Below are positions 1-64,000 of a stretch of 64,000 nt of DNA, piece after piece. The notes beneath the pieces were generated by a model that did not search any database, had not been told where the DNA came from, and saw only the letters and a program-made list of their open reading frames with translations. Position numbers and translations under genes: made by a program. Positions within the stretch are counted from its first letter, which is position 1, and each line of letters starts with the position of its first letter. The stretch comes from Frondihabitans australicus (GTDB lineage: Bacteria > Actinomycetota > Actinomycetes > Actinomycetales > Microbacteriaceae), in the NCBI RefSeq assembly GCF_003634555.1, contig NZ_RBKS01000001.1, positions 3,968,001-4,032,000 on the forward strand, in the 5' to 3' direction.

Positions 1-148
1 TGGCCTGCGCCGTGGCGAGGTCGTCGAACTCGTAGGCCGCGGTCTGGTAGATCGGCGTGGCGACGGTGTTCTGAGCCTCGCGGGGCACGACTCCGCCGTG
101 GATCTGGGTGGTGGCGGGGCGGTCGGGCGCGAAGGAGTCGTCGGTCAC
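1..148 (-). CDS. O-acetylhomoserine/O-acetylserine sulfhydrylase-like PLP enzyme (N-terminal part)
   Basis: Only the first 49 codons lie in the window; the gene runs off its left edge. The reverse-strand reading gives a start of the MetY/MetB type: TQIHGGVVP, then TPIYQTAAYEFDD, which is the conserved N-terminal entry of Cys/Met-metabolism PLP enzymes (the PIYQT segment). Such enzymes join O-acetylhomoserine with sulfide to make homocysteine in the cytoplasm. The start is read as GTG at 148 because no ATG lies upstream in frame; a purine-rich GAGAGG directly abuts it, so the true start is not certain. It is divergent from the alpha/beta hydrolase at 245. The PLP lysine is outside the window, so the exact subfamily cannot be settled. 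Confidence 0.75.
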   Translation of the reverse strand, partial: MTDDSFAPDRPATTQIHGGVVPREAQNTVATPIYQTAAYEFDDLATAQA

Positions 149-211
149 CTCTCGAGTCTGCCTCGCCCGTGCGACAGGCGACAGGTGACGGTTGCATTTC
201 GTAACAAACCA

Positions 212-234
212 CTTCTCTCGGTGTCGGAGAGAGA
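212..234. promoter_or_regulatory. Small hairpin/inverted repeat in a divergent intergenic region
   Basis: TCTCTC at 214-219 pairs with GAGAGA at 227-232 around a 7-nt loop, in the 96-bp gap between the divergent metY-like gene and the hydrolase. It could be an operator or an mRNA hairpin just ahead of the start at 245. No regulator is named by the sequence. Confidence 0.25.
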
Positions 235-244
235 CGATCGGTGT

Positions 245-1003
245 ATGACTTCTTCCGCTTCGACAGCACCCCTCGCCCGCATCGAGCGCCTACCGGCCGC
301 CGGCGTCGTCGTCCGCGGCACCGTCGTCGTCCTCGGCGGACGCGGCGAGACCCCCGAGGTGTACGAGCGCTTCGCCGACCGGATCGCCGTCGACGGCTAC
401 CGCGTGGTCGCGTTCGGAGACGTCGCCGTCGATCACTCCGGAATGGTGACCGCGGCCGCGGCCGAGCTCGACGCCACCGAGGCGGGACCGCGGGTCGTGG
501 TCGCCTCCGACTCTGGAGTCGCCACCGCCTGGCGCGCGATCGCCGACGGCCGACTGGCCGCGACCGGCGTCGTCTCGGCCGGCGCGCTCACCGAGGCCGG
601 TGCCGGAAGCGTCGACGCCGCGACGGAGATCGAGGAGCGCACCACCTGCCCGGTCCACCGCGGCAAGCTGGCACGCGAGGGCGTCCTGCGCGAGGGCTCG
701 CTCACGAGCACCTCGGCGACCGACGAGGTGGACTTCGACCTCGCCCGCGGCGTCGAGATCCCCGCGCTGGTGCTGCACGGCGACTGCGACGTCATCTCGC
801 ACCCCCAGGACGCGTTCGCGGTCTACGACGCCCTGCCCGACGCGCGCCTCTACGCGCTGGAGAAGGGCAAGCACGACGTGCTCAACGACATCACACACCG
901 GCAGGTCGCGGCGGCCGTCGTCACGTTCCTCGAGCGCCTTCGGACCCCGGAGCTCGGGCTCCGCCCGGTCGCGCAGAGCGAGTACGCGTCGCTCTGCGGC
1001 TGA
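245..1003 (+). CDS. Alpha/beta hydrolase
   Basis: A 252-residue cytoplasmic protein with alpha/beta-hydrolase features: early beta strands (RGTVVVLGGRGE), a candidate nucleophile serine in ASDSGVA near residue 85, a late acidic residue in HGDCDVIS and a histidine in EKGKHDVLN, in the usual Ser-Asp-His order. The nucleophile elbow is not the classic GxSxG, so catalysis is likely but not certain. I chose the ATG at 245 over a longer in-frame reading from 98, because the latter would overlap the divergent gene start and has a low-complexity, uncharacteristic N-terminus. It is divergent from a MetY-like gene; a role in the same sulfur or ester metabolism is possible but unproven. Its last 16 bases, including the stop, are repeated just downstream (see 988-1026). 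Confidence 0.7.
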   Translation: MTSSASTAPLARIERLPAAGVVVRGTVVVLGGRGETPEVYERFADRIAVDGYRVVAFGDVAVDHSGMVTAAAAELDATEAGPRVVVASDSGVATAWRAIADGRLAATGVVSAGALTEAGAGSVDAATEIEERTTCPVHRGKLAREGVLREGSLTSTSATDEVDFDLARGVEIPALVLHGDCDVISHPQDAFAVYDALPDARLYALEKGKHDVLNDITHRQVAAAVVTFLERLRTPELGLRPVAQSEYASLCG

Positions 1004-1026
1004 TCGCGCGGTCGCTCTGCGGCTGA
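988..1026 (+). repeat. 16-bp direct repeat containing a stop codon
   Basis: GTCGCTCTGCGGCTGA occurs at 988-1003 and again at 1011-1026. The first copy encodes the last codons and stop of the hydrolase; the second lies outside the gene. This looks like a short local duplication. Confidence 0.85.
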
Positions 1027-1065
1027 GAGGCACTCCGCTTACACGTTTCTGGGGCGGTTGTCGCC

Positions 1066-1071
1066 TACTGT
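1066..1071 (+). promoter_or_regulatory. Candidate -10 box for the LCP gene
   Basis: TACTGT fits the actinobacterial TANNNT -10 pattern and would start a roughly 30-nt leader that carries the GAGGGG ribosome site ahead of the ATG at 1107. No clear -35 is visible. Confidence 0.35.
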
Positions 1072-1106
1072 GAACTCGGATCACGTTGTTCACACGAGGG
1101 GCGGCA

Positions 1107-2492
1107 ATGGCAGAAGACGGCACGAGCGCACTCCCGCGCGCCCGGAGGGCCGCCCGCTCCGGGCAGATCCGGCACGGCAAGCTCCACCACACGCACCCGA
1201 TCGCCAACGCTCTGAAGCTCGTGGCCGTCGCAGTGGTCGTCGTGCTCGTCTCGACCGGCGGGGTCGCCGCCTACGCGCTCCAGGACGTCCTGGGGTCGAC
1301 GAAGCCGACAGTCCACCTCGTCCAGCTGCCCGGGCACACCGCCACGCCGCTGCCGTCCGCCCCCGAGGGCGAGACGGTCGGCGAGGTCAACATGCTCGTG
1401 ATCGGCAGCGACACGCGCTCGGGTCAGGCGGGCTACGGCGACGCGGCCGACCAGGCGGCGTCGTCGGGCGTCGGCAACAACGACGTCGACATCCTGCTGC
1501 ACATCTCGGCCGACCATAAGAACGTGTCGGTGATCAGCTTCCCGCGCGACCTGGAGATCCCGATCCCGGCGTGCCCGACCTCCTCGGGCGGCTACTCGTA
1601 CGCGACCGACAAGGCGATGCTCAACACGGCGCTCAGCCGCGGGGGCAACGAGCAGCTCGGCCTGCAGTGCGCCGTGCTCACGATCGAGAAGCTCACCGGA
1701 CTCAACATCCCCTATGCGGCCAGCGTCACGTTCGCGGGCACGGCAGCCATCTCGACCGCGGTGGGCGGCGTCACGGTCTGCCTCGCGACGCCGATCGTCG
1801 ACAACAACGTCACCCCGAACCTCAACCTCTCGGCGGGCACCCACACGCTCGTCGGCGGCGAGGCCCTCGCCTTCCTCCGCAGCCGCCACGGCGTCGGCGA
1901 CGGGTCCGACCTCGGCCGCATCTCGAACCAGCAGGTCTTCATGTCGTCGCTGGCGCGGCAGCTGACCTCGAGCGGCACGCTCACCAACCCGTTCACGCTC
2001 TACAAGATCGCCAAGGCCGTCACCGAGAACACCGTCACCTCCGACACGGTGAACGCGAACTTCCTGCTCGGCGTCTTCCAGGCGGTGCGGGCGACCGGTC
2101 TGTCGAACATGGTGTTCCTGCAGTACCCGACCGGTGCTGATCCTGACAACCCGAACCGCGTCGTGCCGAACGAGTACGCGGCCCAGCAGGTGAACCAGGC
2201 GCTTCTCGCCGACCAGCCGATCGAGCTCTCGGGCACCACGGGCGACGGATCCACCGTCGAGCCGGGGTCGCCCTCCACGACGACGCCGACCACGCCGGCC
2301 ACGACGGGCACAGGATCGGGCACGTCGACCGGCAGCGGCACCTCGACCGGTTCTGGCACCTCGACCGGCACCTCGACCGGCGCCGCCACGACGCCGCCCA
2401 CGACCGGCTCGACGTCGACCGTGACGCTGCCGCCGTCCGTCACCGGCCAGACCGCCGCGCAGAAGACCTGCTCGAAGAAGATCCAGTACTGA
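1107..2492 (+). CDS. LytR-CpsA-Psr (LCP) family cell-wall glycopolymer ligase
   Basis: A 461-residue membrane-anchored protein. Residues 1-33 are cytoplasmic and basic, followed by one transmembrane helix (about 34-57, ALKLVAVAVVVVLVSTGG) and an extracellular LCP domain. The family core is visible: VNMLVIGSDTRSG, the SFPRDL arginine motif, and FLRSRHGVGDGSDLGRI, which carries the conserved Arg and Asp residues that bind the pyrophosphate of lipid-linked polymer. LCP enzymes transfer teichoic-acid-like or other glycopolymers to peptidoglycan. From about residue 370 a Ser/Thr/Gly-rich tail follows, ending CSKKIQY. The ATG at 1107 was chosen because GAGGGG lies six bases upstream; a TTG 21 bases earlier is also in frame. 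The gene stands alone, 19 bp from the convergent coaBC gene. Confidence 0.93.
   Translation: MAEDGTSALPRARRAARSGQIRHGKLHHTHPIANALKLVAVAVVVVLVSTGGVAAYALQDVLGSTKPTVHLVQLPGHTATPLPSAPEGETVGEVNMLVIGSDTRSGQAGYGDAADQAASSGVGNNDVDILLHISADHKNVSVISFPRDLEIPIPACPTSSGGYSYATDKAMLNTALSRGGNEQLGLQCAVLTIEKLTGLNIPYAASVTFAGTAAISTAVGGVTVCLATPIVDNNVTPNLNLSAGTHTLVGGEALAFLRSRHGVGDGSDLGRISNQQVFMSSLARQLTSSGTLTNPFTLYKIAKAVTENTVTSDTVNANFLLGVFQAVRATGLSNMVFLQYPTGADPDNPNRVVPNEYAAQQVNQALLADQPIELSGTTGDGSTVEPGSPSTTTPTTPATTGTGSGTSTGSGTSTGSGTSTGTSTGAATTPPTTGSTSTVTLPPSVTGQTAAQKTCSKKIQY
2319..2380 (+). repeat. Tandem coding repeat in the LCP tail
   Basis: Copies of GGCACSTCGACCGG start at 2319, 2337 and 2355, with a partial copy at 2369. 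They encode the GTSTGS-type low-complexity tail of the LCP protein. Such repeats are prone to slip and change length between strains. Confidence 0.8.
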
Positions 2493-2511
2493 TCCGGGGC
2501 CGGCCAGCCGC

Positions 2512-3738
2512 TCAGGCGGGAGCACCCCGCACGCCGAGGGCCGCCGTGAGCAGCGCGTCCGCCACGTCGGCCTTCGTCCCGGCCGCTTCCGCGACCACGT
2601 CGCCCGCGCCCGTGACGAGCACCACCGCGTTCTCGTCGGTGCCGAATCCCTGCGACCAGCCCACCGCGTTCAGGGCGAGCAGGTCGGCGCCCTTCCGTGC
2701 GGCCTTCGCGCGGCCGAGGTCGAGCAGCTCGTCGCGTGACGCCGCCGTCTCGGCGGCGAACCCGACCACCACCTGCCCGGGGCGCTTGTCTCGGGCGAGC
2801 CCCGCGAGGATGTCCGGGTTCTCCACGAGCCGCAGGAGCAGCGGCCCCCCACCCGACTTCTTGATCTTCCCGCTCTCGACGTTCTCCGGCCGATAGTCGG
2901 CCACCGCCGCCGCCATGACCACGATGTCGGCCTCCGTCGCCGCCGAGCGCATCGCGTCGGAGAGGGACTCGGCCGTCGACACGTCCACCACGGAGAGTCG
3001 CGGGTGCGGCGCGGGCGGCGGCACCTCCAGGTGCGCGGCGACGAGCGTGACGCGCGCCCCGCGCGCGAGCGCGGCGTTCGCCAGGGCGACGCCCTGCTTG
3101 CCGCTGGAGCGGTTGCCGAGGAACCGCACGGGGTCGAGGGGCTCGCGGGTGCCGCCGGCGGACACGAGCACGTGGAGGTTCGCGAGATCCTGCGCCCCGG
3201 CCCCCTCGCCGACGAGCGCGAGCGCGGCCTCGACGATCGCCTCGGGCTCGCTCATGCGCCCCGGGCCGGAGTCGGCGCCGGTCAGCGCGCCCGAGTCGGG
3301 GCCGACGACCGCGTAGCCGCGCGAGCGGAGCGTCGCGACGTTGGCCTGCGTCGCCGCGTTGGCCCACATCTCGGTGTGCATCGCGGGCGCCAGGAGCACG
3401 GGAGCCTTCGTCGCGAGGATCGTCGTCCCGAGCAGATCGTCGGCGAGCCCCGCGGCGAGCTTCGCGAGCGTGTTCGCCGTCGCGGGCGCGACGATGACGA
3501 GGTCGGCGGACTGTCCCAGAGCCACGTGTCGGACCGCGGCGACGTCGTCGTAGAGCGACGCGGTGACGGGGTTGCGGCTCAGCGCCTCGAGGGTCGGGAG
3601 CCCGACGAACTTCAGCGCCGCCTCGGTCGGCACCACGTGCACGTCGTGCCCGGCCTTCACGAGCAGCCGGACGACGCCGACGGCCTTGTACGCGGCGATG
3701 CCGCCGGTGATGCCGACGACGACGGTGAGGCGGTCCAT
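2512..3738 (-). CDS. coaBC: Bifunctional phosphopantothenoylcysteine decarboxylase / phosphopantothenate-cysteine ligase
   Basis: A 408-residue enzyme for two steps of coenzyme A synthesis: ligation of cysteine to 4'-phosphopantothenate (CoaB) and decarboxylation (CoaC). The N-terminal flavoprotein half starts MDRLTVVVGITGGIAAYKA and shows RHVALGQ with the catalytic histidine, VAPATANTLAKLA (PASANT-type motif) and PAMHTEMW, where many families have PAMN. The C-terminal half has SAGGTREPLDPVRFLGNRSSG and VVMAAAVADYRP, the nucleotide-binding CoaB signature. Length is normal. The start at 3738 begins the conserved domain directly; a longer in-frame reading upstream would run through the divergent NRDE gene. 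CAGACT six bases ahead of the ATG could be a -10 box for a leaderless mRNA. Confidence 0.95.
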   Translation of the reverse strand: MDRLTVVVGITGGIAAYKAVGVVRLLVKAGHDVHVVPTEAALKFVGLPTLEALSRNPVTASLYDDVAAVRHVALGQSADLVIVAPATANTLAKLAAGLADDLLGTTILATKAPVLLAPAMHTEMWANAATQANVATLRSRGYAVVGPDSGALTGADSGPGRMSEPEAIVEAALALVGEGAGAQDLANLHVLVSAGGTREPLDPVRFLGNRSSGKQGVALANAALARGARVTLVAAHLEVPPPAPHPRLSVVDVSTAESLSDAMRSAATEADIVVMAAAVADYRPENVESGKIKKSGGGPLLLRLVENPDILAGLARDKRPGQVVVGFAAETAASRDELLDLGRAKAARKGADLLALNAVGWSQGFGTDENAVVLVTGAGDVVAEAAGTKADVADALLTAALGVRGAPA

Positions 3739-3774
3739 GGGTCCAGTCTGCCCGCTCCGCGCGGCGGCGCCCGC

Positions 3775-3780
3775 TAGCGT
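3775..3780 (+). promoter_or_regulatory. Leaderless -10 box of the NRDE gene
   Basis: TAGCGT is followed by seven bases and the GTG at 3788; no ribosome site lies between them. Confidence 0.5.
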
Positions 3781-3787
3781 GGACACC

Positions 3788-4564
3788 GTGTGCACCGTCG
3801 TCGTGAGCCTCGAACCCGATTCCGCCTGGCCGGTCGTGCTGCTGGGTCTACGCGACGAGGCCGTCGACCGTCCCTGGGACTCCCCGGGCGCGTGGTGGCC
3901 GGAGCTCCCCGGCGTGCGGGGCGTCCGTGACCGCGAGGCCGGCGGCGCCTGGCTCGCGGTCGACGACGCGTCGTCGCGCGCGGCCGTCGTCCTCAACCGC
4001 CACGAGCAGGTCGCCGAGCCCGAGGGCGGCTACACCACGAGGGGTGTGCTGCCCCTCGAGGCCGTCTCGGGGCGCACCCGGGCGCAGGAGCCGACGACCC
4101 GCGCCTTCAACCTCGTCACCGCGTCGCCCGACGGAATCCGCTTCACGTCGTGGGACGGCCGCACCCTCGCGTCGCACGACCTCCGCCCGGGAGTGCACAT
4201 GATCACGCACGAGGGGCCTGATGTCGCCACCGTCCCGCGGGAGCTGCGGTGGCTGCCGCGGTTCCGGGAGGCGTTCCGGCCCGAGGTCGCGCCCGCGCCC
4301 GACGCCGCGCCGAGCGGCGTCGCGCCCGCCAGCAGCGCGGGTGACGACGCCGGCTCGTGGACCCCGTGGCTCGACGTCCTCCGCGAAAGCTCGTCGCTGC
4401 CGACGGACGACGACGAGGCGCTGTTCCGCAGCGACGAGGTCGACGGCCACCGGTACGCCTCGCTCTCGGTGTCGCTGCTCGCCCTGCGCCCCGGCGAGGT
4501 CGTGCTCCGGCACGCGCGGCTGCCGCACCCCGGGCATCTGGAGGGGCCGCTCGACTGGCAGTGA
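3788..4564 (+). CDS. NRDE-family protein (TANGO2-like)
   Basis: A 258-residue protein starting with GTG and Cys2 (MCTVVVSLE), the N-terminal Cys-Thr pair typical of NRDE/TANGO2 proteins and reminiscent of N-terminal nucleophile hydrolases. The family segments LLGLRDEAVDRPWD (the N/GRDE box), GGAWLAV and FNLVTASPDG are all present. Their biochemical function is unsettled; TANGO2-type proteins have been linked to heme and lipid handling. The central and C-terminal parts are less conserved, with a Ala/Pro-rich stretch near residue 175. The gene is divergent from coaBC by 49 bp and convergent with the MFS gene. The GTG start is supported by the conserved Cys2 and by the -10 box at the leaderless distance. 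Confidence 0.8.
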   Translation: MCTVVVSLEPDSAWPVVLLGLRDEAVDRPWDSPGAWWPELPGVRGVRDREAGGAWLAVDDASSRAAVVLNRHEQVAEPEGGYTTRGVLPLEAVSGRTRAQEPTTRAFNLVTASPDGIRFTSWDGRTLASHDLRPGVHMITHEGPDVATVPRELRWLPRFREAFRPEVAPAPDAAPSGVAPASSAGDDAGSWTPWLDVLRESSSLPTDDDEALFRSDEVDGHRYASLSVSLLALRPGEVVLRHARLPHPGHLEGPLDWQ

Positions 4565-4596
4565 GTCCCGCGGCGGACCGCCCGGAAGGCGCGCGC

Positions 4597-5985
4597 CTAC
4601 GCCGTGGCCCGCAGCGCCCGCGGCACTGCGCGCCCGCTGACCCCGAGGGCGACGAGCGCGAACACCCCTGCGACGCCGAAGCACGCCACGAACGCCGCGG
4701 GCGACCCCGCACCGCCGAGCACGCCGAACGCGGCGCCCGTGACGGCGAGCACGACGGCTCCGCCCGACGACTCCGAGATCGTCAGCGCCGACGAGTTGAA
4801 CCCCTTCTCGTCGTCGCCCGACCAGCGCAGCGTCAAGACCGAGAACCGCGGATACATGAACCCCATGCCGAACCCGGCCACGGCCCAGGCGACGATGATC
4901 ACGCCCGGCGTGAGGTGCCACAGGGGAGTGGCGAGGGCGGCCGCGATGCCGATCACCACGAGCGAGACTCCGATCCTGATGCCTCGAAGCTGCCCAGGCC
5001 GCGGCCCGAGCCGCCCCTGCACCCAGCTCGCGAACGCCCAGCTGACGGCGCCCGCGGTGAGGGTGACGCCGGAGGCCGCCGGCCCGAACCCGTAGAGCGA
5101 CGACAGCAGGTAGGGGATGTACACGTCGCCGCCCGTGAACGCCGCGCTCACGAGGCCGCGCAGCAGCACGAGCGTCGGCACCCCCGCGCCCGCCAGCAGA
5201 GCCCGCCGCGGCAGGAGAGGCCGCAGTGCGACGGCGAGGAGTGCGACGGCCAGGACGATGACCGGCACGGTGGCCCAGGCGGGCACCTCCGACAGCAGGT
5301 TGAGGGCGACGACTGCGGCGGCCGCGGCGAGCGACCACAGGATCCGGCCCGCGCTCCACGGCACACGCTCCTCGCCCGCGGCGGTCGCCGGGCCCGCCAC
5401 CCGGCCGAGGCTCGGCGCGATCATCGCCACCGCGGGCACGCAGGCGGCCAGCGCGCCGAGGAACACCCAGTGCCAGCCGAAGGCCTGGGTCACCGATCCT
5501 GCGATCACCGGCCCGACGAGCCCCGGGATCACCCACGCGGCCGCGAACCCCGCGAAGACGGAGGGGTGCAGCTCGGGCGGGTAGAGGCGGGCCACCATCA
5601 CGTAGAGGCCGACGATCATGGCGCCGGATCCGAATCCCTGCACCAGACGGCCGATCAGCAGCACCTCCATCGTCGGCGACCCCGCCACGATGAGCAGCCC
5701 GCAGCCGAACGTGATCATCGACGAGATCACGACGACGCGGGGGCCGGAGCGGTCGGCCCAGTTGCCGGCGACGACCATGCCGACGACGCTCGTGGCGAGC
5801 GGGGCGGCGAACGCCAGCGAGTAGAGCGCCTCGCCGTGCAGCTGACGCGCGACCGTCGGCATGACGGTCGTGACGGCGAGCTGCTCGAACGCGGCGATGC
5901 CGATGAGGGCGCACATGCCGAGCGTGACGAAGAGGTGCTCCCGGCTGAAGACCCCGCGTGGAGGGGCTACAGCGGCGGTGCTCAT
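4597..5985 (-). CDS. Major facilitator superfamily (MFS) transporter
   Basis: A 462-residue polytopic inner-membrane protein with about 12-14 hydrophobic helices. The loop 2-3 motif is NWADRSGPRVVV (MFS motif A, G-x3-D-R-x-G-R type), and helix 4 has GRLVQGFGSGAMIVG, as in drug/proton antiporters. Helix 5 carries PGLVGPVIAGSVTQAFGWHWVF, an export-type motif C. The likely role is proton-driven efflux of a small molecule, substrate unknown. It is divergent from the LLM monooxygenase at 6107; a shared task is possible but not shown. TAGGCT lies six bases before the ATG, so the mRNA may be leaderless. Confidence 0.88.
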   Translation of the reverse strand: MSTAAVAPPRGVFSREHLFVTLGMCALIGIAAFEQLAVTTVMPTVARQLHGEALYSLAFAAPLATSVVGMVVAGNWADRSGPRVVVISSMITFGCGLLIVAGSPTMEVLLIGRLVQGFGSGAMIVGLYVMVARLYPPELHPSVFAGFAAAWVIPGLVGPVIAGSVTQAFGWHWVFLGALAACVPAVAMIAPSLGRVAGPATAAGEERVPWSAGRILWSLAAAAAVVALNLLSEVPAWATVPVIVLAVALLAVALRPLLPRRALLAGAGVPTLVLLRGLVSAAFTGGDVYIPYLLSSLYGFGPAASGVTLTAGAVSWAFASWVQGRLGPRPGQLRGIRIGVSLVVIGIAAALATPLWHLTPGVIIVAWAVAGFGMGFMYPRFSVLTLRWSGDDEKGFNSSALTISESSGGAVVLAVTGAAFGVLGGAGSPAAFVACFGVAGVFALVALGVSGRAVPRALRATA

Positions 5986-5991
5986 GCGGCC

Positions 5992-5997
5992 AGCCTA
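5992..5997 (-). promoter_or_regulatory. Leaderless -10 box of the MFS gene
   Basis: On the minus strand TAGGCT is followed by GGCCGC and the ATG at 5985. There is no ribosome-binding site. Confidence 0.5.
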
Positions 5998-6106
5998 CGT
6001 CCCGTGTCACACACGGTCACATTGGGGAGCCGCTTATGCGATTCATAGACCTGGGGAGAACACTCATGAGCGTACGAAATCGTCCGGAGACGAGCGGAGA
6101 GACCCG

Positions 6107-7468
6107 ATGACCGATCGACAGCTGCACCTCGGCGTGATCCTGACGGGCGCCGGAGGCCCCGGCCGCCCCAAGACCTGGCTCTACGACGACCTGCCCCTCG
6201 ACTCCAGCGTCAACGTCGACTGGTACATCGAGCTCTCGCAGCTGGCCGAGAAGGGCAAGCTCGACCTCGTCTTCATCGTCGACAGCCAGTTCATCACCCC
6301 GAACTCGCCGCCCCACTACCTCAACCGGCTCGAGCCGTTCACGCTCCTCGCAGCGCTCGCCGTGTCGACGAAGAACATCGGCCTCGTCGGCACCGCGACC
6401 ACGTCGTACAACGACCCGTTCAACCTCGCCCGCCGCTTCGCCTCGCTCGACAACATCAGCCACGGCCGCGCCGGCTGGAACGTCGTCACCTCGGGCGACT
6501 CCGGCACCGCGGGCAACTACGGCCGCGACGAGCACTACGACTACGACACCCGCTATGGCCGTGCCCACGAGGCGATCGAGGTCATCCAGGGCCTCTGGGA
6601 CTCGTACGAGGACGACGCGTTCCCGCGCGATCGCGCGACCGGGCAGTTCTTCGACCCGTCGAAGCAGCACGCGCTGAACCACGAGGGCACGTACTTCCCG
6701 AAGGTCGTCGGGCCGCTCAACATCCAGCGCTCCGAGCAGGGCTGGCCGGTGATCTTCCAGGCCGGCGACTCCGACCAGGGGCGCGACCTCGGCGCGGCGC
6801 TCGGCGAGGGCATCTTCACCCACGGCGAGAGCTTCGAGAAGACGAAGGCCTTCCGCACCGACCTGCGATCTCGCGCCGAAGCCAAGGGCCGCGATGCCGA
6901 CTCCGTCATCATCCTGCCCGGCGTCCGCTTCTTCATCGGCGACACCGACGAGGAGGCTCGCGCTCTCGAGCAGCGCGCCAACGACATGAACTGGGACTTC
7001 GACCGCGCCCAGGCCGAGTTCGGCCGGGCGTTCGGCTGGCACGACTTCAGCCAGTACGACCCCGAGGCGCCGTTCCCCGACGTGCGCGAGATCGCCACGC
7101 TCGCCTGGAAGACCCAGGCCGACGAGGTCACCGACACCGCGCTGCGCGAGGGTCTCACCCTGCGCCAGACCGTGGAGCGGTTCGCCGCACCGCGCCGCGG
7201 CCACTTCGTCGGCACGGCGCAGCACGTGGCCGACCTCATCGAGGAGTGGTTCACCGGCGAGGCGACCGACGGCTTCAACATCTACGTCGAGCAGCCCGCG
7301 CAGTTCCGCCGCTTCGTCGAGGAGGTCGTGCCGATCCTGCAGCAGAAGGGCATCTTCCGCACCGAGTACGAGGCGTCGACCCTCCGCGGAAACCTGGGGC
7401 TGCCGATTCCCGCGAACCGCTACACGGCCGCCCGCGAGGCGTCTCGCGAGCACGCCGCGATCTCGTAG
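6107..7468 (+). CDS. LLM-class flavin monooxygenase, NtaA/SnaA/DszA family
   Basis: A 453-residue FMN-dependent (FMNH2-using) monooxygenase of the nitrilotriacetate/pristinamycin/dibenzothiophene-sulfone type, which is longer than plain luciferase-like proteins. Visible family segments are YDDLPLDSSVNVDWYIELSQ, AEKGKLDLVFIVDSQ, ISHGRAGWNVVTSGD (the hallmark RAGWNxVTS box) and QAGDSDQGRDLGA. It needs reduced flavin from a separate reductase, not seen here. The substrate is probably an organosulfur, chelator or aromatic compound but cannot be told from sequence. ATG at 6107 follows GGAGAG by about eight bases. A strong hairpin terminator follows the gene. Confidence 0.9.
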   Translation: MTDRQLHLGVILTGAGGPGRPKTWLYDDLPLDSSVNVDWYIELSQLAEKGKLDLVFIVDSQFITPNSPPHYLNRLEPFTLLAALAVSTKNIGLVGTATTSYNDPFNLARRFASLDNISHGRAGWNVVTSGDSGTAGNYGRDEHYDYDTRYGRAHEAIEVIQGLWDSYEDDAFPRDRATGQFFDPSKQHALNHEGTYFPKVVGPLNIQRSEQGWPVIFQAGDSDQGRDLGAALGEGIFTHGESFEKTKAFRTDLRSRAEAKGRDADSVIILPGVRFFIGDTDEEARALEQRANDMNWDFDRAQAEFGRAFGWHDFSQYDPEAPFPDVREIATLAWKTQADEVTDTALREGLTLRQTVERFAAPRRGHFVGTAQHVADLIEEWFTGEATDGFNIYVEQPAQFRRFVEEVVPILQQKGIFRTEYEASTLRGNLGLPIPANRYTAAREASREHAAIS

Positions 7469-7496
7469 GCGACTCCCAGCCGATCCATCGACTCTC

Positions 7497-7526
7497 GAAA
7501 GGCCCCGTTCTACGACGGGGTCTTTC
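7497..7526 (+). terminator. Intrinsic terminator after the LLM monooxygenase
   Basis: GAAAGGCCCCGT pairs with ACGGGGTCTTTC (one G-T or G-A mismatch) around a six-base loop, followed by a pyrimidine-rich stretch. It ends only eight bases before the next ATG at 7535, so the following gene needs its own start signal there. Confidence 0.75.
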
Positions 7527-7534
7527 CTAGTCTC

Positions 7535-9244
7535 ATGACGACCTACGCCACCCGCGCCGACACCCGGGTGGCGACCGGGTCGCATCCTGCACCCTCGGGC
7601 CCGGCTCCCGTCGAGCGCGGCGGCGCGGCGGACCGCAGGATCGGGTGGCTCCTCGGGGCCGTCGTCTTCACGGCCGCCTTCGTGCTCTCGTGGGTCCCCT
7701 CGCTGTGGGGCGACGAGGCCGCGAGCATCCTGTCGGCCGAGCGGCCGTTGCCGAGCCTCTTCAGGATGCTGGGGCACGTCGACGCCGTCCACGGCACCTA
7801 CTACCTGTTCCTGCACTTCTGGATCGACGCGTTCGGCGCCTCGCCGCTCTCGGTGCGGCTGCCCGCCGCGATCGCGACCGGCGTGGCCGCCGCCGGGCTG
7901 TACTTCGTCGCGCGGATGCTCACGACGCGGCCGGTCGCCGTCGTCGCGGTGCTGATCTTCGCGATCCTGCCGCGGACCGCCGCCTTCAACGACGAGGCCC
8001 GCTCGTACGCGTTCGGCGCGGCGATCGCCGTGTGGCTGCTCTTGCTGCTGCTGCGGCTCGTCGCCCGACGGACCCTCGCCGCCGGCTGGTGGGTCGCCTA
8101 CGGCGCCCTGCTGTGCCTGGGCGTCTACACGTTCCTCTACTTCGGGCTCTTCGTCGTCGTCCACGCCGTGCTGCTCGCGCGTGCGCGCGTCGGGCGCCGC
8201 GTGTGGCGACGATGGGCCCTCGCCACGGGCGCCGCCGTGGTCGCGGCCTCGCCGGTCGTGTTCTTCAGCGTCGCCGAGCGCAACCAGGTCGCGTTCCTCG
8301 CCGGCCGCTCGACCGACAGTCCGTTCTCGGTGCTCGTCACGACGTTCTTCACGACGACCTCTCTGGCAGTCGTGTCGTGGGGGCTCGTGCTGGTCGCCGT
8401 GGCCTTCGGCGTCGTGGCGGAGGTGCGGCGGCGGCGCTCGGCCCGGCGATTCGCCGCGCGGGGCGGCGTGGGCGGGCCCCGGGCCGGGGCGGGCGAGCGC
8501 GAGCTCGACGGGCTCACGCGGCCACTGCTGCCGGGAGCGACGCTGGTCGGGGTGGTGTGGTTCGTCGGCCCTCTGATCCTGCTGTTGGTCGGGAACCTCG
8601 CCATCGCCGACTACAGCCCGCGCTACCTCTCGTACTCGGCGGCGGGCGGCGCGCTCCTCATGGCGCTGGGGCTCGCCCGGCTGGCCGACGTGGCCGCCCT
8701 GGGCCTTCACCGGGCCAGTGCCCTGGGCGCAGGAGCAGGCCTCACGTCTCTCGGCCGACGCTCCGCGCGCTGGTTCGTCGTCTTCGGGGTGGCGAGTGCC
8801 CTCGTGCTCGCGCTCGAGGCGCCCGTCTACGCCGCCACCCGCACCCCGAACGCCAAGAACAACAGCGACTGGCAGCAGATCAGCGAGGTGATCGGGAAGC
8901 ACGCCGCCGCGGGGGAGGGCGTGGTCTTCGACGACACCGTGCGGCCGTCGCGGCGGACTCGGCTGGCGATGGAGACCTACCCGGCCGGATTCACGGGGCT
9001 CACGGACCTCACGATCAAGACGCCCGTGGCCGCCGGCGACACCTGGCACGACACGGCGTACAGCGTCGACCAGGCGCTCGCGCTCGGGCGGTTCGACGGA
9101 GTGAGGACGGTCTGGCTGATCGACTACGCCGTCGGCGGGAAGTCGGACGACCACTCGCTGGCCGCACTGGAGGCGGCGGGGTATCGCGTCGTCACGACCT
9201 ACTCGACGCACCGGTCGGCGATCGTGGAGCTGACGCGCGGCTGA
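7535..9244 (+). CDS. GT39/ArnT-like polytopic glycosyltransferase
   Basis: A 569-residue membrane protein. A short cytoplasmic N-terminus precedes helix 1, then the first outer loop has WGDEAAS, and a second loop NDEARSYAF; acidic residues at these places are the catalytic signature of GT-C enzymes (ArnT, PMT, GT39/GT83) that use polyprenyl-phosphate sugars. About ten hydrophobic helices follow, then a soluble extracytoplasmic C-terminal domain (from about residue 435) with NSDWQQISEVI. The likely job is to glycosylate a lipid, polymer or protein outside the membrane; the acceptor is unknown. The ATG sits eight bases past a terminator and has no evident ribosome site, so expression may depend on read-through or a leaderless start. 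Confidence 0.78.
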   Translation: MTTYATRADTRVATGSHPAPSGPAPVERGGAADRRIGWLLGAVVFTAAFVLSWVPSLWGDEAASILSAERPLPSLFRMLGHVDAVHGTYYLFLHFWIDAFGASPLSVRLPAAIATGVAAAGLYFVARMLTTRPVAVVAVLIFAILPRTAAFNDEARSYAFGAAIAVWLLLLLLRLVARRTLAAGWWVAYGALLCLGVYTFLYFGLFVVVHAVLLARARVGRRVWRRWALATGAAVVAASPVVFFSVAERNQVAFLAGRSTDSPFSVLVTTFFTTTSLAVVSWGLVLVAVAFGVVAEVRRRRSARRFAARGGVGGPRAGAGERELDGLTRPLLPGATLVGVVWFVGPLILLLVGNLAIADYSPRYLSYSAAGGALLMALGLARLADVAALGLHRASALGAGAGLTSLGRRSARWFVVFGVASALVLALEAPVYAATRTPNAKNNSDWQQISEVIGKHAAAGEGVVFDDTVRPSRRTRLAMETYPAGFTGLTDLTIKTPVAAGDTWHDTAYSVDQALALGRFDGVRTVWLIDYAVGGKSDDHSLAALEAAGYRVVTTYSTHRSAIVELTRG

Positions 9245-9265
9245 GTCGGCGCGGAGACCCGGGCG

Positions 9266-9271
9266 GATAAT
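9266..9271 (+). promoter_or_regulatory. Leaderless -10 box of the DHA2-type MFS gene
   Basis: GATAAT is followed by six bases and the GTG at 9278. Confidence 0.5.
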
Positions 9272-9277
9272 CGTCTG

Positions 9278-10756
9278 GTGACCCTCGCCTCCGCCACCGG
9301 CCCTGCCCGAACGCTCCCCTCGAGGTACACGCACCGCTACGGGATCCTCGCGATCTGCTGCATGAGCCTGTTCATCGCGTCGATGGACGCCACCGTGGTC
9401 AACGTCGCGCTGCCGTCGATCGGGCGCGAGCTGCACTCGACGATCTCCGGGCTCCAGTGGACGATCGACGGCTACACGCTCGTGATCGCCAGCTTCCTCA
9501 TGCTCTCGGGGTCGACGGCCGATAAGTTCGGGCGACGCAGGGTCTTTCAGATCGGATTGACGGTCTTCGTGATCGGCTCTCTGCTGTGCAGCCTCGCGCC
9601 GTCCGTGCCGATCCTGGTGGCCTGCCGGATGCTCCAGGCGATCGGCGGATCGATGCTCAACCCGGTGGCCCTGTCGATCATCTCCGCCACCTTCACCGAC
9701 GGCGCTCAGCGCGCCCGGGCGGTCGGCGTGTGGGGTGCAGTCGTGGGCATCTCGACGGGCTTCGGCCCGCTCATCGGCGGCGCGCTCACCGACAGCGTCG
9801 GGTGGCGGGCGATCTTCTGGATCAACATCCCGATCGGCATCGCGGCGATCGTCCTGACCTTCGCGTTCGTACCCGAGTCGAAGGGCGGTCGTGCGCGGAA
9901 GTTCGATCCCGTCGGACAGGCGCTGGTCATCGTGCTGCTCGCGTCGGTGGTGTCCGCGCTCATCGAGGGGCCGCGCTTCGGGTGGGCCTCCGGCGTGACG
10001 ATCGGGCTGTTCGTCGTCGCGGCTCTCGCGCTCGTGGCGCTGTGGCGGTACGAGGGCTCCCGCGACGACCCGCTGCTCGACTTCCGGTTCTTCACGAGCA
10101 TCCCGTTCTCGTCGGCGATCCTCACGGCCGTCTGCGCGTTCGCCACCCTGGGCGGATTCCTCTTCCTCACCGCGCTGTACCTGCAGGAGGTGCGCGGCTT
10201 CAGCCCGTTCGTCGCCGGGCTCTGCACGCTCCCGCTCGGGCTCGGCCAGCTGGTCTGCGCGCCGCTCGCCGGGCGGCTCGTCTCGGTGACGGGAACCCGT
10301 CGGCCGCTCGTGCTCGGCTCCTCCGGGCTGGCGGTCGGCGCGATCCTGCTGCTGCTCACCGGGGCGACGACGCCGATCCCGTTCCTGCTCGTCATCTACG
10401 CCCTGATCGGATGCGGTCTCGGGCTCATCAACCCGCCGCTGACCAACACGGCCGTCTCGGGCATGCCGCGATCGCGCTCGGGATCAGCCGCGGGCGTCGC
10501 CTCCACGGCCCGCCAGACGGGCGTCTCGCTCGGCGTCGCGCTCGCCGGGACGATCACCCGGGTGAGCGGAGCGACGAGCGTCGGGGCGGGGTTCACGCAG
10601 TCGACGACGGCCATGTGGTGGGTGATGCTGGGGTTCGCCCTCGTGATCCTGGCGCTGGCGTTCTGGTCGAACTCGGCGGCGGCGACGCGGTCGACCCAGC
10701 GGATCCAGGCGCTGCTGACGGACGGCACCGGGGCGGTGCGAGCGCAGCGCCCGTGA
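9278..10756 (+). CDS. DHA2-family (EmrB/QacA-like) 14-TM drug exporter
   Basis: A 492-residue inner-membrane proton antiporter. Helix 1 bears DATVVNVALPSIGREL, the diagnostic motif of the 14-helix DHA2 family; then QWTIDGYTLV, STADKFGRRRVFQIG (motif A) and GGSMLNPVALSII, and motif C as GISTGFGPLIGGALTD. Length and helix count fit. Substrates are probably hydrophobic drugs or metabolites. It starts with GTG at the leaderless distance from GATAAT, only 33 bp after the GT39-like gene. No regulator is adjacent. Confidence 0.92.
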   Translation: MTLASATGPARTLPSRYTHRYGILAICCMSLFIASMDATVVNVALPSIGRELHSTISGLQWTIDGYTLVIASFLMLSGSTADKFGRRRVFQIGLTVFVIGSLLCSLAPSVPILVACRMLQAIGGSMLNPVALSIISATFTDGAQRARAVGVWGAVVGISTGFGPLIGGALTDSVGWRAIFWINIPIGIAAIVLTFAFVPESKGGRARKFDPVGQALVIVLLASVVSALIEGPRFGWASGVTIGLFVVAALALVALWRYEGSRDDPLLDFRFFTSIPFSSAILTAVCAFATLGGFLFLTALYLQEVRGFSPFVAGLCTLPLGLGQLVCAPLAGRLVSVTGTRRPLVLGSSGLAVGAILLLLTGATTPIPFLLVIYALIGCGLGLINPPLTNTAVSGMPRSRSGSAAGVASTARQTGVSLGVALAGTITRVSGATSVGAGFTQSTTAMWWVMLGFALVILALAFWSNSAAATRSTQRIQALLTDGTGAVRAQRP

Positions 10757-10766
10757 GACCCGGCTC

Positions 10767-10786
10767 GCGCCCTCTCGTGCGGGCGC
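10767..10786. terminator. Hairpin between convergent genes
   Basis: GCGCCC and GGGCGC pair perfectly around an eight-base loop between the stops of the MFS gene and the small acidic gene. There is no U-tract, so termination is likely but weak. Confidence 0.45.
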
Positions 10787-10787
10787 G

Positions 10788-10901
10788 CTACAGGGCCGGG
10801 TCGGAGTCGGGCTCGTCGAGGTAGTCGTCGAGCTCGAGGCTGGTCGGGTGCTCGGGCTCCGTGCCGTCGGGCACCGGATCGTTCGAGACTCGCGGTGACA
10901 T
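10788..10901 (-). CDS. Small acidic hypothetical protein (37 aa)
   Basis: A 37-codon reading frame, too short for usual gene callers, starts ATG at 10901 with GAAGG eight bases upstream on the minus strand. The product begins MSPRVSNDPVPDGTEP and its second half, LELDDYLDEPDSDPAL, is strongly acidic, with no hydrophobic segment. I do not recognise a family. It lies 117 bp downstream of mhuD on the same strand and meets the MFS exporter tail to tail. The good ribosome site, clean codon use and own hairpin terminator support it; the small size leaves doubt. Confidence 0.5.
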   Translation of the reverse strand: MSPRVSNDPVPDGTEPEHPTSLELDDYLDEPDSDPAL

Positions 10902-11018
10902 GGTGTGACCTTCGCTCGAGATGGTTGTGCGCGTCCACGCTAGACGCGACTCGGCCCCCCCGGCAAGGGCGGCTGGCCGCGAGGCGACAGGGCGACCGTC
11001 GGCCGAAGGCCTCCGGAG

Positions 11019-11420
11019 CTAGAGCTCGACGACCTCGAACTCGAGGAGGTCGGCTCCGGTGGCCACGGGCCGCTGGGCGCCGGCACCGCCGTGGTGCTCG
11101 TCGCTCGGCGCGGGGCCGTCGCCGTGCTGGCCGCCGTGGTGCGGCGCTGCGGCGTGTGCGCCCGATGGCGCGGCGTGCGCGCCCGAGGGGGCGGCGTGCG
11201 CCGCCTTCGCGCCGTCCGCGGCCCAGGCCTGGAAGCTCTCCTCGTCCTTCCACGTCGTCACGACGAAGTACCGCTCGTCGCCCTTCACCGGCCGCAGCAG
11301 CTGGAAGCCCTCGAAGCCGTCCGCCGAGTCGACGGCGTGCTTCCGCGCGGCGAAGCGCTTCTCGAGCTCGGCTCCGTGCCCCTCGGGCACGTGGATGGCG
11401 TTGATCTTGACGACGGACAT
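11019..11420 (-). CDS. mhuD: Heme-degrading monooxygenase MhuD with His-rich insertion
   Basis: A 133-residue protein of the antibiotic-biosynthesis-monooxygenase fold, close to Mycobacterium tuberculosis MhuD over its first 75 residues (SVVKINAI, GFQLLRPVKG, YFVVTTW). The residues known to matter for heme in that family are all in place: Asn7, Trp66 and the heme ligand His75. MhuD opens heme to release iron in the cytoplasm. Directly after His75 there is an extra segment of about 36 residues, rich in Ala, Pro, Gly and His (seven His), including two copies of AAPSGAH; the normal end, PVATGADLLEFEVVEL, then resumes. A strong AAAGGAG ribosome site precedes the ATG. Neighbours give no iron-uptake context. 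Confidence 0.88.
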   Translation of the reverse strand: MSVVKINAIHVPEGHGAELEKRFAARKHAVDSADGFEGFQLLRPVKGDERYFVVTTWKDEESFQAWAADGAKAAHAAPSGAHAAPSGAHAAAPHHGGQHGDGPAPSDEHHGGAGAQRPVATGADLLEFEVVEL

Positions 11421-11521
11421 TCAAGGACTCCTTTGCGGGCGGCGTCCACCGAGCGTATCGGCGGCGGCTGGCAGGAGTCTCGGATCCTGCGCCCGCCGGG
11501 TCGACGCCGAGACCTGCGGGG
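11421..11521. other. Intergenic gap carrying one copy of the 12-bp dispersed word
   Basis: Upstream of mhuD. GATCCTGCGCCC lies at 11483-11494. No clear promoter boxes were found. Confidence 0.4.
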
Positions 11522-12712
11522 TCAGCCGCCGATCGACTCCCACGAGCCGGCGTCGGCCGACGCGAGGACGGCGTCGATGATGCGTGCGGCGCGGAGCCCG
11601 TCGCGGAACGTCGGCAGCCCCTCCGGCAGCGGCGCTTCCGAGTGCGCCTGCCGCGACCTCACCGCGGCGTAGGTGTCGCCGAGGAACGCCGAGAAGGCGT
11701 CCGGGTAGCCCTGCGGGTGCCCCGCCGGCACCAGGTCGAGCCGCTGCTGGTCGCCCGCGACGGCCCCGGATGCCCGCTCGAGGATCCTCGCGCCCTCGTC
11801 CGTGCCCATCCACACGCTGTTGGGGTTCTCCTGGTCGAAGGCCGCGCTCCCGGCCGTGCCGTCCACTTCGACCCAGAGCCGGTTCTTGCGCCCCGCCGAC
11901 ACCTGCGAGATCACGGTGTTCGCGGTCACGCCGCGCGCGGTCACGAACGTGGCGACGGCGGTGTCCTCCGTGGTGACGGGCATGGTCGCAGGAGCAGCGG
12001 GGCCGCCCGACGAACCTCCCGATCCTGCGCCCTGAACCTCGCTCGCGGAACTGAACGACGGCCCCGACGGGACGGGACGCTCGGGGTACGCGATGCTCGT
12101 GACGGCCGACACCCGCTCGAAGCGCTCACCGGAGATGAACTCGGCGAGGTCGCACCAGTGCGAGCCGATGTCGGCGAACGCGCGTGACCGGCCGCTGGCG
12201 GCGGCGTCGACGCGCCAGGAGGACGACTTCGGGTCGAGCAGCCAGTCCTGCAGGTACGAGCCGTGGACGAGCAGGACGTCGCCGAGCTCTCCGGCGGCGC
12301 GGCGCGCCCGGAGCTCGCGGACGAGCGGGTGGTAGCGGTAGACGAACGGCACGGTCGCCACGACGCCGGCGCGGTCGGCGGCGTCGACGAGCTCCTGCGC
12401 CTGGGAGGAGTCGAGAGCCAGCGGCTTCTCGCACACGACGTGGACGCCGGCCTCGAGAGCGGCGAGGGCGTAGCCGTGGTGCGTCGCGTTCGGCGTGCAG
12501 ATCTGCACGACGTCGGGCTTCGCGGCGAGCACTTCGTCGAACGACGAGAAGGCGCCCGGAACGCCCCACTCGGCGGCGAAGCGCTGCGACTTGGCGGCGC
12601 TCGAGCCGAGGACGCCGATGACGTCGGCCCCCGCGTCGCGCGCCGCTCGGCGATGGACCGCGCCGATCATGCCTGTGCCCACGATCGCGACTCGCAGAGG
12701 TGAGTGAGTCAT
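11522..12712 (-). CDS. Gfo/Idh/MocA-family NAD(P)-dependent oxidoreductase
   Basis: A 396-residue cytoplasmic sugar or polyol dehydrogenase. The N-terminal Rossmann fold starts LRVAIVGTGMIGAVH (GxGxxG), followed by PDVVQICTPNATHHGYA and the family lysine in VCEKPLAL. The C-terminal domain carries DIGSHWCDLAEF, with the histidine typical of the active site. A Gly/Ser-rich loop of about 20 residues near position 230 looks like an insertion and contains one copy of the 12-bp word. The ATG at 12712 has AAGGAG upstream. It is divergent from an SMP-30-type lactonase: oxidation of a sugar to its lactone and opening of the lactone would be a sensible joint job, but the sugar is unknown. Confidence 0.9.
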   Translation of the reverse strand: MTHSPLRVAIVGTGMIGAVHRRAARDAGADVIGVLGSSAAKSQRFAAEWGVPGAFSSFDEVLAAKPDVVQICTPNATHHGYALAALEAGVHVVCEKPLALDSSQAQELVDAADRAGVVATVPFVYRYHPLVRELRARRAAGELGDVLLVHGSYLQDWLLDPKSSSWRVDAAASGRSRAFADIGSHWCDLAEFISGERFERVSAVTSIAYPERPVPSGPSFSSASEVQGAGSGGSSGGPAAPATMPVTTEDTAVATFVTARGVTANTVISQVSAGRKNRLWVEVDGTAGSAAFDQENPNSVWMGTDEGARILERASGAVAGDQQRLDLVPAGHPQGYPDAFSAFLGDTYAAVRSRQAHSEAPLPEGLPTFRDGLRAARIIDAVLASADAGSWESIGG

Positions 12713-12758
12713 GGTGCTCCTTGGGGTCGGCGTCGCGTCATCGAGATCGCTCTCGTCG

Positions 12759-12787
12759 ATCCTGGCCGGACTTCTGGCGACTGTCAA
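12759..12787 (-). promoter_or_regulatory. Promoter of the Gfo/Idh/MocA gene, with overlapping inverted repeat
   Basis: On the minus strand TTGACA (12782-12787) and CAGGAT (12759-12764) are 17 bases apart. Just upstream, CAAAC and GTTTG form a spaced inverted repeat (12785-12803) over the -35, a likely operator shared with the divergent SMP-30 gene. Confidence 0.55.
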
Positions 12788-12898
12788 ACAAAAGTACCGT
12801 TTGCGGCGTCAGAAGTCGTGTCGCCCGCGCGTCCGCGATACGTTCGACGTGCCGGGCGTCCCGGCGCATCGTCGACGGAGACAGGAGACCCCCGGCTC

Positions 12899-13864
12899 AT
12901 GAACGCACCCGACCCCGATCTCGCAGGACTCGTGAGCCACGGGTTGATTCCTCCGGGGGCCGAGCCGGAACGCGTGAGCACGGGCTGCATCTGGTCGGAG
13001 GGGCCGGTCTGGATTCCGGAGCTCCTCGCCGTCCGCTGGAGCGACATCCGCACGAACCGCATCATGCAGTGGTCGTGGGAGTCGGGCGACACGGTCGTCT
13101 ACGACGCCGACCCGCAGTTCACCAACGGGCGCACCCTCGACCTCGACGGCAGCGTGCTGCAGTGCTCGCACGGGCGTCGCCGCGTCGAGCGCGACCGCGG
13201 CGGCGAGGTCACGGCGATCGCCACGCAGTGGCAGGGGCATCGGCTCAATTCGCCCAACGACATCGTGGTGACGCGCGACGGCGCGATCTGGTTCACCGAC
13301 CCCGACTACGGCATCACGCAGCCCGACGAGGGTCACGCCGGGGAGCTCGAGTACGGCGACCACTGGGTGTTCCGGGTGGCGCCCGGGTCTGCCACTCCGG
13401 AATCGGACCCGGTGCCGGTCGTGACGGACTGCGTCAGGCCCAACGGGCTGGCGTTCTCGCCCGACGAGTCGACGCTCTACATCGCCGATTCCGGCGACGG
13501 CGCCCAGCGCATCGTCGCCTACGACATCTCGCCGGCGACACCCGCTGCGGCCACCACGGGCGAGGGCGACCAGGGCGCAGGATCGGCGGCTCCGACCGTG
13601 GGCCCGCCGCGCCTCTTCGCCACGCCGCGCCCCGGCACCCCCGATGGCATCCGCGTCGACGTCGACGGCAACGTCTGGTCGTCCAGCGCGGCCGGCGTGC
13701 AGGTGTACTCGCCCGAGGGCGAACTCCTCGGCGGGATCCCGGTGCCCGAGGTGAACTCGAACCTCTGCTGGGGCGGCCCGGACGGCACGACGCTGTTCAT
13801 GACGGCGTCGACGAGCCTCTTCCGGATCCCGACGCTCACGAGGGACGCCCATCAGCGCTGGTGA
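12899..13864 (+). CDS. SMP-30/gluconolactonase-family lactonase
   Basis: A 321-residue six-bladed propeller protein. Metal-site segments are present: WSEGPVWIPE near the N-terminus (metal-binding Glu), LNSPNDIVVTRDGAIWFTD (Asn) and RPNGLAFSPDESTLYIADS (Asn and Asp); PDGIRVDVDGNVWSS follows. Family members open sugar lactones with a divalent cation. An Ala/Thr/Gly-rich loop around residue 225 interrupts a blade connection and contains a copy of the 12-bp word. The ATG at 12899 has AGGAGA ten bases upstream. It pairs divergently with the Gfo/Idh/MocA dehydrogenase and ends at a shared bidirectional terminator with sodA. Confidence 0.9.
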   Translation: MNAPDPDLAGLVSHGLIPPGAEPERVSTGCIWSEGPVWIPELLAVRWSDIRTNRIMQWSWESGDTVVYDADPQFTNGRTLDLDGSVLQCSHGRRRVERDRGGEVTAIATQWQGHRLNSPNDIVVTRDGAIWFTDPDYGITQPDEGHAGELEYGDHWVFRVAPGSATPESDPVPVVTDCVRPNGLAFSPDESTLYIADSGDGAQRIVAYDISPATPAAATTGEGDQGAGSAAPTVGPPRLFATPRPGTPDGIRVDVDGNVWSSSAAGVQVYSPEGELLGGIPVPEVNSNLCWGGPDGTTLFMTASTSLFRIPTLTRDAHQRW

Positions 13865-13879
13865 CGATGCCCCGCACGC

Positions 13880-13915
13880 CGAAGCGCCCGCCACCGGAGG
13901 GTGACGGGCGCTTCG
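13880..13915. terminator. Bidirectional terminator between SMP-30 gene and sodA
   Basis: CGAAGCGCCCG and CGGGCGCTTCG pair perfectly over 11 bp around a 14-base loop, between two convergent stop codons. Confidence 0.8.
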
Positions 13916-13927
13916 AGACGCGAGGAA

Positions 13928-14551
13928 CTACAGGGTGATGAGGCCCTGGGTCTTCGTGGTGGCTGCCGTGTAACGAGCCTGGACGTTGTCCCAGGAGACG
14001 ATGTTCCAGAACGCCTTGACGTAGTCGGCGCGGACGTTCTTGTAGTCGAGGTAGTAGGCGTGCTCCCAGACGTCGAGCATGAGCAGCGGGACGAGGCCGA
14101 AGGGGACGTTGCCCTGCTGGTCGAACAGCTGGAAGATCGACAGCTTCTCGCCGAGGATGTCGTAGGCGAGGACGGACCAGCCGGAGCCCTGGACGCCGAG
14201 CGCGACGGCGGTGAACTGGGCGGTGAACTTGTCGAACGAGCCGAACTGGTCGTCGATCTGGGCGGCGAGGTCGCCGGTGGGCTTGTCGCCGCCGTCGGGC
14301 GACATGTTGGTCCAGAAGATCGAGTGGTTCACGTGTCCGCCGAGGTTGAACGCGAGGTCCTTCTCGAGCTTGTTGATGGTGGCCAGGTTGCCGGACTCGC
14401 GGGCCTCGGCGATCTGGGCGACGGCGGTGTTCGCGCCGGTGACGTAGGTCTGGTGGTGCTTGGAGTGGTGCAGCTCCATGATCGTGCCCGAGATGCTCGG
14501 CGCGAGAGCCGAGTAGTCGTACGCAAGGTCAGGAAGGGTGTATTCAGCCAC
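13928..14551 (-). CDS. sodA: Superoxide dismutase (Mn/Fe type)
   Basis: A 207-residue cytoplasmic enzyme that converts superoxide to oxygen and hydrogen peroxide. The start [17 protein letters not shown] is typical. The four metal ligands are His28 (in ELHHSKHH), His76 (in [10 protein letters not shown]), Asp160 and His164 (in [12 protein letters not shown]). [11 protein letters not shown] is the central conserved box. The metal is probably Mn, judged by the actinobacterial relatives, but not proven. It is divergent from soxR; its promoter contains a SoxR box in a 19-bp spacer (14580-14610), which predicts direct redox control. A strong hairpin terminator follows. Confidence 0.97.
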
Positions 14552-14579
14552 GTTTCCGCTTTCTCTCGATTGTGATTCC

Positions 14580-14610
14580 AGCCTAGGATCTCAAGTGCAC
14601 TTGAGGTCAA
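14580..14610 (-). promoter_or_regulatory. sodA promoter with SoxR box in a 19-bp spacer
   Basis: On the minus strand the -35 TTGACC (14605-14610) and -10 TAGGCT (14580-14585) are separated by exactly 19 bp, the over-long spacer that MerR-family activators need. The spacer holds CTCAAGTGCACTTGAG (14590-14605), a perfect 16-bp palindrome that matches the known SoxR site pattern CCTCAAG-NNN-ACTTGAGG. SoxR would twist the DNA and switch on sodA. The same site lies upstream of soxR. Confidence 0.85.
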
Positions 14611-14646
14611 GCATTCGCCCAGCTAGGAAGAAAAAATGAGCGACAG

Positions 14647-15096
14647 GTGACGAAGAACAGCCACGACTCCCTCACTATCGGCGAGGTCGCGCGCCGTTCG
14701 GGCGCCACCGTCGCGACCATACGCTTCTACGAGTCGAAGGGTCTGGTGCACTCGGGCCGCACGGTGGGCGGCACGCGCGTCTTCGCGCGACATGCGCTCC
14801 GCCGCGTCTCGATGGTGCGTCTCGGCGTGCAGCTCGGGATCCCGCTCGCCGACATCGCGACGGCGTTCGAGTCGCTGCCGGTCGACCGTGCGCCGAGCCG
14901 CGAGCAGTGGCAGACGATCTCGTCGGCGTGGAACGCCCAGGTCGAGGAGCGGATCCGCACGCTCGCCGCGATGCGCGCCAAGCTCACGGACTGCATCGGC
15001 TGCGGGTGTCTCTCGCTCGGCACGTGCTCGCTCCTCAACCCCGACGACGCGCTCGGCGACGAGGGGCCGGGGCCGCAGCGGGTGCTGAGGGTGTGA
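14647..15096 (+). CDS. soxR: Redox-sensing MerR-family activator SoxR
   Basis: A 149-residue regulator. Residues 9-75 form the MerR winged helix (LTIGEVARRSGATVATIRFYE), followed by a dimerisation helix and the [2Fe-2S] cluster motif CIGCGCLSLGTC with Cys116, Cys119, Cys121 and Cys127 (Cx2CxCx5C), which is diagnostic of SoxR. Oxidation of the cluster activates target promoters. The start is read as GTG at 14647; an ATG at 14636 is in another frame and stops after four codons. AGGAAG lies rather far upstream (about 15 bases). It is divergent from sodA with a SoxR box between them. Confidence 0.93.
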   Translation: MTKNSHDSLTIGEVARRSGATVATIRFYESKGLVHSGRTVGGTRVFARHALRRVSMVRLGVQLGIPLADIATAFESLPVDRAPSREQWQTISSAWNAQVEERIRTLAAMRAKLTDCIGCGCLSLGTCSLLNPDDALGDEGPGPQRVLRV

Positions 15097-15150
15097 GGCG
15101 GAGCGCCGAGCGGGCTTCCCGATCCTGCGCCCGTCTGCCACTATGTAAGT

Positions 15151-15603
15151 ATGTCAGAACATGAGCGGCGCGTTGTCGACGACGGCGAGATCACCTTCCG
15201 CACGCGCAAGTGGGTGCGGCCCGAAGACCTCAACGCCAACGGCTCGCTGTTCGGCGGCAGCCTGCTGCGCTGGATCGACGAGGAGGCGGCGATCTACGCG
15301 ATCCTCCAGCTCGGCAACGGCTACGTCGTCACCAAATACATCTCCGAGATCAACTTCGTCTCGAGCGCGCGGCAGGGCGACCTGGTCGAGATGGGGCTGC
15401 GGGCCACGCACTTCGGCCGCACGTCGCTCACGATGCGGGCCGAGGTGCGCAACATGGTGACGCGGCAGTCGATCCTGACCATCGACAAGATGGTCTTCGT
15501 GAACCTGGCGGCCGACGGCACGCCCCTGCCCCACGGCTACACGAGCATCACCTACGACCGCGACCGCCTGCCCGACGGCGCCGCCGACGCGACGGTCCGC
15601 TAG
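15151..15603 (+). CDS. Hotdog-fold acyl-CoA thioesterase
   Basis: A 150-residue acyl-CoA hydrolase of the YciA/BACH type. The family run is clear: RPEDLNANGSLFGGSLLRWIDE with the catalytic-loop Asn and Asp, then KYISEINFVSSARQGDLVE and GRTSLTMRAEV. It splits acyl-CoA to free acid and CoA in the cytoplasm; chain preference cannot be read. The ATG at 15151 has no ribosome site; CACTAT stands six bases upstream as a weak -10 candidate. Copies of the 12-bp word lie both just upstream (15121) and just after the stop (15606). Confidence 0.88.
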   Translation: MSEHERRVVDDGEITFRTRKWVRPEDLNANGSLFGGSLLRWIDEEAAIYAILQLGNGYVVTKYISEINFVSSARQGDLVEMGLRATHFGRTSLTMRAEVRNMVTRQSILTIDKMVFVNLAADGTPLPHGYTSITYDRDRLPDGAADATVR

Positions 15604-15632
15604 CCGGGCGCAGGATCAGACACCCGCTCGCC

Positions 15633-16541
15633 TCAGGCGTGCTCGACGTGCTCGTGCTGCTCGTGCGACTCGGGCTCGAGCTGGAACGTCGAGTGCTCGA
15701 TGGGCACGCTGAAGTGCTCGAGCACGCACGACTGGAGATCGTCGAGGATCCGCGGCGCGTGGCCGTCCTCGAAGCAGCCCTGCGACACCACGACGTGCGC
15801 CGAGATGACGGGCAGGCCGGTGGCGATCTGCGAGGCGTGCAGGTCGTGGACGGCGCGGACGTGCGGCAGCTCGAGCATGTGCCGACGGACGTCGTCGAGG
15901 TCGAGGCCGCGCGGCGTCGACTCGAGCAGCACGCTCGTCGTCTCGCGGAGCAGCAGGACCGTGCGCGGGACGATCAGCATCGAGATCACCATGCCGGCGA
16001 GGGCGTCGGCCGGCGCCCACCCGGTCGTCGCGATGACGATCGCGGAGACGATCACCGCCACCGAGCCGAGGGCGTCGTTGACGACCTCCAGGAAGGCGGC
16101 CCGGAGGTTCATCGTCGACGAGCGCGCCGAGGCCAGCACCGCGATCGACGCCAGGTTGCCCGCGAGCCCGATGACGCCGAAGACGAGGAGTGACCCGGAA
16201 GGGATCGACGGCGGCGCGAAGAGCCGCTGCACGCCCTCGACGAAGGCGTAGATGCCGACGGCCAGGAGCACGGCGGACTGCCCGAGCGCGGCGAGCACCT
16301 CGGCCCGGCGCCAGCCCCACGTGCGCGACGACGTCGCCGGACGCAGGATCAGCCGCGCGGCGATCAGCGCCACTGTGAGCCCGCCCACGTCGGTCAGCAT
16401 GTGGCCGGCGTCGACGAGAAGCGAGAGACTGTCGGTCAGGATCGCGCCGACCACCTCGGCCACCAGGATCACCGACGTGATCGCCAGCGCCACTCCGAGT
16501 CGCCCGGGACTCGACGACGGGCCGCCGTGATCGTGCGCCAT
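15633..16541 (-). CDS. Cation diffusion facilitator (CDF) metal exporter
   Basis: A 302-residue inner-membrane antiporter with six helices and a cytoplasmic C-terminal domain. Helix 2 has the site-A motif DAGHMLTD (HxxxD). Helix 5 reads FLEVVNDALGS, so the usual histidine of HxxxD is a glutamate here, giving a His-Asp/Glu-Asp site. The C-terminal domain (VHDLHASQIATGLPVISAHV) is normal for CzcD-like zinc exporters, and the end is His-rich (EQHEHVEHA). It probably exports Zn or a similar divalent metal. The ATG at 16541 has GAGGAGG upstream. It converges on the thioesterase gene. Confidence 0.9.
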   Translation of the reverse strand: MAHDHGGPSSSPGRLGVALAITSVILVAEVVGAILTDSLSLLVDAGHMLTDVGGLTVALIAARLILRPATSSRTWGWRRAEVLAALGQSAVLLAVGIYAFVEGVQRLFAPPSIPSGSLLVFGVIGLAGNLASIAVLASARSSTMNLRAAFLEVVNDALGSVAVIVSAIVIATTGWAPADALAGMVISMLIVPRTVLLLRETTSVLLESTPRGLDLDDVRRHMLELPHVRAVHDLHASQIATGLPVISAHVVVSQGCFEDGHAPRILDDLQSCVLEHFSVPIEHSTFQLEPESHEQHEHVEHA

Positions 16542-16669
16542 GTCGGCCTCCTCTCGCCTCGCCCAGCGGATGCGTGTCCGGATGCGCCTCGCCCGGATCG
16601 TTCGCGCATGAAGAGTACCGCCCACGGCCGACGGGGCGTCGGGCGAGGCGGTGCCTGTGGACAACCCGG

Positions 16670-17446
16670 CTACTGCGCCTCGTGCACCACGTCGAGCACC
16701 TGTCGCAGCGCCACGGCGTCGACCTGGCCGGGCGCGCTCGCGGCTCCGGCGGACCCGAAGGTGAGGCAGGATCCGAAGGTCTCCCCGGCGAGACGCGACA
16801 CGACCCCCAGAGGCCCCATCGCCATCGTGATCGCCGGGCGGACGCCCTTCGTGGCGACGTACTCCGCCGTCGCGGTCAGCAGCGTGAGGACGTCGCGGGG
16901 GGACTCGGGCATGACGGCGATCTTCACGACGTCGGCGCCGAGATCCTGCTGCAGGAGCAGCCGGGCGACGATCTGCTCCTCGTGAGGCGTGTGCTCGAAG
17001 TCGTGCGACGACATGACGACGGCGCAGCCGAGCTCGTGGGCACCGTTGACGATGCGCTCGAGCGGCCCCAGCTCGGTGAACATCTCGACGTCGATCGCGT
17101 CGACGGCTTCGTTGCCGGCGGCGAGCAGGAGCAGGCCGACGTACCGGTCGGGGTCGATGTCGCGCTGCCCGCCCTCGGGCTTCGACCGGAACGTGAAGAG
17201 CAGCGGGGTCTCGTCGGGAAGGGCGCCCCGGACGACGTCGATCGCCGCCTCGACCTCGGAGTCGTCGTCGACGTCGTCGAAGAAGTCGATGCGCAGCTCG
17301 ACGACGTCGACGACGTCGAAGGGCAGGGCGGCCGCGGCGGCGGCGAGGTCGTCGACCGTGGCGGCGACGAGGGGGACGCAGATCTTCGGCCGACCCTCGC
17401 CGAGGACTGTGCCGCGGAGACGGACGGGGTGCGGAGAGTCGGTCAC
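16670..17446 (-). CDS. aroD: Type I 3-dehydroquinate dehydratase
   Basis: A 258-residue enzyme of the shikimate pathway that converts 3-dehydroquinate to 3-dehydroshikimate through a Schiff base. The Schiff-base lysine is in VVKIAVMPES, the catalytic histidine in MSSHDFEHTP, and the N-terminal ELRIDFFDD and the late FGSAGAASAPGQ are family boxes. Most actinobacteria use the unrelated type II enzyme (AroQ) for biosynthesis; type I can be biosynthetic or catabolic. It starts GTG nine bases after aroE stops, so the two form an operon for consecutive pathway steps. Confidence 0.94.
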   Translation of the reverse strand: MTDSPHPVRLRGTVLGEGRPKICVPLVAATVDDLAAAAAALPFDVVDVVELRIDFFDDVDDDSEVEAAIDVVRGALPDETPLLFTFRSKPEGGQRDIDPDRYVGLLLLAAGNEAVDAIDVEMFTELGPLERIVNGAHELGCAVVMSSHDFEHTPHEEQIVARLLLQQDLGADVVKIAVMPESPRDVLTLLTATAEYVATKGVRPAITMAMGPLGVVSRLAGETFGSCLTFGSAGAASAPGQVDAVALRQVLDVVHEAQ

Positions 17447-17455
17447 GCCTCGACC

Positions 17456-18298
17456 CTAATCGACCGGGAGGCCCACGGAATCGCGGAGGGCGCGGCGGAT
17501 CGCGGGCTCGTCGGGCAGTTCGCGATCCTGCGCCCGACCGGTGAAGAGCCGGATCTGGCCGATCGCCTGCTCGACCAGCATGTCGAGGCCGCTGACGGCG
17601 CTGCCGCCGCGGGCCTCCCAGGCGCGGGCGAGCGGGCTGGGCCACGGGTCGTAGGCGACGTCGAGGAGGACCGACGTCGGTTTCTCCGGAATCAGGTCGG
17701 GCACGGCCACACCGCCGGGGAGCGTGCTGATGACGAAGTCGTGGATTCCGGAATCGCCGACGGCAGCCAGCGGCTCGACGGTCAGAGCAACGCCCAGCAC
17801 GCCGGCCAGGGCCGCCACGTCGCCGCCCCGGCTCGTGTCGCGGAGGTGGAGCGTCGCCGACGTCGCGCCGAGCGCGGCCGCCGCGGCGAGAGCCGACGCC
17901 GCGGTCGCCCCGCCGCCCAGGATCGTCGCGTGCGACGGCGACACGTCGTGCAGCGAGCGGATCGCGCGCACGATGCCGTCGACGTCGGTGTTGTGGCCCG
18001 CGAGTCGGCGGACGCCCGTCTCGGAGGTCTCGAACACGAGCGTGTTCGCGACTCCGAGCCGCTCGGCGAGCGGCGACACCTCGTCGAGGAGGGGCATGAC
18101 CTCGCGCTTGAGCGGCATGGTGAGGCTGAGGCCGCCCCAGTCGGCGTCGAGGCCGTCGACGAACGCGGCGAGCTCGCCCGAGCGCACCTCGGCGCGGACG
18201 TAGTCGGCGTCGAAGCCGAGGATCCGGTAGGCGGTTTCGTGGAGGACGGGCGAGAGCGAGTGCTCGATCGGCGATCCGAGGACGGCGAAGTGGCGCAC
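17456..18298 (-). CDS. aroE: Shikimate dehydrogenase
   Basis: A 280-residue NADPH-dependent enzyme reducing 3-dehydroshikimate to shikimate. Conserved substrate boxes are SPIEHSLSPVLHE, LTMPLKRE (catalytic Lys) and HNTDVDGI (Asp); the nucleotide site is ILGGGATAASAL; then LLDVAYDPWPSPLA and SGLDMLVEQA. The GTG at 18298 follows a TAGGCT box by six bases, a leaderless arrangement. It is first in an operon with aroD. The 18-bp word containing GATTCCGGAG occurs inside, read as I-P-E-K-P-T, and one copy of the 12-bp word lies near the C-terminus. Confidence 0.93.
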   Translation of the reverse strand: MRHFAVLGSPIEHSLSPVLHETAYRILGFDADYVRAEVRSGELAAFVDGLDADWGGLSLTMPLKREVMPLLDEVSPLAERLGVANTLVFETSETGVRRLAGHNTDVDGIVRAIRSLHDVSPSHATILGGGATAASALAAAAALGATSATLHLRDTSRGGDVAALAGVLGVALTVEPLAAVGDSGIHDFVISTLPGGVAVPDLIPEKPTSVLLDVAYDPWPSPLARAWEARGGSAVSGLDMLVEQAIGQIRLFTGRAQDRELPDEPAIRRALRDSVGLPVD

Positions 18299-18304
18299 CC
18301 CGCG

Positions 18305-18310
18305 AGCCTA
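18305..18310 (-). promoter_or_regulatory. Leaderless -10 box of aroE-aroD
   Basis: TAGGCT on the minus strand, then CGCGGG and the GTG at 18298. Confidence 0.5.
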
Positions 18311-18330
18311 TCGAAGCGGGGCCCGGGCAC

Positions 18331-19203
18331 TCACCCGCGCAGCGCGGCCGCGATCCGCCGCACGGCCAGCCGCGACTCGGGCAGCGCGCCGACCGCGGGG
18401 AAGACGTGGAAGCCGCCGCGAGTGACCCGCAGCTCGACCGGGGAGCCGGCCGCGTGCATCCTGCGGGCCAGTTCGACCGCGTCGGGGTGGAGGAGGTCGT
18501 GGTCGCCCTGCACGACGAGGGTCGGCGGCAGCCCGCCGAGGTCGCCGTGGAGGGGGCTCACGAGGGGGTCGCGCACGTCGAGGTCGCCGGCCCAGAGGCG
18601 ACCGGCCTCGCGCAGGCCGTCGGGCGCGAGCAGCGGGTCGAGTGCGGCGACCTCGGCGATCTGCGCCGGCGGCAGCGTGACGTCGAGCCACGGCGCGATG
18701 AGCACGAGGCCGCGGGGGAGCGGGCGCCCGGTGTCGCGGTAGCGCTGCGCCTGCCCGAGGGCGAGGCCGCCGCCGGCCGAGTCACCGCCGAGGAACACGC
18801 GCGGGTGCTCCGCCGTGGCCGCGTCGTAGACGGCGTCGAGCAGGCGGTAGGCGTCGGTCGCCGTGTGCTCCGGAGCCAGGCCGTAGAGCGGCACGTCGAC
18901 GCTCACGCGGGCGGCAGCGACGATCCGCGCCAGAAGCCCCCAGTGCAGCCCGCGCAGCGGGAACGTGTAGCAGCCGCCGTGCGTGTAGATCAGGTGGGCG
19001 CCGCTCGGCCGCTTCGGCGTCAGCGTCACGACCCGGAAGCCCTCGACGCTCCGCTCCGCCACAGTGGCCACCCGCCGCACCGCGTCGGTGACCGGCGCCT
19101 CGCCCTTCCGCGACCGGATCGCCTGGTGCAGCGAGAGCGCCGACTCCGTCGAGCGGGGCAGCAGGGGCAGGAGCCGGCGCACGGCCTCCAGAGGGAGCGA
19201 CAT
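18331..19203 (-). CDS. HSL-type alpha/beta hydrolase (esterase/lipase)
   Basis: A 290-residue hydrolase of the hormone-sensitive-lipase family: oxyanion box YTHGGCYTF (HGG), nucleophile GGDSAGGGLAL (Ser), Asp in VVQGDHDLLHPD, and His in RGGFHVFPAVG. It should cleave short-chain or bulky esters; no signal peptide is seen, so it is cytoplasmic. TAGCCT sits six bases before the ATG, fitting a leaderless mRNA. It is divergent from nrtR but shows no functional link with NAD synthesis. Confidence 0.9.
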   Translation of the reverse strand: MSLPLEAVRRLLPLLPRSTESALSLHQAIRSRKGEAPVTDAVRRVATVAERSVEGFRVVTLTPKRPSGAHLIYTHGGCYTFPLRGLHWGLLARIVAAARVSVDVPLYGLAPEHTATDAYRLLDAVYDAATAEHPRVFLGGDSAGGGLALGQAQRYRDTGRPLPRGLVLIAPWLDVTLPPAQIAEVAALDPLLAPDGLREAGRLWAGDLDVRDPLVSPLHGDLGGLPPTLVVQGDHDLLHPDAVELARRMHAAGSPVELRVTRGGFHVFPAVGALPESRLAVRRIAAALRG

Positions 19204-19209
19204 GCGCCG

Positions 19210-19215
19210 AGGCTA
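19210..19215 (-). promoter_or_regulatory. Leaderless -10 box of the HSL-type hydrolase
   Basis: TAGCCT on the minus strand, then CGGCGC and the ATG at 19203. Confidence 0.5.
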
Positions 19216-19261
19216 TGCCCGCTCACCCGAACCCGCCGGTGCGCGACATTAGGTTTTTCCG

Positions 19262-19293
19262 ACCTTAAGGCATAGTGTCTCATCAACCTTAAG
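19262..19293 (+). promoter_or_regulatory. Paired ACCTTAAG sites around the nrtR promoter
   Basis: ACCTTAAG occurs at 19262-19269 and 19286-19293, 24 bp apart, bracketing a TAGTGT -10 box (19273-19278). This geometry suits repression of the nrtR-nad operon by NrtR itself. That NrtR binds here is inference. Confidence 0.5.
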
Positions 19294-19317
19294 TCGTCGA
19301 GCGAGAGGAGCACGCCG

Positions 19318-20043
19318 ATGGAGCAGCCGAAGCTGGCCGTCTCGACCGTGATCTTCTCCCTCCTGCCCTCCGAGACCACGGGCCGCATGGCCCTCCACCT
19401 GCCCCTGGTGCGCAGGATCCGAGAGCCCCACCGCGGCAGGTGGGCCCTGCCCGGCGGCCCCCTCGCCCCCGACGAGGACCTCCCCGACGCCGCCCGCCGG
19501 CACCTCCACGACACGACCGCGCTCTCGCCGACGTACCTCGAGCAGCTCTACGCGTTCGGGGCTCCGGCGCGAGGCGGCGAGGAACGCGTCGTCTCGATCG
19601 TGTACTGGGCTCTGGTGTCGCAGGAGTCGGCGTCTGGGCGGCCGGCGGGAGCCGATCCTGCCGCCCTGTCGTCGGCCGCCGCCGCACTCGTGTCGGGCGA
19701 CCCCAACGTGTGCTGGTTCGACGCCGACGACCTGCCGCCGCTGGCCTTCGACCACCGCACGATCGTCGACTACGCGCTGTGGCGCCTCCGCACGAAGATC
19801 GAGTACTCACGGATCGCCCACGCCTTCGTCGGCGACACGTTCACGCTCACGCAGCTGCGCGAGGTGCACGAGGCCGTGCTGGGGCGGGCCCTCGACCCGG
19901 CGAACTTCCGCCGGATGATCGAGGCGAGCGACTCCGTGATCCCCACCGGCGAGCACCTGCTCGGCACGAAGCACCGGCCGCCGAAGCTCTACCGCTACAA
20001 CTCGGCCGTCGACCTCGCCGACACGAATCCGCTGCGCGGGTGA
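19318..20043 (+). CDS. nrtR: NrtR-type Nudix-related regulator of NAD metabolism
   Basis: A 241-residue protein: residues 1-150 form a Nudix-like domain and about 160-241 a winged-helix domain (TFTLTQLREVHEAVLG, then KHRPPKLYRYN). The Nudix box is degenerate: GGPLAPDEDLPDAARRHL lacks the REUxEE catalytic glutamates, as in regulatory NrtR proteins that bind ADP-ribose or NAD rather than hydrolyse. In this family it represses NAD biosynthesis genes. It lies directly upstream of nadA on the same strand (70 bp). GAGAGGAG supports the ATG at 19318. Confidence 0.88.
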   Translation: MEQPKLAVSTVIFSLLPSETTGRMALHLPLVRRIREPHRGRWALPGGPLAPDEDLPDAARRHLHDTTALSPTYLEQLYAFGAPARGGEERVVSIVYWALVSQESASGRPAGADPAALSSAAAALVSGDPNVCWFDADDLPPLAFDHRTIVDYALWRLRTKIEYSRIAHAFVGDTFTLTQLREVHEAVLGRALDPANFRRMIEASDSVIPTGEHLLGTKHRPPKLYRYNSAVDLADTNPLRG

Positions 20044-20113
20044 ACTCAGGCCCCTCGAGCCACCCGGCACCGCGCCTGCGCGACCCCGCACCGCCACGAC
20101 CACGAGAGAACCC

Positions 20114-21421
20114 ATGACCAGCGTCGACACCACCATCCGCCGCATCACGAACGGCCAGGCTCCGGGAGAGGTCTGCACCGTCGACCTCCGCGAGGCCCCG
20201 TGGGAGTTCGACACGGGCGTGCCGAGCTACGGGCCCGGCTCGTCGATGTTCGACGTGGTGCCGCCCGGGTCGCCGCTGCAGGGCGAGATCTCCGTCGAGT
20301 ACCGCACGGCGACCCCCGACGAGCTCGACCGCCGCATCCGCGCCGCCCGCGAGACCCTCGGCGACCGCGTCCTGATGCTCGGCCACTTCTACCAGCGCGA
20401 CGAGGTCGTGCAGTACGCCGACTACGTCGGCGACTCGTTCCAGCTCGCGGTCAAGGCGAAGGCGTCGCCCGAGGCCGAGGCGATCGTCTTCTGCGGTGTG
20501 CACTTCATGGCCGAGACCGCCGACCTGCTGACGCGGCCGGAGCAGGCCGTGATCCTGCCGAACCTCGCCGCCGGCTGCTCGATGGCCGACATGGCCGACA
20601 TCGACAGCGTCGAGGCCGCGTGGGCGCAGCTGTCGGAGGTGTACGGAGACATGGACGCGGTCGACGAGACCGGCCGCGTCCCCGTGATCCCCGTCACCTA
20701 CATGAACTCCGCCGCCGACCTCAAGGGCTTCTGCGGGCGCCACGGCGGGATCGTCTGCACCTCGTCGAACGCGACGACGGTGCTCGAGTGGGCCTTCGCG
20801 CGCGGCCGCCGCGTCCTCTTCTTCCCCGACCAGCACCTGGGCCGCAACACGGCGAAGGCGATGGGGGTGCCGCTCGAGCGGATGCCGCTGTGGAACCCGC
20901 GGAAGCCGTTCGGCGGCGTCGACCGCGAGGTGCTCGACGACGCTCGCGTGATCCTGTGGAACGGGTTCTGCTCGGTGCACAAGCGCTTCACCGTGGGCCA
21001 GATCGAGTCAGCCAGGGCGCAGTACCCCGACGTCCACGTGATCGTGCACCCGGAGTGCCCGATGCCGGTCGTCGACGCCGCCGACTCATACGGCTCGACC
21101 GACTTCATCGTGAAGGCGATCGAGGCGGCGCCCGCAGGATCGACCTTCGCCATCGGCACCGAGATCAACCTGGTCCAGAGACTCGCCCAGCAGTACCCGC
21201 AGCACACGATCTTCTGCCTCGACTCGGTCGTGTGCCCCTGCTCGACGATGTACCGGATCCACCCGGGCTACATCGCGTGGGCCCTGGAGGCGCTCGTCGG
21301 GTCGGCGCAGCGCCCGTCGGAGGTGCTGAACCGCATCACGGTGCCGGCCCACGTCGCCGAGCCCGCCCGGCTGGCGCTCGAGCGGATGCTCGCCGCCAAG
21401 CCCGGGCCGGTGTCGGTGTGA
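20114..21421 (+). CDS. nadA: Quinolinate synthase A
   Basis: A 435-residue [4Fe-4S] enzyme that condenses iminoaspartate with dihydroxyacetone phosphate to quinolinate. Visible boxes are MLGHFYQRDEVVQYADYVGDS, FCGVHFMAETADLL, CSMADMAD, TYMNSAADLKGFCG, HPECPMPVVDAADSYGST and CLDSVVCPCSTMYRI, which supply the cluster cysteines and substrate residues. This is the long actinobacterial form. Its TGA overlaps the GTG of nadB, so the two are translationally coupled. The cysteine desulfurase at the end of the operon probably supplies sulfur for the cluster. Confidence 0.96.
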   Translation: MTSVDTTIRRITNGQAPGEVCTVDLREAPWEFDTGVPSYGPGSSMFDVVPPGSPLQGEISVEYRTATPDELDRRIRAARETLGDRVLMLGHFYQRDEVVQYADYVGDSFQLAVKAKASPEAEAIVFCGVHFMAETADLLTRPEQAVILPNLAAGCSMADMADIDSVEAAWAQLSEVYGDMDAVDETGRVPVIPVTYMNSAADLKGFCGRHGGIVCTSSNATTVLEWAFARGRRVLFFPDQHLGRNTAKAMGVPLERMPLWNPRKPFGGVDREVLDDARVILWNGFCSVHKRFTVGQIESARAQYPDVHVIVHPECPMPVVDAADSYGSTDFIVKAIEAAPAGSTFAIGTEINLVQRLAQQYPQHTIFCLDSVVCPCSTMYRIHPGYIAWALEALVGSAQRPSEVLNRITVPAHVAEPARLALERMLAAKPGPVSV

Positions 21422-23145
21422 GCGGCGCCGCCGGCACGGCTGCGGCCGGGGCTGCCTCTGCCGGGCGCGCTCCGCGGGCCTCGCGCCGCGCGGTCGTCAT
21501 CGTCGGCTCGGGCCTCGGCGGGCTGACCGCCGCCCTGCGCGCCCACGCTCTCGGCCACGAGGTCACCCTCGTCAGCAAGGGCGACCTCGACGAGAGCAAC
21601 TCGCGCTGGGCCCAGGGCGGAATCGCCGCCGCGGTCTTCGACGACGACTCGGTCGACCTGCACGTCGGCGACACGATGGTCGCGGGCGCCGGGCTGTCGG
21701 TGCTCGACGCCGTCCGGGTGCTCTGCGGCGACGGTGCGTCGAGGATTCAGGATCTCGTGCGCTGGGGCGTCGAGTTCGACCGGGTCGGCGCATCGGACTC
21801 CGGAGTCGCCGACGCGGCCGGCCACGTGGAGCCCGCCTGGGCTCGCGGCCTCGAGGCGGCGCACAGTCGCGCGCGAGTGCTGCACGCCGGCGGCGACGCC
21901 ACGGGGGCCGCGATCGTGCGTGCGCTCGCGGGGAGCGTGGAGGCGGCAGGCATTCGGATCCTGCCCCACACCCTGGTCACCGACCTGCTGCTCGCGGCCG
22001 ACGACCCGCGGCGCGTCGTGGGCGTCTCGCTGCTCGGAGACGGCGACGGTGACGCGACCGAGCTGCGCGCCGACGCCGTCGTGCTCGCCTCGGGCGGCGC
22101 CGGGCAGCTGTTCGAGTTCACGACGAACCCGGCCGTGGCGACGGGCGACGGGCTCGCGGCGGCGTGGCGGGCCGGGGCGACGGTCGGCGGTCTCGAGTTC
22201 TTCCAGTTCCACCCCACGGCGCTCGCGGTGCCCGGGTCGTTCCTCGTCTCCGAGGCCGTCCGCGGCGAGGGAGCCGTGCTGCTCGACTCCGCCGGGCGGA
22301 GGTTCATGCCCGCCGTCGACCGCCGTGCCGAGCTCGCGCCCCGCGACGTCGTCGCGCGCGGCATCTTCGACCTCATGCAGCGGCAAGCGGGCCTCCCGGC
22401 GCTCCTCGACGCCACAGGCATCGGGGCGCAGGAGCTCGCGGCTCGCTTCCCCACCATCACCAAGGCGACGCTCCGAGCCGGCTTCGACTGGACGCGCGAG
22501 GCGATCCCGGTGACTCCCGCGGCGCACTACTTCATGGGCGGCGTCGCCACGGACCTCGACGGGCGAACGTCGCTCGAGGGCCTCTACGCCGTCGGCGAGG
22601 TCGCCAGCACGGGCGTGCACGGCGCGAACCGGCTGGCGTCGAACTCGCTGCTCGAGGCTCTCGTCTTCGGCTGGCGCGCGGCCGACGCGATCGAGTCCGA
22701 CACGACCGGCTCGTGGATGCTCGACGACGCGTCGACGCTCGATGCCGTTCGGCCTCCCTCCGGCGCGCCGCTGGGAGTCGCCGACCGCGGTGAGCTGCAG
22801 CGGCTGATGTGGCGAGCGGCGGGTGTGAAGCGCGATGGCGCGACGCTGGCCGCGGCCGCCGAGACGCTGGCCGGCTGGGCCGGCGACGGTGCCGGAGTCG
22901 AGGACCGCGACGAGACGCCCGCCCGGAGCAGCGCCCCCGACATCGCCGCATCCGCACGCGCCGCCGCCCGCGAACGTGTCGAGACCGCGAACCTCCTCGA
23001 CGTCGCCCGCCTCGTCGTCGACTCGGCGCTCGCCCGCGAGGAGTCGCGCGGCGCCCACTTCCGCACCGACTTCCCCGAGACCTCCAGTGATCCGGCGCAG
23101 CCCTCCACGCTCGCCCGAAAGGTGTTCGACCATGCTGACCGATGA
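21418..23145 (+). CDS. nadB: L-aspartate oxidase
   Basis: A 575-residue FAD enzyme oxidising L-aspartate to iminoaspartate. The dinucleotide box VVIVGSGLGGLTAAL starts near residue 24, followed by ESNSRWAQGGIAAA, the substrate-binding FFQFHPTAL, and AAHYFMGGVATDLDGRTSLEGLYAVGEV-type FAD contacts and GANRLASNSLLEAL. A short Ala-rich N-terminal extension precedes the FAD box. The GTG start overlaps the nadA stop (GTGA), and the 3' end overlaps nadC by 14 bp. Confidence 0.95.
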   Translation: MSGAAGTAAAGAASAGRAPRASRRAVVIVGSGLGGLTAALRAHALGHEVTLVSKGDLDESNSRWAQGGIAAAVFDDDSVDLHVGDTMVAGAGLSVLDAVRVLCGDGASRIQDLVRWGVEFDRVGASDSGVADAAGHVEPAWARGLEAAHSRARVLHAGGDATGAAIVRALAGSVEAAGIRILPHTLVTDLLLAADDPRRVVGVSLLGDGDGDATELRADAVVLASGGAGQLFEFTTNPAVATGDGLAAAWRAGATVGGLEFFQFHPTALAVPGSFLVSEAVRGEGAVLLDSAGRRFMPAVDRRAELAPRDVVARGIFDLMQRQAGLPALLDATGIGAQELAARFPTITKATLRAGFDWTREAIPVTPAAHYFMGGVATDLDGRTSLEGLYAVGEVASTGVHGANRLASNSLLEALVFGWRAADAIESDTTGSWMLDDASTLDAVRPPSGAPLGVADRGELQRLMWRAAGVKRDGATLAAAAETLAGWAGDGAGVEDRDETPARSSAPDIAASARAAARERVETANLLDVARLVVDSALAREESRGAHFRTDFPETSSDPAQPSTLARKVFDHADR

Positions 23146-24022
23146 CGCCATCACCGCGGTCGTCCGCGCCGCCCTCCGCGAGGACGCGCCGTGGGGCGAC
23201 GTCACGAGCGAGGCGCTGATCCCCGCCGACGCGAGCGCGACGGCGAGCGTCGTCGCCCGCGAGCCGGGCGTGCTCTCGGGCACCCGCGTGCTCGTCGCCA
23301 CGGCCCGCGAGGTCGACCCGCTGATCGAGGTGACCCTGCGAGCCGAGGACGGCGACGCGTTCGCCGCCGGGCAGACCCTCGCGGTGCTGCGCGGTTCTGC
23401 CCGTGGGATCCTGCGCGCCGAGCGCGTGGCCCTCAACCTCCTCCAGCGCCTGTCGGGGATCGCCACGCTGACCTCCCGCTACGTCGCCGAGACCGCGGGA
23501 ACCGGGGCCCAGATCGTCGACACGCGCAAGACCACCCCCGGCCTGCGCGCGCTTGAGCGCGATGCCGTGCTGGCCGGCGGCGGCCGCAACCACCGGTTCT
23601 CGCTGAGCGACGCCGTGCTCGTGAAGGACAACCACCTCGCGATCCTGCTGGCCCAGGGCCTCAGCGTGACCGAGGCTCTGCTGGCCATGAAGGCCACGCT
23701 GTCGCACACGACCCACGTCGAGGTCGAGGTCGACCGCCTCGACCAGATCGATGCGGTGCTCGCCGCCGGCGTCGACACGATCATGCTCGACAACTTCTCG
23801 CCCGACGACCTCGTCGCCGGCGTCGCGCGCGTGAACGGCCGCGCGCTGGTCGAGGCGAGCGGCGGGGTGAACCTCGACACGGTCCGCAGGATCGCCGAGA
23901 GCGGCGTCGACCTCATCTCCGTCGGGGCCCTCACGCACTCGGTGCGCGCACTCGACCTCGGGCTCGACATCGCCATCGACGTGAACGCCGGCCGCGCCCC
24001 CGCGGGCTTCGCGGCCGTCTAG
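23132..24022 (+). CDS. nadC: Nicotinate-nucleotide pyrophosphorylase (carboxylating)
   Basis: A 296-residue enzyme that converts quinolinate and PRPP to nicotinate mononucleotide. The phosphate and substrate boxes are ERVALNLLQRLSGIAT, VDTRKTTPGLRALE, GGGRNHRFSLSDAVLVKDNH, VEVEVDRLDQ and IMLDNFSPDD. AAAGG precedes the ATG at 23132, which lies inside the end of nadB. It completes the aspartate-to-NaMN route in this operon. Confidence 0.96.
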   Translation: MLTDDAITAVVRAALREDAPWGDVTSEALIPADASATASVVAREPGVLSGTRVLVATAREVDPLIEVTLRAEDGDAFAAGQTLAVLRGSARGILRAERVALNLLQRLSGIATLTSRYVAETAGTGAQIVDTRKTTPGLRALERDAVLAGGGRNHRFSLSDAVLVKDNHLAILLAQGLSVTEALLAMKATLSHTTHVEVEVDRLDQIDAVLAAGVDTIMLDNFSPDDLVAGVARVNGRALVEASGGVNLDTVRRIAESGVDLISVGALTHSVRALDLGLDIAIDVNAGRAPAGFAAV

Positions 24023-24033
24023 CCCCTCGACGC

Positions 24034-25194
24034 ATGCTGTACCTCGACGCCGCCGCCACGTCGCCCGTCCGCCGCGAGGCGCTCGAGGCGATGTGGCCCT
24101 ACCTGACCGGCGACTTCGGCAACCCGTCGAGCCGCCACACCGTGGGGGAGTCCGCAGCGCGCGGGCTCGCCCGGGCGAGGGCGCAGGTGGCGGAGTTCCT
24201 CGGCTGCCGGCCAGCCGAGGTCGTCTTCACCGCGGGAGGCACCGAGGCCGACAACCTCGCCGTCAAGGGCATCGCCCTGGGGCAGCCGCGCGGCAGGCAC
24301 GTGGTGACGACGGCGATCGAGCACGAGGCCGTGCTCGAGTCGGTCGATCAGCTGCGGCGGCTCCACGGGTTCGAGGTCTCGTTCGTGCCGCTCACGCCCG
24401 AGGGCCTCGTGACCCCTGCCGCCCTGGAGTCGGTGCTGCGAGCCGACACGACGCTGGTCTCGATCGCCCACGCGAACAACGAGATCGGCACGGTGCAGGA
24501 TCTGGCGGCACTCTCGGCGGTGACCTCCTCGGCCGGCGTGCCCCTGCACACCGACGCCGTCCAGTCGGCGGGGGTGCTCTCGGTCGACGTCTCCGGAATC
24601 GGGGTGCAGGCGCTCTCGCTGTCGGGCCACAAGCTGGGGGCGCCGAAGGGGATCGGCGCCGTCTTCCTGAGTTCCCGGCTGGCCGTCGAGCCCGTGCTGA
24701 GCGGCGGCGGGCAGGAGCGCGGCCGACGGTCGGGCACCGAGAACGTCGCGGGCGCCGTCGCCCTCGGGGCGGCTGTCGAGCTGCTCGGCCGGGAGCGGGC
24801 CGCCGAAGCTCCCGGAGCCGAGGCGCCCGACGCCGCCTCGCGCCCCCGCGACGCTCTCATCGACGGCGTGCTGTCGGCGATACCGGAATCCGCGCTGACC
24901 GGCTCCCGCACCTCACGCCTTCCGCGGCACGCCTCGTTCGTGTTTTCGGGAGTAAGCGGCGAGTCCGTCCTCCTCGAGCTCGAGCGCCGCGGGGTCGTCT
25001 CGTCGAGCGGCTCCGCCTGCGCGGCGGGGAGGGACGAGCCCTCCCACGTCCTCACCGCGCTCGGGCTGGAGCCCGACCTCGCGGGCACGGCGGTCCGCTT
25101 CAGCTGGGGCGCCGACGTGAGCGGCGAGCAGCTCCACGGGGTCGTGGGGCTGCTCGCCGAGTCGGTGGCGGCGGTGCGGGGCATCGCCGTCTGA
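24034..25194 (+). CDS. Cysteine desulfurase (NifS/IscS-like)
   Basis: A 386-residue PLP enzyme that takes sulfur from cysteine. LYLDAAATSPV opens the domain; the PLP lysine is in LSGHKLGAPKGIGA, the histidine in AIEHEAVLES, and the persulfide cysteine in SSSGSACAAG. It starts 11 bp after nadC, and such a gene closing a nadABC operon is thought to supply sulfur for the NadA cluster. An Ala/Glu/Pro-rich loop near residue 255 is variable. It meets fruA tail to tail with only four bases between. Confidence 0.93.
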   Translation: MLYLDAAATSPVRREALEAMWPYLTGDFGNPSSRHTVGESAARGLARARAQVAEFLGCRPAEVVFTAGGTEADNLAVKGIALGQPRGRHVVTTAIEHEAVLESVDQLRRLHGFEVSFVPLTPEGLVTPAALESVLRADTTLVSIAHANNEIGTVQDLAALSAVTSSAGVPLHTDAVQSAGVLSVDVSGIGVQALSLSGHKLGAPKGIGAVFLSSRLAVEPVLSGGGQERGRRSGTENVAGAVALGAAVELLGRERAAEAPGAEAPDAASRPRDALIDGVLSAIPESALTGSRTSRLPRHASFVFSGVSGESVLLELERRGVVSSSGSACAAGRDEPSHVLTALGLEPDLAGTAVRFSWGADVSGEQLHGVVGLLAESVAAVRGIAV

Positions 25195-25198
25195 CCTG

Positions 25199-27298
25199 TT
25201 ACGCCGCGACAGGCTCCCGCACGTCCGCCGCCGTGGGCGCCGCCGCGCCGGCCTCGGCCTCGGCCGCCGTGATCGTCCCGGCCCGGCGCACGAAGCGCTT
25301 CAGCCCGACGAGCACGAAGGCCGACACGACGGTCCCGGCGAGGATCGCCACGATCCACATGAGCAGGTTGCCGATCGCGAAGAAGACGAAGATGCCGCCG
25401 TGCGGGGCCTGCGAGGTGACGTGCGCGCCCATCGAGATCGCGCCGGTGACGGCGCCGCCGACCATCGAGGCGGGGATCACGCGCAGCGGGTCGGCCGCGG
25501 CGAACGGGATCGCGCCCTCCGAGATGAACGACGCTCCGAGCAGCCAGGCGGCCGCGCCGTTGTTCCGCTCCACCTGGGTGAAGCCCTTCCGGTAGAGCAC
25601 CGTCGACGCGAAGGCCATCGCCAGGGGCGGCACCATGCCGGCGCCCATCACGGCGGCCATGATCTCGAGGGGTGCCGGGTGTGCCGCGGATCCTGCGGAC
25701 AGACCGGCCACCGCGAACGCGTAGGCGACCTTGTTGACCGGGCCGCCGAGGTCGAAGCACATCATGAGGCCGAGGATGATGCCGAGCACGATGGCGCCGG
25801 AGCCTGTGAGCGAGTTCAGCCACAGCGACAGCTCTTTGGTGAGCCAGGCGATCGGGCCGCCGAGCACGAGCAGGAGCAGGCCGGACGCCACGATCGAGGC
25901 GAACAGCGGGATGATCACGACGGGCATGAGGCCGCGGACGAAGCGGGGCACCTGGATCCTGCCGATGGCGTAGGCGATCGCACCGGCGAGGAGGCCGCCG
26001 ACCAGGCCGCCGAGAAAGCCGGCGCCGAGGAAGACGGCGACCGATCCGGCGACGAAGCCGGGCGCGATGCCGGGCCGGTCGGCAATGGCGTAGGCGATGA
26101 AGCCCGCCAGCGCCGGCACGAGGAACCCGAGCGACAGCCCACCGATCTCGAACGCCGCGGCGCCGAGGTACCAGTGGAGGCCCTGTGGCGGCAGGTGCAG
26201 GAGGTTGTAGTTCGTGAGCGCGTACACGGCGTTGTTGACCGTGTTGCCCGCCGCCGTCTTGGCGATGTTGTCGCCCGCGAGGAGGAATCCGAGGGCGATC
26301 AGGAGGCCGCCGCCCGCGACGAACGGGATCATGTACGACACGCCGGTGAGCAGCCAGGTCTTGAGCGACGAGCCGAAGCCGCGGCGCCCGGCCTGCATGG
26401 CCGGGCCGGTCGCGACGCCGGCGGCGCTGCCCGAGACACGTGCCGCGCGGGGGTCGCGGGCGGCGACGAGCGCCTCCTCGACCATGCGGTCGGGCTCGTC
26501 CACTCCGCGCTTGACCGGGCCCTGGACGACCGGCTTGCCGGCGAACCGCGCCTTGTCGCGGACGTCGACGTCGACGGCGAAGATGACGGCGTCGGCGGCG
26601 GCGATGACGGCAGGATCCAGCGGCGTCACCTGGCCCGACCCCTGAGTCTCGATCTGCAGGTCGGCGCCCGCCCGGGTCGCCGCGGCCACGAGGGCGTCCG
26701 CCGCCATGTAGGTGTGCGCGATGCCGGTGGGGCACGCCGTGACGCCGACGAGTCGGATGCGGTCGGCGGAGGCCGCGGGGCCGCCGGTCGCGGCGGCGGC
26801 AGCCGTCGGCGCCGCCGTGCCGGTCACGCCGCGGGCCGCGTCGACCTCGCCGCCGACCTCGGAGTCGACGAGCGCGACGATGTCGGCCGGCGTCGCGGCG
26901 GCCCGCAGGGCCGCGGTGAAGTCGTCGCGGATGAGCGCGCGGGCGAGGGTCGAGAGCACCGTCATGTGGTCGCCGTCGGCGCCCTCGGGCACCGCGATCA
27001 TGAAGACGATGTCGGCGTCGCCGTCGGGGGCGCCGAACGGCACCTTCCGGGCGAGGCGCGAGAACGAGAGGGTCGGCTCGGTGACCGAGGCGGAGCGGGC
27101 GTGAGGGATCGCGATGCCGCCGGGCACGCCCGTGCCGACGGAGGCCTCGCGGGCGATGGCGTCGGCCGCGAGCGAGTCCGCCGATCCTGCGCGACCGGCT
27201 GCGGCCACGCGCGCCGCGAGGGCGTGGATGACGTCGGACGACGTGCCGCCCAGGTCTTCGTCGAGACCGACGAGGTCGGTGCTGATGAGGGTGGACAT
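25199..27298 (-). CDS. fruA: PTS fructose transporter subunit IIABC
   Basis: A 699-residue membrane transporter with all three EII parts in one chain. EIIA (residues 1-150) has phospho-His66 in AIPHARS; EIIB (about 180-280) has phospho-Cys189 in VTACPTGIAHTYMAA; EIIC (about 310-680) has some ten helices with IPFVAGGGLLIALGF and MCFDLGGPVNKVAYAF, and ISEGAIPFAAADP. It imports fructose and phosphorylates it to fructose 1-phosphate. An Ala/Thr-rich linker joins EIIA and EIIB. AAAGGAG supports the ATG. It is the last gene of fruR-fruK-fruA. Confidence 0.96.
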   Translation of the reverse strand: MSTLISTDLVGLDEDLGGTSSDVIHALAARVAAAGRAGSADSLAADAIAREASVGTGVPGGIAIPHARSASVTEPTLSFSRLARKVPFGAPDGDADIVFMIAVPEGADGDHMTVLSTLARALIRDDFTAALRAAATPADIVALVDSEVGGEVDAARGVTGTAAPTAAAAATGGPAASADRIRLVGVTACPTGIAHTYMAADALVAAATRAGADLQIETQGSGQVTPLDPAVIAAADAVIFAVDVDVRDKARFAGKPVVQGPVKRGVDEPDRMVEEALVAARDPRAARVSGSAAGVATGPAMQAGRRGFGSSLKTWLLTGVSYMIPFVAGGGLLIALGFLLAGDNIAKTAAGNTVNNAVYALTNYNLLHLPPQGLHWYLGAAAFEIGGLSLGFLVPALAGFIAYAIADRPGIAPGFVAGSVAVFLGAGFLGGLVGGLLAGAIAYAIGRIQVPRFVRGLMPVVIIPLFASIVASGLLLLVLGGPIAWLTKELSLWLNSLTGSGAIVLGIILGLMMCFDLGGPVNKVAYAFAVAGLSAGSAAHPAPLEIMAAVMGAGMVPPLAMAFASTVLYRKGFTQVERNNGAAAWLLGASFISEGAIPFAAADPLRVIPASMVGGAVTGAISMGAHVTSQAPHGGIFVFFAIGNLLMWIVAILAGTVVSAFVLVGLKRFVRRAGTITAAEAEAGAAAPTAADVREPVAA

Positions 27299-27346
27299 GG
27301 GGTGAGCTCCTTTGCTGCGGGGGAGGTGTGAGGTGTGCGGGGAGGG

Positions 27347-28315
27347 TCAGGACGCCGTCTCGCGCTGCACGGCGACGACGTCGATCAGCTCGGGGTGGGT
27401 CTGGTCGAGGGTGGGCACGACGCTGCCGGGCAGCGACGCGGCCGCCGCGCCGGAGGCGACGGCCTGGGCGAGGCGACGGGGCGGGGTGGCCCCGGCGGTC
27501 TCGGCGAGGAGGTAGCCGGCGAGCGACGAGTCGCCTGCGCCGACGGTCGAGAGGGCTTCGATGCGGGGCGCCGCGGCGAACCACGCGCCGGCGCCGTCGC
27601 CCTCGACGAGCACGGCCCCGTGCGCGCCGAGCGTCAGCAGTACCGTGCCGACGCCACGGGACTGCAGGAGCCGAGCCCCCGCCACCGCGGCGGAGCGATC
27701 GGCCTCGTAGACGGCCGGGTCGCCCCCGACGATCTCGGCGAGCTCCTCGGCGTTCGGCTTGACGAGGTCGACGCGCAGCCCCGAGTCGATCAGGGCGCGG
27801 AACGGCGCGCCCGACGAGTCGACGGCGATGCGCGGGGCCTGGTCGCCGCAGACGAGGCGGACGGCCTGCACGATCCCGGCGAGGAAGTCGTCCGGCAGCC
27901 CCGGCGGAAGCGATCCGGCGAGCACCAGCCAGTCGGCCGAGCGGGCGTGCTCGACGACGAGGTCGAGCAGGGCGATCGCGTGCTTTCCGAGGTCGGGCCC
28001 GGGCTCGTTGATCTTGGTGGTGGTGCCGTCGGGCTCGGTCACGGTGACGTTGGCGCGCAGGCGGCCCTCGATGGGCAGCGAGACCGTGCTCACGCCTCGG
28101 GCCCGCAGACCGGCCAGCACGGGGTCGTCGAGACCGCCGGGCAAGATCGCGACCGTGTCGGCTCCTGCGGCCGCCAGCGCCCGTGAGACGTTCACGCCCT
28201 TCCCGCCGGGCTCGTCGGTGGTGCGGATCGACCGCTGCACCGCGCCGCGCACCAGGGGCGACGACAGCTCGATCGTACGGTCGAGGGAGGGGTTCGGGGT
28301 GACGGTGATGATCAC
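27347..28315 (-). CDS. fruK: 1-phosphofructokinase
   Basis: A 322-residue PfkB-family kinase that turns fructose 1-phosphate into fructose 1,6-bisphosphate. IITVTPNPSLDRTIEL and EPGGKGVNVSRAL are the N-terminal family signatures; ADWLVLAGSLPPGLP and the ATP/anion-hole motif LSTVGAGDSSLAGYL (catalytic Asp) follow. Its GTG overlaps the fruR stop (GTGA), so it is translated in coupling with the regulator, and fruA follows 48 bp downstream. Confidence 0.95.
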   Translation of the reverse strand: MIITVTPNPSLDRTIELSSPLVRGAVQRSIRTTDEPGGKGVNVSRALAAAGADTVAILPGGLDDPVLAGLRARGVSTVSLPIEGRLRANVTVTEPDGTTTKINEPGPDLGKHAIALLDLVVEHARSADWLVLAGSLPPGLPDDFLAGIVQAVRLVCGDQAPRIAVDSSGAPFRALIDSGLRVDLVKPNAEELAEIVGGDPAVYEADRSAAVAGARLLQSRGVGTVLLTLGAHGAVLVEGDGAGAWFAAAPRIEALSTVGAGDSSLAGYLLAETAGATPPRRLAQAVASGAAAASLPGSVVPTLDQTHPELIDVVAVQRETAS

Positions 28316-29100
28316 GCGACGATCACCTCCACGTCCGACTCGGCGAGGGCTCCGGCGAGGTCGGCGGGCGGGGCCGTGTCGGTGACGAGCGTATCGACCT
28401 CGTCGAGGCGGGCGAAGCGGGTGAGCGCCTCGGCGCCGTGCTTGGTCTGGTCGGCGAGGGCCACGACGCGTCGGGCGGCGCGGACGTAGGCGGTCTTCAC
28501 GGCGCCCTCGAGCTCGTCGGGCGTGGAGAGGCCGAAGCCGGCCGAGATGCCGTTGGTGCCGACGAAGGCGATGTCGGGGCGGAGGGCCGAGATCTGCTCG
28601 ACCGTGGCGGTGCCGACGGCGGCGCTGGTGAGTCCGCGCACCCGGCCGCCGAGCAGACGGAGGTCGATGTGCGGGCTGTGCTGCAGCGTCGCCGCGATCG
28701 GCACGGCGTTCGTGATGACGGTGAGAAGGCGGCCGGGCTCGGCGGGCTCCCACGAGGCGAGGTGCACGGCGACGGCTGCTGTGGTGGTGCCGGCGTCGAG
28801 CGCGACGGACCCGGCGAAAGTGGGCGGCACGAGCCTCGCGGCCGCCAACGCGATCGCGGCCTTGCCGGGGGTGTGCTGCGCCTGCCGCTCGTCGAAGCTC
28901 GACTCCGAGACGCTCGAGTGACCCGCGGCGACGGCACCGCCGTGGACCCGCTGCAGCACCCCGGCCTGCTCGAGGGCGTCGAGGTCGCGGCGGATCGTCT
29001 CGGTCGTGACGTCGAACCGCGAGGCCAGGTCGGCGACGACGACGCGCCCTTCGTCGCGGAGGAGCTCGGTGATCGAGTCGTGTCGCTCCAGTGCGTACAT
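28312..29100 (-). CDS. fruR: DeoR-family regulator of the fructose operon
   Basis: A 262-residue repressor. The DeoR helix-turn-helix is at the start (RHDSITELLRDEGRVVVADLASRFDV, with VTTETIRRDLDALE), and the C-terminal sugar-phosphate sensor has VALDAGTTTAAVA, VITNAVPIA, VGTNGISAGFGL and ALADQTKHG. Its effector is probably fructose 1-phosphate. The ATG at 29100 follows GGAGG by eight bases and begins the canonical MYALERH; longer in-frame starts would lie inside the promoter. It leads the fruRKA operon. Confidence 0.92.
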   Translation of the reverse strand: MYALERHDSITELLRDEGRVVVADLASRFDVTTETIRRDLDALEQAGVLQRVHGGAVAAGHSSVSESSFDERQAQHTPGKAAIALAAARLVPPTFAGSVALDAGTTTAAVAVHLASWEPAEPGRLLTVITNAVPIAATLQHSPHIDLRLLGGRVRGLTSAAVGTATVEQISALRPDIAFVGTNGISAGFGLSTPDELEGAVKTAYVRAARRVVALADQTKHGAEALTRFARLDEVDTLVTDTAPPADLAGALAESDVEVIVA

Positions 29101-29126
29101 CCGGTGACCTCCGCGTCGCCTGCTCG

Positions 29127-29202
29127 TGTGGTTCTCGTTGCGTTTCACGAGACGATAGGCCTCTTTCACAACTAAAGCAAGATGAACACAGAAAGAACCA
29201 CA
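29127..29202. promoter_or_regulatory. Inverted repeat flanking the fru promoter
   Basis: TGTGGTTCT (29127-29135) and AGAACCACA (29194-29202) are perfect reverse complements about 58 bp apart and enclose the promoter. This fits two FruR half-sites forming a repression loop, though the binding is inferred. Confidence 0.45.
29152..29180 (-). promoter_or_regulatory. fruRKA promoter
   Basis: Minus-strand TTGCTT (29175-29180) and TATCGT (29152-29157) are exactly 17 bases apart, giving a leader of about 50 nt to the fruR ATG. Confidence 0.6.
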
Positions 29203-29231
29203 TGTGTCGATCGGGTCGCAGGATCCCCACG

Positions 29232-29237
29232 TACGCT
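29232..29237 (+). promoter_or_regulatory. Leaderless -10 box of the 227-aa gene
   Basis: TACGCT, six bases, then ATG at 29244. One core GCAGGATC word lies just upstream. Confidence 0.5.
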
Positions 29238-29243
29238 CGCCCC

Positions 29244-29927
29244 ATGCCTCCCGCCGACGATCGCTTCACCGGCCGCATCGCCGGCGTGGGCACGCGGCTG
29301 GCCGGCTCCGGCGCCCCTGACCGAGCCGACGGCGCACCCGGACCCCGGTTCGTCGTCGGCATGTGGGCGGAGTCGCCGCTCGGACGGTTCTGCGACGTGA
29401 TGGTCGAGACCCCGGCGGGCCGTCGGATCCTGCTGGCGCCTCGCGACGACGTGGCGGACTACGTGTCGGGCACCTACACGTTCGACGAGGTCCGCGTGAT
29501 GCCGGTCTCGTGGCGGAAGATCGACGGCGGCCTCGGCGTGACGGCCGGCGACGTGCTCGACCTGAGGCTCGGCATCGGCGCGATCACGCCGCTCGGGATG
29601 CTGCTGCGAGCGGTGCCCCGACCACTCGCGACGTCGCCGGCGTGGCTGACCGCGATCGACCCGGTGGCACGACTGCTCGTCCCAGGCGCGGCGACAGCCG
29701 GCTCGGCCGGGGGAGGCCGCCGCGAGTTCTACGGCGTCACGCTCGCGCGCCGCATCACCTCGTTGACCGGCACCGTCGTGCTCACGCACGGCACAGCGGC
29801 GCAGGAGCTGACGGGGCCGGCGCCCCTGGCACCTCCCGTGCGGTTCGGCTTCGCGTCGGCTCCTGCGGCCCCCACGCTCGTCGACGTGACGACCACCATC
29901 CGCACCCCGCGCGCTCGACCGGAGTAG
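29244..29927 (+). CDS. Hypothetical protein (227 aa)
   Basis: I do not recognise this family. The 227-residue product is soluble, with no signal peptide and only weakly hydrophobic stretches. Segments that look structured are RFVVGMWAESPLGRFCDVMVE, RRILLAPRDDVADYVSGTYTFDEV and the late EFYGVTLARRITSLTG; the end is Pro/Ala-rich. It reads as a mostly beta protein. The ATG follows TACGCT at the leaderless distance. It is divergent from fruR and lies nine bases ahead of a VOC-family gene, with which it may be co-transcribed. Confidence 0.7.
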   Translation: MPPADDRFTGRIAGVGTRLAGSGAPDRADGAPGPRFVVGMWAESPLGRFCDVMVETPAGRRILLAPRDDVADYVSGTYTFDEVRVMPVSWRKIDGGLGVTAGDVLDLRLGIGAITPLGMLLRAVPRPLATSPAWLTAIDPVARLLVPGAATAGSAGGGRREFYGVTLARRITSLTGTVVLTHGTAAQELTGPAPLAPPVRFGFASAPAAPTLVDVTTTIRTPRARPE

Positions 29928-29936
29928 ACACGGCGC

Positions 29937-30299
29937 ATGAGCGTGCGCTGGTACAGCATCGTGATCGACACCCCGGACCCCCTCGGGCTCGCGACGTGGT
30001 GGAGCAAGACCCTCGGCTGGCCGGTGATCTACGAGGGCGACGGCGAGGCGGTCGTGTCGGAGTCCGAGACGCACGAGCCGGGGCTCTGCTTCGTGAAGGT
30101 CGACGACCCGAAGACGGTCAAGAATCGGCTCCATATCGACCTGGCGTCGTGGCCCGACGACGATCAGGAGGCCGAGGTGCAGAGGCTCCTCGACCGCGGG
30201 GCGACCCGCGTCGACGTCGGGCAGGGCGACGTGAGCTGGGTGGTGCTCGCCGACCCCGAGGGCAACGAGTTCTGCGTGCTCACGCCCCGCGACGTCTGA
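29937..30299 (+). CDS. VOC-family (glyoxalase-like) protein
   Basis: A 120-residue single-domain protein of the vicinal-oxygen-chelate fold: VRWYSIVIDTPDPLGLATWWSKTLGW is the first beta-alpha-beta unit, RLHIDLASWPDDDQEAEVQRLLDRGA the second, and VVLADPEGNEFCVLTPR the closing strand with the usual Asp-Pro-Glu-Gly-Asn-Glu. Members include glyoxalases and resistance proteins; metal residues are only partly evident, so substrate is unknown. It follows the 227-aa gene by nine bases and converges on the FAA-hydrolase gene. Confidence 0.82.
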   Translation: MSVRWYSIVIDTPDPLGLATWWSKTLGWPVIYEGDGEAVVSESETHEPGLCFVKVDDPKTVKNRLHIDLASWPDDDQEAEVQRLLDRGATRVDVGQGDVSWVVLADPEGNEFCVLTPRDV

Positions 30300-30311
30300 G
30301 CGCGTTCGGCA

Positions 30312-31037
30312 CTACGCGGCGGGCGCCTCGCCCACGACGAACGAGAACTCGCCGAGCCCGTCGATGCCGCCGGTGACCGTGTCGCCGGGAACGATCGGTC
30401 CGACGCCCGATGGCGTGCCCGTGAAGATCAGGTCGCCGGGCGCGAGCTCCCAGGCGCGGGAGGCGGCGGCGATGACGTCGGCGACCGGCCAGATCATCTG
30501 GTCGAGGTCGCCGTCCTGCTTCACGGCGCCGTTGACCGCGAGCCACACCCGGCCGGCGGCGGGCACCCGGCCGGCGTCGGCACCTCCGGAAACGGCTCCG
30601 GCGGGCACCAGTGGCGCCACCGGCGCCGAGGCGTCGAAGCCCTTCGAGAGGTCCCACGGCCGCCGGGTGTCCTTGGCTTCCTGCTGCCGATCGCGACGGG
30701 TGAGGTCGACCCCGACGCCGTAGCCCCAGACGTGGTCGAGAGCCGATTCCGGAGTAATCGACGCGCCGCCGACCCCGATGGCCACGACGAGCTCCACCTC
30801 GTACTCCAGCTGCGCCGTCACGGTCGGGTAGGGCACGGTGCCCGAGGCCGGGACGACGGCGTCGCCCGGCTTCGCGAAGAAGAACGGCGGCTCGCGGTCG
30901 GGGTCGGACCCCATCTCGCGCGCGTGGTCGGCGTAGTTGCGGCCGACGCAGAGGATGCGTCGCACGGGGAAGCGCGCCGACGACCCGGCGACCGCCACCG
31001 AAGGAACCTCGGGCGGCGTGACGACGTAGTCGCTCAT
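30312..31037 (-). CDS. Fumarylacetoacetate-hydrolase family protein
   Basis: A 241-residue enzyme. RILCVGRNYADHAREMG, PPFFFAKPGDAVV, LEYEVELVVAIG (metal-binding Glu pair) and LIFTGTPSGVGPI are the FAH hallmarks. Relatives hydrolyse acylpyruvates or decarboxylate oxaloacetate with Mg. The ATG overlaps the TGA of the upstream dehydrogenase (ATGA), so both are one operon, perhaps for breakdown of a 2-oxo or 2-hydroxy acid. A loop of about 20 residues (residues 150-175) is Ala/Gly-rich. Confidence 0.9.
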   Translation of the reverse strand: MSDYVVTPPEVPSVAVAGSSARFPVRRILCVGRNYADHAREMGSDPDREPPFFFAKPGDAVVPASGTVPYPTVTAQLEYEVELVVAIGVGGASITPESALDHVWGYGVGVDLTRRDRQQEAKDTRRPWDLSKGFDASAPVAPLVPAGAVSGGADAGRVPAAGRVWLAVNGAVKQDGDLDQMIWPVADVIAAASRAWELAPGDLIFTGTPSGVGPIVPGDTVTGGIDGLGEFSFVVGEAPAA

Positions 31038-31987
31038 GCCGAAAGCTCCCGGATCGGCGCGCCCGACTCGAACGCGAGGATGTCTTCGACGCTCTGCCCG
31101 TAGAAGTCGCGGTAGACGTCGTGCACCACGTAGCCGATGTGGGGCAGCAGGATCACGTTCGACAGGCTCCGCAGCGGATCCGCCGCCGGCAGCGGCTCGA
31201 CGTCGAACACGTCCAGAGCCGCCCCGGCGAGCGTGTCGACCATGAGCGCCATGACGAGCGCCTCGGCGTCGACGATCGGCCCGCGCGAGGTGTTCACGAG
31301 GTAGGCGGTGCCCTTCATGAGCGCGAGGTCGTCGGCGCCGATGAGGCCGCGCGACGACTCGGTCAGGGGAACGTGCACCGAGACGAAGTCGCTGGTCTCG
31401 AACAGCTCCTGCTTCGACACGGCCTGGACGCCGAACTCCGCGGCGCGCGACGGGGTGAGGTGCGGGCTCCAGGCGACCACGTGCATCCTGAAGGCCAGGG
31501 CCAGCTCGGCCACCCACTGGCCCTGCTTGCCGAGACCGACGAGACCCAGCGTCTTGCCCTCGAGGCGCGTGCCGATCGTGTGCTGCCAGCCGCCCTCGTG
31601 CATCGAGCGGTCTTCGGCGACGACGTTGCGGGCGAGGGCGACGAGGAGCCCCATGGTGAGCTCGGCGACCTCGCGGCCCGAGCCCGTGGTGCCCGAGACC
31701 ACGATTCCCCGGGCCCGGGCGGCCGCCACGTCGATCGAGGCGTTCGCCATGCCGGTGGTCACGAGCAGCTTGAGCGCCGGCAGCCGGTCGAGCACCGAGG
31801 CCGGGAAGGCGGTGCGCTCGCGCATGGCCACGACGATCTCCGACGAGGCCAGCCGCTCGATCAGCTCGTCGCCCTCGAGATGGGAGGTCACGACGTCGAT
31901 CTCGTACCTCTCGGCGACGCCGCTCCAGTCGGCGGAGGAGAGGGCGACGCTCTGGTAGTCGTCGAGGATGGTCACTCTGGCGGGCAT
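31034..31987 (-). CDS. D-2-hydroxyacid dehydrogenase
   Basis: A 317-residue NAD-dependent dehydrogenase of the glyoxylate reductase/SerA group. The Rossmann box is LGLVGLGKQGQWVAEL, the catalytic Arg in VNTSRGPIVDAEAL, Glu in ALDVFDVEPLP and His in LLPHIGYV. It interconverts a 2-hydroxy acid and a 2-oxo acid; which one is unknown. The ATG at 31987 stands six bases after TACCCT, a leaderless layout, and a longer in-frame reading upstream has no family similarity. It is translationally coupled to the FAA-hydrolase gene. Confidence 0.92.
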   Translation of the reverse strand: MPARVTILDDYQSVALSSADWSGVAERYEIDVVTSHLEGDELIERLASSEIVVAMRERTAFPASVLDRLPALKLLVTTGMANASIDVAAARARGIVVSGTTGSGREVAELTMGLLVALARNVVAEDRSMHEGGWQHTIGTRLEGKTLGLVGLGKQGQWVAELALAFRMHVVAWSPHLTPSRAAEFGVQAVSKQELFETSDFVSVHVPLTESSRGLIGADDLALMKGTAYLVNTSRGPIVDAEALVMALMVDTLAGAALDVFDVEPLPAADPLRSLSNVILLPHIGYVVHDVYRDFYGQSVEDILAFESGAPIRELSA

Positions 31988-31993
31988 GATGCC

Positions 31994-31999
31994 AGGGTA
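31994..31999 (-). promoter_or_regulatory. Leaderless -10 box of the dehydrogenase/FAA-hydrolase operon
   Basis: TACCCT on the minus strand, then GGCATC and the ATG at 31987. Confidence 0.5.
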
Positions 32000-32022
32000 A
32001 CGGCCAGGTGAATCCTTTCCCC

Positions 32023-32057
32023 GGGGTACAGGGGTACAAGGCAGACAAACCTGTCTG
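32023..32057. promoter_or_regulatory. Repeat cluster upstream of the polysaccharide operon
   Basis: GGGGTACA stands twice in tandem (32023-32038), and CAGACA-AACC-TGTCTG forms a perfect inverted repeat (32042-32057), ending 16 bases before the -35. These are good operator candidates; no regulator gene is adjacent. Confidence 0.5.
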
Positions 32058-32073
32058 TCACCCCAAAGCGTCA

Positions 32074-32102
32074 TTGTGGCTCACAGGTGCCTCCCCTAGC
32101 GT
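32074..32102 (+). promoter_or_regulatory. Promoter of the surface-polysaccharide operon
   Basis: TTGTGG (32074-32079) and TAGCGT (32097-32102) are 17 bases apart. The transcript would have an untranslated leader of about 120 nt before the ATG at 32229; no obvious hairpin attenuator was recognised in it. Confidence 0.55.
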
Positions 32103-32228
32103 GGAACCACCGATGACGGCCCCGCCTCTCGGGCCACACCCACGAATCGGCAACTGCCTCGGAACCCGAACCGACAGGACACCAGCGCGAATGCGGCACC
32201 ACGACCAGAGCCTCCGGACGACCATCCG

Positions 32229-35200
32229 ATGAGCGCCCCGACCGTGGCACCCGTCGACACCGCTCACGACGACACAGAGCCCGCCCAGCACGACCTCTTC
32301 GGCCGCGGCCTCCTCTACGTGGTCGTGTTCTCGCTGCAGCTCGTCGTCGGCTCGCTGATCTCGCCGTTCCTCACGCACATCATCAGCCCCGCGCAGTTCG
32401 GCGCCCTGTCGTCGGGCATCGCGCTCTTCCAGGTGCTGAGCGTCGCGGCGCTCATCGGCCTCGACGAGGCCCTGGTGCTGCAGCGCGCGGACGACCGGAA
32501 GTCCGGCGGCGACGACCGCTCCGCGCGCGGCCTGGTCACTGTGGCGATGGCGGTCGCGTTCGGGGTCACCGGTCTCGCCCTGCTCACGCTTCCGCTCTGG
32601 GCCGGGGCGCTCGGGTTCGACGGCTACCACGTCCTGCTCATCGCGGTCATCCTCTGGACGGCGCCGTCGGCGTCGGTCACAGCGATGCTCGCGCTGCTGG
32701 TGGCGCAGGATCGCCTCCGCCCGTTCGCCATCGTGTCGATCATCTCGGCAGTCGGCGGGTCCATCGTCGGCATGGTCCTCCTGCTCACCGTCCACCGCGA
32801 CGCCACCACCTACGCGTGGGGCGGCGTCGTCTGCCAGTTCGTCGCGATGGGCATCGGCATCGCCGTCGTGCGGCCGACGTTCGAGGGCTTCCGCCAGTGG
32901 GCCGTGACCACCCGGGCGGTGCGCCTCGGCGTGCCGCTCGCCCTCGGCAGCCTCGCCTTCTTCGTGCTGAACGCGGGCGACCGCATCGTGATCCAGCGCG
33001 AGCTCGGGTCGGTGCAGGTGGGGCGCTACCAGGTGGCGTACACGATCGGCTCGGCCGTCGTGATCCTGCTGAACTTCACCAACAACGCCTGGACCCCGCA
33101 CTTCGCCGCCCTCAAGAGCGACGTGTCGAGGTACCTCCTGGCGATGCGCTCGCGCGACGAGCTGTACCGCCTGCTGGTGCCGATCGTGATCGCGGTCACC
33201 CTCGCGTCGCCGCTGGCCCTCCGCATCGTCGCTCCCGCCTCGTACGAGCAGTCGGGCCTCACGCTCGTCGTGCTGCTCGTGGCGCTCACGGCGTTCCCGG
33301 TGGCGGCCTCGGGGGCGGCTCAGCGCCTGCTCGTCGTGCAGCGCCGCGGCAAGACCGTGGGGCTCACCGCGGGCATCGCCGCCGTCGTGAACATCGTGGT
33401 CAACCTGATCCTCGTGCCGCCGATGGGCATCACCGGCGCGGCCGTCGCGACCCTCGTGTCGTACACGCTGCTCGCGGTGCTGCAGGTGCAGCTGCTGCCG
33501 GATCGCCGGATGTGGAAGGGCGCCCCGCCGCGCCTCGTTCTCGCCGTCGCCGCCAGCATCGCGATCGCGGCCGCGTCGATGCTGATCCCCGAGACCCTCG
33601 ACTGGAACATCGCGAAGGCCGCCGCCGCGGTCGCCTGCATCCCGTGGTTCGTCGTGCGACTCCTCGCCGCCCGTCGCGGCGCCTCCGAGGCGGTGCCCGG
33701 CGAGGGCGTCGTCACCCTCGACGATCTCGTCGCCGAGGAGCCCGTCGCCGTCGCTCCCGACGCTCGCGACGACCTCGTCGCCGAGGAGACCGTCGCAGAC
33801 GCCCCCGACGACCTCGACACCCTCGCCTCCCTCTTCGACGCCGACCCGACCGGCGCCACCACTCCCGACGACTCTTCGCCCCACACCACCCACCCGAAGG
33901 GGGCGGCCATGGACCAGCTCACCCGCGCACAGCAGCTCGAGGCCGAGGGCCCCGGCCCTCGCCGCATCGTCAGCGTCGACCTCGCGCAGCCGCTGCCCGC
34001 GCTCACCCGCGACTACCGCTACGAGTCGGCCATGGTGGTCGGCTACCGCGGCCGCATCGCCGTCGGCACGGTCGACATCGTGCTCACCGACGACCCGGCG
34101 GACGCCGCTCGCGCCCTCGAGCACCTGCAGAGCATGCCGCTGCCCCGCTCGGCGTCGCCGGTCGCCGTTCCCGACGCCGAGCTGCCCTCGATGTCCGTGG
34201 TCGTCTCCACCGTCGTGGGTCGCACCGAAGACCTCGGCCTGCTCCTCGACGCGTTCGAGCAGCTCGACTACCCCGACGTCGAGTTCATCATCGTCGACAA
34301 CCGGGTGACCCTCCCCGAGAACGACCCGCTGCCCGGACTCATGGCGGGGCGGTCGCGCATGCGGTTCATCCGCGAGTCCCGTCCGGGCGCCGCCGCGGGC
34401 CGGAACGCAGGAGCCGAGGCCGCCCGCGGCGAGATCGTCGCCTTCACCGACGACGACGTCCGCGTCGACGACCAGTGGCTCCGCGTCATCGGCACGCGCT
34501 TCGCGCAGGCCGACCGCATCGACGCACTCACCGGCCTGATCCTTCCGGCCGAGCTGGAGACGCCCGCGCAGATCTGGTTCGAGGGCTACTACGGCGGCTT
34601 CGCCGGCGAGCGCACCTTCGCGCCGCTGCTGCTCGAGCGCGCCTCCGACGTGCCCGCCGTCGCCCGCGGCTCGAAGATCGCCGTCACCGACGTCGACGGC
34701 CGCGAGACGACCCGCTTCCCCGTCTACGGGGTCGGCGCCTACGGCGCCGGCGCGAACATGGCCTTCCGCCGCTCGTCCCTCCAGCGCGTGCGCGGCTTCA
34801 ACCCGGCGATGGGCCCCGGCACGCCGTCGCTCGGCGGCGAGGACCTCGCGACGTTCGTCCGCCTCCTCTGGGAGGGCGGCCGCATGGCGTTCGAGCCCAC
34901 CGCGATCGTCCACCACCGTCACCGCCGCTCGCTGAAGGAGCTCGAGAAGCAGCTCCACGGCTACGGCCTCGGCTTCACCGCGATGATCACGTCGTCGGTG
35001 CTGCAGGACCCTCGGCACCTCGTCTCCCTCGGGTGGCAGGTGCCCGGGGCGGTCGGGCGTCTCGCCGGGAAGGCCGTCGGCCGGCTCCTGCACCAGGGGG
35101 ATGCCGCCGAGACGGCCGCGACCGTGGCGCCGATGGCGTCGGAGGACCTCTCGGGGTCGTTCCCGAAGTCGCTGGTGTCGACCGAGCTGCGCGGGTTCCC

Positions 35201-35324
35201 GCAGGGGCCAGGCGCCTATCTCCGCAGCCGCCGCTGGTGGCGCGAACTGGACCGGAAGCACGAGGGGGCGGGTGCGGCATCGGCCGGCGCCCGCGTGGAG
35301 AGGGAGACGGGGGCTGCGACATGA
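32229..35324 (+). CDS. Fused polysaccharide flippase and family-2 glycosyltransferase
   Basis: A 1031-codon frame joins two usually separate proteins. Residues 1-480 are a Wzx/MATE-type flippase with about 12-14 helices (GRGLLYVVVFSLQLVVGSLISPFL; NAGDRIVIQRELGS). Residues 485-560 are an acidic linker with DDLVAEE twice. From about 560 comes a GT2 transferase: SMSVVVSTVVGRTEDL, PDVEFIIVDNR, RPGAAAGRNAGAE, FTDDDVRVDD (metal-binding Asp) and GGEDLATFVRLLWEGG. The chain could couple sugar addition to lipid-linked export. An ATG at 33909 with AAGGGGG five bases upstream may also start a free GT2 protein. The ATG overlaps nothing upstream; the TGA overlaps the next ATG. Confidence 0.88.
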   Translation: MSAPTVAPVDTAHDDTEPAQHDLFGRGLLYVVVFSLQLVVGSLISPFLTHIISPAQFGALSSGIALFQVLSVAALIGLDEALVLQRADDRKSGGDDRSARGLVTVAMAVAFGVTGLALLTLPLWAGALGFDGYHVLLIAVILWTAPSASVTAMLALLVAQDRLRPFAIVSIISAVGGSIVGMVLLLTVHRDATTYAWGGVVCQFVAMGIGIAVVRPTFEGFRQWAVTTRAVRLGVPLALGSLAFFVLNAGDRIVIQRELGSVQVGRYQVAYTIGSAVVILLNFTNNAWTPHFAALKSDVSRYLLAMRSRDELYRLLVPIVIAVTLASPLALRIVAPASYEQSGLTLVVLLVALTAFPVAASGAAQRLLVVQRRGKTVGLTAGIAAVVNIVVNLILVPPMGITGAAVATLVSYTLLAVLQVQLLPDRRMWKGAPPRLVLAVAASIAIAAASMLIPETLDWNIAKAAAAVACIPWFVVRLLAARRGASEAVPGEGVVTLDDLVAEEPVAVAPDARDDLVAEETVADAPDDLDTLASLFDADPTGATTPDDSSPHTTHPKGAAMDQLTRAQQLEAEGPGPRRIVSVDLAQPLPALTRDYRYESAMVVGYRGRIAVGTVDIVLTDDPADAARALEHLQSMPLPRSASPVAVPDAELPSMSVVVSTVVGRTEDLGLLLDAFEQLDYPDVEFIIVDNRVTLPENDPLPGLMAGRSRMRFIRESRPGAAAGRNAGAEAARGEIVAFTDDDVRVDDQWLRVIGTRFAQADRIDALTGLILPAELETPAQIWFEGYYGGFAGERTFAPLLLERASDVPAVARGSKIAVTDVDGRETTRFPVYGVGAYGAGANMAFRRSSLQRVRGFNPAMGPGTPSLGGEDLATFVRLLWEGGRMAFEPTAIVHHRHRRSLKELEKQLHGYGLGFTAMITSSVLQDPRHLVSLGWQVPGAVGRLAGKAVGRLLHQGDAAETAATVAPMASEDLSGSFPKSLVSTELRGFPQGPGAYLRSRRWWRELDRKHEGAGAASAGARVERETGAAT
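33901..33911 (+). promoter_or_regulatory. Possible internal translation start of the GT2 part
   Basis: AAGGGGGCGGCC precedes the in-frame ATG at 33909 with spacing typical of a good ribosome site. It begins MDQLTRAQQ, right after the linker, where a separate GT2 protein would be expected to start. Confidence 0.45.
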
Positions 35325-36697
35325 GGATTCTGACCGGCACGGAGGTGCTGTCGCCGCAGGGCGGGCTGGAGGTGTGCGTCTTCGAGGACGCCATCGCGCT
35401 CGCCGACGCGGGGCACGACGTCACGCTGCTGTACACGCGCGACGGCTCGCAGCGGCCGTTCTTCGAGCGCGCCGGCGTGCGGCTCTGGGGGCCGGTGCGG
35501 TTCCTGTTCGACCCGCGTCGCGCTGTCAAGGACCTCGCACGCTTCGTGCGCTCCGCCCTCCGCACGCGCCGCCTCGGCGTCGACGTGCTGTGGCTGAACC
35601 GCCCCGAGAACATCATCTGGGCCCAGGTCGTGTCGCGGCTCGCGCGGGTGCCGCTGGTGGTGCACCTGCACCACGCGCCCAACTACCGGTGGGAGCGCCT
35701 GCTCATGCGCGGCGTCGCCCACTCGATCGCCGTCTCGGACTACATGAAGACCGTGTGGACCGACGCTGGCGTCCCCGCCGACCGCATCTCGGTGGTGTCC
35801 AACGCGCTGCCGGCTGGCAAGTACCGCCCGGCCACGCCAGCGCAGAACGCCGCCGCCCGCGAGCGTCTCGGCGTGACCGGCGACGCGCGCGTCGTGCTCT
35901 ACTACGGTCGCATCACGCGGAACAAGGGCGTCCTCACGGCCCTCGAGGCGTGGAAGACCCTCGGCCTCGATCCGTCGCGAGCCGTGCTCGTGCTGGCCGG
36001 CAATCGCGTCGGCGCCGGCTCCGACGACGACCAGGCCATCGGCGAGGCCCTGGAGGCCCTGCAGCCGGGCAGCGTCGTGCGGCTGCCGAACCAGGACGAC
36101 GTCTCCTGGCTCCTGCACGCCGCCGATCTGGTCGTCGCGCCGTCCTGGGAGCCCGAGTCGTTCGGGCGCACCGTCGTCGAGGCGTTCTCGGCCGGGCTCC
36201 CGGCGATCGGGTCCGACCTCGGCGGGGCGCACGACATCCTGAGCGGCCCGCTCGAGCGCTTCAGCGTGCCGTCGCGCGACTCCGGCGCCCTCGCGGCGAA
36301 GATCGAGAGCCTGCTCGACTGGCGCGTCGCGGAGCCCGCGCTCGGCCGCGTCGTCACCTGCGAGGTCGCCCGGCGGTTCTCCTACGACGACCACCTCGCC
36401 GGCATCGTGCGGATCCTCGAGGCCGCCGCCGGCGGCGGACGCGCCCGCGGGCGACGCTCGCCCGTCGGCAACTCCGGAGACGGCGTCGCCCCGGCGCCGT
36501 CCGATGCCCCCGACGCACCCGTATCCGGAGTCGCCGCCGCCCTCGCCGACGAGCGGGCCGCCGCGGCCGCCGGTGACGAGCGCGCCGCCGCCGGCGACGA
36601 GCGACCCGCACGCGCCTCGCGCCCCCTCGACTCCGTTCCCGCCGCCCTGCGCGACAGCGCCCTCCGGCAGACCAGGACCAGTGTGACCATCCGATGA
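35321..36697 (+). CDS. Family-4 glycosyltransferase
   Basis: A 458-residue cytoplasmic GT-B transferase. The N-terminal domain opens MRILTGTEVLSPQGGLEV; the C-terminal domain has VVLYYGRITRNKGVLTALEA and the nucleotide-sugar motif EPESFGRTVVEAFSAGLP (E-x7-E). After about residue 375 the chain ends in an Ala/Glu/Asp-rich tail with repeats of AGDERAA, outside the fold. It adds a hexose to a lipid-linked acceptor in this operon. The ATG overlaps the stop of the flippase-GT2 gene (ATGA), and its own TGA overlaps the next ATG. Confidence 0.9.
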   Translation: MRILTGTEVLSPQGGLEVCVFEDAIALADAGHDVTLLYTRDGSQRPFFERAGVRLWGPVRFLFDPRRAVKDLARFVRSALRTRRLGVDVLWLNRPENIIWAQVVSRLARVPLVVHLHHAPNYRWERLLMRGVAHSIAVSDYMKTVWTDAGVPADRISVVSNALPAGKYRPATPAQNAAARERLGVTGDARVVLYYGRITRNKGVLTALEAWKTLGLDPSRAVLVLAGNRVGAGSDDDQAIGEALEALQPGSVVRLPNQDDVSWLLHAADLVVAPSWEPESFGRTVVEAFSAGLPAIGSDLGGAHDILSGPLERFSVPSRDSGALAAKIESLLDWRVAEPALGRVVTCEVARRFSYDDHLAGIVRILEAAAGGGRARGRRSPVGNSGDGVAPAPSDAPDAPVSGVAAALADERAAAAAGDERAAAGDERPARASRPLDSVPAALRDSALRQTRTSVTIR

Positions 36698-38940
36698 CCC
36701 TTCAGACCGCCAGACCGCTCTCCGTCACCCCGCCGCCGCCCCGCCCCTCGGCCCTCCGCGCGGCCGAGATCGGCCTCGCCGTCTTCGGCATCATCGCCGC
36801 CGTGCTCATCGGGCTCGACGCGCAGGGCGCCGTCCGCACCTGGATCGTCTTCGCGGCGCTGCTGCTCGTGCCCGGGTGGACGCTCCTGCGCCGCTTCCCG
36901 GCGATCGAGCCGGCGACGAGACTCGTGTTCACGGCGATGGGCAGCATCCTTCTCCTCACGCTCGTGGCCGTCACCATGGTCTGGACGCACTTCTGGCATC
37001 CCCGACCCGCGGTCATCGTGATCCTCATCGTCGCCTCGGTGCTCATCGCCCGGAAGCCCGCATTCGACCTGGTCGTCGACGACCCGGTCACCGAGCTCGA
37101 CCCACCGGTCGAAAGCCGCACGCGCGCGGCCGTCCGCTCGGAAGAGCGCTCCGCCCTCGAGAAGCGGGCATGGCCGCTATCGAAGACCGTCACGGCCGCC
37201 TGGGCGACCCTCGTCGTCGCGCTGGGCCTGTGGATCACGGGCATCGCGCTCACGCACGCCACCGACCTCGGCGACTACGGCCTCCTCACCGCCTTCCCGG
37301 CCGTCTGGTACGTCTCGGTCGCTCTGGCGTTCGTGGTCGTCCTGATCGGCCTCTTCGTCCGCCGCCAGGCGCACGGGCTCCTCGCGGCCGGCATCAGCCT
37401 GCTCATCGTGATCCTCTACGCCTCGGCCAACCTCGTCGAGACCGCCCCGCGCCTTCCCTGGGTCTACAAGCACATCGCCGTGACGAACTACATCTACGCG
37501 CACGGCAGCGTGAACCCGTCGATCGACCTCTACAACCGCTGGCCCGGGTTCTTCTCGTTCTCGGCGCAGCTCTCGGCCGCCATCGGCATCCCCGACGCCA
37601 CCGACTACGCGGCCTGGGCCGAGGTGCTCTTCGCCCTCATCGACGGCGCCCTCGTGCTCGCGATCGCCCGCACAATCTCCCGCCACCGCCGCTGGGCCTG
37701 GACCGCCGTCATCGTCTTCACAGTCGGCAACTGGGTCGGCCAGAACTACTACTCGCCGCAGGGCTTCGCATTCATGCTCTACCTGGCGAGCGCACTGGTG
37801 GCCGTGCACGCCCTGGGGGGCGAGCCTCGCCGGCTCCTGCGCAGGATCGAGGGGTTGCTCGCGAGACCCGCGATCCGCCTGGGCAGAGCCGTCAACACCG
37901 AGGTCCTCGGCGTGACCGGTTCGCGGCGCGCGCGCTGGATCGCCATCGCCACGCTCATCGGGCTGCAGCTCGTCATCACGATGGCGCACCAGCTGACGCC
38001 GTACGTGCTGGTGCTGGCGCTGCTGCCGCTGTTCTTCTTCGGGTACCTGCGGCCGCGCTGGGTCGGCATCGTCGTGCTCCTGCTGCCCGTCGCGTACCTC
38101 GTGCCGAACCTGTCGTACGTGCAGCAGCACTTCGGGCTGTTTTCGAGCTTCGACCCGCTGGCGAACGCCACGACGAAGTCGGTCTCGACGGTCGGCGTCT
38201 CGGAGGCGGCGACCCTGCAGAGCCACGGCGTGATCCTGCTCACGGGGCTCGCGGTGCTTCTGGCGATCGCCGGGTTCGTGCGCAGGATCCTCAACGGACA
38301 GGTGCGCACCACGCTGATCGTCGCGTGGCTCGCGGTCGCCCCGGTCTTCACCCTGTTCGGCCAGTCGTACGGCGGCGAGGGCAAGTTCCGCGTCTTCCTG
38401 TTCGGCCTGCCGTTCTACGCGATGGGGGTGTCGTGGCTGTTCTGGCCGGGTCGCCGCCCCAGGGTCCGCCTGGTCGGCATCGTCGCCTCGCTGACGGTGC
38501 TGCTCACGCTCTTCGTGGCGACGTACTTCCAGCCGGAGGCCTCGCTCGTCATCTCGCGCTCCGACGTCCGCGGAGCCCAGTGGCTCGACAAGCGCTTCTC
38601 GGCGAAAGACAGCCAGATCAGTCTCAACGACGACTTCCCGGCGCTGATCGGCCCGAACTACAACCGGTACACGCTGCGCTACAACCAGCAGGTGTCGTTC
38701 GCCGACCTCCAGGCCGAGGCGCCGAAGGTCCTCACCTGGAAGGACTACCTGGAGCAGATGAACGCCGCGACCGCGAAGGGCGGCCACATCTGGTTCACCT
38801 TCTCGACGGCGCAGACCCACGCCGTGCTCGTCGCCGGGACCTTCACGAAGGCCCAGATCGCCTCGTTCGAGCGGAAGGCCGCGGCCATGAGCGTGCTCCG
38901 CTACGACCGCGACGGCGTCACGATCTACGAGAGCAAGTGA
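36694..38940 (+). CDS. Large polytopic membrane protein, probable polymer-forming or GT-C enzyme
   Basis: A 748-residue membrane protein with about 14-16 hydrophobic helices and a soluble C-terminal domain from about residue 625. I do not place it in a named family. A loop after the seventh helix has [13 protein letters not shown], and helices near [10 protein letters not shown] and [11 protein letters not shown] are polar, as in GT-C transferases and Wzy-like polymerases. It is translationally coupled to the GT4 gene before it (ATGA) and to the PIG-L gene after it (TGATG). Its position suggests it polymerises or decorates the exported glycan. Confidence 0.72.
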
Positions 38941-39854
38941 TGCGCCGGTTCTGGTTCCTGGCCTGGCGTCGCGTGCGCCGCGCCGCCGCACGCCTGCGGG
39001 CGTGGCGGCAGCGCTCGTCGCTCGCCGCGGTCGCCGTCTCGTCGCTGCCGTCGGGCTCGACCGTCACCGGCGGCACCCTGCGGATCGTCGCGCACCAGGA
39101 CGACGACCTGCTCTTCCAGAGCCTCTCGCTGCAGGCCGACGCCGAGGGCCGCTCGCCCATGACCACGGTGTACCTCACCGCCGGCGACGACGACGACGAG
39201 GAGTGGTACTGGCGCGCCCGCGAGGCCGGCGTCCGCGCCGCCTACGCCGCGATGCTCGGCGTCGGCGACGTGTGGCTCGACGAGGTCCGCTCCCTCGGCG
39301 GCGTCGACGTCGCGCAGGCCACCCTCGCCGCGGCTCCCCGGGTGCGGCTCGTCTTCGTGCGGCTGCCCGACGGCGGGATCGAGGGCCACGGCGGCTCGCG
39401 CTCGGGCGGGGCGTCGCTCCGCAAGCTCTGGGAGGGCGCGCAGGCGACGATCACCTGCGTCGACGGCAGCGCCACGCACACCCTCGCGAGTCTCACGGCG
39501 CTCCTCGGCGAGCTCGTGGCCGAGACCGCACCGCGCAGGATCCTCACGCTCGACCACGTGGGCGAGTTCGGAGACGGAGACCACTCCGACCACCACGTCG
39601 CGGCCTACCTCGCCGAGCAGGTGCACGCCGGCCTCGAGGCCTCAGGCGGGCCCTCGTTCACCGGCTACCGGGGATACACCATCGAGCGGTTCCCGGCCAA
39701 CCTCAGCGCCGAGCAGATCGCCGCGAAGGAGGCCGCGTTCTTCGCCTACGCGGTCTCCGACTACAAGACCTGCTCGTCGATCCGCACCTGCAGCGTCCGC
39801 CCCGAGTCGCTCTGGCTGGCGCGCGAGTACGAGGTGTCGCGGGTCACCGCGTAG
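38940..39854 (+). CDS. PIG-L family deacetylase
   Basis: A 304-residue zinc-dependent N-acetylsugar deacetylase. The first metal motif is [12 protein letters not shown] (usually AHPDDE), the second [11 protein letters not shown] (HxxH); [16 protein letters not shown]-like spacing is normal. The N-terminus is basic with a weakly hydrophobic stretch (residues 5-45), which may tether it to the membrane. It probably removes acetyl groups from the polysaccharide or its lipid-linked precursor. It starts one base inside the preceding stop codon (TGATG) and closes the five-function operon. Confidence 0.88.
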
Positions 39855-39895
39855 CGCCCGGGAACGATCCGGCGCCCGCGGGTGTTGGCACCGGT

Positions 39896-40897
39896 ATGAA
39901 CGCACCGCGCCTGTCGATCCTGGACCTCGCCCCCATCACGCCCGGCGAGACCGTCGCCCAGAGCTTCGAGAACTCGGTGGCTCTGGCGCAGGCCGCCGAG
40001 CGGCACGGCTACGAGCGGGTCTGGTACGCCGAGCACCACAACATGCCGACCATCGCGTCGAGCGCGACGAGCGTGCTGATCGGCCACGTGGCCGGCAAGA
40101 CGGAGTCGATCCGGCTCGGCGCCGGTGGCATCATGCTGCCGAACCACGCGCCGCTCACGATCGCCGAGCAGTTCGGCACGCTGGCGACGCTCTACCCGGG
40201 CCGCATCGACCTGGGGCTCGGCCGCGCGCCCGGCAGCGACCAGGTCACCATGCGCGCCATGCGCCGCGACCCGATGTCGGCCGAGGGGTTCCCGCAGGAC
40301 GTCCTCGAGCTCCAGGGCTACCTCCGCGGCGAGTCCCGCGTGGCCGGGGTGCAGGCGACGCCGGGTGCGGGCACGAACGTGCCGCTGTACATCCTGGGGT
40401 CGTCGATGTTCGGCGCTCAGCTCGCCGCGGCCTACGGGCTCCCGTACGCGTTCGCGTCGCACTTCTCGCCCGACCTGCTGCACCAGGCGGTCGAGTTCTA
40501 CCGCCGCGAGTTCTCGCCCTCGGCGCAGCTCGCCGCCCCGTACGTGATCGCCGGCGTCAACGTCGTCGCGGCCGTCGACCCGCAGAGCGCCCAGGACCAG
40601 TTCGACTCCACGCGCCGCACCCGGGTGCGCGGCATGATCTCGCGGACCCCGGGCTCGCCCGACTACACCGACGAGCAGATCGACATCTTCCTCACCACGC
40701 CGAACGGCCGCCAGATCGCGAACATGATGAAGTACGCCGCCGTCGGCACGCCCGACGAGGTGCGGGCGTACCTCCTCGAGTTCGCCGAAGAGGCCCAGGC
40801 CGACGAGCTGATCATCGCCCACCAGTCGCCGCGGATCGCCGAGCGGCTCGAGTCCGTCGCTCTCACCGCGGACGCGATGCGGGGCGCGGCCGTCTAG
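39896..40897 (+). CDS. LLM-class flavin-dependent oxidoreductase
   Basis: A 333-residue luciferase-like protein of the group with N-terminal [10 protein letters not shown] and [43 protein letters not shown] and [13 protein letters not shown], which is typical of alkanal-monooxygenase-like proteins of unknown substrate. It binds FMN or F420; the family seen here usually FMN. ATG at 39896, no good ribosome site. Its TAG shares the CTAG palindrome with the stop of the convergent LLM gene. Confidence 0.9.
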
Positions 40898-41958
40898 GCG
40901 GTCGGGGCTCCCGATCCTGCGCCCTGCAGTGTGGGGAGGTTCGGCGACCAGCCGAGCGCCGGAGCGATGTGGTCGGCGACCGTCTGCAGCAGCCGGGCGT
41001 TGTAGTCGACGCCCAGCTGGTTCGGAACGGTGAGCAGGAGCGTGTCGGCGGACTGCACGGCGGCGTCGGCCGCGAGCTGCTCAGCCAGCACGTCGGGCTC
41101 GCCGGCGTAGGTCTTGCCGAAGCGGGCGAGCTCGTCGCCGATGTAGCCGACCTGGTCCTCGTCGTCGCCGCGGCCGCCGAAGTACATCCGGTCGATGTCG
41201 GTCGTGATCGGCATCACGCTCCGGCTGACCGACACGCGGGGTGTGCGCTCCCAGCCGGCCGCCTTCCAGGCGTCACGGAACACCTCGATCTGCCCGGCTT
41301 GGAGGTCGGCGAACGAGTCCCCCGTGTCTTCGGTGAGGAGGGTCGACGACTGCATGTTCATGCCCTGCTCGGCCGCCCACTTCGCAGTAGCGCGTGTGCC
41401 GGAGCCCCACCAGATCCGCTCGCGCAGCGTCTCGGACTGCGGCATGGTCCACAGGCCTCCGGTCTGCCCGCCGGTCATGGTGGGGTTGGCCCTGGCGACC
41501 GCCACGCCCTCGATGGCGCGAAGGAAGACGGCGGTGTGCTGTCTCGCCATGTCGGCGTCTGTCTGACCCTCGCCCGGCACGTACCCAAACGACTCGTACC
41601 CGTGCAGCGCGGTCTCGGGTGACCCCCGGCTCACGCCGAGCTGCAGTCGCGAGTCGCTGATGAGGTCGGTCGCCGCGGCCTCCTCCGCCATGTAGAGCGG
41701 GTTCTCGTAGCGCATGTCGATGACGCCTGTGCCCAGCTCGATGCGCGACGTCCGCGCGGCCATGGCGGCGAGCAGGGGGAACGGCGAAGACAGCTGCCGG
41801 GCGAAGTGGTGCACGCGCACCGACGCGTTGTCGATGCCGATCTCCTCCGCGGCGACCGCGAGCTCGATGGTCTGGGTGAGCACGTCGCGGGCCGTGCGGG
41901 TCTGCGATCCGGGCACGGGCTGGTAGTTCCCGAACGACAGGAATCCGATGCGCTTCAT
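40894..41958 (-). CDS. LLM-class flavin-dependent oxidoreductase
   Basis: A 354-residue luciferase-like protein, distinct from its convergent neighbour. Boxes are [55 protein letters not shown] and [12 protein letters not shown]. The flavin cofactor type and substrate cannot be told. The C-terminal tail [11 protein letters not shown] is formed by a copy of the 12-bp word. The start was set at the conserved MKRIGF (41958); 18 codons further upstream are open but unlike the family. Confidence 0.9.
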
Positions 41959-42048
41959 ACGCGGCACAACCCGCCCGGGCTCCTGCCCATTCCCGAAATC
42001 ATGCAAACGCATGTACCAGATCGGGGCGCAGGAGCCGAGGCACTCGCC

Positions 42049-44559
42049 TCACACCGCCGGGAACCGCCGCCGCACGTGCGAGGCCGTCACTCGAGCACGC
42101 CGCTCGACCAGATCGGGCGTGGTCGCCCCCGCTTCCACGCGGAGCCCGTACAGGCCCGCGAGGCGCGACAGCGCCTCGTCGACGCGCAGCAGGGCGTGCA
42201 GACGGTAGCTGAGCAGCGTGTCGTCGGGGGAGTCGCCGAGCGACTCATCGAGGGCCGTGATGAGGCCGGCGGGGCTCCGCCACACCCGCGGCGCGGCGGA
42301 CTTCGACCCGGCCGCCCGCGTCGCGGCGGCGCGCGGCGCGGCGGGAACCCGACGCGCCGCGTTGCCTGCGTCGGCTTCTCCGGAATCGACGACGCGAATC
42401 GCCCCGGTGGCCGTCGAGACGGCGCGGGCGACACCGGATTCCGGAGTTCCCGACCGAGCCACGCCCTCCGAGAGCGCCGTCAGCGACCCCGAGAAGACCT
42501 CGACGATTGCGCGCACCTGGTCGGCGTGCGCCTCGGTCAGCGCCCGGTTGCGCTCGCCGCGGTAGGCGATGCCCCGCAGCGTGACCGCGACGCCCGCGAG
42601 GGCCGTCCGGGTGGCGTCGTCGCGGCGATCGCCGCCGCCGGTGGGGAAGCGCACGATCGGCTGCAGCACGGAGTCGAGCTGGTACGTCGCCTGGTCGACG
42701 GCGCGCGAGGCGTTCCGCAGCAGGGCGGCGCTCTCGGCCCCGTCGCCCGCGGCACCTGCGGTGCGGGCCGCTCCCGTCACGGCGAACCCGCCGGCCGCCT
42801 CCAGGAACCCGCGCACGGACGCCAGCTGACGGATCACCGCGCGCCGGATCATCGCGCCGGTCGCGATCGGCAGCACGACCGCGCTCACGATCACGGCGAC
42901 GAGACCGCCGAGGAGGTTCTCGACGAGGCGGTACGCGATCAGCGAGTCGCTGAACTGGCCCGAGTAGTTGTAGACCTGGCACAGCGTGACGACGAGGCCG
43001 ATCACCCAGAAGACGTAGGCGCGCCCGAATCCGTACATGCCGAGCGTGAGGGAGGCCACGACGATCACGAGGGTCCACCACGGGTGGTCCAGCCCGACGA
43101 GGTCGACGAGGGAGACGCCGATGACGCCGCCGATGACCGTGCCCGCTCCGCGGCTGATCATCTTCCGCACCCGGTCGTGGGTGGAGTTCGTGCCCGCGAG
43201 CACCACCATCACGCCGATGACGCCCCAGTAGAACCGCTGCCCGTCGAGCAGCAGCGCGATCGGCTCGACGAGCGCGACCGAGATCGACGCCTGGATCGCC
43301 GTGCGCAGGGCCGGCGAGACCTTGAAGCGCTTCCACGGCCCGCGAAGCCCACCCGAGGCCAGCTCGTCGCCCAGCACCGGGCCGGCGCCCGACGGTCGGC
43401 CCATCATGAGCACCACGGGCGACTCGAACGGCACGCCCTCGCCCGACGACTCGAGGTCGCGGCGCACCTCCTGCCAGGCGGCGACGGTCGAGTGCAGGTC
43501 GCTCAGGAGCAGCGCCACCCGGTGAACGGCGTTCGCCCAGCGCGCGTCGCCCAGCACCTCGGGCTCCGAGTCGGCCCACGCCAGCAGTCTGCGGGCCGCT
43601 CTGTCGCCCTCCCGCCCCGACCGCTCGAGGACGAGCCGGACGGCGCCGGCGACGCCCTCGCGGACGACGGCGGGCGCACCCGCCGCGTGGAGCTCGGTCG
43701 CGACGCGGGCGATGCCGTCGACGGCCTGCTCGGTGTCGAAGAGCAGCGAGTGGAGGCGCTGGGCGGTCTCGCCGGTCGGGCCGGACCCGGGCTGGGCGAG
43801 GAGGCCGTCGGCGATGAGGGCGGCCTCGTGGGAGCGGGCGCGGCGGCGTCTCAGGCGGGCGAGCTCCCGCGATCCTGCGCCCCGGCCGCTGGTCGCGTGC
43901 TCGCCCGAGGAGGCGCCCAGAACGTCGACCGCGGACTCGAGCACGCGCGTCTGCCAGGCGAGGAATGCCCGCCGCGTCCGCATGAGCGACCGGTAGGCGT
44001 CGGGGTGGAAGACGGCGCTCCGCACGACGATCGTCGCGGCGAGCGACACCGCGAAGATCAGCGCGAGCGCCGGGAACGACGCCAGCGGCAGCGGCAGCAG
44101 CAGCCCGCACAGGTAGGCCGCGAACAGCCCCGCGCCGAAGTCGCCGGCCAAGACGCCGAACTTCGACGCGTAGAACTGCACGAACAGCAGCAGGACGATG
44201 AGCACGAGCTCGAGCACCCGGAACTCGCGGAGCGCGATGCTGCAGAACAGCGCGACCGCGAACGGCACGTAGAGCGCGGCGCAGCGCGCGGCGACGCGCG
44301 ACGTCTTGACGTCCACGACGACGAAGCAGCTGAGGAAGGCCGGCAGGGCGCCGAGCATGATCCCGACGATCGCGGGCAGCCCGAACAGCAGCGACACCGC
44401 GAAGCCGGCGGCCATCGAGGCGGGCAGGCAGAGCAGCACGCGCCCCGCGGCGTCGAGCTTGACGAGGCCGATGTCGTGCATGAGCACGCGATCCCAGAGG
44501 GACACCCCGTGCGTCGCGGGCGACCGATCCGACCGATGGGCTCGTGGTCGCCTGGGCAT
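42049..44559 (-). CDS. FUSC-family (fusaric acid resistance-like) membrane protein
   Basis: An 836-residue protein with two sets of about six helices (residues 35-190 and 380-520) and soluble regions between and after them, as in FUSC/AaeB-type exporters. The second membrane set holds RFYWGVIGVMVVLAGTNSTHDRVRKMISRGAGTVIGGVIG, the most conserved FUSC run (only short parts are quoted as evidence: STHDRVRKMISRGAGT). Relatives export aromatic acids. The C-terminal cytoplasmic part is Ala/Arg-rich and carries two copies of the GATTCCGGAG word. AGGAAGG precedes the ATG. It stands alone between the LLM gene and the ABC exporter. Confidence 0.88.
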   Translation of the reverse strand: MPRRPRAHRSDRSPATHGVSLWDRVLMHDIGLVKLDAAGRVLLCLPASMAAGFAVSLLFGLPAIVGIMLGALPAFLSCFVVVDVKTSRVAARCAALYVPFAVALFCSIALREFRVLELVLIVLLLFVQFYASKFGVLAGDFGAGLFAAYLCGLLLPLPLASFPALALIFAVSLAATIVVRSAVFHPDAYRSLMRTRRAFLAWQTRVLESAVDVLGASSGEHATSGRGAGSRELARLRRRRARSHEAALIADGLLAQPGSGPTGETAQRLHSLLFDTEQAVDGIARVATELHAAGAPAVVREGVAGAVRLVLERSGREGDRAARRLLAWADSEPEVLGDARWANAVHRVALLLSDLHSTVAAWQEVRRDLESSGEGVPFESPVVLMMGRPSGAGPVLGDELASGGLRGPWKRFKVSPALRTAIQASISVALVEPIALLLDGQRFYWGVIGVMVVLAGTNSTHDRVRKMISRGAGTVIGGVIGVSLVDLVGLDHPWWTLVIVVASLTLGMYGFGRAYVFWVIGLVVTLCQVYNYSGQFSDSLIAYRLVENLLGGLVAVIVSAVVLPIATGAMIRRAVIRQLASVRGFLEAAGGFAVTGAARTAGAAGDGAESAALLRNASRAVDQATYQLDSVLQPIVRFPTGGGDRRDDATRTALAGVAVTLRGIAYRGERNRALTEAHADQVRAIVEVFSGSLTALSEGVARSGTPESGVARAVSTATGAIRVVDSGEADAGNAARRVPAAPRAAATRAAGSKSAAPRVWRSPAGLITALDESLGDSPDDTLLSYRLHALLRVDEALSRLAGLYGLRVEAGATTPDLVERRARVTASHVRRRFPAV

Positions 44560-44655
44560 CAGGTGTCGTCCTTCCTCTACCCACCCATACTACCCGGTTC
44601 GGCTCGGCTCGGTCCCAGCGCCTCCACAGCGGGTCGCAGGATCGCGAAGGACGCC

Positions 44656-47600
44656 CTACGACACCTCCACGGCCTCGTACGCCCGCCACATCGCCGCGTA
44701 GTGCCCGTCGAGCTCGAGCAGCTCGTCGTGGCTGCCGACCTCGGCGAGACGGCCGCCGGCCAGCACCCCGATGCGGTCGGCGGCTCGCGCCGTCTGCAGC
44801 CGGTGCGCGATCACCACCGTGGTGCGCCCGGTCGCGACGGTCTGCATGGCCGCCGTCACGCGCGCCTCGGTGAGCAGGTCGAGGTTCGAGGTGGCCTCGT
44901 CGAGCAGCAGGATCGCCGGGTCGACGAGCTCGGCCCGTGCCAGCGCGATCAGCTGCCTATGCCCCGCCGACAGCGACCGGCCCCGCTCGGAGAGCACGTG
45001 GTGGTACCCGCCGGGCAGCTCGGTGACGAACTCGTGGGCGCCCACCGCTCGGGCGGCGGCCTCGACCTCGGCATCCGACGCGTTCGGCCGGCCGTAGGCG
45101 ATGTTGTCGCGCACCGTGCCGGTGAACAGGAACGCCTCCTGCGGCACATACCCCAGCTGTCGCCGGAACCCCACGAGGTCGAGCGACCGCAGGTCCATGC
45201 CGTCGACGAGCACGCCGCCGGCGTCGGGGTCGTAGAAGCGCGCGATGAGCTTCATCACGGTCGACTTGCCGGCGCCGGTCTCGCCCACCAGCGCGACGGT
45301 CTCGCCGGGGGCGATGTCGAGCGCGATGTCCTTCAGCGCCTCGGGGGCCTTGGGCGCAGGAGCCGGGGCGAGACTGAGCGACCGACGGTCGTTCGGGCCC
45401 CGACGCTCGCCCGCCCCGGGTCGCGGCGACACCGTCGGGTACGAGAAGCGCACGCCCCGGAGGGTGATCGCGCCCGACAGGCGGGGCGGGGTCGTGGGCT
45501 CCTGCGCCTCGGGGGTGAGGGTCTCGAGCTTCATGAGGTCGGAGATGCGCGACACCGACACTCTGGTCTGCTGCCACGAGTCGAAGACCTGCGAGAGCTG
45601 CTGGATCGGCGAGAAGAACATGTCGATGTAGAGCAGGAACGCGATGAGGGCGCCACTCGTGAGGTGGCCGTGCGCGATGAGGGTGGCGCCGACCCCGAGG
45701 ACGATGACGTCGGCGATCCCCGAGAGGAACTGGACGAACGGGAAGTACGTCGCCACGAGGCGCTGCGCCGCGATCCTGCTCTGGAGGTAGCGGCGGCCGA
45801 GCCCGTGGAAGTGCTCCGTCGTGGCCCGCTCGTGCGTGAAGGCCTGCGACTCGCGGACGCCCGAGAGGCTCTCCTGGAAGTCGGCGTTGACGATCGCGAT
45901 GCGTTCGCGCGCCTCGTCGTACAGGCGCGACGACCGGTTGCGGAACAGCACGGTGGCCGCCGCGAGCGGCACGACGACGATGAGCACGAGGCCGCCGAGC
46001 TCGGGGTTGATGAGCACGAGGGCGACGCCGACGCCGACGAAGGTCACGATCGACACGAGCGCCGAGAGCAGGCCGTTCTCGATCAGCGACTCGAACTGGT
46101 CGACGTCGGTGGTCATGCGGGTCATGATCCGGCCGGCCATCTCGCGCTCGTAGAAGTCGAGGGAGAGCCGCTGGAGCTGCGCGAAGATCCGCACCCGCAG
46201 GTTCAGCATGATCCGCTGCGCCACGCGCCCGGTGACGAACGTCTCGGCCATGCCGTCGGCGAGGTCGGCGAGCGTGACGACCAGGAACAGGCCGGCCGCG
46301 GCGAACAGCACCACCTCGGAGCCCTGCTGCACGCCGCCGTCGATGCCGGTCTTCACCAGGTACGGGCCGACGAGGCCCGCCACCGCGTCGATCACGACGA
46401 AGAGGAGCGAGAGCAGGAGCGGCTTCCGGAACTGCCGCAGCAGAGTACCGAGCGAGAAGTCGCGCTCCTGCACCGACTCGGCGTCGACGTCGACGCGGGG
46501 GACGTCCTTGATCGGGCCGAGGGCCGCCACGCGGGCCAGGAGCTCGGGGGTCGCCGCGAACATCGCAGCCATGCCCTTGCCGCCGCCTCCTCGGCCTCCG
46601 CCCCCGAGGCCCATGCCGAGGCCGCCGCCCGGGCCGGCCGCTCCGCCGGTCGCGCGCGCCGCCGACGGATCGTCGCCCCACGCGCTCGCGGTCGTGCCGC
46701 CCGCCCCGTCGCGAGCGGACGCCGCGGCCAGACGGCTCAGCGCGTCGATGTCCCCGGAGGCGGCCGCGGCCGCCGTGTCGTCGGTCTCGTCCTCGTCCAG
46801 GCCGGTGATGAGCGCTCGGTAGACAGCGCTCGACTCCGCGAGCTCGTCGTGGGTGCCCTCGTCGACGACGCGGCCGTGGTCGAGCACGACGATGCGGTCG
46901 GCCAGGTGCAGGGTCGACTCGCGGTGCGCGATGAGCAGGACCGTGCGGTTCCGGAGCTCGTCGCGGAGGGCGTCGTGGATCGACTGCTCGGTCGACGCGT
47001 CGATGGCGCTCGTGGCGTCGTCGAGCACCAGGATGCGCGGGTCGGCCAGGATCGCCCGCGCGAGCGCCAGCCGCTGCCGCTGGCCGCCCGAGAGGCTGAG
47101 GCCGCGCTCGCCGACGACCGTGTCGAAGCCCTTCGGCAGCGCGTCGATGAACGCGGTCGCGTGGGCGACCTCGGCGGCGTGACGGATCTCCTCCTGCGTC
47201 GCCGACGGACGGCCGTAGGCGATGTTCGCCCCGACGGTGTCGGAGAACAGGAAGCTGTCTTCGAAGACCATGCCGATCGACGAGCGGAGCGACGGCAGCG
47301 TCACGTCGCGGAGGTCGTGGCCGTCGAGCGTCACGCGGCCGCCCGTCGGGTCGTAGAAGCGCGCCACGAGCGACGCGACGGTCGACTTGCCGCTGCCGGA
47401 GGGCCCGACGAGGGCCACCCGCTCGCCCGCGGAGATGCGGAGGTCGAGCCCGTCGAGCGCGAGATGCGTCGGCGCGGCGTCCTCGTCGGCTTCTCCGGAA
47501 TCGGCGGCGTCGGCCACCGGGTCGTAGCCGAACGACACGCGGTCGAAGACGATTTCTCCGGAGATGTCGACCAGGTCGACGGCGTCCGGCGCCGACTGGA

Positions 47601-48600
47601 TGGCGGGCTCGCGGTCGATGAGCTGGAAGATGCGCTCGATTCCGACCTGGGCCTGCTGGCCGATCGTGAGCACGCCGGCGAGCTGGCGCGCGGGCGCCAT
47701 GAGCGACGCGATGTAGCTCGTGAAGGCGAGGAAGGTGCCGATGGAGATCTGACCGTGGAGCGCCAGCCAGCCGCCGAGCGCGAGGATCGCCACCTGCCCG
47801 AGCGTCGGGATCGACTCGAGCAGCGGCTGGAACCTCGACTGGATCCGCACCGATCGCATCTGCGAGCCGTAGAGTCCCGTCGCGACCGACGCCATGTGCT
47901 CGACCTCGCGGCGCTCGCGGCCGAACGCCTTGACGACGCGCACGCCGTTGACGTCCTCGTCGACGATCTGCGCTACCTCGCCCTCGCGCTGCTGGGCGTC
48001 CCAGGTCGCCGGCATGATCTTCGCGCGCATCCGGTACGCGGTCACCACGAGCACCGGCACCATGACGAGCGAGATGATCGCGAGCAGCGGCGACAGCGTG
48101 AACATGACCACCACCGACAGGATCATGAGGATCACGTTGCCGCTCATGATCGGCAGCATGTTGAGCAGCCCCTGCACGAGCGTGGAGTCGGAGTTGGCGC
48201 GGCTGACCAGCTGGCCGGTGGGCATCCGGTCGAGCGACGCGAAGTCCATCTTCTGCAGGTGGTCGTGCATGTCGTTGCGCAGGTCGTTCTGCACCTCGAG
48301 GGCCACCCGGCCGCCGCGGTAGCGCCGTAGGTAGGTGAAGCAGAAGGTGGCCAGGGCCAGCGCCACGAGCAGGACGAGCCAGGGCATCAACGGGCTCGTC
48401 TTCTCGACGATGACGCCGTCGACGATCTGTCGGGCGACGAGGGGCACGGCCACCTGGCACAGGCTGCCGGCGAGGGCTGCCCCGAGCGAGATGAAGACGC
48501 TGCGGCGGTGGCGCAGCATGTAGCGCCAGAGCCGCCGGATCCACCCCTCGGCCTGGTCGGGCGTCGTCGTCGTGCGCGCCCGGCGAGAGACGCGGCTCAC
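44656..48600 (-). CDS. Single-chain ABC exporter (two fused half-transporters)
   Basis: A 1314-residue exporter with order TMD1-NBD1-linker-TMD2-NBD2. NBD1 has Walker A GPSGSGKST, signature LSGGQRQR, and Walker B ILVLDDATS with Asp where the catalytic Glu should be. NBD2 has Walker A GETGAGKST, a degenerate signature LSAGHRQL, and Walker B ILLLDEATS with the Glu. This gives one degenerate and one active ATP site, as in heterodimeric exporters such as TM287/288. A Gly-rich linker of about 90 residues (AGPGGGLGMGLGGGGRGGGG) joins the halves. It probably exports drugs or lipids. Its start overlaps the MarR stop (ATGA). Confidence 0.93.
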   Translation of the reverse strand: MSRVSRRARTTTTPDQAEGWIRRLWRYMLRHRRSVFISLGAALAGSLCQVAVPLVARQIVDGVIVEKTSPLMPWLVLLVALALATFCFTYLRRYRGGRVALEVQNDLRNDMHDHLQKMDFASLDRMPTGQLVSRANSDSTLVQGLLNMLPIMSGNVILMILSVVVMFTLSPLLAIISLVMVPVLVVTAYRMRAKIMPATWDAQQREGEVAQIVDEDVNGVRVVKAFGRERREVEHMASVATGLYGSQMRSVRIQSRFQPLLESIPTLGQVAILALGGWLALHGQISIGTFLAFTSYIASLMAPARQLAGVLTIGQQAQVGIERIFQLIDREPAIQSAPDAVDLVDISGEIVFDRVSFGYDPVADAADSGEADEDAAPTHLALDGLDLRISAGERVALVGPSGSGKSTVASLVARFYDPTGGRVTLDGHDLRDVTLPSLRSSIGMVFEDSFLFSDTVGANIAYGRPSATQEEIRHAAEVAHATAFIDALPKGFDTVVGERGLSLSGGQRQRLALARAILADPRILVLDDATSAIDASTEQSIHDALRDELRNRTVLLIAHRESTLHLADRIVVLDHGRVVDEGTHDELAESSAVYRALITGLDEDETDDTAAAAASGDIDALSRLAAASARDGAGGTTASAWGDDPSAARATGGAAGPGGGLGMGLGGGGRGGGGKGMAAMFAATPELLARVAALGPIKDVPRVDVDAESVQERDFSLGTLLRQFRKPLLLSLLFVVIDAVAGLVGPYLVKTGIDGGVQQGSEVVLFAAAGLFLVVTLADLADGMAETFVTGRVAQRIMLNLRVRIFAQLQRLSLDFYEREMAGRIMTRMTTDVDQFESLIENGLLSALVSIVTFVGVGVALVLINPELGGLVLIVVVPLAAATVLFRNRSSRLYDEARERIAIVNADFQESLSGVRESQAFTHERATTEHFHGLGRRYLQSRIAAQRLVATYFPFVQFLSGIADVIVLGVGATLIAHGHLTSGALIAFLLYIDMFFSPIQQLSQVFDSWQQTRVSVSRISDLMKLETLTPEAQEPTTPPRLSGAITLRGVRFSYPTVSPRPGAGERRGPNDRRSLSLAPAPAPKAPEALKDIALDIAPGETVALVGETGAGKSTVMKLIARFYDPDAGGVLVDGMDLRSLDLVGFRRQLGYVPQEAFLFTGTVRDNIAYGRPNASDAEVEAAARAVGAHEFVTELPGGYHHVLSERGRSLSAGHRQLIALARAELVDPAILLLDEATSNLDLLTEARVTAAMQTVATGRTTVVIAHRLQTARAADRIGVLAGGRLAEVGSHDELLELDGHYAAMWRAYEAVEVS

Positions 48601-49037
48601 GCCTGCGCCTCCTTCGCGCGACGCTCGGCCACGGCTTCCTCGACGGCGTCCCCCAGGGTCGCGAGGCTCGAGATCAGGGCCGCAGGATCAGGAGCCCGCT
48701 CGGCCAGGAGCTCGAGCTGCCTCGCCATCCTCCCCTCCATCCGCTCGAAGAGCTCGCGCCCCTCGTCGGTCACCGTCAGCGAGGTCGCGCGGGCGTCGCC
48801 CTCGACGGCGTCGCGGCGCAGGAGCCCGCGCTTGCTGAGCGACTCGACCGTCGCGCTGATCGCCGGCTTACCCACGGCGAGGCGGGCGGCCAGCCGTGAG
48901 GCGCGCTCCTCGCCGCTCGAGACGGCCGCGAGGACGCGGTAGTCGGCGAAGCTGAGGCCGTCGCTGGCCCGCTCGACCACACGTGAGGCGCGAGCCAGGG
49001 CGCGGACGGCGGCGATGAGGGTGTCGTGATCGACCAT
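48597..49037 (-). CDS. MarR-family regulator of the ABC exporter
   Basis: A 146-residue repressor with the winged helix in SFADYRVLAAVSSGEERASRLAARLAVGKPAISATVESLSKRGL-type order (helix 3 recognition part: GKPAISATVESL) and the wing DARATSLTVTDEG. The ATG at 49037 is seven bases from a TACAGT box, so a leaderless start; a GTG nine bases upstream is the alternative. A 19-bp perfect palindrome covers the -35 zone. The ABC exporter gene overlaps its stop by four bases, so regulator and exporter are one autoregulated unit, probably induced by a ligand of MarR. Confidence 0.9.
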   Translation of the reverse strand: MVDHDTLIAAVRALARASRVVERASDGLSFADYRVLAAVSSGEERASRLAARLAVGKPAISATVESLSKRGLLRRDAVEGDARATSLTVTDEGRELFERMEGRMARQLELLAERAPDPAALISSLATLGDAVEEAVAERRAKEAQA

Positions 49038-49044
49038 GCGACCC

Positions 49045-49050
49045 ACTGTA
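49045..49050 (-). promoter_or_regulatory. Leaderless -10 box of the marR-exporter operon
   Basis: TACAGT on the minus strand, seven bases before the ATG at 49037. Confidence 0.55.
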
Positions 49051-49057
49051 CGCCTGA

Positions 49058-49076
49058 TGGTTCGATTCTCGAACCA
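49058..49076. promoter_or_regulatory. MarR operator palindrome
   Basis: TGGTTCGA-TTC-TCGAACCA is a perfect 8+3+8 inverted repeat placed over the expected -35 region of the marR promoter. Binding here would block transcription. Confidence 0.7.
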
Positions 49077-49098
49077 ACTGTCTTCGGGTGCGCGGAGG

Positions 49099-49782
49099 TC
49101 AGAGAGCGAGGGCGATCGCCCGGACGACGACGACGCCGGCGAGCGCGAAGAACGTGAAGGCCTCGACGATCGTGAGGGCCTTGGCTCGGGGTGAGGCCGG
49201 GGTCGTCCCGCCCGGCAGCAGCAGGAGGGTCGAGAGGGCGAGCCGGAGGTAGTCGAGGTACGCGGGCATCCAGGTGCGGCGCGCGGCGGCGCGGCTGCCC
49301 TCCGGGCGGTACCCCGAGTGGTCGATGTCGCGGGAGAAGAGGAAGTCCGGTCGCCCCGGCCAGCGGCCGTGGAGTCGGCGGGCCACCGGGCCGTCGCGGT
49401 CGACGTCCCAGTAGACGAGGCCGAAGGCGAGGACGTGGATCACGGCGATCTGCAGGGCCGCGAGGAAGAGTCGGCCTGCTCCTGCGCCCGTCGTCGCCAG
49501 GAGCAGCCAGCTCACCAGGCCCATCGCGGCGAGGTTCGCCGCCGCCAGGACGAGCACCGCCCCCCGGGCGAGGACTCGCGACCAGCGGGTCTCACGCTCG
49601 AGCCTGCGGGGGTTGAGGAGGACGAGGGGGATGCCGACCGCGACGAGGGCGAAGAGCACGGCCGCCCGCGCGAGCGGCGCCAGCTCGACCGGGAGTGCCG
49701 CGAACAGAGCCAGGGCGACGGCGTACGCCAGCACGGGCCACGCGGGGTGCTCCGCGGGTGCACGTCGGTCGGGCAGGCTCAT
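49099..49782 (-). CDS. Hypothetical polytopic membrane protein
   Basis: A 227-residue protein with about six hydrophobic helices (PVLAYAVALALFAALPV; AAVLFALVAVGIPLVLL; VSWLLLATTGAGAG; ALQIAVIHVLAFGLVYWDVD; final EAFTFFALAGVVVVRAIALAL). Between helices four and five is a soluble loop with PDFLFSRDIDHSGYRPEGS. I do not recognise a function; similar actinobacterial proteins are annotated only as membrane proteins. TAGACT stands seven bases before the ATG (leaderless). It lies upstream of marR on the same strand with 61 bp between, but marR has its own promoter. Confidence 0.72.
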   Translation of the reverse strand: MSLPDRRAPAEHPAWPVLAYAVALALFAALPVELAPLARAAVLFALVAVGIPLVLLNPRRLERETRWSRVLARGAVLVLAAANLAAMGLVSWLLLATTGAGAGRLFLAALQIAVIHVLAFGLVYWDVDRDGPVARRLHGRWPGRPDFLFSRDIDHSGYRPEGSRAAARRTWMPAYLDYLRLALSTLLLLPGGTTPASPRAKALTIVEAFTFFALAGVVVVRAIALAL

Positions 49783-49789
49783 CGCGTCG

Positions 49790-49795
49790 AGTCTA
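49790..49795 (-). promoter_or_regulatory. Leaderless -10 box of the 227-aa membrane protein gene
   Basis: TAGACT on the minus strand, seven bases before the ATG at 49782. Confidence 0.45.
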
Positions 49796-49827
49796 GGAGC
49801 CCGGAGCCGGTCGGCCGGGCGGCTGCG

Positions 49828-51069
49828 TCAGGCGACCGGGGAGAAGACGATCGACCCGTTGTGCCCGCCGAAGCCGAAGCTGTTCGAGAGCACGGGGCCG
49901 GGGGTCCAGTCGCGACCCTCGGTCGGGATGTCGAGGTGGATCTCGGGGTCGAGGTTCTCCAGGCCGATCGTCGGCGGGATCGTCTTCCGCTCGATCGTCA
50001 GGGCCACCGACACGGCCTCGATGGCGCCGGCGGCGCCGAACGAGTGCCCGGTGACGCCCTTGATGCTCGTGACGACGGGCGACGTTCCGGCGAACACGCG
50101 CTCGACGGCCTCGCTCTCGGCCTGGTCGTTGAGGCCGGTCGCCGTGCCGTGCGCGTTGATGTGCGTGATCTGGTCGGGGGTGAGGCCGGCGTCGTCGAGG
50201 GCCAGGCGCATGGTGCGCTCGGCGCCCGTGCCGTGCGGAGCCGGCGCGGTGACGTGGTAGGCGTCGGTCGTCGAGGCGGCGCCGTCGATCGTCATGTAGA
50301 CGTGGGCGCCGCGGGCCTGGGCGGCCTCGAGCGGCTCGAGGATCAGGATTCCGGACGCCTCGGCCGCCGCGAAGCCGTCGCGGTCGCGATCGAACGGGCG
50401 CGAGAAGCCGGTCTTCGACATGGCGCGCATGTTCGAGAACCCGGCGAGGCACACGGGGGTGAGGCTGGAGTCGGTGCCGCCGGCGATGACGAGGTCGGCG
50501 GAGCCCTGGGCGATGAGGCGTGCGCCGGCCGCGATGCCGTCCGTGCCCGCGGCGCAGGCGGTGCTGATCGTCGTCGCGCCGCCCTCGAAGCGGTACCGGA
50601 TGCTCAGGGCGCCGGCGGGGGCGTTCGGCATGACCATCGGCACGAGGTGCGGCGACACCATGCGCGCGCCCTTCTTGTCGAGGATCAGGATCTGGTCGGC
50701 CAGCGTCTGCACGCCGCCCATGCCGTTGCCGATCGAGATGGCGGCGCGCTCGTGGTCGATGCCGTCGACGAGCTCGGCGACGTCGGACTCGGCGGGGTTC
50801 GGCGCGTCGGGGTCGATCTTCAGCAGGCCGGCGTCGCGCAGGGCCTCGTCGGCGGCGACGATCGCCATCCGCGTCACGATGTCGGAGTTCTTGGCGTTCT
50901 TGTGGGTCATCAGGCGACGGGCGTCGAGGGCCTCCTCGTCGACGCGCCGCACGTCGACGTGCGGTGCGGGCTCGAACAGGCTCTTCCAGAACGCGTCGAC
51001 GCCGATCCCGTTCGGGGTCACGACACCGATTCCGGTCACGGCGACTCGGCGGTTCAGCAGCGGCTTCAT
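49828..51069 (-). CDS. fabF: Beta-ketoacyl-ACP synthase II
   Basis: A 413-residue condensing enzyme that extends acyl-ACP with malonyl-ACP. The catalytic triad is visible: Cys in ISTACAAGTDGI, His in INAHGTATGLND and His in VTGHSFGAAGAIEA. VAVTGIGVVTPNG opens it and NSFGFGGHNGSIVF closes it. Length is standard. It is not beside other fab genes, so it may serve housekeeping fatty acid synthesis from a split locus or a special lipid. GAGGAG precedes the ATG at 51069. Confidence 0.95.
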   Translation of the reverse strand: MKPLLNRRVAVTGIGVVTPNGIGVDAFWKSLFEPAPHVDVRRVDEEALDARRLMTHKNAKNSDIVTRMAIVAADEALRDAGLLKIDPDAPNPAESDVAELVDGIDHERAAISIGNGMGGVQTLADQILILDKKGARMVSPHLVPMVMPNAPAGALSIRYRFEGGATTISTACAAGTDGIAAGARLIAQGSADLVIAGGTDSSLTPVCLAGFSNMRAMSKTGFSRPFDRDRDGFAAAEASGILILEPLEAAQARGAHVYMTIDGAASTTDAYHVTAPAPHGTGAERTMRLALDDAGLTPDQITHINAHGTATGLNDQAESEAVERVFAGTSPVVTSIKGVTGHSFGAAGAIEAVSVALTIERKTIPPTIGLENLDPEIHLDIPTEGRDWTPGPVLSNSFGFGGHNGSIVFSPVA

Positions 51070-51204
51070 GGGGATCTCCTCGGACTGGTGCGACTCCTGG
51101 GGCGACAACCATTCAACACTGGCGCGCGCGGTGCGCCCGTCGCGGACCTGTCCAAGAATCCGGCCCCGTCTTTGTTCCGTCCGTGTCCTCCAAGCTGGCG
51201 GGTG

Positions 51205-51210
51205 CAGAAT
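51205..51210 (+). promoter_or_regulatory. -10 box placing the start of transcription at a 9-codon leader ORF
   Basis: CAGAAT is followed by six bases and the ATG at 51217, the leaderless spacing seen elsewhere in this window. Confidence 0.4.
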
Positions 51211-51216
51211 CGAGGT

Positions 51217-51246
51217 ATGCACATGACTTCGGGAGCAGCGCGCTGA
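51217..51246 (+). CDS. Nine-codon leader ORF overlapping the next gene
   Basis: ATG at 51217 begins MHMTSGAAR and stops at a TGA (51244-51246) whose last base is the first base of the next ATG (TGATG). It lies at the right distance from a -10 box to be read as a leaderless ORF. It would deliver ribosomes to the following membrane-protein gene, which lacks a ribosome site of its own. Confidence 0.4.
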   Translation: MHMTSGAAR

Positions 51247-51809
51247 TGGTGTCTCCGATCCTCAAGACCCTCGGCGCGGTCGTCGTCGGCACCCCGGTCG
51301 CCGTGGTCCTCGGGCTCACCGCCCGCTCGATCCGCAAGCAGGAGGACGCCCAGGTCCCCGTCATCCGCAGCGTCGAGTCACCGCTCGCCGTCACCGTCTT
51401 CCGCAGCTGGCTCGATCGCCGCACGCACGAGCACCTCGCCGCGACGTCGTTCAAGAAGGGCTACGTGTCGTACGGCGTCCGCGTGGAGAACCACTCGGCC
51501 CACGACGTCCGCGGCATCCACGTCGAGCTGCTGGACACCGCGGGCGACGTCGTGTCGTCGGTCCGCGTCGGCGAGATCGACGCGCACGCGAGCACGGTCG
51601 TGCCGGTCAAGCGCGCCTGGACGAACGCCTTCGAGGCGCATCGCGCCGCCGAGTCGGTGCCGCCGGTGGTCCTCACCTGGCGCAGCGCCTCGGGCCGCCG
51701 CCGGGTCGTCCTGGCGCCGTCGCTCCGTCGCGATCTGGGCGTCACGCCCTCGTCGATCCGCCAGGGCCGCCGGGAGCGCCCGACGGTCGACTCGCCCGTG
51801 ATGAGCTAG
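51246..51809 (+). CDS. Hypothetical membrane-anchored protein (187 aa)
   Basis: One N-terminal hydrophobic helix (residues 5-25, LKTLGAVVVGTPVAVVLGLTA) followed by a soluble domain of mostly beta character (YVSYGVRVENHSAHDVRGIHVELLD; SSVRVGEIDAHASTVVPV) and a basic C-terminus. The middle reads like an immunoglobulin or cohesin-like sandwich, but I cannot name a family. No ribosome site lies before the ATG at 51246; coupling to the 9-codon leader ORF is likely. It is divergent from fabF with a gap of about 150 bp. Confidence 0.68.
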   Translation: MVSPILKTLGAVVVGTPVAVVLGLTARSIRKQEDAQVPVIRSVESPLAVTVFRSWLDRRTHEHLAATSFKKGYVSYGVRVENHSAHDVRGIHVELLDTAGDVVSSVRVGEIDAHASTVVPVKRAWTNAFEAHRAAESVPPVVLTWRSASGRRRVVLAPSLRRDLGVTPSSIRQGRRERPTVDSPVMS

Positions 51810-51812
51810 CGC

Positions 51813-52115
51813 CTAGCCTCGGCGCGCAGGCCTCGGCTGGGTCTCGCCGCGGATCGCCGCGCCCGCGTCGAGCCGTCGTGCGGTCGGGGTGCGGTCGGCT
51901 CCTGCGCCCCGGGTCCGCCGGATCGACCGCATGAGCGTGAGGCTCGCCGCGAGAATGATCGCCGCCGCCAGCGGCCAGAGCCCGGTCTCGCCCGTGACGA
52001 GGGTGCGGACGACGCCCGTCACCAGTACGGCGCCCGAGGCCACCGCCAGGACGATCAGAGCGATCTCGGCGGGGCGGGGAGCGACGGGACGCTCGGAAGG
52101 TCGGTGATCGGGCAT
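51813..52115 (-). CDS. Small two-helix membrane protein (100 aa)
   Basis: A 100-residue protein with a Pro/Arg-rich start, two hydrophobic helices (IALIVLAVASGAVLVTGVV and LWPLAAAIILAASLTLM) and a basic tail. The helices are joined by a short polar turn (RTLVTGETG). The family is unknown to me. CACACT six bases before the ATG is a weak leaderless -10. The tail is partly formed by a copy of the 12-bp word at 51898-51909. It converges with the 187-aa gene, with only three bases between. Confidence 0.6.
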   Translation of the reverse strand: MPDHRPSERPVAPRPAEIALIVLAVASGAVLVTGVVRTLVTGETGLWPLAAAIILAASLTLMRSIRRTRGAGADRTPTARRLDAGAAIRGETQPRPARRG

Positions 52116-52211
52116 TCCGCAAGTGTGGCGGGAGCGCCGGTCGCGGGCCAGACGGCAAAACAGAGGACTTGACGAACCATCACGATTCGTCGCAGGGGCG
52201 GAGGCGCGCGC

Positions 52212-52832
52212 TCAGCCCAGGCGGTCGAGGAGCGTGCGGACGAGCTCGATCGCTCGGGGCTGCACCCACTCGACCGGGACGTCGTCGCCGAGCGCCACCC
52301 ACTCCTTGACGGCCGCGCGGACCGCGCCGCCGCAGAGGCTCAGCAGCACCTCGGCCTGCTGGCGGTCGACGACCCGCTCGTCGCCGTCGTGCTCGAGCAC
52401 GGTGGTCACGGCGTCGAGCAGCGGCTCGACCATGCGGGTCATCTGCGCCATGTGCCGACCGAACAGCTGGGGGTGGCGCCGGAGCACCTCGTGGCGCTGC
52501 TCGTGCAGGGTCTTGCCCTCGATGGTGGGGCTGATGAGCGACAGGAGCAGCGTGACGGTCGACTCGACGACGTCCGCCCCGTCGGAGCGGTGCATGTGCT
52601 CGGCCACGATCTCGGGCGTCAGATCGATGTCCTTGATGCCCAGGATCGCGTCCTCCTTCGTGTCGAAGTAGTTGAAGAAGGTACGGGGCGACACGTCGGC
52701 CATCGAGCTGATCGAGTCGACGGTGGCGTGGTCGAGACCGTCGCGGAGGACGAGGGTGACCGCCGCCGCCTCGAGACGGTTGCGGGTCTCCTCGCGCTTT
52801 CGGTCGCGGAGGCCGAGCTGTTCGGGTGCCAT
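52212..52832 (-). CDS. TetR-family regulator
   Basis: A 206-residue repressor. The N-terminal helix-turn-helix is clear (RKREETRNRLEAAAVTLVLRDG, then VDSISSMADVSPRTFFNYFDTKED), and the rest is the all-helical ligand and dimer domain. The target is not adjacent in an evident operon; it could control itself and, farther upstream, other genes. AATAAT stands six bases before the ATG. Spaced TTGC/GCAA repeats overlap and follow this box and may be its own operator. Confidence 0.9.
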   Translation of the reverse strand: MAPEQLGLRDRKREETRNRLEAAAVTLVLRDGLDHATVDSISSMADVSPRTFFNYFDTKEDAILGIKDIDLTPEIVAEHMHRSDGADVVESTVTLLLSLISPTIEGKTLHEQRHEVLRRHPQLFGRHMAQMTRMVEPLLDAVTTVLEHDGDERVVDRQQAEVLLSLCGGAVRAAVKEWVALGDDVPVEWVQPRAIELVRTLLDRLG

Positions 52833-52838
52833 GCGTCA

Positions 52839-52859
52839 ATTATTGCCTGCAGTGCAAAT
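52839..52859 (-). promoter_or_regulatory. Leaderless promoter and likely operator of the TetR gene
   Basis: AATAAT (52839-52844) lies six bases before the ATG at 52832. TTGC (52843-52846) and GCAA (52854-52857) form a spaced inverted repeat over the promoter; a further CGTGCAGTCGTGCA direct repeat lies at about 52876-52890. Confidence 0.4.
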
Positions 52860-52948
52860 TTCCACAAGTGAAAACGTGCAGTCGTGCAACGCGAGGTGCG
52901 ACGACCTGCGGGATGCGTGACGTCTGCAGGCGCCGCCCCCTCGACCTC

Positions 52949-54547
52949 TCAGCCGCGCGACGCGTCGCAGGCGATCCCGTTCCTCCACAGCGCGAAGAGC
53001 GCCTCCGCCGTCCGCCGGTCGCGGGCCGCGAGGATCCCGCCCCACGACGGGAAGAGCGTGTCGCGCCCGTTCTCGTCGAGCACGACCCCGCCGGCCTCCC
53101 GCACGATGAGGGCCGCCGCGAGGTGGTCGACCGCGCCGAACGACCCGATCACCGCGCCGGCTCCGTGTCCGAGGGCGACTCCGGCGAGGGTGAGGGTGCC
53201 CGAGCCCATGATCCTCGTGGTGCAGAACCGGTCCGCCAGAGCGTCGACGAGGTCGAGCATGCCGTGCCAGGGTCGGTGCCCGGCCAGCTCGGTGCTCACG
53301 ATGGCTCCGCGCAGCGGGTCGACGCTGCGATCCCAGTCGGCCTCCGGCAGCAGGAGCCGGCGAGAGCCGACCCACGCCCCCTCGCCCGCCTGCGCCTCCA
53401 CGACCACCCCGCGCCAGGGGTCCGCGACGACCGCGACGACGGGCACGCCCCCCTCGACGAGCGCGAGCGAGAAGCTCGTCCACGGAACGCCGTTGGCGAG
53501 GTTCGCCGTGCCGTCGACCGGGTCGAGGTACCAGCACGGCCCGCCGTCGGCGCTGCCGCCGTACTCCTCGCCCACGAACGAGTGCTCGGGGAACTGCGCG
53601 CCGATCACAGCCCGCACGCCGCGCTCGATGGCGCGGTCGATCTCGGTCACGTGGTCGGCCGGGTTCTTCTTGGTCGCGACGTCGCCGACCGGGTGCGTGC
53701 GCACGTACTCGATGGCCCAGGATCCGAGGGCGGAGGCGACCAGACGGGCCCGTCGACGGGAGTCCGCCGGGCTCTCCGCCGCCTCCGCGGCCGGCGTGCC
53801 GGTCGCGAGGGCGCCGTCGCCGAGGGCGTCTCGGAGATCCTGCAGCCTGTTGGTGGTGATCGAGTCGACGCCGATGGCCTGCAGGTGGCGGGCCTGGACG
53901 ACGTCGTCGACGGTCCAGCAGCTGACGCGGGCGCCGAGGGCGTGGACCGCGTCGACGAGCGCCGGGCCGACGACGAGGTGGGGGAGGTTGACGACGGAGG
54001 GCGCGAGGCCCTCGAGGTCGGCGGCGGTGGGCGGTTCGGAGTCGGCCCACGGCATCCAGATCGCAGCGTCGGCGTCGGCCTCGCGGATCAGCCGCATGGC
54101 GTCGAGGAGGCCGCACCAGGCCACGTTCGCCGGGGACGCACCGCGCTCGCGGGCCGCCGCGGCGCACGCGGCCACGACCGCCTGCGCGGCGAGGGCCGGG
54201 CCGGTCGAGTCCATGTCGATGAGGAGCGTCGACGGCGACCCCTCGAACAGCGGCAGCACGTCGGCGAGGCGCGGGATCCGCAGGTCGCCGCCGCCCAGCT
54301 CGCAGACCTCGGGCCAGGTCAGGTCGGCGATGCGGGAATCGAGTCCCCAGAGGCGCTCCAGGGTGGCGTCATGGAGCAGGATCACCTCGGAATCCTGCGT
54401 CGTCCGCACGTCGATCTCGATCGTGGGCGCGCCCGCCTCCAGCGCCGACTCGATCGCGGCGACGGTGTTCTCGCGGAAGCGCGACGAGTCGCCGCGGTGC
54501 GCCGCGAGGGCGGTGGTGGCCCGGCGGGCTTCGGTCGGGGCGGTCAC
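52949..54547 (-). CDS. Glycerophosphodiester phosphodiesterase fused to inositol monophosphatase-like domain
   Basis: A 532-residue two-domain enzyme. Residues 1-255 are GDPD: LAAHRGDSSRFRENT, IEIDVRTTQDSEVILLHDATLERL (catalytic His and metal Glu/Asp). Residues 270-532 are IMPase: NPADHVTEIDRAIE, FVGEEYGGS, LDPVDGTANLANGVPW (DPxDGT) and AVDHLAAALIVREAGGVV. One chain could cleave a glycerophosphodiester and dephosphorylate a product; glycerophosphoinositol is the obvious guess. It lacks a signal peptide, so it acts on imported substrate. The GTG overlaps the ABC ATPase stop, ending an importer operon. Confidence 0.9.
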   Translation of the reverse strand: MTAPTEARRATTALAAHRGDSSRFRENTVAAIESALEAGAPTIEIDVRTTQDSEVILLHDATLERLWGLDSRIADLTWPEVCELGGGDLRIPRLADVLPLFEGSPSTLLIDMDSTGPALAAQAVVAACAAAARERGASPANVAWCGLLDAMRLIREADADAAIWMPWADSEPPTAADLEGLAPSVVNLPHLVVGPALVDAVHALGARVSCWTVDDVVQARHLQAIGVDSITTNRLQDLRDALGDGALATGTPAAEAAESPADSRRRARLVASALGSWAIEYVRTHPVGDVATKKNPADHVTEIDRAIERGVRAVIGAQFPEHSFVGEEYGGSADGGPCWYLDPVDGTANLANGVPWTSFSLALVEGGVPVVAVVADPWRGVVVEAQAGEGAWVGSRRLLLPEADWDRSVDPLRGAIVSTELAGHRPWHGMLDLVDALADRFCTTRIMGSGTLTLAGVALGHGAGAVIGSFGAVDHLAAALIVREAGGVVLDENGRDTLFPSWGGILAARDRRTAEALFALWRNGIACDASRG

Positions 54548-55641
54548 TCGGCGGCTCCTGCGGGTGCGGTCGGGGCCTCGGCCTCGACCAGCCGCCCGTC
54601 GCGGTAGTGGCGGACGTTGTCAAGGGTGACGTGGCCGCGGTCGCCCGGGGCGGGGAGCGCGCCGGTCGCGACGGAGCGCAGCTCGAGGCCGTCGACGTCG
54701 AGCACCAGCTCGGCGAAGTGCCCGTGGGGGAGGACGCGGCGGACCTCGCACGGGGTCGCGTCGGTGGGCTCGGTCGGGTTCTCCGGACTCCAGCGGACGT
54801 CCTCCGGCCGGACCGCCCAGCGGTCGGCCCCCGAGCCGGCGGCGCGCGCCGCCGCCAACGTCGGCCCGTCGAGGAAGTTCATGCTGCCGATGAACCCGGC
54901 CACGAACTCGGTCTCGGGCCGGGCGTAGAGCTCCGCGGGCGCCGACACCTGCTCGATGCGCCCGCCGTTCATCACCGCGACCCGGTCGGAGATCGCGAGG
55001 GCCTCCTCCTGGTCGTGCGTGACCATCACGGTGGTGATGCCGAGTCGCTGCTGGATGTCGCGGATCTCCTCGCGCACTCGCACGCGCAGCTTCGCGTCGA
55101 GGTTCGACAGCGGCTCGTCGAGCAGCAGCAGCTCCGGCTCCTGCACGATCGCCCGCGCGAGCGCTGCACGCTGCTGCTCGCCGCCCGAGATGTGCGCGGG
55201 GCGCGAGTTCGCGTGGTGCGCGAGGTTGACGGTCTCGAGCGCGGCCATGACGCGGGTGCGGATCTCGGCCTTGGGCAGCCGCTTGATCGCCAGCGGGAAG
55301 GCGACGTTCTTGTAGACGGTGAGGTGCGGCCAGAGCGCGTAGTTCTGGAACACCATGGCGCTCGGGCGCTTCTCGGGGCCGTGCGCGGTGACGTCCTGCC
55401 CGTCGATGACGACGGCGCCGGTGTCGGGCTCGAGGAACCCGGCGATCATGCGGAGCGTGGTGGTCTTGCCGCAGCCGGAGGGGCCGAGCAGGGCGACGAG
55501 CTCGCCGCGGGCCAGAGTGAGGTCGAACGAGTCGACGATGGTGCGGCCCGAGAGCACCTTCGAGATCCCGCGGATCTCGAGTCCGGGGGCCGCGTCGACG
55601 CCCGACGTGCGGGCGGTCGGGGGAGCGATGGTCGTGGTCAT
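54544..55641 (-). CDS. ABC importer ATPase (PotA/FbpC/CUT type)
   Basis: A 365-residue ATP-binding subunit. Walker A is LLGPSGCGKTTT, Q-loop VFQNYALWPHLTV, signature HISGGEQQRAALARAI, Walker B LLLLDEPLSNLD, and H-loop VMVTHDQEEAL. A C-terminal TOBE-like domain from about residue 260 (WAVRPEDVRW) is typical of CUT, spermidine and iron importers. It energises the two permeases encoded just upstream. Its TGA overlaps the GTG of the GDPD-IMPase gene. Confidence 0.94.
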   Translation of the reverse strand: MTTTIAPPTARTSGVDAAPGLEIRGISKVLSGRTIVDSFDLTLARGELVALLGPSGCGKTTTLRMIAGFLEPDTGAVVIDGQDVTAHGPEKRPSAMVFQNYALWPHLTVYKNVAFPLAIKRLPKAEIRTRVMAALETVNLAHHANSRPAHISGGEQQRAALARAIVQEPELLLLDEPLSNLDAKLRVRVREEIRDIQQRLGITTVMVTHDQEEALAISDRVAVMNGGRIEQVSAPAELYARPETEFVAGFIGSMNFLDGPTLAAARAAGSGADRWAVRPEDVRWSPENPTEPTDATPCEVRRVLPHGHFAELVLDVDGLELRSVATGALPAPGDRGHVTLDNVRHYRDGRLVEAEAPTAPAGAAE

Positions 55642-55648
55642 GAGGGGC

Positions 55649-56485
55649 CTATCGGATCTGGAAGCCCTCTGCCAGGCGCCCGCCCATGATGTACTTCCGG
55701 GCGACGAGCAGCAGGACGACGGAGGGGATCGAGAGCAGGATCGCGAACACGGCCGCGACCTGACGGGGGTAGTTGAGCACGAGCGTGTACATCTCGGTCG
55801 GCATGGTCAGGTACGTCGGCGCGCCCACGAGGTAGGTGCCCTGCGCCTCGTCGAACGAGGCGAGGAACGACATGAGCACGGCGACGAGGATCCCGGGCAG
55901 CGCCATCGGCAGCGTCACCCGCAGGAACGTGCCGAGCCGCGAGGCGCCGGCGTCGCGCGCCGCCTCCTCGAGGTTCCGGGGCACGGCCGAGAACGCCGCC
56001 GCCGGGATCCAGGTCATGAAGACCACCGTCCCGATCAGCTGCACGATCACGATGCCGAGCACCGAGTTCATGAGGTTCAGCCCGTAGAAGAGCGACGCCA
56101 TCGAGACGAACAGCCCCATCTTCGGGAACGCGTTCGTCGCGAACAGCCCGATCAGGAAGAACCGCCGACCCGGGAAGCTGAACCGCGAGAACGCGTACGC
56201 CGCCGGCAGGCAGATCACCATCGAGCAGATCACGACGATCGGCGTGAACCAGAGCGAGTTCTTCACGGCGGCCGCGAGCGACGGGTTGTCGAAGACGACT
56301 CCCCACCAGCGCAGCGTGAAGCCGGTCGGGGCGAGCGCCGGGTAGTTCCAGGTCACCGCGAACGCGTGCGCGGCGAGCCACACCAGCGGCCCCAGGATGA
56401 AGACGGCCACGATCGCGAAGACCACGGCGGTGACGATGCGGCGCAGGATCCGAGAGCCTGCCCGCGGAGGTGTCATCGCGCTCAT
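55649..56485 (-). CDS. ABC importer permease, second subunit
   Basis: A 278-residue inner-membrane protein with six helices and the EAA loop EEAARDAGASRLGTFLRVTLPMALPG, the coupling site for the ATPase (read here as EAARDAGAS). SLWFTPIVVICSMVICLPAAYAFSRF-like helices are normal. The ATG overlaps the stop of the first permease (TGATG); GGGGAGGG is just upstream. The ATPase gene follows seven bases after its stop. Confidence 0.92.
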   Translation of the reverse strand: MSAMTPPRAGSRILRRIVTAVVFAIVAVFILGPLVWLAAHAFAVTWNYPALAPTGFTLRWWGVVFDNPSLAAAVKNSLWFTPIVVICSMVICLPAAYAFSRFSFPGRRFFLIGLFATNAFPKMGLFVSMASLFYGLNLMNSVLGIVIVQLIGTVVFMTWIPAAAFSAVPRNLEEAARDAGASRLGTFLRVTLPMALPGILVAVLMSFLASFDEAQGTYLVGAPTYLTMPTEMYTLVLNYPRQVAAVFAILLSIPSVVLLLVARKYIMGGRLAEGFQIR

Positions 56486-57435
56486 CACACCCTCCCCTCC
56501 TTCTTGGCGGTGCGGAAGTTCGCCCAGACGTAGAACACGGCGATCCCGGAGGCCATGAGGAACACGATGACCGCCATGACCACCGACTCCTGCGGCCGGT
56601 TGTACGACTGGAAGTAGCTGGAGATGTCGACGCCGAGCATGCTCGGCGCGTTCGGCCCGATGAAGTACGGCACGGTGAACGAGCCGATGACGCCGATCGC
56701 CGTGAACGTGCCGGCGATGACGAGCGGTGTGCCCGCCATCGGGATCAGCACTCGGGCGATCACGGCGCGGGTCGAGGCGCCGGCGTCGCGGGCGGCCTCG
56801 ATCATCGCGTCGGGCACCGCCTGGATGCCGGAGGTCGCCATGAGGGTGGCGAACGGCAGCGAGGTCCAGATCGAGCCGATGACGACGCCGGTGGTGGTGT
56901 AGCCCCAGATCGGCGCCGAGATGCCGACGTGGATCAGGAGTGTGCGCAGGAACCCGTCGCTCGCGTAGAAGGTCAGGATCGCCCACGACGCGATGACGAC
57001 CGGGATGAACATCGGCACGACGGCGAGTCCGACGAACACCGACGCGAGGCGTCCGCCGCGCAGGCGGAGGTTCAGGGCGAGGGCGACGGAGACCACGAGC
57101 GTCACCGCCGTGGAGATCGCGGTGACGGCCAGGGTCACGCCGAGGTCGCGGAAGAAGCGGGGGTCCGAGAAGACGTCGCCGTAGGCGGCGACCGTGCCGA
57201 ACCAGGTGGTGGCGGTGCGGGTGCCGGTGCCGATCGCCGCGATCGTCGAGTTCAGGCCTCCGGTGAACCCGAACGTGAAGCCGATGGCGAGCAGCACGGG
57301 GAAGCCGACGAAGACCGCCAGCAGGACGATGGGCGGCAGCGCCATGAGGAATCCGACGCCTGCGCGGCGGGTCTCGGTGGAGACCCGCCGCGAGGTGCCG
57401 ATCCGGGCGGGGCTGCCGGATCGGAGGGCCGTCAC
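56485..57435 (-). CDS. ABC importer permease, first subunit
   Basis: A 316-residue inner-membrane protein with six to seven helices; ALPPIVLLAVFVGFPVLLAIG is the first. The EAA loop is IEAARDAGASTRAVIARVLIPM. The GTG overlaps the stop of the substrate-binding protein gene (GTGA). With the second permease it forms the channel of the importer. Confidence 0.92.
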   Translation of the reverse strand: MTALRSGSPARIGTSRRVSTETRRAGVGFLMALPPIVLLAVFVGFPVLLAIGFTFGFTGGLNSTIAAIGTGTRTATTWFGTVAAYGDVFSDPRFFRDLGVTLAVTAISTAVTLVVSVALALNLRLRGGRLASVFVGLAVVPMFIPVVIASWAILTFYASDGFLRTLLIHVGISAPIWGYTTTGVVIGSIWTSLPFATLMATSGIQAVPDAMIEAARDAGASTRAVIARVLIPMAGTPLVIAGTFTAIGVIGSFTVPYFIGPNAPSMLGVDISSYFQSYNRPQESVVMAVIVFLMASGIAVFYVWANFRTAKKEGRV

Positions 57436-58604
57436 TTGCCGGGGACCTTGGAGTTCCAGAGGTTCGACATGTCGGCCGAGGTGGTGCTGTAGTAGCTCGG
57501 GCGCAGCGTCGAGGGCGACGCCGCGGCGAACTGGGCGCGGGTCGAGGCCGGCACGTTGTCGAGCGAGATGACCGGGTACCCGGCGATCGACTTCGCGATC
57601 AGCGCCTGGCCCTTCGACGAGAGCACGAAGTTCGCGAGCTTCTCGGCGACGGCCTTGTGGGCGGCCGTCTTCGGGATGCCGAGGTACGACGCGCTGCCGG
57701 TGAACGACGGGTTCGAGATCTGCGTGTACTTGATGTTCGAGCCGAGGGTGCCGCTGTTCTTCGCGGTGATCACCTGGTCGCTCCAGACCGGAGCCATCTC
57801 GATGCCGCCGGTGCCCAGGAGCTGCAGCACCGCGTCGTTGCCGTTCGGGTAGACGCCGTTCTGGTACATCGACTTGTTCAGCGAGGCGAGCTCGTCGAAG
57901 CCCTTGTCCCACTGCGACTCGTCGTCCTTGTCGTACGTCGTCTCCATCTTCTTCCGGGTCGACTCCGAGAGGTACTTGTCGAGCACGGTGGTGACGAAGG
58001 CGCCGCCGGAGCCGCCGGTCGACGGCGAGTTGTAGGCGAACTGGCCGGGGTTGGCCTTGATCCACTTCAGGAGAGCGTCGAGCGTCTTCGGCGGGGTCTT
58101 CACCTTGTCGGCGTCGTAGGCGAGGAGCACGGAGGAGGCGCGGTAGGGGATCCCGTAGCCGTCGCCGGCCTTCACGGTCGCGGCCGGGACGGTGGCGAGG
58201 TTCGAGATCTTCGTCGACGAGACGTTCTCGAGGAGGTTCGCCGATCCCGCGGCCTGGATGAAGCCGGCGTCGATGAGGTCGTAGCCCGGGTCGTCGCCGG
58301 CCTTGACCGCGCTGGTGAGCTTGGCCAGGGTCTGCGCGTCGTGCTCGCCGTGGAGGTCGAGCTGGGTCTTGACGGTGGCGCCCGGGTTCGCCTTCTCGAA
58401 GGCGGGGATGATCGCGTCGTCCCAGAGGCTCTGCACGTTGGTGTCACCCGAGATGAAGACGGTGACGGTGCCCTTGGTGCCGGTGACGGCCTGGGAGGTG
58501 GCGGCGGTTCCGACGGAGGCGGAGGTGGTCGGTGCGCACCCGGCGAGGGCGAGCGTGGCGGTCGCTGCGGCCGCGAGGGCCACGAAGGTACGGCGTCTGG
58601 TCAC
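57432..58604 (-). CDS. ABC importer substrate-binding lipoprotein
   Basis: A 390-residue extracellular binding protein. The signal peptide RRRTFVALAAAATATLALAGC ends in a lipobox (LAGC, Cys about residue 22), so it is a lipoprotein. TVTVFISGDTNVQSLWDDAI and GDDPGYDLIDAGFI, then VPASTRAQFAAASPSTLRP, are typical of family-1 or iron/polyamine/phosphonate-type binding proteins; which ligand is not evident. The operon partner GDPD-IMPase hints at a glycerophosphodiester. The start is GTG at 58604 with AAGGA 11 bases upstream; a longer reading upstream lacks a signal peptide. Confidence 0.9.
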   Translation of the reverse strand: MTRRRTFVALAAAATATLALAGCAPTTSASVGTAATSQAVTGTKGTVTVFISGDTNVQSLWDDAIIPAFEKANPGATVKTQLDLHGEHDAQTLAKLTSAVKAGDDPGYDLIDAGFIQAAGSANLLENVSSTKISNLATVPAATVKAGDGYGIPYRASSVLLAYDADKVKTPPKTLDALLKWIKANPGQFAYNSPSTGGSGGAFVTTVLDKYLSESTRKKMETTYDKDDESQWDKGFDELASLNKSMYQNGVYPNGNDAVLQLLGTGGIEMAPVWSDQVITAKNSGTLGSNIKYTQISNPSFTGSASYLGIPKTAAHKAVAEKLANFVLSSKGQALIAKSIAGYPVISLDNVPASTRAQFAAASPSTLRPSYYSTTSADMSNLWNSKVPGK

Positions 58605-58639
58605 GGGGATGTGAGTCCTTCGGTCGGGGGAATGCGAAT

Positions 58640-58656
58640 CGCATCGTTTCGATGCG
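58640..58656. promoter_or_regulatory. Operator candidate, CGCATCG-TTT-CGATGCG
   Basis: A perfect 7+3+7 inverted repeat in the divergent region between the importer operon and the LacI gene. Likely a regulator site for the importer. Confidence 0.6.
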
Positions 58657-58697
58657 TGCGAGGAGAGTGTGCGCAGGCGCCGTGACCTCCGCGTGAA

Positions 58698-58709
58698 CGA
58701 AACGTTGCG
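58698..58709. promoter_or_regulatory. LacI-type operator candidate CGAAACGTTGCG
   Basis: A near-perfect palindrome with a central CG, the usual form of LacI-family sites, 62 bases before the LacI ATG. Confidence 0.55.
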
Positions 58710-58758
58710 ATCGAGTGAGATCGGCGCGAACACGGGCCTCGGACGCCGCTTCCCTCAG

Positions 58759-58764
58759 TACTGT
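58759..58764 (+). promoter_or_regulatory. Leaderless -10 box of the LacI gene
   Basis: TACTGT, six bases, then the ATG at 58771. Confidence 0.55.
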
Positions 58765-58770
58765 GACCGA

Positions 58771-59862
58771 ATGACCACCACAAGCCGTCGACGCGGAGTG
58801 ACCATCGCCGACGTGGCCAAGCGCGCGGGCGTCTCCACGTCGACGGCGTCGCTCGCGTTCAGGAGCACCGGGTCGATCACCGACGAGACGCGTCGCCGGA
58901 TCCTGCTCGCCGCCTCCGAGCTCGACTACGCCGGGCCGAACCCGACGGCCAGGTCTCTCAAGAGCGGGCGCTCCGGCATCGTGGGCGTCGTCGTGGCCGA
59001 GAGCATCCGCCGCGCGTTCCAGTCGCCGGTGACGATCGCCACGATGGACGGCCTGAGCGAGGTGCTCGACGAGCTCGACGTGGGGCAGCTCCTGCTCCCG
59101 GGCCGGGCCGACTCGCTCGGGCGGGGCCGGCCGCTCGACACCATGCCGGTCGACGCGGTGGTCTTCGTCACGCGCGGCGAGGAGTTCGACTCGCTGCTGG
59201 CAGGTCTCAAGGCCCGCAGGATCCCGATGGTCGGCATCGAGGGCCCCCACCTCGACGGCATCGTCCTCATCGACATCGACGACGCCCGCGGCACGGCCGA
59301 GGTGGCGCACCACGTGCGCTCCCTGGGCCACGTCGACGTCGGAGTGGTCATGCGCACCACCCGCGTCGGGGAGCACGTGCCCCCGGGCGCCCCGGAACCC
59401 GTCGCCCGGGGCCTCGAGGCGATCGGCAACCGGACGATCCGCGAGCGCCTGCGGGCGACCGCGTCGGTGTTCCCCGACGCCCGGCGGGTGGAGGCGGGAG
59501 GCCGCGACCTCGAGGCCGGGGCGGTGGCCGCGGGGCGTCTGCTGGACGAGCCGGTGTCGGGTCGACGGCCCACGGCGATCCTGGCGCAGAACGACATGCT
59601 CGCGGCGGGGGCACTGCGGGCCGCGGCCGCCCGGGGGCTGCGCGTGCCCGAGGACCTCACGGTCACCGGCTTCGACGGGGCCGACCTGCCCTGGCTCGAG
59701 CAGCGCCTCACGACGATCGAGCAGCCCCTCCACGAGCGCGGCCGGCGTGCCGGCCTCGCGGTGGGGGAGCTGCTCGCGGGAGGGTCACCGGCGAGCGTGG
59801 TGCTGCCGGTGACCCTCCGTGTCGGCGAGACCTCGGGGCCCGTGCCCCGGGGCTCGCGCTAG
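58771..59862 (+). CDS. LacI-family transcriptional regulator
   Basis: A 363-residue repressor. The helix-turn-helix and hinge are at the N-terminus (VTIADVAKRAGVSTSTASLAF; RSLKSGRSGIVGVVV), followed by the periplasmic-binding-protein-like sensor domain ending with AILAQNDMLAAGALRAA and VTGFDGADLPWL. It is divergent from the importer operon and, with operator candidates in the gap, is its probable regulator; the effector is unknown. Its TAG shares a CTAG with the convergent peptidase gene. Confidence 0.92.
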   Translation: MTTTSRRRGVTIADVAKRAGVSTSTASLAFRSTGSITDETRRRILLAASELDYAGPNPTARSLKSGRSGIVGVVVAESIRRAFQSPVTIATMDGLSEVLDELDVGQLLLPGRADSLGRGRPLDTMPVDAVVFVTRGEEFDSLLAGLKARRIPMVGIEGPHLDGIVLIDIDDARGTAEVAHHVRSLGHVDVGVVMRTTRVGEHVPPGAPEPVARGLEAIGNRTIRERLRATASVFPDARRVEAGGRDLEAGAVAAGRLLDEPVSGRRPTAILAQNDMLAAGALRAAAARGLRVPEDLTVTGFDGADLPWLEQRLTTIEQPLHERGRRAGLAVGELLAGGSPASVVLPVTLRVGETSGPVPRGSR

Positions 59863-61865
59863 TTGTTCGACGGCGGCGTCGCGAAGCCCGAGACGTTCGT
59901 CAGGTTCAGATCGCCCAGACCGGTCTGGTTGTCGTAGCCGGTGCCCACCTTGAGCGACGAGTCGGCGCCGAAGGTGACGACGTAGCTGCGGTCGCTCGCG
60001 GTGTAGGCGGCGAGAGCCGGCTTGGCGCGGCCGAGAACGTCGGTGAAGGTCGACGGCGACGACGAGTGCAGCGAGTAGAGGATCGGGTTCGCGAAGCCGA
60101 TCCGGGCTCCGGTCGCCTGCTGGATCGCCGCCATCTGGGCGACCAGGATCGGCGTGGCCAGCGAGGTGCCGCCGGCGACGGCGCCCTTCCACGAGCCGGT
60201 CGCGTAGGTGACGCTCGAGGTGAGGGGGTGGTAGCCGATCGCGAAGCCGGTGTACGGGTCGGCGAGAGCCGAGACGTCGGGCACCTGGCGGCGGGTGGAG
60301 GTGGTGACGCTCGCCTGGTAGGCGGGGCGCGAGGTGATGTTGCTCGTGCCGCCGCCGGCGCCGCCGGTGAAGACGCCGGGCAGGGCGTAGCGGTACTTCT
60401 TGTTCTTGCTCGGGCCGACGATCACCTGGTCGAGCGAGTCGCCCCAGCCGGTCTCCCACGCCACGGTGTTGTTCTTGACGACGGCCGCGGCGGTGCCGCC
60501 GACGGCGGTCACCCACGGCGACGAGGCCGGGAAGTCGGTCGAGATCTTGCCACGGAGGTTGATCGACTCGTCACCGCTGTCGCCCGAGGCGAAGTAGAGG
60601 CCGACGCCCTCGCCCGCCGCCTGGAGCTGCAGGTTCTCCTCGCCCTGGATGATCGGGTCGTCCAGCAGCGGCTCGCCGACACCGCCGTAGCTGTTGCTCA
60701 CGAGGTTCGCGAGGCCCTGGTCGAGGACCTTCGAGAGGGCGAGGTCCATTCCGGCGCCGCAGTCCGTGGCTCCCTGGTAGACGACGTTGGCTCCCGGCGC
60801 GACCGCGTGCACGGCCTCGACGTCGAGGGTCTGCTCGACCTGCCAGCCGCCGACCCCGCCGCAGGCGGTCTGCGAGGTGAAGGTGCTGCGCGAGGGCGTG
60901 AGGTCGACGTACTGGCCGGCCGCGAAGCCGTTCTCCTTCTTCAGGGCGGAGTACGTGTTGGCGTCGCGGAGGACGCTGGGGGCGCTGTAGGCGTCGATGA
61001 TGGCGACGGTCTGACCGGTGCCGCTCGTCTTCGTCGTCTTCGTGATCGCGCGGAGCTGGGTCGGCGTGTAGCCGCAGTTCGCGGTGCCCGCGCTGGTCGA
61101 GCCGTAGGCGGTCGGGATCTTGACCATCTTCTGGCCGGCGTAGGCCGAGCACGGGGTCGACAGCAGCGGGGTGCCCTTGGGCTGGCTCAGGGTCGCGGCC
61201 AGATTCTGGAGTCCCGTCGTGCCCGTGGCTCCGCCGGACTGCGTCGCGGTCTTGGGGCGGGTGAGCAGACGACTCTGGCTGAGGCTGATGCCGGAGATGT
61301 GAGCGGCGTAGGTGCTCGGGATCGACGGGGCCGTCGACGGGGCGACGACGTCCTGGCCGTCCACCGAGTACGTCTCGAGCTTGGTGCCGAAGGCGGCGTT
61401 CACCTGCGCCTGGGTGCCGGTGAAGACGATGTACTGGCGGCTAGCGGGGGAGCCGGTGACCGTGAGGCCCTTGCTCTGCAGCATCGAGAGCTCGGAATTG
61501 AAGGTCGCCTGGGTCGGCGCGTACTTCGCGATCCAGTCGGAGGGGCTGAGGTACTGGCGGTACTGCGAGCTCGTCGGGTCGGACACGGCCGCGGCGAAGG
61601 CCTCGGCGCCGGCCTGGTCCTGCAGGGAGAGGAAGACCTCGCCCTGGACCCGGGCGGTCGAGGAGGCGCTCGACGACGTCTTCGGCGACAGGTTCGCCTT
61701 CGTCGCCCAGCTGGGCACGGCGTTCGCGTAGGCGGTGAGAGTCGAGGCCTGGGCGCTCGAGGCGCCGATGGCCGAGAGGCCTCCGGCGGTGAGGGCGGCG
61801 AGCGCGACGACGGCGGCGGTGCGCCTGGCCGTGCTTCTCGATCTGAGCGAACGACGAACGTGCAT
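59859..61865 (-). CDS. Secreted sedolisin (S53) serine-carboxyl peptidase
   Basis: A 668-residue secreted prepro-peptidase. A long basic signal peptide (about 40 residues, ending near SSAQAS) precedes a propeptide (residues 45-200, LSPSDWIAKYAPT type pro-kumamolisin fold) and the catalytic domain. The triad is Glu and Asp in VEQTLDVEAVHA and Ser in AVAGGTSLATPI, with the oxyanion Asp in FASGDSGDES. A calcium site at the end is formed by GYDNQTGLGDLN. It should act at low pH outside the cell. AAGGGA lies eight bases before the ATG. Confidence 0.94.
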   Translation of the reverse strand: MHVRRSLRSRSTARRTAAVVALAALTAGGLSAIGASSAQASTLTAYANAVPSWATKANLSPKTSSSASSTARVQGEVFLSLQDQAGAEAFAAAVSDPTSSQYRQYLSPSDWIAKYAPTQATFNSELSMLQSKGLTVTGSPASRQYIVFTGTQAQVNAAFGTKLETYSVDGQDVVAPSTAPSIPSTYAAHISGISLSQSRLLTRPKTATQSGGATGTTGLQNLAATLSQPKGTPLLSTPCSAYAGQKMVKIPTAYGSTSAGTANCGYTPTQLRAITKTTKTSGTGQTVAIIDAYSAPSVLRDANTYSALKKENGFAAGQYVDLTPSRSTFTSQTACGGVGGWQVEQTLDVEAVHAVAPGANVVYQGATDCGAGMDLALSKVLDQGLANLVSNSYGGVGEPLLDDPIIQGEENLQLQAAGEGVGLYFASGDSGDESINLRGKISTDFPASSPWVTAVGGTAAAVVKNNTVAWETGWGDSLDQVIVGPSKNKKYRYALPGVFTGGAGGGTSNITSRPAYQASVTTSTRRQVPDVSALADPYTGFAIGYHPLTSSVTYATGSWKGAVAGGTSLATPILVAQMAAIQQATGARIGFANPILYSLHSSSPSTFTDVLGRAKPALAAYTASDRSYVVTFGADSSLKVGTGYDNQTGLGDLNLTNVSGFATPPSNN

Positions 61866-61933
61866 GGATGTGGTCCCTTCCCCTGGACTACAGGGGTGGA
61901 TCCCCTCGCCGAGAACCGTAATCGGGGCCGTCA

Positions 61934-61949
61934 GGGGCCAGTAGGCCCC
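61934..61949. terminator. Small hairpin GGGGCC-AGTA-GGCCCC
   Basis: Perfect 6-bp stem with a 4-base loop, between the sedolisin start and the large hairpin. Confidence 0.4.
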
Positions 61950-61955
61950 AATGCG

Positions 61956-62009
61956 AGCGCCCCCCGAAGGGGCCCTCCCCGGGTTGGGGGGAGCCCTTCG
62001 AGGGGCGCT
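61956..62009 (-). terminator. Large terminator hairpin after the OB-like gene
   Basis: AGCGCCCCCCGAAGGG pairs with CCCTTCGAGGGGCGCT with one mismatch over 16 bp; the loop holds a smaller CTCCCC/GGGGAG hairpin. It separates the OB-like gene from the sedolisin gene. Confidence 0.75.
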
Positions 62010-62046
62010 TTGCTAGGGGTGCCGCGTTGTCCGGCGGCGCTCGGGA

Positions 62047-62331
62047 TTACGCCGCGAAGGCGTAGCCCGAGGGCTGGACGTCGGAGGCCTGCAGGATCGT
62101 GCGGCTCGGCTCGGCGACCCAGGTGCGGCCCGGGATCACCCAGCCCTCGGCTCCTGCGGCGCTGACGCGCTCGCCGATGTGCAGCGGCGCGCCGAGGTCG
62201 GTGCGCGGGATCCGGACGACGAACTCGCGGGCGGCGTCGTCGACGACGACGAACTCGACGAGGTTGTCGTGGGTCAGGACGGGCGTCGAGGCGACTGCGC
62301 CTTCGATGCGGAGGAGGTTGATGGTTGTCAT
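62047..62331 (-). CDS. Small OB-fold-like protein (94 aa)
   Basis: A 94-residue protein beginning MTTINLLRIEGAVAST and continuing with regular beta strands (LVEFVVVDDAAREFVVRIPR, GERVSAAGAEGWVIPG), which looks like a single-strand DNA-binding or other OB fold, shortened compared with a normal SSB of about 160 residues and without an acidic C-terminal tail. I cannot name it more exactly. The region before the ATG at 62331 reads as non-coding and gives an mRNA leader of about 240 nt. A strong terminator follows. Confidence 0.6.
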   Translation of the reverse strand: MTTINLLRIEGAVASTPVLTHDNLVEFVVVDDAAREFVVRIPRTDLGAPLHIGERVSAAGAEGWVIPGRTWVAEPSRTILQASDVQPSGYAFAA

Positions 62332-62575
62332 GGTGCTGTCTTTCGATGTCGGTGGCGACGGCCGGCGCGTGAGCGCGTGTGCTGTCGCGCACGCCGGAAG
62401 TCGGCGTGCTGTGGGCCGGTCTCGCAAGACCTGCCGGTGCTCGGTGGAATGCGCGCGACGCGGGGTTCCCCGCGAGTCGTGATCGACTCCGCAGGAGGCC
62501 CTCGTCTGGCGGACGAGCGTGGTGTGGCGGTCAGAATGGCCGCGGCGCAGGGAGAGAGTCTGCGTCAGAACACCA
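62332..62575 (-). ncRNA. Long, hairpin-rich leader of the OB-like gene
   Basis: From the predicted start near 62575 to the ATG there are about 240 untranslated bases. They hold several hairpins, for example CTCGTC-TGGCG-GACGAG (about 62501-62517) and CGCGGGG/CCCCGCG. It may be a cis-regulatory RNA. I found no match to a riboswitch I know. Most of the 308-base gap 62332-62639 is this leader; the rest is its promoter. Confidence 0.35.
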
Positions 62576-62581
62576 ACCAAG

Positions 62582-62611
62582 AGACTAGCACACGGCAACG
62601 TCTGTGTCGAA
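62582..62611 (-). promoter_or_regulatory. Promoter of the OB-like gene
   Basis: Minus-strand TTCGAC (62606-62611) and TAGTCT (62582-62587) are 18 bases apart. Confidence 0.45.
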
Positions 62612-62639
62612 TCTGGAATGCCACCCCACATCGGGGGCC

Positions 62640-63230
62640 TCAGGAGCCCGGCGTCGCCAGCAGCGAGAGCATCGTGCCGAACGCGGCGCTCATGTCCACA
62701 CCCGGGTCGTGCATCCACTGCAGCTGGAGCCCGTCGCTCATCGCCACGAGGAGCCTCGCCGCCGCCTCCGGGTCGATGTCGCCGCGGACCTCTCCGGCGC
62801 CCTGGCGCTGCCGGACGGCGTCCGCGAGGTTCGCGACGATGTCGGCGTAGCGCTCGCCGATGTAGGCGTGGCCCGGGTGCTCCGCGGCCTCGGACTCCAC
62901 GACGAGGCGGGAGTACAGCTGCACGAGGCCGGGAACGGTCTGGTTGTACTGCACGGTCGCCGTGAGCAGCGAGAGGCTGTCGCCGCCGGGCGGGAGGAGG
63001 TGGGCGGCGTCGGCCGCGTCGCGCTCGCGGAGCACCTCTTTCAGGAGGTCCTCGCGCGAGTCGAAGTAGTGCAGCACGCCCGCCTTGGTGAGCCCGACGG
63101 CATCCGCGATCTCCTGCAGCGAGGAGTTGCGGTAGCCGCGCTCGGCGATCACGCGCAGGGCGGCCTCGAGGATCTCCCGGCGCTTCGCGTCGCCCTTGGC
63201 ATAGCGGCGGATGGGGGCGTCACTGGTCAC
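62640..63230 (-). CDS. TetR-family regulator, probable repressor of the adjacent exporter
   Basis: A 196-residue repressor: KRREILEAALRVIAERGYRNSSLQEIADAVGLTKAGVLHYFDSRED-type helix-turn-helix (short run GLTKAGVLHYFDS), then an all-helical domain. GTG at 63230 stands six bases after TACATT, so leaderless. It is divergent from an MFS drug exporter, the classic arrangement for local control of efflux. Confidence 0.92.
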   Translation of the reverse strand: MTSDAPIRRYAKGDAKRREILEAALRVIAERGYRNSSLQEIADAVGLTKAGVLHYFDSREDLLKEVLRERDAADAAHLLPPGGDSLSLLTATVQYNQTVPGLVQLYSRLVVESEAAEHPGHAYIGERYADIVANLADAVRQRQGAGEVRGDIDPEAAARLLVAMSDGLQLQWMHDPGVDMSAAFGTMLSLLATPGS

Positions 63231-63236
63231 CCGTCG

Positions 63237-63242
63237 AATGTA
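63237..63242 (-). promoter_or_regulatory. Leaderless -10 box of the TetR gene
   Basis: TACATT on the minus strand, six bases before GTG at 63230. Confidence 0.5.
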
Positions 63243-63307
63243 CAGGCGCCCGATCCTGCCCTCGAAGGTGAAGCCCTGGTGAATGTCGGTGGCCGGGGGA
63301 ATACTGA

Positions 63308-63335
63308 TTGTCACGACCCGTTCGAGCTGTAGACC
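63308..63335 (+). promoter_or_regulatory. Promoter of the partial MFS exporter
   Basis: TTGTCA (63308-63313) and TAGACC (63330-63335), spacer 16. No clear TetR palindrome was recognised in the gap. Confidence 0.45.
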
Positions 63336-63362
63336 GCTGCCACGATCACTGTCAGGACTCCT

Positions 63363-64000
63363 GTGACGAACACCACCCTCTCGACCGACTCTCCGACCAC
63401 CGCCGCGTCGCCCGACGCCGACGCCGGGCGCAACCGCCTGGTCATCGGCCTCCTGCTCGTGTCGGCGTTCGTCGTCATCCTCAACGAGACGATCATGAGC
63501 GTCGCGCTGCCGCGGCTCATCGTCGACCTCCACGTGACGGCGGCGACGGCGCAGTGGCTGACGACCGGCTTCATGCTGACCATGGCGGTCGTGATCCCGA
63601 TCACGGGCTTCCTGCTCCAGCGGTTCACGACGCGCGCTGTCTTCATCGCCGCGATGTCGTTCTTCAGCGCGGGCACGCTCATCGCGGTGGTCTCGCCCGC
63701 GTTCCCCGAGCTCCTGGCCGGCCGGATCGTCCAGGCCTGCGGCACGGCGATCATGATGCCGCTGCTCATGACCACGGCGATGACGCTCGTCGCGCCCGAG
63801 CACCGCGGTCGCGTGATGGGCAACATCTCGATCGTCATCTCGGTGGCGCCCGCGATCGGCCCGACCATCTCGGGGCTGATCCTGCAGGCCTTCAGCTGGC
63901 GCTTCATGTTCATCTTCGTGCTGCCGATCGCGATCGCCGCGCTGGTGCTCGGCACCGTCAAGATGAAGAACGTCACCGAGGTGCAGAAGCACAGGCTCGA
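63363..64000 (+). CDS. DHA2-family MFS exporter (N-terminal part)
   Basis: The gene is cut by the right window edge after 212 codons. GTG at 63363 has AGGA five bases before it. Helix 1 bears NETIMSVALPRLIVDL, a DHA2-type motif D, then AQWLTTGFMLTMAVVIPITGF, helix 4 GRIVQACGTAIMMPLL and motif C as APAIGPTISGLILQ. The loop 2-3 (LLQRFTTRAVFIA) is a weak motif A. It is the likely target of the divergent TetR repressor; substrate unknown. Confidence 0.9.
   Translation, partial: MTNTTLSTDSPTTAASPDADAGRNRLVIGLLLVSAFVVILNETIMSVALPRLIVDLHVTAATAQWLTTGFMLTMAVVIPITGFLLQRFTTRAVFIAAMSFFSAGTLIAVVSPAFPELLAGRIVQACGTAIMMPLLMTTAMTLVAPEHRGRVMGNISIVISVAPAIGPTISGLILQAFSWRFMFIFVLPIAIAALVLGTVKMKNVTEVQKHRL

Follow-up and report, generated by a model that had tools for sequence, protein, structure and literature searches.

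The locus described here raises the question whether SoxR in an actinobacterium may switch on a superoxide dismutase gene directly. Whether SoxR outside the enteric bacteria contributes to superoxide defence or only to the handling of redox-cycling compounds is debated. The second view is presented for Pseudomonas and Streptomyces in the available parts of two reports (PMC3534580, PMC4146615). The initial annotation of the stretch of DNA analysed (64,000 nucleotides of Frondihabitans australicus, hereafter the window, corresponding to C1:3968001-4032000 of a single-contig genome of 4,036,723 bases) had proposed that SoxR may control sodA here without SoxS, and the comparisons below lend this proposal support: it is very probable that SoxR directly activates one of the two nearly identical sodA genes, without a go-between of the E. 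coli type. The features concerned are collected in Table 1.

Table 1. Features of the soxR-sodA region, in window coordinates.
Feature	Position	Strand	Evidence
Predicted sodA promoter: -35 TTGACC 14610-14605, 19-bp spacer 14604-14586, -10 TAGGCT 14585-14580	14580..14610	-	Sequence; pattern match
Predicted SoxR box, perfect 16-bp palindrome CTCAAGTGCACTTGAG, inside TTGACC-N19-TAGGCT	14590..14605	.	Sequence, pattern counts, conservation 4/4
sodA, Mn/Fe superoxide dismutase, 207 aa, GTG start	13928..14551	-	PF02777, PF00081; one of two genome copies
soxR, 149 aa, GTG start	14647..15096	+	TIGR01950; PDB 2zhg
Codons of C116-x2-C119-x-C121-x5-C127, expected [2Fe-2S] ligands	14992..15027	+	Translation; aligned with E. 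coli SoxR cysteines
Hotdog thioesterase (4HBT), downstream of soxR, same strand	15151..15603	+	PF03061; synteny

The gene divergent from sodA, for which the initial annotation noted a Cx2CxCx5C motif, encodes a true SoxR. Its product scores 178.9 bits against the SoxR equivalog model TIGR01950, above the curated cut-off of 116.9; it matches the SoxR of the solved SoxR-DNA structure (PDB 2zhg, E 3.9e-38); and over 134 aa it shares 49% identity with E. coli SoxR, its four cysteines having the C-x2-C-x-C-x5-C arrangement of the expected ligands. The thioesterase gene is present or absent together with soxR at all seven Frondihabitans loci and may, by inference, be part of the soxR unit.

The promoter lies between sodA and the divergent soxR. 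As originally noted, TTGACC and TAGGCT stand 19 bp apart with a perfect palindrome between them, and direct reading places them exactly at 14580-14610, so that both a palindromic box between -35 and -10 and the 19-bp spacer of a SoxR-activated promoter are found. The -10, which is weak by E. coli standards, is separated by 28 nt from the GTG start of sodA (14551), and the start of soxR is 42 bp from the box. A generic promoter scan that considered only spacers of 16-18 bp reported no promoter there. In the window, CTCAAGTNNACTTGAG at up to three mismatches matches once, with 0 mismatches (shuffle mean 0.62), and the single match of TTGACY-N19-TANNNT is exactly this element (shuffle mean 0.04; 4 of 100 shuffles had one). 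Genome-wide, the box at up to two mismatches occurs in one place, the site itself with 0 mismatches; because the reversed-pattern control at the same threshold also gave one place, the box alone is unspecific at two mismatches, and loose versions do occur by chance, both in the window shuffles and in the genome control. The composite TTGACCTCAASNNNNSTTGAGRTNNTA at up to one mismatch has one genome-wide match and none for the reversed control. The 31-bp element is a real and probably functional SoxR promoter. With the sole box of the genome (up to two mismatches; composite up to one) at sodA-soxR, an efflux-type regulon was not found at these thresholds, at which weaker boxes may escape; sodA, and perhaps soxR, are therefore the only visible targets. 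What the box promoter precedes is sodA and not soxS, the SoxR target of the enteric two-step system.

Conservation of the site in relatives, which the initial annotation had put forward as a check, was followed in seven Frondihabitans genomes, soxR being counted as absent where TIGR01950 gave no match at E 1e-20. It is present in four (the window genome G000, G201, G246 and G285) and absent from three (G004, G087 and G150). In all four soxR-bearing genomes the promoter block GCTTGACCTCAAG-GCACTTGAGATCCTA-GCT is invariant except at two positions, and the sequence just upstream of it hardly aligns among them. The other three have the same sodA, locus and neighbours, but in them soxR and the thioesterase gene downstream of it are missing. 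They keep the register of the sodA promoter, with TTGACC and TAGGCT retained in G004 and G150 and the -35 altered in G087, and in all three the half-sites have decayed: 12 of 36 half-site positions are changed without soxR versus 0 of 48 with soxR (Fisher 1.1e-5, positions and genomes being non-independent), that is, out of 12 per genome, 2 in G004, 5 in G150 and 5 in G087, and 0 in each of the soxR-bearing four. A whiA+gapA tree of the genus, made for counting soxR losses, was poorly supported.

Two of these genomes show further peculiarities. In the complete genome of G285 (F. sucicola, L069/L131) the reading frame of soxR breaks at about codon 80 although the sodA site is conserved, which counts against the proposed control; the split is either a sequencing error or a recent pseudogene. 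In the soxR-less G087 (L041) changes in both halves of the box upstream of sodA have produced a different palindrome, which reflects either chance or another regulator.

The same geometry recurs outside the genus. A script that collected every sodA with a box (up to two mismatches) within 260 bp upstream returned 30 rows and 19 distinct sites. The 11 sites of the own family (Microbacteriaceae), selected by box and sodA only and without use of -35, -10 or spacing, all have a -35 of TTGACC or TTGATC, a -10 of TANNNT and a 19-bp spacer. Among the eight sites from other families, which are preselected because they were taken from the composite pattern, seven fit and L358 misses when the script's box is used. 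In g11 and g78 (L194, L196, L201, L248), the -10 ends 6-7 nt before the start codon of sodA, which suggests that these transcripts are leaderless.

Three other explanations of the element can be weighed against direct activation of sodA. The box might mainly serve autoregulation of soxR, with sodA constitutive and merely sharing the intergenic region. The short distance between soxR and the box would fit, as does S. maltophilia, in which SoxR acts at a shared divergent site to repress soxR (PMC4411124, available part), and because the box is common to the region upstream of soxR, autoregulation could account for part of the conservation. However, the conserved -35 and -10 are oriented towards sodA, and a 19-bp spacer is poor without an activator. 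Moreover, the same promoter stands before sodA where soxR is not divergent or is distant: in L205 and L209 the box is located past the end of soxR and before sodA, in L273 it precedes sodA with soxR absent nearby, and in L337, L349 and L353 soxR is likewise not nearby. The promoter of soxR itself cannot explain the box in L205, L209 and L273, and autoregulation as the main role is unlikely.

The palindrome might also serve another regulator, with soxR a bystander. That soxR-less G087 still has a palindrome at this place (CCCGTGCACGGG), although both of its half-sites have changed, speaks for this, as one case that is possibly chance, but the half-sites are those of the E. coli SoxR box and decay where soxR is missing, which makes a different regulator very unlikely. 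A functionless chance resemblance can draw on the fact that loose boxes do arise at random; it is scarcely credible for an exact composite that is kept in 4/4 soxR-bearing relatives amid diverged flanks and repeated in other genera, and a chance origin was rejected on these grounds. Direct control is supported by the retention of the site with soxR and its decay without it, and by the occurrence in other genera of sodA genes with a box promoter of the same 19-bp spacing, including those loci in which soxR is non-divergent or distant. That 14580-14610 is a promoter of sodA activated directly by SoxR is, on this comparative evidence, highly likely.

The initial annotation had also pointed to related Microbacteriaceae as the place to look for a divergent soxR-sodA pair. 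In a sample of 299 genomes of the family, 68 had a SoxR match (66 above the TIGR01950 cut-off), and all their soxR regions were taken; in 23 of the 68, distributed over nine genera, no more than 4 kb separates sodA from soxR, and no sodA is near soxR in the other 45. The box promoter appears to drive sodA itself in g1, g11, g14, g58 and g78, and in g43, g51, g63, g73, Agromyces and Cryobacterium sodA comes after a flavin reductase gene with a SoxR box, at times accompanied by ferredoxin and Fpr-like reductase genes. In L218, L219 and Agromyces loci, soxR stands opposite an operon of ferredoxin, Fpr-like reductase, flavin reductase and sodA, which is complete in L218 and L219. When 73 loci were scanned for box promoters, the first downstream gene (by a heuristic choice of reading frame) encoded a flavin reductase in 18, an MFS transporter in 18 and sodA in 8; the family thus also contains SoxR targets of the efflux type, and in three g63 genomes both kinds of soxR occur, one of each.

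Linkage to soxR goes together with a second sodA. At least two sodA matches occur in 31 of the 299 genomes, namely in 22 of the 23 with soxR-linked sodA versus 9 of the 276 others (Fisher 3.8e-25); in the 23rd soxR-linked genome (G093) sodA is cut by a contig end. Among the nine others, the additional gene is the decayed-box copy in G004 and G087, has a box promoter in G160 and lies behind a flavin reductase gene in G258 and G280; G022 and G254 hold fragments, and G062 and G176 fit none of these categories.

Beyond the family, 52 of the 248 genomes examined from the order contain the composite, with 0 for the reversed control among the matches listed, and sodA is present in 10 of the 30 composite loci kept from the order. 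SoxR occurs in 225 of 394 genomes of the class; from the listed matches among these 225, 40 soxR loci outside the family were picked so as to spread over families, and none has sodA nearby in the stretches of 3.7 to 9.5 kb covered (0/3 in f26/g117, 0/37 elsewhere). A class-wide rule of soxR-sodA linkage was rejected on this count. Because 45 of 68 family genomes and all 40 class loci are unlinked, proximity to sodA does not characterise SoxR in general; direct SoxR control of superoxide dismutase seems frequent in the order and rare elsewhere in the class.

A SoxR tree, built on only 142 columns and leaving out two rows, a partial SoxR and the split one of G285, needs nine changes of the sodA-linked label, at least seven of which are forced by well-supported branches, where three label changes can equal one gain and two losses. 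The g11 proteins lie inside an MFS-linked clade, apart from the others. A single origin of the link is unsupported by these nine changes, and because at least seven are forced, repeated recruitment is favoured. The link would have been gained or lost several times, and relatives of Frondihabitans appear to have wired the pair more than once.

The second sodA of the window genome (C1:1360246-1360866, L040) is boxless and lies at the whiA-gapA site. A boxless sodA stands between whiA and gapA in six of the seven Frondihabitans genomes; in G150 (L365) the two genes are adjacent with no sodA between them, so that the only sodA found there is the decayed-box copy, which has kept its 19-bp spacer in a genome without soxR. 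Within genomes, the coding DNA of the two copies is 98.6% identical in G000, 99.4% in G201, 99.2% in G246 and 98.7% in G087, and between genomes roughly 82-91%; the exception is the G285 pair with only 87.6%, and G004, whose copies hold runs of N, was left out. In the sodA tree the four near-identical pairs cluster by genome with support of 99-100%, and in the window genome the flanks of the two copies are unrelated directly past the stop codon. Gene conversion that does not extend beyond the coding sequence is the simplest reading of these near-identical pairs. Since each of the two sodA sites is syntenic throughout the genus, it is more likely than a series of recent duplications into them. 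The homogenised twin sodA is the least expected feature of the finding.

By analogy with the SoxR family, a SoxR dimer would sit on the palindrome between -35 and -10. With reduced SoxR, the 19-bp spacer would leave -35 and -10 misaligned for RNA polymerase; once a redox-cycling compound has oxidised the [2Fe-2S] cluster, SoxR would distort the spacer and allow transcription of sodA. Bound SoxR may also repress its own divergent gene. The boxless copy at whiA-gapA would provide basal superoxide dismutase, and the soxR-linked copy would add to the supply of this enzyme when it is needed. In this scheme binding, redox switching, activation and autorepression, as well as basal expression of the second copy, are carried over from the SoxR family.

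Taken together, and held with a little more belief than doubt, these results may be read as follows. SoxR of Frondihabitans would have shrunk to a one-target switch with superoxide dismutase as its sole effector, and gene conversion confined to the coding sequence would maintain an identity of about 99% between two sodA genes at different sites, giving one enzyme under a housekeeping and a SoxR-driven promoter. In the family and the order, SoxR would have gained control of superoxide dismutase repeatedly, in independent events. The superoxide dismutase gene would stand alone or share an operon with those for flavin reductase, ferredoxin and Fpr-like reductase, and a single step would thereby restore part of the SoxS route of E. 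coli. A lineage in which superoxide dismutase is the only visible target of SoxR, with relatives that lack soxR and have a decayed site, makes the debate on the role of SoxR testable by one gene deletion, and a pair of near-identical enzymes, each with its own promoter, would allow effects of dose to be told apart from differences between isoenzymes.

Control of a superoxide dismutase by SoxR has parallels outside the enteric bacteria. In Agrobacterium tumefaciens, a superoxide dismutase gene, sodBII, is reportedly induced in a SoxR-dependent manner, according to work by Saenkham in 2007; this is likewise a SoxR-dependent superoxide dismutase, but an iron enzyme in an alphaproteobacterium. In S. 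maltophilia, which has two MnSOD genes, SoxR is needed for the induction of sodA1 by menadione and sodA1 has a SoxR box, while sodA2 is constitutive; as in Frondihabitans, there are two sodA genes, one with a SoxR box near its promoter and one boxless, and near-identity of the two is not stated in the available part of that report (PMC6479884). Unlike Frondihabitans, S. maltophilia is a gammaproteobacterium, and the available part of a further report describes mfsA as another target of its SoxR (PMC4411124). The case of sodA1 means that direct SoxR control of superoxide dismutase outside the enterics has already been reported.

Among actinobacteria, the six-gene SoxR regulon of Streptomyces coelicolor resembles the case proposed here, an actinobacterial SoxR without SoxS, but it is described without a superoxide dismutase, neither 'superoxide dismutase' nor 'sodA' occurring in the report (PMC4146615). 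The statement of the initial annotation that the described SoxR targets of Streptomyces and most non-enteric bacteria are efflux and oxidoreductase genes for redox-cycling compounds, not superoxide dismutase, holds for S. coelicolor as far as that report goes and needs correction in view of S. maltophilia sodA1 (PMC6479884). In the parts of the genome reports available, soxR and sodA are reported in Herbiconiux (Microbacteriaceae) with no link drawn (PMC10011130), and soxR without soxS in Arthrobacter (PMC3534580). The literature searched, which left most subscription journals outside, gave no report of sodA being controlled by SoxR in the Microbacteriaceae or elsewhere among Actinobacteria, so that, as far as these searches reach, the case is unreported for this phylum.

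The closest likeness in promoter architecture is to E. coli soxR-soxS. The soxS promoter in the E. coli record (NC_000913) reads TTTACC-TCAAGTTAACTTGAGGAAT-TATACT, with a 19-bp spacer and the box overlapping the -35, in agreement with the early remark that the enteric site has the same half-sites. Both systems share a divergent soxR, CTCAAG/CTTGAG half-sites between -35 and -10, the 19-bp spacer, the overlap with the -35 and SoxR proteins that are 49% identical. In E. coli, sodA is reached through SoxS, as stated in the available part of the source (PMC13405713); in Frondihabitans, unlike E. coli, the predicted target of SoxR is not a second regulator but the enzyme gene sodA itself.
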